A stretch of 11,921 bases of DNA from Candidatus Baldrarchaeum yapensis (GTDB lineage: Archaea > Asgardarchaeota > Baldrarchaeia > Baldrarchaeales > Baldrarchaeaceae): positions 1-11,921 of the forward strand of contig JAEOSH010000060.1 in the NCBI GenBank assembly GCA_016840465.1, in the 5' to 3' direction. Below, one piece after another: positions 1 through 11,921 of the stretch. How positions within the stretch are numbered: position 1 is the first letter of the stretch; every line of letters starts with the position of its first letter. A program made the position numbers and the translations under genes. The notes beneath the pieces are model-generated. The model did no database searches, was not told where the DNA came from, and saw only the letters and a program-made list of their open reading frames with translations.

Positions 1-1
1 T

Positions 2-325
2 GTAGGGATTTTAAGGGGCGGTCACGTCTCGGGATCTCTTAAGGACATGGCGAAGGTGGTTGTCGAGGTATTTTTGGGGTCAATGATAGTCGGTATACTT
101 TTGAAGGTGTCTGAGAGGTGTGGGGGAGTAATTATGCCGGATGATGTCATTCCTTGGGTTGCAAGGAGGATTTTCAGCGGGAACGCTTGGGTATTTGAAA
201 GAATCGTATGGCCGCTACTTAATACTGCGATACAGGTACTTGCGAACGGAGGCCCCATAGTATACCTTATGGGCACTCTCGTGGGCGAGATGATCACAAG
301 GGTGCTGGAGGCGGTGATTGCATGA
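2..325 (+). CDS. unrecognised protein, 5'-truncated
   Basis: The reading frame is open from base 2 to the TGA at 323-325, so the gene probably begins outside the window. The first internal ATG (47) has only a weak AAGGA one base upstream, too close to act as a normal ribosome-binding site, so I do not take it as the start. The visible 107 residues are rich in Val, Ile, Leu and Gly and look like amphipathic helices with a short hydrophobic stretch (LGSMIVGILL). The C-terminus is also hydrophobic. No motif or family is recognised. It lies 52 bases upstream of the first giant repeat-protein gene on the same strand and may share its transcript, although a TATA-like element lies in the gap. If the true start is 47 the protein is 92 residues. 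Confidence 0.5.
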   Translation, partial: VGILRGGHVSGSLKDMAKVVVEVFLGSMIVGILLKVSERCGGVIMPDDVIPWVARRIFSGNAWVFERIVWPLLNTAIQVLANGGPIVYLMGTLVGEMITRVLEAVIA

Positions 326-335
326 CCTCTTACTT

Positions 336-344
336 CTTATATTT
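336..344 (+). promoter_or_regulatory. possible TATA box before the first giant gene
   Basis: CTTATATTT lies about 25-30 bases before an expected transcription start near 365 and about 35 bases before the ATG at 378, in a T-rich 52-base gap. The implied leader is only about 12 bases, but it would still contain the purine-rich stretch at 364-370. The alternative is simple read-through from the upstream gene. Confidence 0.3.
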
Positions 345-377
345 TTCTGCATAACGTATTTTTGAGGGAGCGGTGCG

Positions 378-3215
378 ATGTTGCAGGAGGAGGTTTTGAG
401 GTGCGCGGTTAAGAGACTCATGTACGGTAAGGATATTGAGGTGGTTGAGAAGTTTGACGGGTTTATGGAGAGCCTTTTGAGCGTTAGGATGGAGTGGGCT
501 CTAAAATTCATGGAGTATGTACTTAGAGAACTATCGTCACTTGAAGGTCGTGTATCTACGAGGAATTACTTATTACGTAGCTTAAGGGTCGTGGAGCGGG
601 CGTTTTACTGGCTTATAAGGATGGGGTTTGTCGAGGATGCGGCGACAGTTTTTAGGAGGATGTTCCTCTCGTTATTGAGGGAGAAGGTCTTCGAAATCTT
701 TAATGCGCTTATGGAGGTTTACGTTAATACATTTGTGGAGATGGGGGTAGACGGCGTCTTATCACCGATTGATGTTGCAAATGAGGTGAGCAATGCGCTA
801 GATGAGTGTAAGCGGTGCGAATATGATCTGGAAGTAGCGTTGAGGGAACTTTTTTCTGTTAAGTATCATCCATTTAGGTGGACTGAGCGCCTATCGCGTG
901 TGTGGTCCAGTGCTATTGGGAGGGCGGTCATGAAGAAGGTTTTGGCGGTGATACAGGAGTGCGGCGGTATTTTAGGGTGGATTCGGAGAATGGGGAGAAA
1001 GTTTAGGTTCAATTTTCTAAGAGCGTTAAAGGAGGTGGATTTGGATCTTGCAATTAAGGTTATCGACGAGTTATGCGTTAAAACCGGTGTGGAGGATGAC
1101 GTTCTTCGGGAATTGGTCTCTAAGGGAAGGCTTGATGAGGCAATTGTCTTTGTTCGGAGGCATTCTGATGATATTTCTCCCGTAGCGTTGCTTGAGTTTG
1201 CGTTCAACATGGTGAAGGCGGGAGTTATGGATGAGGGGTTAAGAGTTCTGGGAGATGTAGTGGAGCGTGGATGGTGTTGCGATGAGGCCTCTCAGGTTTT
1301 AGTGATGAGGATCGCGGATGCTTTGGCCTCAACAGGTAAATTTGAGAACCTAATAGCCATTGCGGAAAAGGGAGAGTTTTTGCATCTTATTCTCATAGGG
1401 CTACTTGCGGGCGGTCATTTTGACAGGGCATTGAAGGTTCTCAAGCGTCTATATGTTCGCGAGCGCTGGTGTGATGAGGAGGGTTTGAGGGCGTGCGAGG
1501 AGGCGCTACGCACCAGAGATATTAAGGAGCTACTCATTTTGATATCTGACGTTTTCAGGAAGTATCATCATATGGACAAAAGTGGTAAGAGTTGGCATAG
1601 TTGGTTTTCAGGCGTTGTTATTCCGGTGTTTTTGGATCTAGGGAACTTTGAGGGCGCGGTTGAGGCGATAAGGTTTTTGTTGGAGTCCATGATGAGGAGA
1701 ATTCCAGACGATGTCCATGAGGTTTGTTGCAGTATTATTCGTTCCGTGAGGAGGCTTATGGAGGAGGGATGGGTGGAAGTTGGATATGCGATGCTTATGG
1801 AAATTTTAAAGATAGCAATTAAGGGGCGTTTTCTCGGATCCCGTGGCAAGTACGTGTCGGATGTTCTTTTGGGAGTAGCAGAGACGTTCTTTTATCATGG
1901 TTTTAAGAGGGAGGCGGTGAAGATGTTAGAAGTTTTCATAAATCTGATAGATGAGCGGATGAGTGAGTGTTGTTCACAGCATCGTGCCTGTATTAGGAAG
2001 TACGGCTCATGTTTGTTGAAGGAATATGTGACATGCTTATTAGAGCTTGTTAAGATGATTAAGGGGCATTTGGATGATGTTTGCAAAGAGAAGTGCTATA
2101 TGAGGGCAATAGACGCGTTGGGCTGCATGGATCATGTCATGAGGGGATTTTTGTTGAGAGACATAGTCGAACACGCCCTATTATGCGATATAAGTCCTAA
2201 GGCCTTGAGGAATATTATGATCCGGGCTCTTCGGACGGTGGGAGTTGTACGAGGGGGAAAGGACAATGACGTTGCGACGAAGTTGGATTATTACCTTGCG
2301 ATTGGCGAGCTGTTGGAAATTTTAAGTGTTGATGTTTTTCGGAGGGCAATTGAACTCGGGAGGTACGATTTCTTCGACGAATATGTTTGTAGGAAGCTTG
2401 TTGAAATTGCGGATAGGATTTTAGAGAACGTTGGCGACGTCCTTCTCGCCTGGTACTTAAAGATTGCTGCTGGTGCGTACTTTATGCTAACGCATGTGAT
2501 TGGAAGGGTGCGAGAAGTCATTAATGCGGTTCGAGGCGTCATCCGAGATATGGAATCGTCAAGTGTGTTAAACGTCTTTGAAGCGTCATCGCTTATGAGC
2601 ATTCTTTTGTGCAAAGGTCTGCTAAGGGAGTCATGCGAGGACGTAATACTAGCAGAGCTTGTAAGGACGATATTATCGGGGAACATATATGTATTTGGTC
2701 GTGAGAGAGGGTTCATTGAGAATGTAATGACTTCAGTGAAGAAAGCGGTTCTTTCAAGGGTTCCATGCGGCAAAAGATCGTTTATAGAGAAAGCTATTAA
2801 CAACATATTATGCGATGACATACTTCGTGTAATAATCGCGTTAGAAATCTACGACATGGCCGTAAAGGACAAAGATAATCTTATGGAGGACGTATCTCGG
2901 GAGATTCTCGAGGCTATTAAGAGGCTCGAGATAAAATTGGGAGAAAGGCGGTGCAATTTATTAACAGAGGGCGTTAGGACGATTTTGTGCAGGAGGGGAG
3001 CAATTTATACCGAAAAATGCGTATCTATAGATATTGCCAAAGAATACATGAAATTGCTACCGCGTGCGTTGCTTAAGGGTTATGATGAGCATTCACTGAT
3101 ACCAATAGGTATCGTGTATGATTTTGAGGAAATTGAGGAGTTCACGAGGTTCGCGACAAAACTTGTGTTGATATGTTTATTTGATCACCTTAGATTGTTG
3201 CAATCGGGTGGTTAA
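378..3215 (+). CDS. giant all-helical TPR-like repeat protein, paralogue A
   Basis: This 945-residue protein matches no family I recognise. It is a near-continuous run of amphipathic helices with TPR/PPR-like helical hairpins of the form G-x-F/L-x-x-A-x-x-x-L (GHFDRALKVL, GNFEGAVEAI, GRLDEAIVFV), which predicts an alpha-solenoid scaffold. No nucleotide-binding loop, metal-hydrolase motif or signal peptide is seen. It is cysteine-rich (about 29 Cys by eye), with eight Cys packed between residues 531 and 583. The downstream gene is a full-length paralogue; the best shared blocks are around SRVWSS (from residue 173), DLDLAIKVI, GHLDD, and a C-terminal EGVRT/KEYMKLLP segment. The ATG at 378 is preceded by GAGGGAG at 364-370. 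A role in protein-protein or RNA binding is only inferred from the fold. Confidence 0.85.
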   Translation: MLQEEVLRCAVKRLMYGKDIEVVEKFDGFMESLLSVRMEWALKFMEYVLRELSSLEGRVSTRNYLLRSLRVVERAFYWLIRMGFVEDAATVFRRMFLSLLREKVFEIFNALMEVYVNTFVEMGVDGVLSPIDVANEVSNALDECKRCEYDLEVALRELFSVKYHPFRWTERLSRVWSSAIGRAVMKKVLAVIQECGGILGWIRRMGRKFRFNFLRALKEVDLDLAIKVIDELCVKTGVEDDVLRELVSKGRLDEAIVFVRRHSDDISPVALLEFAFNMVKAGVMDEGLRVLGDVVERGWCCDEASQVLVMRIADALASTGKFENLIAIAEKGEFLHLILIGLLAGGHFDRALKVLKRLYVRERWCDEEGLRACEEALRTRDIKELLILISDVFRKYHHMDKSGKSWHSWFSGVVIPVFLDLGNFEGAVEAIRFLLESMMRRIPDDVHEVCCSIIRSVRRLMEEGWVEVGYAMLMEILKIAIKGRFLGSRGKYVSDVLLGVAETFFYHGFKREAVKMLEVFINLIDERMSECCSQHRACIRKYGSCLLKEYVTCLLELVKMIKGHLDDVCKEKCYMRAIDALGCMDHVMRGFLLRDIVEHALLCDISPKALRNIMIRALRTVGVVRGGKDNDVATKLDYYLAIGELLEILSVDVFRRAIELGRYDFFDEYVCRKLVEIADRILENVGDVLLAWYLKIAAGAYFMLTHVIGRVREVINAVRGVIRDMESSSVLNVFEASSLMSILLCKGLLRESCEDVILAELVRTILSGNIYVFGRERGFIENVMTSVKKAVLSRVPCGKRSFIEKAINNILCDDILRVIIALEIYDMAVKDKDNLMEDVSREILEAIKRLEIKLGERRCNLLTEGVRTILCRRGAIYTEKCVSIDIAKEYMKLLPRALLKGYDEHSLIPIGIVYDFEEIEEFTRFATKLVLICLFDHLRLLQSGG

Positions 3216-3237
3216 TGTTTTAATCGTTCTTGAAAAC

Positions 3238-3244
3238 GAGGTGG
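3238..3244 (+). promoter_or_regulatory. ribosome-binding site that fixes the start of paralogue B
   Basis: GAGGTGG matches the archaeal anti-Shine-Dalgarno closely and sits six bases before the ATG at 3250. It favours that ATG over a TTG 69 bases upstream (3181), which would overlap the preceding gene. Confidence 0.6.
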
Positions 3245-3249
3245 AATTC

Positions 3250-6081
3250 ATGGAGCATCTTCTCAGGCGAGTGATTTGTGCGATTTCCCGGGAAAAAGAT
3301 CCCGAATTGTTCGGGGAACTTATGGAGTTTTTAAGAGTACGGGGAGTGAAGAGTGTTTTGACGGCGTTAAATAGCACATATAATTATTTACTTTCGCGAG
3401 TTGACACGGTGGAGCCGAATGATTTGGGTCTCCTTGAAGTGGTACTCTCTTGGCTTATGAGAATGAATATGACGAATGAAGCCGCATCGCTCTTTAGGAG
3501 TGTCTTTTCATCTCTAATAAGGCGTGGGAGACTTGAGGCGTTTTCTCCACTCATGAAGATCTACGGTCGGGTATTTGCATGTAGAGAGTCGGATGATGTT
3601 ATATCGGTAATCGAGAAAGTCGCAGATGATGTGCATAAAGCGTTGATTGCATGTAGAGATGAAAAAAGGAAATTTAAGAAATGTTTGGATAAACTCTTCA
3701 GGCCGGGAGCCATAGAATCTTTCGTTACATACGAGTCTCAGTATTGTGAATCTTCGCGTGTGTGGTCCAGCATTTTTGGCGCGCGGGTCATGGAGCGGAT
3801 TCTGGCAACAATGGAGGAGAGCGGGGGAGTCATTGAATGGATACGCGTAATGGAACAGAAGTCGAGAGACGACTTTCTGGAAGCATTAAAGGAGTACGAC
3901 CTCGACCTTGCAATAAAAGTAATTAACGAGTCGGGACTCGGCAGAGCAGTAAAGTACGATCTTGTATGCGATCTTATTTCGAATGGAAGAATGAGGGAGG
4001 CATTATCCTTTATTTGGCGGCATATTGAGAGTTTCTGTTATGAGGAGTTATTTGATTTTGCACTGAGTTTTGCAAAGGGCGGATTTATCGATGAAGCTAT
4101 CGATCTAGTAAGGTATACGATTGAGTCGCAATGGGGTGATGTTTTTGACTTCTTCGATACATCTGATAGTCAGATCACATTCATGGAAGTGTTAAAAGTC
4201 CTCCTGCCGGCAAGAAGAACCCTCTACTTGATCAATTTGGCAGATAAGTTATGCATATTGGAACATGTGGTAATGGCGGCAATTGCGGGGGGTTACTTTG
4301 ATCTAGCATGGGAAATCCTAAGGCGTGATTATATAATTTCTGGTTACACAAAGGAAGAGTTGGAAGCGTGTAGGAGGGCATTGCGCGCCGGGGATCTGAA
4401 AAGTGCATTGTTATCCGTATCTAAAGTGTTCCTGAAGAGGTTTGAAGGAGCGTACACAGATATCTATTACGATTATGAGGAGGAAGAGACGGCTCTCAAG
4501 TGGTTTTCGGAGTACGTGATTCCAGCGTTTATAAACATCGGGAACATTGAGGGTGCTGTTCAGATAGTTGAATTCATGCTCGATGCAATAAAATCAGGTA
4601 ACGTCGATAAGTACATAGACGCCTGCAGGAAGCTCGCTGATGCGGCATGTAAAGTTATGAGTGCAGGTCGTCCGGATTTTGGTCGTCGTGTGTTGATGGA
4701 TCTTTTAGCGCATCTCCTTACACACGAACACGAAGATGATATATGCGAAGTAACGTTTGCGTGGATAATAGAAACCGTTCTTAAAGCTATAGAAGGACTT
4801 TACACAAATGGGTTCCACGAAGATGCATTTAGAGTTCTGAATGGAGCCATAATGCTGCTCATGTCTCGCAAATATGAATACTGGAAGGAGCTCGCAACAC
4901 AAGTCTTTATTGAAGAAGTAACGCGAAATGTCATTAATCGCATGTATATGCGCGGACACCTAGATGATAAACGGTACGTGGAATATTATAGCTACTTATT
5001 GAGTATGGCGACCACTCTCTTATCGGGAAATGAGAGAAGCAATTGTCTTAAGCATATAATCTCATCGATGTTGGAAGTCGATCCGCCTAAAGGAGTATTT
5101 AAGGAGATTGTAATGAGATTACTCGAAGTTGTCGGGAATAAAGGGGGAGAGGAGGAAAGCATCTTTTGGGATGTAGACCTTGCCATTAGTGACATTTTAA
5201 GCGTGTTCAACTCTCATATTTATCTTAAGGCCCTAGAAAATAGAAGACTTGAGTACTTTGACCGTGATATTGCACGAAGGCTTGTAGAAATCGTTCACGT
5301 AATATCTCGTGAAACGAGAGGGTCGATTGATTGGAATTTGGTCGTGACGGTATGTGCGTACGGGCTAATAACCGAGATTAATGAAATAGGACACGAGATT
5401 TTAAGAACAATATGGCATAACGTATCATATGAGAAAAAATGGAGAATATTTGAAGTTCTTGACGAGTTATCGCTTTTGAGAGTTATGGCAGGGAGAATAC
5501 TTTCTTACGAGCGTGCTTTAAAAGAATTGTTGGATGCTCTATTTGAACGGTTGCTGAAAGTACCTATATTGGCCACTCAGAGAGATTCTCTATCTATCGA
5601 TGACCTGCTGGGCGCTATCGAAAGAGCACTACATGACGGTTTATTAAACGAGGAAAGAGAAGTCATAAAATGGGCCATCTCTCGGTTACTGGGCAATGAA
5701 TTTTTGCGTTTATTAATAGCGCTTGAAATCAGCAGGTACATTGCGAGTAAAGGGTCAAAGAAAGTAGCAATGAAACTCTTTGATGAAGTACTTGAACTCA
5801 TAAGTAGAACAAACTTTTCGTTGTATGGGATCGTTAATAACTGGGTTGTAGAGGGCATCAGAACGTTTCTGAACAAAACAGGGTCTAAATACACACAAGC
5901 ATTCGGCATTCATAACGTTCATGAGAAGTACTTAAAATCTCTTCCCTCACCGCTAATCTCCGATAATGAAGTTGGCCTATGTGAAAGGAATGTACGTCCT
6001 CATCATCTAATATCTCTAACAGTGCTGATGGCAAAACTTATGCTGATAAGCGTACTCTCCGTTATTATTCCCGTAAAATGA
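3250..6081 (+). CDS. giant all-helical TPR-like repeat protein, paralogue B
   Basis: This is a 943-residue all-helical solenoid protein, homologous over its whole length to the preceding gene and almost exactly as long. Matching blocks occur in the same order: LMRMNMTNEAASLFRSVF near the N-terminus, SRVWSS (from residue 169), DLDLAIKVI, GYFDLAWEIL, NIEGAVQIV, GHLDD, LRLLIALEI, and EGIRT/EKYLKSLP near the C-terminus. Overall identity looks low, about a quarter to a third by eye. It has about half the cysteines of paralogue A (about 15) and lacks its 531-583 cluster. The last 26 residues are strongly hydrophobic (LISLTVLMAKLMLISVLSVI), which could be a membrane tail or a buried helix; the equivalent end of paralogue A is only partly hydrophobic. 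The 34-base gap and lack of an obvious promoter suggest co-transcription. No enzymatic motif is seen and the function is unknown. Confidence 0.85.
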   Translation: MEHLLRRVICAISREKDPELFGELMEFLRVRGVKSVLTALNSTYNYLLSRVDTVEPNDLGLLEVVLSWLMRMNMTNEAASLFRSVFSSLIRRGRLEAFSPLMKIYGRVFACRESDDVISVIEKVADDVHKALIACRDEKRKFKKCLDKLFRPGAIESFVTYESQYCESSRVWSSIFGARVMERILATMEESGGVIEWIRVMEQKSRDDFLEALKEYDLDLAIKVINESGLGRAVKYDLVCDLISNGRMREALSFIWRHIESFCYEELFDFALSFAKGGFIDEAIDLVRYTIESQWGDVFDFFDTSDSQITFMEVLKVLLPARRTLYLINLADKLCILEHVVMAAIAGGYFDLAWEILRRDYIISGYTKEELEACRRALRAGDLKSALLSVSKVFLKRFEGAYTDIYYDYEEEETALKWFSEYVIPAFINIGNIEGAVQIVEFMLDAIKSGNVDKYIDACRKLADAACKVMSAGRPDFGRRVLMDLLAHLLTHEHEDDICEVTFAWIIETVLKAIEGLYTNGFHEDAFRVLNGAIMLLMSRKYEYWKELATQVFIEEVTRNVINRMYMRGHLDDKRYVEYYSYLLSMATTLLSGNERSNCLKHIISSMLEVDPPKGVFKEIVMRLLEVVGNKGGEEESIFWDVDLAISDILSVFNSHIYLKALENRRLEYFDRDIARRLVEIVHVISRETRGSIDWNLVVTVCAYGLITEINEIGHEILRTIWHNVSYEKKWRIFEVLDELSLLRVMAGRILSYERALKELLDALFERLLKVPILATQRDSLSIDDLLGAIERALHDGLLNEEREVIKWAISRLLGNEFLRLLIALEISRYIASKGSKKVAMKLFDEVLELISRTNFSLYGIVNNWVVEGIRTFLNKTGSKYTQAFGIHNVHEKYLKSLPSPLISDNEVGLCERNVRPHHLISLTVLMAKLMLISVLSVIIPVK

Positions 6082-6173
6082 GACAAAGCCTCTAGGTCAG
6101 AGGTAGATCCTGTTAGTGATGTATCCATTAAGTACCCACTGCGATATCTCGTGTAATGTATTTGGTGATTTAA

Positions 6174-6201
6174 GCAAATATTGGAATATGTAAATATTTG
6201 C
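6174..6201. repeat. perfect 9-bp inverted repeat
   Basis: GCAAATATT (6174-6182) and AATATTTGC (6193-6201) are exact reverse complements around a 10-base loop. It lies 92 bases after the stop codon of paralogue B. It could be an RNA hairpin involved in 3' end formation or a protein-binding palindrome. There is no following T-run to make it a clear terminator. Confidence 0.6.
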
Positions 6202-6301
6202 CACGAACGGGTGGGAGATGTCGTGTTAGTGCGATTATTTGTCATGTTATGGGTACAGTCGGTCGAGATTGTTAACATCATTTATTCACGCGCATTAGAA
6301 A

Positions 6302-6624
6302 CATGATGGGGCTTTTATCACCATAGACGGTGGGATATCGGATGGGAGGCTTATGATGGAGAAGAATGCTGGCATTGGGGTCAGGCGGACGGATAGGCCT
6401 CTATACTGATGTATTTAATGACGTACGTGGCGAAGGAAGGGTAACTGACACAAGTACGGTTGATTTTTTATGATCCTGGAAAATACGGAAGAAAGGATGT
6501 GGTTTTTGATTTTCATGCACCTGATCTTGGCAAATTATTAGTGGGAGTATCGACTTACGTCGGTAATGTGTTCTGGGGAGTTTTTAAGGGAACTATGGGA
6601 TTGGTTAGTGTAAGCATCTCGTAA
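6302..6624 (+). pseudogene. possible decayed coding region with frame changes
   Basis: Three consecutive open stretches on this strand follow each other in different phases: 6302-6409 (contains FITIDGGISDGRLMMEKN), 6366-6473 from an ATG (LYTDVFNDVRGEGRV) and 6460-6624 from a TTG (YDPGKYGRKDVVFDFHAP, then a hydrophobic end). The second and third abut at a run of six T's (6464-6469), where a one-base slip would join them into one frame. Each piece has ordinary protein-like composition but no recognised family. This could be a broken gene, an assembly indel or chance; composition alone cannot decide. Confidence 0.22.
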
Positions 6625-6645
6625 TTGCTCACACAATCAGAAAAG

Positions 6646-6653
6646 TACTTAAG
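6646..6653 (+). promoter_or_regulatory. possible TATA box for tRNA-Glu
   Basis: TACTTAAG preceded by A-rich bases (AAAAG) resembles an archaeal BRE plus TATA element. A start near 6675 would give the tRNA a 5' leader of about 40 bases. No better box lies closer to the tRNA. Confidence 0.3.
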
Positions 6654-6716
6654 TTGAAAGGACAAGGTAAGGCAGAGGTATTGCACTGGTAGTTGTGTGG
6701 CGTGGTAGGGGCGGTT

Positions 6717-6807
6717 GCCCCGGTGGTGTAGCCCGGTCAAGCATGCGGGCCTTTCGAGCGCTGGGTGGAGATAGCCCGCGACCCGGGTTCAAATCCCGGC
6801 CGGGGCA
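6717..6807 (+). tRNA. tRNA-Glu (anticodon UUC) with a 16-nt intron
   Basis: The cloverleaf is complete: acceptor GCCCCGG (6717-6723) pairs with CCGGGGC (6800-6806), with discriminator A6807; D stem GUGU/GCAU; anticodon stem CGGGC (6746-6750)/GCCCG (6774-6778); T stem CCGGG (6783-6787)/CCCGG (6795-6799) around TTCAAAT. The anticodon TTC is at 6753-6755, and the 5' part closely resembles archaeal tRNA-Glu. Removing 16 bases (6757-6772) between positions 37 and 38 restores a 7-base anticodon loop and a 75-nt mature tRNA. CCA is not encoded. The G-C-only acceptor and T stems suggest growth at high temperature. Confidence 0.95.
6757..6772 (+). other. tRNA intron with bulge-helix-bulge splice motif
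   Basis: The intron lies at canonical position 37/38. Bases 32-35 (CUUU, 6751-6754) can form the four-pair central helix with GGAG (6767-6770) as C-G, U-A, U-G, U-G. This leaves three-base bulges C-G|A and A-U|A, with cuts after 6756 and 6772. That is the geometry used by archaeal tRNA-splicing endonuclease. At 16 nt it is near the short end for archaeal tRNA introns, and two of the four helix pairs are wobbles. Confidence 0.85.
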
Positions 6808-6808
6808 C

Positions 6809-6820
6809 TATTTCTCTTTT
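6809..6820 (+). terminator. T-rich terminator after tRNA-Glu
   Basis: TATTTCTCTTTT begins two bases after the end of the mature tRNA. Pyrimidine runs of this kind, without a hairpin, are the usual archaeal intrinsic termination signal. Confidence 0.55.
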
Positions 6821-6853
6821 CATGTGGATATGCGGGGTTCACCATTCTATGGG

Positions 6854-6864
6854 ATTAAATATTA
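6854..6864 (+). promoter_or_regulatory. TATA box for the winged-helix gene
   Basis: ATTAAATATTA is a good TATA-like element. A start about 25 bases downstream (near 6885) would leave a 30-base leader before the ATG at 6914, separate from the tRNA transcript. Confidence 0.4.
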
Positions 6865-6913
6865 TCGGGAGGACAGTATAAGGGGATTTTGTAGGGTTCA
6901 GGGTGTGGCCACC

Positions 6914-7342
6914 ATGATAAGGGAGAAGATTCTGGAGGCGCTTAGGGAGCCGTCGACGGTGACGGAGTTGGTCAAGAAGCTGGGTAGGTCGAGTGAGCAC
7001 ATCAAGCGTGTGCTCAGGGAATTGGAAAGGGAAGGACTTGTGAGGTCGAAAAGCATAGGGAGGATGAAGATCTACTGGGTGGAGCAGGCCGTGGGAGGAG
7101 TGGAGGAGCTGGAGAGGAGGGTAAAAGAGCTGGAGGAGGAGTTAGAAAGGCTGCGTGAGGAGAATCGGAAGTTGAGGGAGGAGGCAGCGCGACCGGGCGA
7201 GATGGACAGGTTATGGGAGAAGTTGGAGGAATGGAAGGAGTATGCTTTCAAGCTTGCTGACATCATTGCATATCAGCGGGGAATGACGGTCAAGGAGGTA
7301 CTGAAAGAGACGGGCGCGCCGCTCGAGGAAGAGGAGGAATGA
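6914..7342 (+). CDS. winged-helix DNA-binding protein with C-terminal coiled coil
   Basis: This is a 142-residue cytoplasmic protein. Residues 1-57 form a winged helix-turn-helix of the ArsR/MarR-like superfamily: helix-turn-helix around TVTELVKKLGRSSEHIKRVL (15-34) and a wing with GRMKIYWV (49-56). Residues 63-91 form a regular coiled coil with Leu at 66, 73, 80 and 87 in register and Asn84 at an a position, a leucine-zipper pattern expected to dimerise. A second helical segment (98-132) and a poly-Glu tail follow. No ligand-binding Cys or His cluster is visible. I chose the ATG at 6914; GTG 6905 is possible. Longer upstream starts would run through the tRNA gene and are rejected. It is probably a transcription regulator of unknown target. 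eL13 follows after 75 bases. Confidence 0.75.
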   Translation: MIREKILEALREPSTVTELVKKLGRSSEHIKRVLRELEREGLVRSKSIGRMKIYWVEQAVGGVEELERRVKELEEELERLREENRKLREEAARPGEMDRLWEKLEEWKEYAFKLADIIAYQRGMTVKEVLKETGAPLEEEEE

Positions 7343-7417
7343 CGTGGTGCTTTGAGGGAAGAGTTAATAAGAGGAAGGGTGTGAGAGTGATCCAAGTAGT
7401 GCTAGGAGGAAGCGGAC

Positions 7418-7873
7418 GTGGAGCCTCCACTTCCCATTGTCAGATCGCCGACACATAGAAGGAAAATGAGGTTTGGGAAGGGCTTTAGCATTGGGGAATT
7501 GAAGGCTGTGGGGCTAACGGCGGGTGAGGCTCAAAATTTAGGTATTTACGTTGACAAGCGTAGGAAGAGCGTGAGAGAGGAGAACATTGAGAGATTAAAG
7601 AAGTACCTGGAGGAGATAGGATGGGAGCCCGGAAAGTCAAAGTACCCGAAGGTCAGCAAGGAGGTCGTGGAGGAGCTGATGAAGGTTGAAGGCGTCAACA
7701 TCCATGTAGCAAGGATACTCGCGAAGAAGGGAGGGATCTCATCGATAAAGGAACTTGCGGAGAGCGATATTGACGAACTTGCGAAGAAGACGGGATATTC
7801 TAAAAGTAGGATCAATAGATGGGTGGAATACGCGAAGAAATTATTAGAATCCATCGCTACCGCAGCACAATAA
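7418..7873 (+). CDS. rpl13e: large-subunit ribosomal protein eL13 fused to a helix-hairpin-helix domain
   Basis: The protein has 151 residues. Residues 9-66 carry the archaeal eL13 signature: a basic N-terminus, then GKGFSIGELKAVGL, LGIYVDKRRKSV and EENIERLKKYL. eL13 is a rRNA-binding large-subunit protein found in eukaryotes and TACK-type archaea. Residues 84-144 form a helix-hairpin-helix-like module of the Rad51/DUF4332 type (VEGVNIHVARILAKKGGISS, then a second hairpin GYSKSRINRW), which usually contacts nucleic acid backbone. Simple archaeal eL13 proteins are near 80 residues, so this tail nearly doubles the length. The start is GTG at 7418, supported by AGGAGG at 7404-7409 with 8-base spacing; the first ATG (residue 17) lies inside the basic N-terminus. 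The fusion's function is inferred, not shown. Confidence 0.85.
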   Translation: MEPPLPIVRSPTHRRKMRFGKGFSIGELKAVGLTAGEAQNLGIYVDKRRKSVREENIERLKKYLEEIGWEPGKSKYPKVSKEVVEELMKVEGVNIHVARILAKKGGISSIKELAESDIDELAKKTGYSKSRINRWVEYAKKLLESIATAAQ

Positions 7874-7887
7874 TTTTATCCGGCTTA

Positions 7888-7958
7888 TGTGGCCCGCCCG
7901 GGAGACCTAGCATCATCGGGCGCCATCGGCCTCTCAGCTAGGCACTATGGGGCGGGCC
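7888..7958 (-). ncRNA. candidate H/ACA box pseudouridylation guide RNA
   Basis: Read 5' to 3' on the minus strand: basal stem GGCCCGCCC/GGGCGGGCC (7958-7950 with 7899-7891, nine pairs), pocket CAUAGUG (7949-7943) and UCUCCC (7905-7900), upper stem CCUAGC/GCUAGG (7942-7937 with 7911-7906), then a kink-turn of UGA opposite AUGAU beneath a short GGC/GCC-type stem. An ACA box (7890-7888) directly follows the basal stem. The upper stem is 15 nt from ACA, within the 14-16 nt rule for H/ACA guides, and the kink-turn would bind L7Ae. A TATA box lies about 27 bases upstream of the 5' end. It would guide Cbf5 to modify a uridine in rRNA or another RNA; expected target 5'-GGGAGA-UN-CACUAUG-3', not all positions pairing. 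A strand-symmetric hairpin ending eL13 is the alternative. Confidence 0.7.
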
Positions 7959-7982
7959 TTACAATAAAATGGACACATTAGG

Positions 7983-7990
7983 ATAAAAAG
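7983..7990 (-). promoter_or_regulatory. TATA box of the H/ACA RNA
   Basis: CTTTTTAT on the minus strand is centred about 27-28 bases before the first base of the basal stem at 7958, the expected spacing from an archaeal TATA box to the transcription start. This supports an independent, nearly leaderless small-RNA gene on this strand. Confidence 0.55.
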
Positions 7991-8070
7991 CCTCATTATT
8001 TCGGTAGAATCGAATCCGATCAGATAGAACAGGATCAAAAAATAAGATGGAATTGGTTTAAGAATAAAAA

Positions 8071-8116
8071 TTGTAAAAATTGTAGAAGTTGTAATTGTAA
8101 AAATTGTAGAAGTTGT
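8071..8116. repeat. 24-base AT-rich direct repeat, two copies
   Basis: The unit TTGTAAAAATTGTAGAAGTT plus GTAA occurs at 8071-8094 and again at 8095-8116, where it is exact for 22 bases. Each unit also contains two internal TTGTA steps. It lies 20 bases downstream of the inositol-phosphate synthase stop codon; on that strand it reads as repeated T-runs (ACAATTTTTACAATTT), which would suit transcription termination. Two abutting copies without spacers are not a CRISPR array. Confidence 0.75.
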
Positions 8117-8136
8117 CTAACGTTGGGCGTTTTGTT

Positions 8137-9219
8137 TTATCTTTCGCGCTTACCTGCGATGAACTCCTCGACCCACTGTCGAGCGACGTAGTCTGGGACT
8201 TGGACAGGTGGGTGCTTGAACGCATATGCGGAGATGCTTATCAGGGGTCCGGCGACACCCCTGTCGAGTGCGAGTTTCACAGCTCTGATGACGTCAATCA
8301 TCACGCCACCGCTGTTGGGTCCGTCCTGTACTGTGAGTTTGGCCTCTATGGTTATTGGCATGTCGCCGAACTTTCTACCCTTGATCCAGATATAGCAGAT
8401 CTTTGTGTTTCCGAGGAACGGTATGTAGTCGCTGGGCCCTATCTTTGTTGGCACCTCGTAGGGGATCAGGCTGGTTACGGCCTCGGTTTTGCTGATGCGC
8501 TTTGTCTTTAGTCTTTCCTCGACGGTCATGTTGAGGAAGTCGGTATCACCACCTATGTTGAGCTGGTATGTTTCCTCTACCTTCACACCTCTCTCCACCA
8601 GTAGGTTCACGAGGGTCCTGTGGAGGATGGTCGCACCGACTTGGCTCTTTATGTCATCACCCGCCACTGGGAGGCCGCGCTTTTCGAATTTGAGCGCCCA
8701 CTCCTTGTCGCTCGCAATGAACTCTGGGATAGCGTTTATGAATGCGCATCCCGCCTCTAATGCCGCCTCTGCGTAGTATCTTGATGCGTGATAGCTTCCA
8801 ACAGGGCAGTAGTTTATGAGTACATCTGCATTAACGTCCTTGAGTACGTCTGCGACGTTCACCGGCTCCATTTCCTCGGGGTCATAGACGTTAAACGGCT
8901 CTCTCATGTGTGGCGCAACGCCATCGAGTATGGGCCCTGGAAGCACCTTGACTCCAAGCTTTGGCACGTCTGCGAACTTGGGGACGCAGTTTCTACCGGC
9001 AAATATTGCCTCACTGAGGTCTTTTCCTATTTTTGTCTTGTCGACATCGAACGCCGCGACGAACTCTATGTCTCTGATGTGGTAGCCGCCGAAGTTCACG
9101 TGCATGAGTCCGGGCACGAACTCGTCCTCTTTTGCGTTTTGGTAGTAGTATACACCTTGGATTAGGGCGGAGGCACAGTTACCGACTCCGGCAATAGCTA
9201 CTCTGATCTTACCACCCAT
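8137..9219 (-). CDS. ino1: myo-inositol-1-phosphate synthase
   Basis: This is a 360-residue cytoplasmic enzyme that converts glucose 6-phosphate to L-myo-inositol 1-phosphate using NAD+ without net redox change. In archaea the product feeds inositol ether phospholipids and, in hyperthermophiles, di-myo-inositol phosphate. The Rossmann loop is GVGNCAS (11-17). The family blocks [15 protein letters not shown] (187-201, with a catalytic-type Lys191) and [11 protein letters not shown] (221-231) are present, then SKTEAV (243-248) and [15 protein letters not shown] (299-313). Length and sequence fit the archaeal/actinobacterial type rather than the longer eukaryotic enzyme. The ATG at 9219 follows GAGGTGAT by a few bases; a TTG six codons upstream would place this ribosome-binding site inside the coding sequence, so I reject it. 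It is transcribed alone and converges on the H/ACA RNA and eL13 side. Confidence 0.93.
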
Positions 9220-9267
9220 ACCATCACCTCTCTCCAATTAGTGTGGGTATTTTATCGCGATCGTATT

Positions 9268-9281
9268 ATTGAAATTTCAAT
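9268..9281. repeat. 14-bp perfect palindrome in the ino1 upstream region
   Basis: ATTGAAATTTCAAT is its own reverse complement, centred about 55 bases upstream of the ino1 ATG. A second palindrome, ATCGCGAT, is at 9254-9261. Between or near the possible promoters it could be a dimer-binding operator, but AT-rich palindromes also occur by chance. Confidence 0.5.
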
Positions 9282-9292
9282 TTGGAGGCGGG

Positions 9293-9305
9293 AGCCCCAC
9301 GGGCT
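9293..9305. repeat. short GC hairpin AGCCC/GGGCT in the ino1 leader
   Basis: AGCCC (9293-9297), CAC, GGGCT (9301-9305) form a 5-bp hairpin. On the plus strand it is followed by TTTTCT, resembling a hairpin terminator, although no plus-strand gene lies upstream. On the minus strand it would sit at or just after the ino1 transcription start. Confidence 0.35.
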
Positions 9306-9320
9306 TTTCTCGTCTCTCGT

Positions 9321-9331
9321 TATTTTATATA
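9321..9331 (-). promoter_or_regulatory. possible TATA box for ino1
   Basis: TATATAAAATA on the minus strand is the best TATA match upstream of ino1. A start near 9300 would give a leader of about 80 bases carrying the short GC hairpin and the 14-bp palindrome. A nearer box (GATAAAATA, about 9249-9257) would start transcription inside the ribosome-binding site and is less likely. Confidence 0.4.
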
Positions 9332-9544
9332 GGTAAAACCTGACTGTCGCCATATTCTGTTAACGCTAAGGTTATTTAAATCATTTCTTGATTGAAAAGT
9401 GAGCGGCAGGCTCCTACATGCAATATATTGAAAGAATATGGATATTGCTCATAAAGTGATCGGGATGTTCGAGAAATCGTCAAAATAGCGCAAAATATTG
9501 CTCAGAACTGCCAATAGCATCTAAATGTGCTGATGATTTTAAAA
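9332..9544. other. intergenic region between ino1 and eS17
   Basis: No gene is supported here. A plus-strand TTATTTAAAT (about 9374-9383) looks like a TATA box, but no coding sequence or clear structured RNA follows it. TATTGCTCA occurs twice (near 9435 and 9495). The minus-strand end next to eS17 is AT-rich (TAATTTTAAAA) and may terminate that transcript. Confidence 0.5.
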
Positions 9545-9820
9545 TTATCCTGATGGTGTGCTCTGGGCTTGGGACTGCTGGTTTGTGCTTTCTTGGCGCG
9601 TCTGTGTAGCTTGCGGTGTGATTCCCTCCATGCGGAGTCTCTGTTTGACAAGCCTGACTATGTATCCAGCGACCCTGTTTCTGACCTTCTTAGATGGAAC
9701 ATTGGCGTACTTCTCAACGAGGCGTTTATTTGTTTCGAAATCCGTGGTGAAGACGTCAGGGTACCGCCGAACGAGTTCCCGCGCGAGCCTCTTTATGTAG
9801 GCTGGTCTTATTTTCCCCAT
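9545..9820 (-). CDS. rps17e: small-subunit ribosomal protein eS17
   Basis: This 91-residue protein is a component of the small ribosomal subunit shared by archaea and eukaryotes. The eS17 core is clear: [20 protein letters not shown] at the start, [15 protein letters not shown], then [17 protein letters not shown]. The core ends near residue 68. It is followed by a Gln, Thr and Ser-rich tail of about 23 residues ([18 protein letters not shown]), which is probably disordered; many archaeal eS17 proteins end close to the core. The ATG at 9820 is preceded by GGTGG; a TTG four codons upstream (9832) would swallow that ribosome-binding site and is not chosen. The gene is divergent from the cdc48 unit and 325 bases upstream of ino1, so it is probably transcribed on its own. 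Confidence 0.92.
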
Positions 9821-9851
9821 GGCACCACCCAAGCAGTGGTATTCTTGTCTG

Positions 9852-9860
9852 AACTTAAGG
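9852..9860 (-). promoter_or_regulatory. possible TATA box for eS17
   Basis: CCTTAAGTT on the minus strand, preceded by A-rich bases, would place the transcription start near 9830, just ahead of the ribosome-binding site. The match to a TATA consensus is moderate. Confidence 0.35.
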
Positions 9861-9871
9861 TTTTTGATGCG

Positions 9872-9907
9872 ACATCATGAATCATGAACAAACTTGATGC
9901 ATGATGT
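9872..9907. repeat. 13-bp inverted repeat between divergent eS17 and the cdc48 unit
   Basis: ACATCATGAATCA (9872-9884) and TGATGCATGATGT (9895-9907) are reverse complements at 12 of 13 positions around a 10-base spacer. TTGATGC also occurs directly at 9864-9870 and 9894-9900. It sits in the 151-base divergent spacer between the two putative promoters, a natural place for a regulator that affects both units. Confidence 0.6.
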
Positions 9908-9922
9908 TACTACAATTGCCAC

Positions 9923-9932
9923 AAAATAAAGG
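9923..9932 (+). promoter_or_regulatory. possible TATA box for the cdc48 unit
   Basis: AAAATAAAGG lies about 45 bases before the ATG at 9972, so a start near 9952 would leave a 20-base leader that includes AGGGGAG at 9961-9967. It is an A-rich, imperfect match. Confidence 0.3.
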
Positions 9933-9971
9933 TAAAAACTCCGAGGGTCTTATAACTCTCAGGGGAGACTC

Positions 9972-10247
9972 ATGGAGAAAAGAGTAGTGACCCCGGACAT
10001 GCTGGAGTTCCGGTTATCGAAAGTAAGGGAGTGGATAAAATTCGAGATTTCCGCGGGAGGTCAGGATTTATACGTTGGCTATATAAATCCGATCGTCTTT
10101 AAAGACGAAAAGGAGTTAAGGAGCATTTCGCGGGATATTGCAAAACTGCTAATCGAAGGTAAGGGTTTGCAATTAAATGTCGTTGTAGATGCAAGTTTGG
10201 AGGATCTGGAGGATATAATTCTCGAAAAATTGAAGGAGGGCAGATGA
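9972..10247 (+). CDS. 91-residue protein of unknown function, coupled to cdc48
   Basis: A small, soluble, acidic-basic mixed protein that I do not recognise. The pattern suggests alternating strands and helices: strand [10 protein letters not shown] (residues 15-24), strand [12 protein letters not shown] (27-38), helix [19 protein letters not shown], strand LQLNVVVDA, then a charged helix to the end. There are no Cys residues, no membrane segment and no nucleotide-binding motif. The ATG at 9972 follows AGGGGAG with suitable spacing. Its TGA ends one base before the cdc48 GTG, whose ribosome-binding site (GGAGG, 10235-10239) lies inside this gene, so the two are almost certainly co-transcribed and probably translationally coupled. 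A role as a partner or adaptor of the ATPase is only suggested by position. Confidence 0.8.
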
Positions 10248-10248
10248 G

Positions 10249-11902
10249 GTGGCGAAAGAAGTCCGTCTGAGGGTAGCGGAGGCAGCAAAAAGAGATGTCG
10301 GTAAGGGCATTGCTAGAATAGACAGAAGAACCGCCAGGGAACTCGATGTAACCTCGGGAGACGTCATAGAAATAATAGGTAAGAAAAACACCGCGGCGAT
10401 CGTGTGGCCAGCCCGTCCCGAAGATGAAGGCGCAGGTATAATTCGTATTGACGCGATAATCAGAAAGAATGCCGAGGTTGGTCTCGGAGAATATGTTATT
10501 GTGAGAAAGGCTAGCGTCAAAGAGGCAATAAGGGTGAGCCTTGCACCCTCGAGCCGTCTCAGGTTCCGCTTGCCTGAAGATTACGTCAAAAACGTTTTGC
10601 TGAATAGACCGGTCACGAAAGGCGACCTTGTCCAGATACCCACCGTTTATGAACCCATTCCCCTCTTCGTGACTGCAGTGAGCCCACCCGGTATAGTGAT
10701 GGTTACAAACAGGACTGAGATCTTCATAAGCATGGAGCCCGTAGAAGAAGCGATGCTAAGAGTGCCAGAAGTTACATACGATGACATAGGTGACCTCAAA
10801 GAAGAGCTTAGAAAGATACGTGAGATGATAGAACTCCCACTCAAGTACCCCGAACTGTTCAGGCATCTCGGAATAGAGCCTCCCAAGGGAGTCTTATTAT
10901 ACGGTCCACCCGGTTGCGGAAAGACCCTGATTGCCAAAGCAGTTGCAAATGAGGCAGGTGCGCACTTTATCGCGATAAATGGCCCCGAAATTATGAGCAA
11001 GTATTATGGAGAGTCGGAGCAGAGGCTCAGAGAGGTCTTTGAGGAGGCAGAGAAGAAAGCGCCAAGCATAATATTCATAGACGAAATAGATGCAATTGCC
11101 CCCAAGAGAGAGGAGGTTACGGGTGAGGTTGAGCGCAGAGTTGTGGCGCAATTGCTCACGCTCATGGATGGATTGAAGTCAAGGGGCCAGGTTATAGTCA
11201 TCGGGGCGACCAACAGGATAGATGCCGTGGATCCCGCACTTAGGAGACCCGGTAGGTTCGATAGAGAAATCGAGATCGGCGTGCCTGATAAAGAGGGCAG
11301 GAAGGAAATACTGCAGGTCCACACAAGAAATATGCCACTTGCAGATGACGTGAACTTAGACGAACTTGCTGAGATGACACATGGATTTGTTGGTGCAGAC
11401 CTAGCTGCACTTTGTAGAGAGGCGGCCATGAACGCGTTACGAAGAGTGTTACCGGAGATTGACCTAGAGAAGGGAGAACTTCCACCGGAAATATTCCAAA
11501 AACTGAAGGTGACAAGGCAGGACTTCATGGAGGCGTTCAAGTCGATAACCCCAACGGCAATGCGTGAGGTCTTCGTGCAGGTCCCAAACGTGCGATGGGA
11601 CGATATAGGAGATCTGCATGAGGCAAAGAGGCAACTCAGGGAAATGGTAGAGTGGCCTTTAAAGCATCCCGAAGCATTTTCAAGGATGGGAATAGAGCCG
11701 CCTAGGGGAATACTTCTGTTCGGGCCTCCGGGATGTGGAAAGACACTTCTTGCAAAGGCAGCGGCTACTGAGAGCGGGGCGAATTTTATAGCCGTGAGGG
11801 GTCCGGAAATTCTCAGTAAATGGGTCGGGGAGTCTGAAAAGGCCATTAGAAGAATATTCCAGAAGGCGAGACAGGCAGCACCGTGTATAATATTCTTCGA
11901 TG
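10249..11902 (+). CDS. cdc48: CDC48/VAT-type AAA+ ATPase, 3'-truncated
   Basis: This is the archaeal CDC48 (p97/VCP, VAT) unfoldase, a hexameric ring with two ATPase domains that extracts and unfolds proteins, often for the proteasome. Start is GTG 10249, nine bases after GGAGG. Residues 1-180 form the N domain ([19 protein letters not shown], then a second lobe). D1 follows, with Walker A GPPGCGKT (219-226), Walker B IIFIDE (274-279) and the second region of homology [21 protein letters not shown]2 has Walker A GPPGCGKT (492-499) and reaches IIFFD (547-551), the start of its Walker B. The catalytic Glu, the rest of D2 and the C-terminal tail are missing because natural sequence stops at 11902. 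Full-length homologues have roughly 730-800 residues, so about a quarter to a third is absent. Confidence 0.95.
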
Positions 11903-11921
11903 CTGTCTCTTATACACATCT
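11903..11921. other. Nextera transposase mosaic-end adapter (sequencing artefact)
   Basis: The final 19 bases, CTGTCTCTTATACACATCT, are exactly the Nextera/Tn5 mosaic-end sequence used in library preparation. They break the cdc48 frame just after the Asp of the D2 Walker B motif, where the family requires Glu; natural DNA ends at GATG, consistent with Asp plus the first base of a Glu codon. These bases are not part of the genome. Confidence 0.97.

Follow-up and report, generated by a model that had tools for sequence, protein, structure and literature searches.

A tandem pair of long genes, A and B, on a short contig of an Asgard archaeon raises the question of what two large helical proteins that belong to no named family do, and with which partner. 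In eukaryotes, long alpha-solenoids make up coats, transport receptors and scaffolds for signalling, and no other known archaea are as closely related to eukaryotes as the Asgard group. The stretch of DNA analysed here (the window, 11,921 nt) is an entire contig, C21, of a 2.27-Mb genome in 100 contigs. What is new in the present analysis is the context of the pair: the cut open reading frame upstream (ORF0) is the C-terminus of a giant membrane protein, and relatives often carry a HEAT-repeat gene in the slot that A and B hold in the window.

A and B are tandem paralogous genes

Genes A and B are tandem paralogues and real coding genes. Gene A (positions 378–3215, + strand) encodes 945 aa with a pI of 6.5 and gene B (3250–6081, + strand) encodes 943 aa with a pI of 5.6. 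Ribosome-binding sites were read from the sequence before both, GAGGGAG at 364–370 (+), 7 nt before ATG 378, and GAGGTGG at 3238–3244 (+), 5 nt before ATG 3250. The start of B was taken at ATG 3250, as a longer version in the ORF list, from TTG 3181, would overlap A. Both ORFs are intact and share one strand with a gap of 34 nt; the longest chance open frame in shuffled sequence of equal length was at most 161 codons. The gene sizes and the start of B given in the initial annotation are confirmed by these coordinates and by GAGGTGG. BLASTP aligned the two proteins collinearly from end to end, with 29% identity over 889 positions (315 bits, E = 3e-97), in agreement with the blocks shared in the same order at low identity that had been noted before and, at 945 versus 943 aa, with an old tandem duplication kept at near-constant length. 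Differences between A and B at the first, second and third codon positions (0.56, 0.39 and 0.66) were highest at the third and lowest at the second, which is the pattern of protein-coding genes under purifying selection. A profile search of the window's genome returned no third copy.

A foreign origin of the pair was considered on codon usage and rejected, as the values of both genes (correlation 0.48 for A and 0.53 for B) lie within those of 72 further long ORFs from the same genome (5–95% range 0.42–0.78). Only the third-position GC skew of A (0.40) and its Cys content (3.1%) lay beyond the range of the other long ORFs. The C-terminal helix of B (residues 918–943) is hydrophobic, with a mean hydropathy of 2.3, and is a possible tail anchor; A has no such helix.

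Fold, family assignment and distribution of the pair

AlphaFold models of A and B were built from one common two-row alignment and hence are not independent. They comprise 49 and 47 helices, respectively (about 76% helix), with pLDDT of about 75–90 over most of residues 70–620 of A, lower confidence in B than in A and low confidence in the C-terminal third of both. Each model is a continuous stack of helical hairpins with no strands, which places A and B in the alpha-solenoid class; the modelling thus lends good support to an all-helical solenoid pair, as the initial annotation had described it. In these models from the same two-row alignment, a B helix faces 46–47 of the 49 helices of A, whereas shifted pairings give 36 on average and 42 at most, and to that extent the two behave as the superposable solenoids that had been anticipated. 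The G-x4-A motif of helix B in TPR/PPR-like hairpins occurs six times in A and seven times in B, compared with 1.3 and 0.9 in shuffled sequences; five of the motifs fall at common alignment columns. Hairpin spacing in the A model is 29–35 aa within residues ~235–400 (read between residues 239 and 367) and 39–49 aa further on, so a uniform TPR or PPR array does not describe the protein; the continuous TPR/PPR-like hairpins proposed earlier are found mainly within residues ~235–400 and not beyond residue 400, where spacing reaches 49 aa.

No Pfam, NCBIfam, PHROG or PADLOC family, anti-phage models included, matched A or B above its cut-off. Within the TPR clan of Pfam, TPR_14 scored 13.6 bits in A against a cut-off of 23.5, with no match in B; among PPR models, TIGR00756 gave a single 15.2-bit match in A against a cut-off of 20; HEAT and Adaptin_N models matched neither protein. 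Catalytic motifs were not found in A or B, and a literature search returned no description that matches the pair. The earlier statements that A and B lack a recognised family and catalytic motifs therefore hold, whereas a uniform TPR/PPR identity is contradicted by the profile search, every TPR and PPR match lying under the curated cut-offs. With the TPR/PPR/HEAT superfamily the pair shares antiparallel helix-pair stacks, the G-x4-A helix-B motif and long superhelical models; it differs in repeats that score under every curated cut-off, in hairpins whose length grows from about 32 residues to about 49 and in that no named family covers either A or B. Foldseek matches for both were exclusively long alpha-solenoids (among them Ski3, Ctr9, transportin-3, importins, exportin and CAND1), and the Foldseek and VIA-align searches gave only solenoids of a generic long kind, with no family-level match. 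TM-scores were at most about 0.26, as curvature differs among long solenoids and the models are of moderate confidence.

To assess the distribution of A and B, their profile was run against 227 genomes of the phylum, 226 besides that of the window, three of these from the same order. No reliable relative was detected in the 226 other genomes; the same search recovers B from A at 3e-91, so relatives equally diverged would have shown up. A and B are orphans within the phylum and lineage-specific, and the synteny comparison proposed in the initial annotation yielded no tandem copies in related genomes. Weak matches in five genomes (G046, G037, G020, G065 and G192; E 0.01–0.5) were short and were judged to be chance solenoid similarity; two of them were read, in G046 a repeat protein of 435 aa and in G020 an ORF of 857 aa. 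Homologues were likewise not found in genome contigs, viral contigs, phages or plasmids, three of these searches having used insensitive short peptide patterns. In the window's genome, actin gave two strong matches, the better at 4.6e-132, and an EAP30/ESCRT-II protein was found at 3.2e-25, which suggests that the host is an Asgard archaeon.

The giant membrane protein upstream and the slot behind it

ORF0 (positions 2–325, + strand) holds the final 107 codons of a gene truncated where the contig begins and matches the C-termini of giant signal-peptide/membrane proteins in all three other genomes of the order (G001, G002 and G003), with 42–47% identity and E down to 1.2e-32. Its residues 15–38 form a hydrophobic segment. 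Copies or decayed pieces of the giant family (~1,460 aa) are present in all three genomes. Giants with the N-terminal domain described below lie at L042:3459-7895, L044:8770-13137, L045, L046, L047, L068, L069 and L070. The full-length members, of 1478 aa in G002 and 1455 aa in G001, have a signal peptide-like start and hydrophobic segments near the C-terminus, and distant versions in other families of the phylum reach 1842 and >2500 residues. G001 and G003 each carry several paralogous copies, many decayed, as seen from frame breaks on three contigs (G003:C13, C295 and C321) and a C-terminal piece on a fourth (G001:C22). The remaining ~1,380 residues of the window's giant were not found elsewhere in the same assembly, and the window's giant may be a remnant like several of these decayed copies. 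In the N-terminal domain of the giants, a His-Gly and a Cys are invariant in seven sequences from four families. We suspect a CHAT domain, or another domain of clan CD, in divergent form: hhalign sets the His-Gly and Cys opposite the CHAT His and Cys, at P = 0.042 and a probability of 1.3%, and Pfam CHAT (PF12770) gives E = 0.24, but neither result is significant. A PDB search with the domain returned no match.

A HEAT-repeat gene follows the giant after 15, 71 and 14 nt in G002, G001 and G003:C25, respectively. The partner encoded by this family (L042:7911-9341, L044:7217-8698 and L096:1649-2989) has about 450–490 aa, and one copy clearly matches HEAT/Adaptin_N (3.4e-26). Five full copies or pieces were found in the three genomes, three of them directly behind a giant; of the others, one lies near a giant remnant on the same contig (G001) and one is decayed at a contig edge (G003). 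The family is absent from the window's genome. Like A and B, the HEAT partner is a large alpha-solenoid that lacks signal and membrane segments and lies directly 3' of a giant, at two of the three loci given above and in G003:C25; unlike them, it is a single gene with HEAT/Adaptin_N matches and no homology to A or B (hhalign 0.2%, BLASTP E ≥ 0.17). The slot is not strictly one for solenoids, as a protein of ~280–340 aa without HEAT match follows the giants of G001:C22 and G003:C13, and no comparable gene follows that of G003:C295 on the same strand. A second kind of gene behind giants (L043:5353-6240 and L045:7663-8502; ~280–295 aa) has a weak CH_2 match (0.001) but no clear family; two genomes carry it next to the gene for phosphoglycerate kinase. 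Sequence comparison gave no support for a common origin of A and B with either the HEAT partner or the ~280-aa partner.

In the window, the position usually taken by a solenoid partner behind the giant thus appears to be occupied by the unrelated, duplicated solenoid pair A and B. The fixed partner foreseen in the initial annotation is recovered in part: the gene upstream belongs to a family that is often followed by a solenoid gene in relatives, but not strictly so. ORF0 and A lie on the same strand with a gap of 52 nt, in which an archaeal TATA-like element, TTATATTT (337–344, +), was read from the sequence as a weak candidate. It is possibly gene A's own promoter, and the T-runs flanking it could mark the end of the upstream transcript.

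Candidate roles for the pair and remaining features of the window

We favour, with a probability of about 0.38, a tentative reading in which A and B form a paired alpha-solenoid scaffold, specific to their lineage, that serves the giant envelope protein and is linked to it by position. A and B would be paralogous large scaffold or adaptor proteins from one old tandem duplication, probably co-produced given their spacing, common strand and individual ribosome-binding sites. The giant would present an N-terminal signal peptide, an external His/Cys domain and hydrophobic C-terminal segments; on the cytoplasmic side, A and B would bind proteins as its scaffolds and fill the slot held by the HEAT-repeat protein in related genomes. 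The hydrophobic C-terminal helix of B may tether it to the membrane, A being the soluble partner, and an A–B heterodimer is plausible from the tandem arrangement, equal length and single hydrophobic tail. Counted against the scaffold reading are the positional nature of the link, the single genome in which A and B occur, the truncation of the giant at the contig edge, the lack of homology to the HEAT partner, the mixed occupancy of the slot and the possible promoter of A.

Almost equally likely, A and B form an orphan scaffold pair that stands on its own and came to lie behind ORF0 by accident, through rearrangement or insertion beside a decaying giant gene. Their occurrence in one of the 227 genomes searched fits this, as do the frequent decay of giants in the order and the possible promoter of A. 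The L13e locus of G002 and G003 also lacks ORF0, A and B, with no conserved synteny, so the arrangement of the window is not ancestral there. An accidental position sits less easily with three consecutive genes on one strand at gaps of 52 and 34 nt and with the succession of giant and solenoid gene at three loci in relatives. It is unlikely that A, B and the giant form an arms-race cassette for conflict or defence, in which a CHAT-like giant would act as effector and the two solenoids as its sensor or adaptor. The patchy distribution, the several paralogous and decaying loci, the exchanged downstream gene and the invariant His-Gly...Cys would suit such a cassette, and the HEAT partner matches the PADLOC model OloA (3.1e-15), although HEAT repeats alone may account for that match. 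However, A and B have no PADLOC match, the window holds no neighbouring defence genes, the CHAT assignment is not significant and prediction puts the His/Cys domain outside the membrane.

Two further explanations concern A and B themselves. RNA-binding PPR-like proteins are an improbable identity. In the PDB search, the A/B profile matched designed PPR proteins at positions 235–314 with 13–14 bits per repeat pair and E = 2.6e-11, a value that sums eight near-identical weak matches of about 9–14 bits each (individual E about 0.1–3.6); TIGR00756 and PPR10, the latter one of many Foldseek solenoids, point the same way. Every score is nevertheless under its cut-off, the hairpins beyond residue 400 exceed PPR length and the net charges of −4 (A) and −21 (B) would be unusual in an RNA-binding solenoid. 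Coat-like trafficking scaffolds of protocoatomer, adaptin or karyopherin type seem very improbable: the size of the two alpha-solenoids and the Foldseek matches to importins, transportin-3 and IFT-A proteins speak for them, but the TM-scores amount to no specific match, no beta-propeller was found in A, B or adjoining genes, and the pair is confined to one genome of the phylum.

A wider proposal that builds on the scaffold reading is doubtful. It would have an Asgard-lineage two-part envelope machine, made of a giant secreted or membrane-anchored protein with an outer divergent His/Cys (caspase-fold-like) domain and an exchangeable cytoplasmic solenoid partner, HEAT in one genus and A plus B in the window's family. 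Separase and TPR-CHAT/Craspase are solenoid-plus-caspase-fold systems that resemble A, B and the giant in the concept of a His/Cys domain working together with a long helical solenoid, and separase was among the Foldseek solenoid matches. In contrast to these systems, the putative His/Cys domain here, of suspected fold, resides in a separate membrane-anchored protein, and no sequence relation to separase or Csx29 was shown. At present, A and B are an orphan pair with a suggestive neighbour, a testable partner and an interesting lineage, and possibly an undescribed system. If the scaffold reading is true, it would show new solenoid scaffolds evolving in this lineage around membrane machines, with a duplicated pair at the HEAT place of its relatives beside the giant.

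The other unrecognised coding sequence reported beside the pair comes down to ORF0 and a 91-aa ORF at 9972–10247, the neighbours being otherwise recognised (L13e, inositol-phosphate synthase, S17e, CDC48 and a tRNA). The 91-aa ORF has no Pfam, PHROG or NCBIfam match and ends 1 nt before the CDC48 gene, with which it is probably co-expressed. Between B and the tRNA, ~630 bases (6082–6716) contain no convincing gene. The tRNA-Glu(TTC) gene at 6717–6808 (92 nt) probably contains a short intron; a listed 215-aa ORF at 6695 wrongly reads through it, and a start of the HTH gene near 6878 or 6915 is more likely. The last 19 bases of the window (11903–11921), CTGTCTCTTATACACATCT, are what we take to be an untrimmed Nextera transposase mosaic-end adapter. 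This adapter creates a false peptide, ...VSYTH, at the 3' end of CDC48, and the same peptide ends the ORF L046:3-881 in G003:C25.
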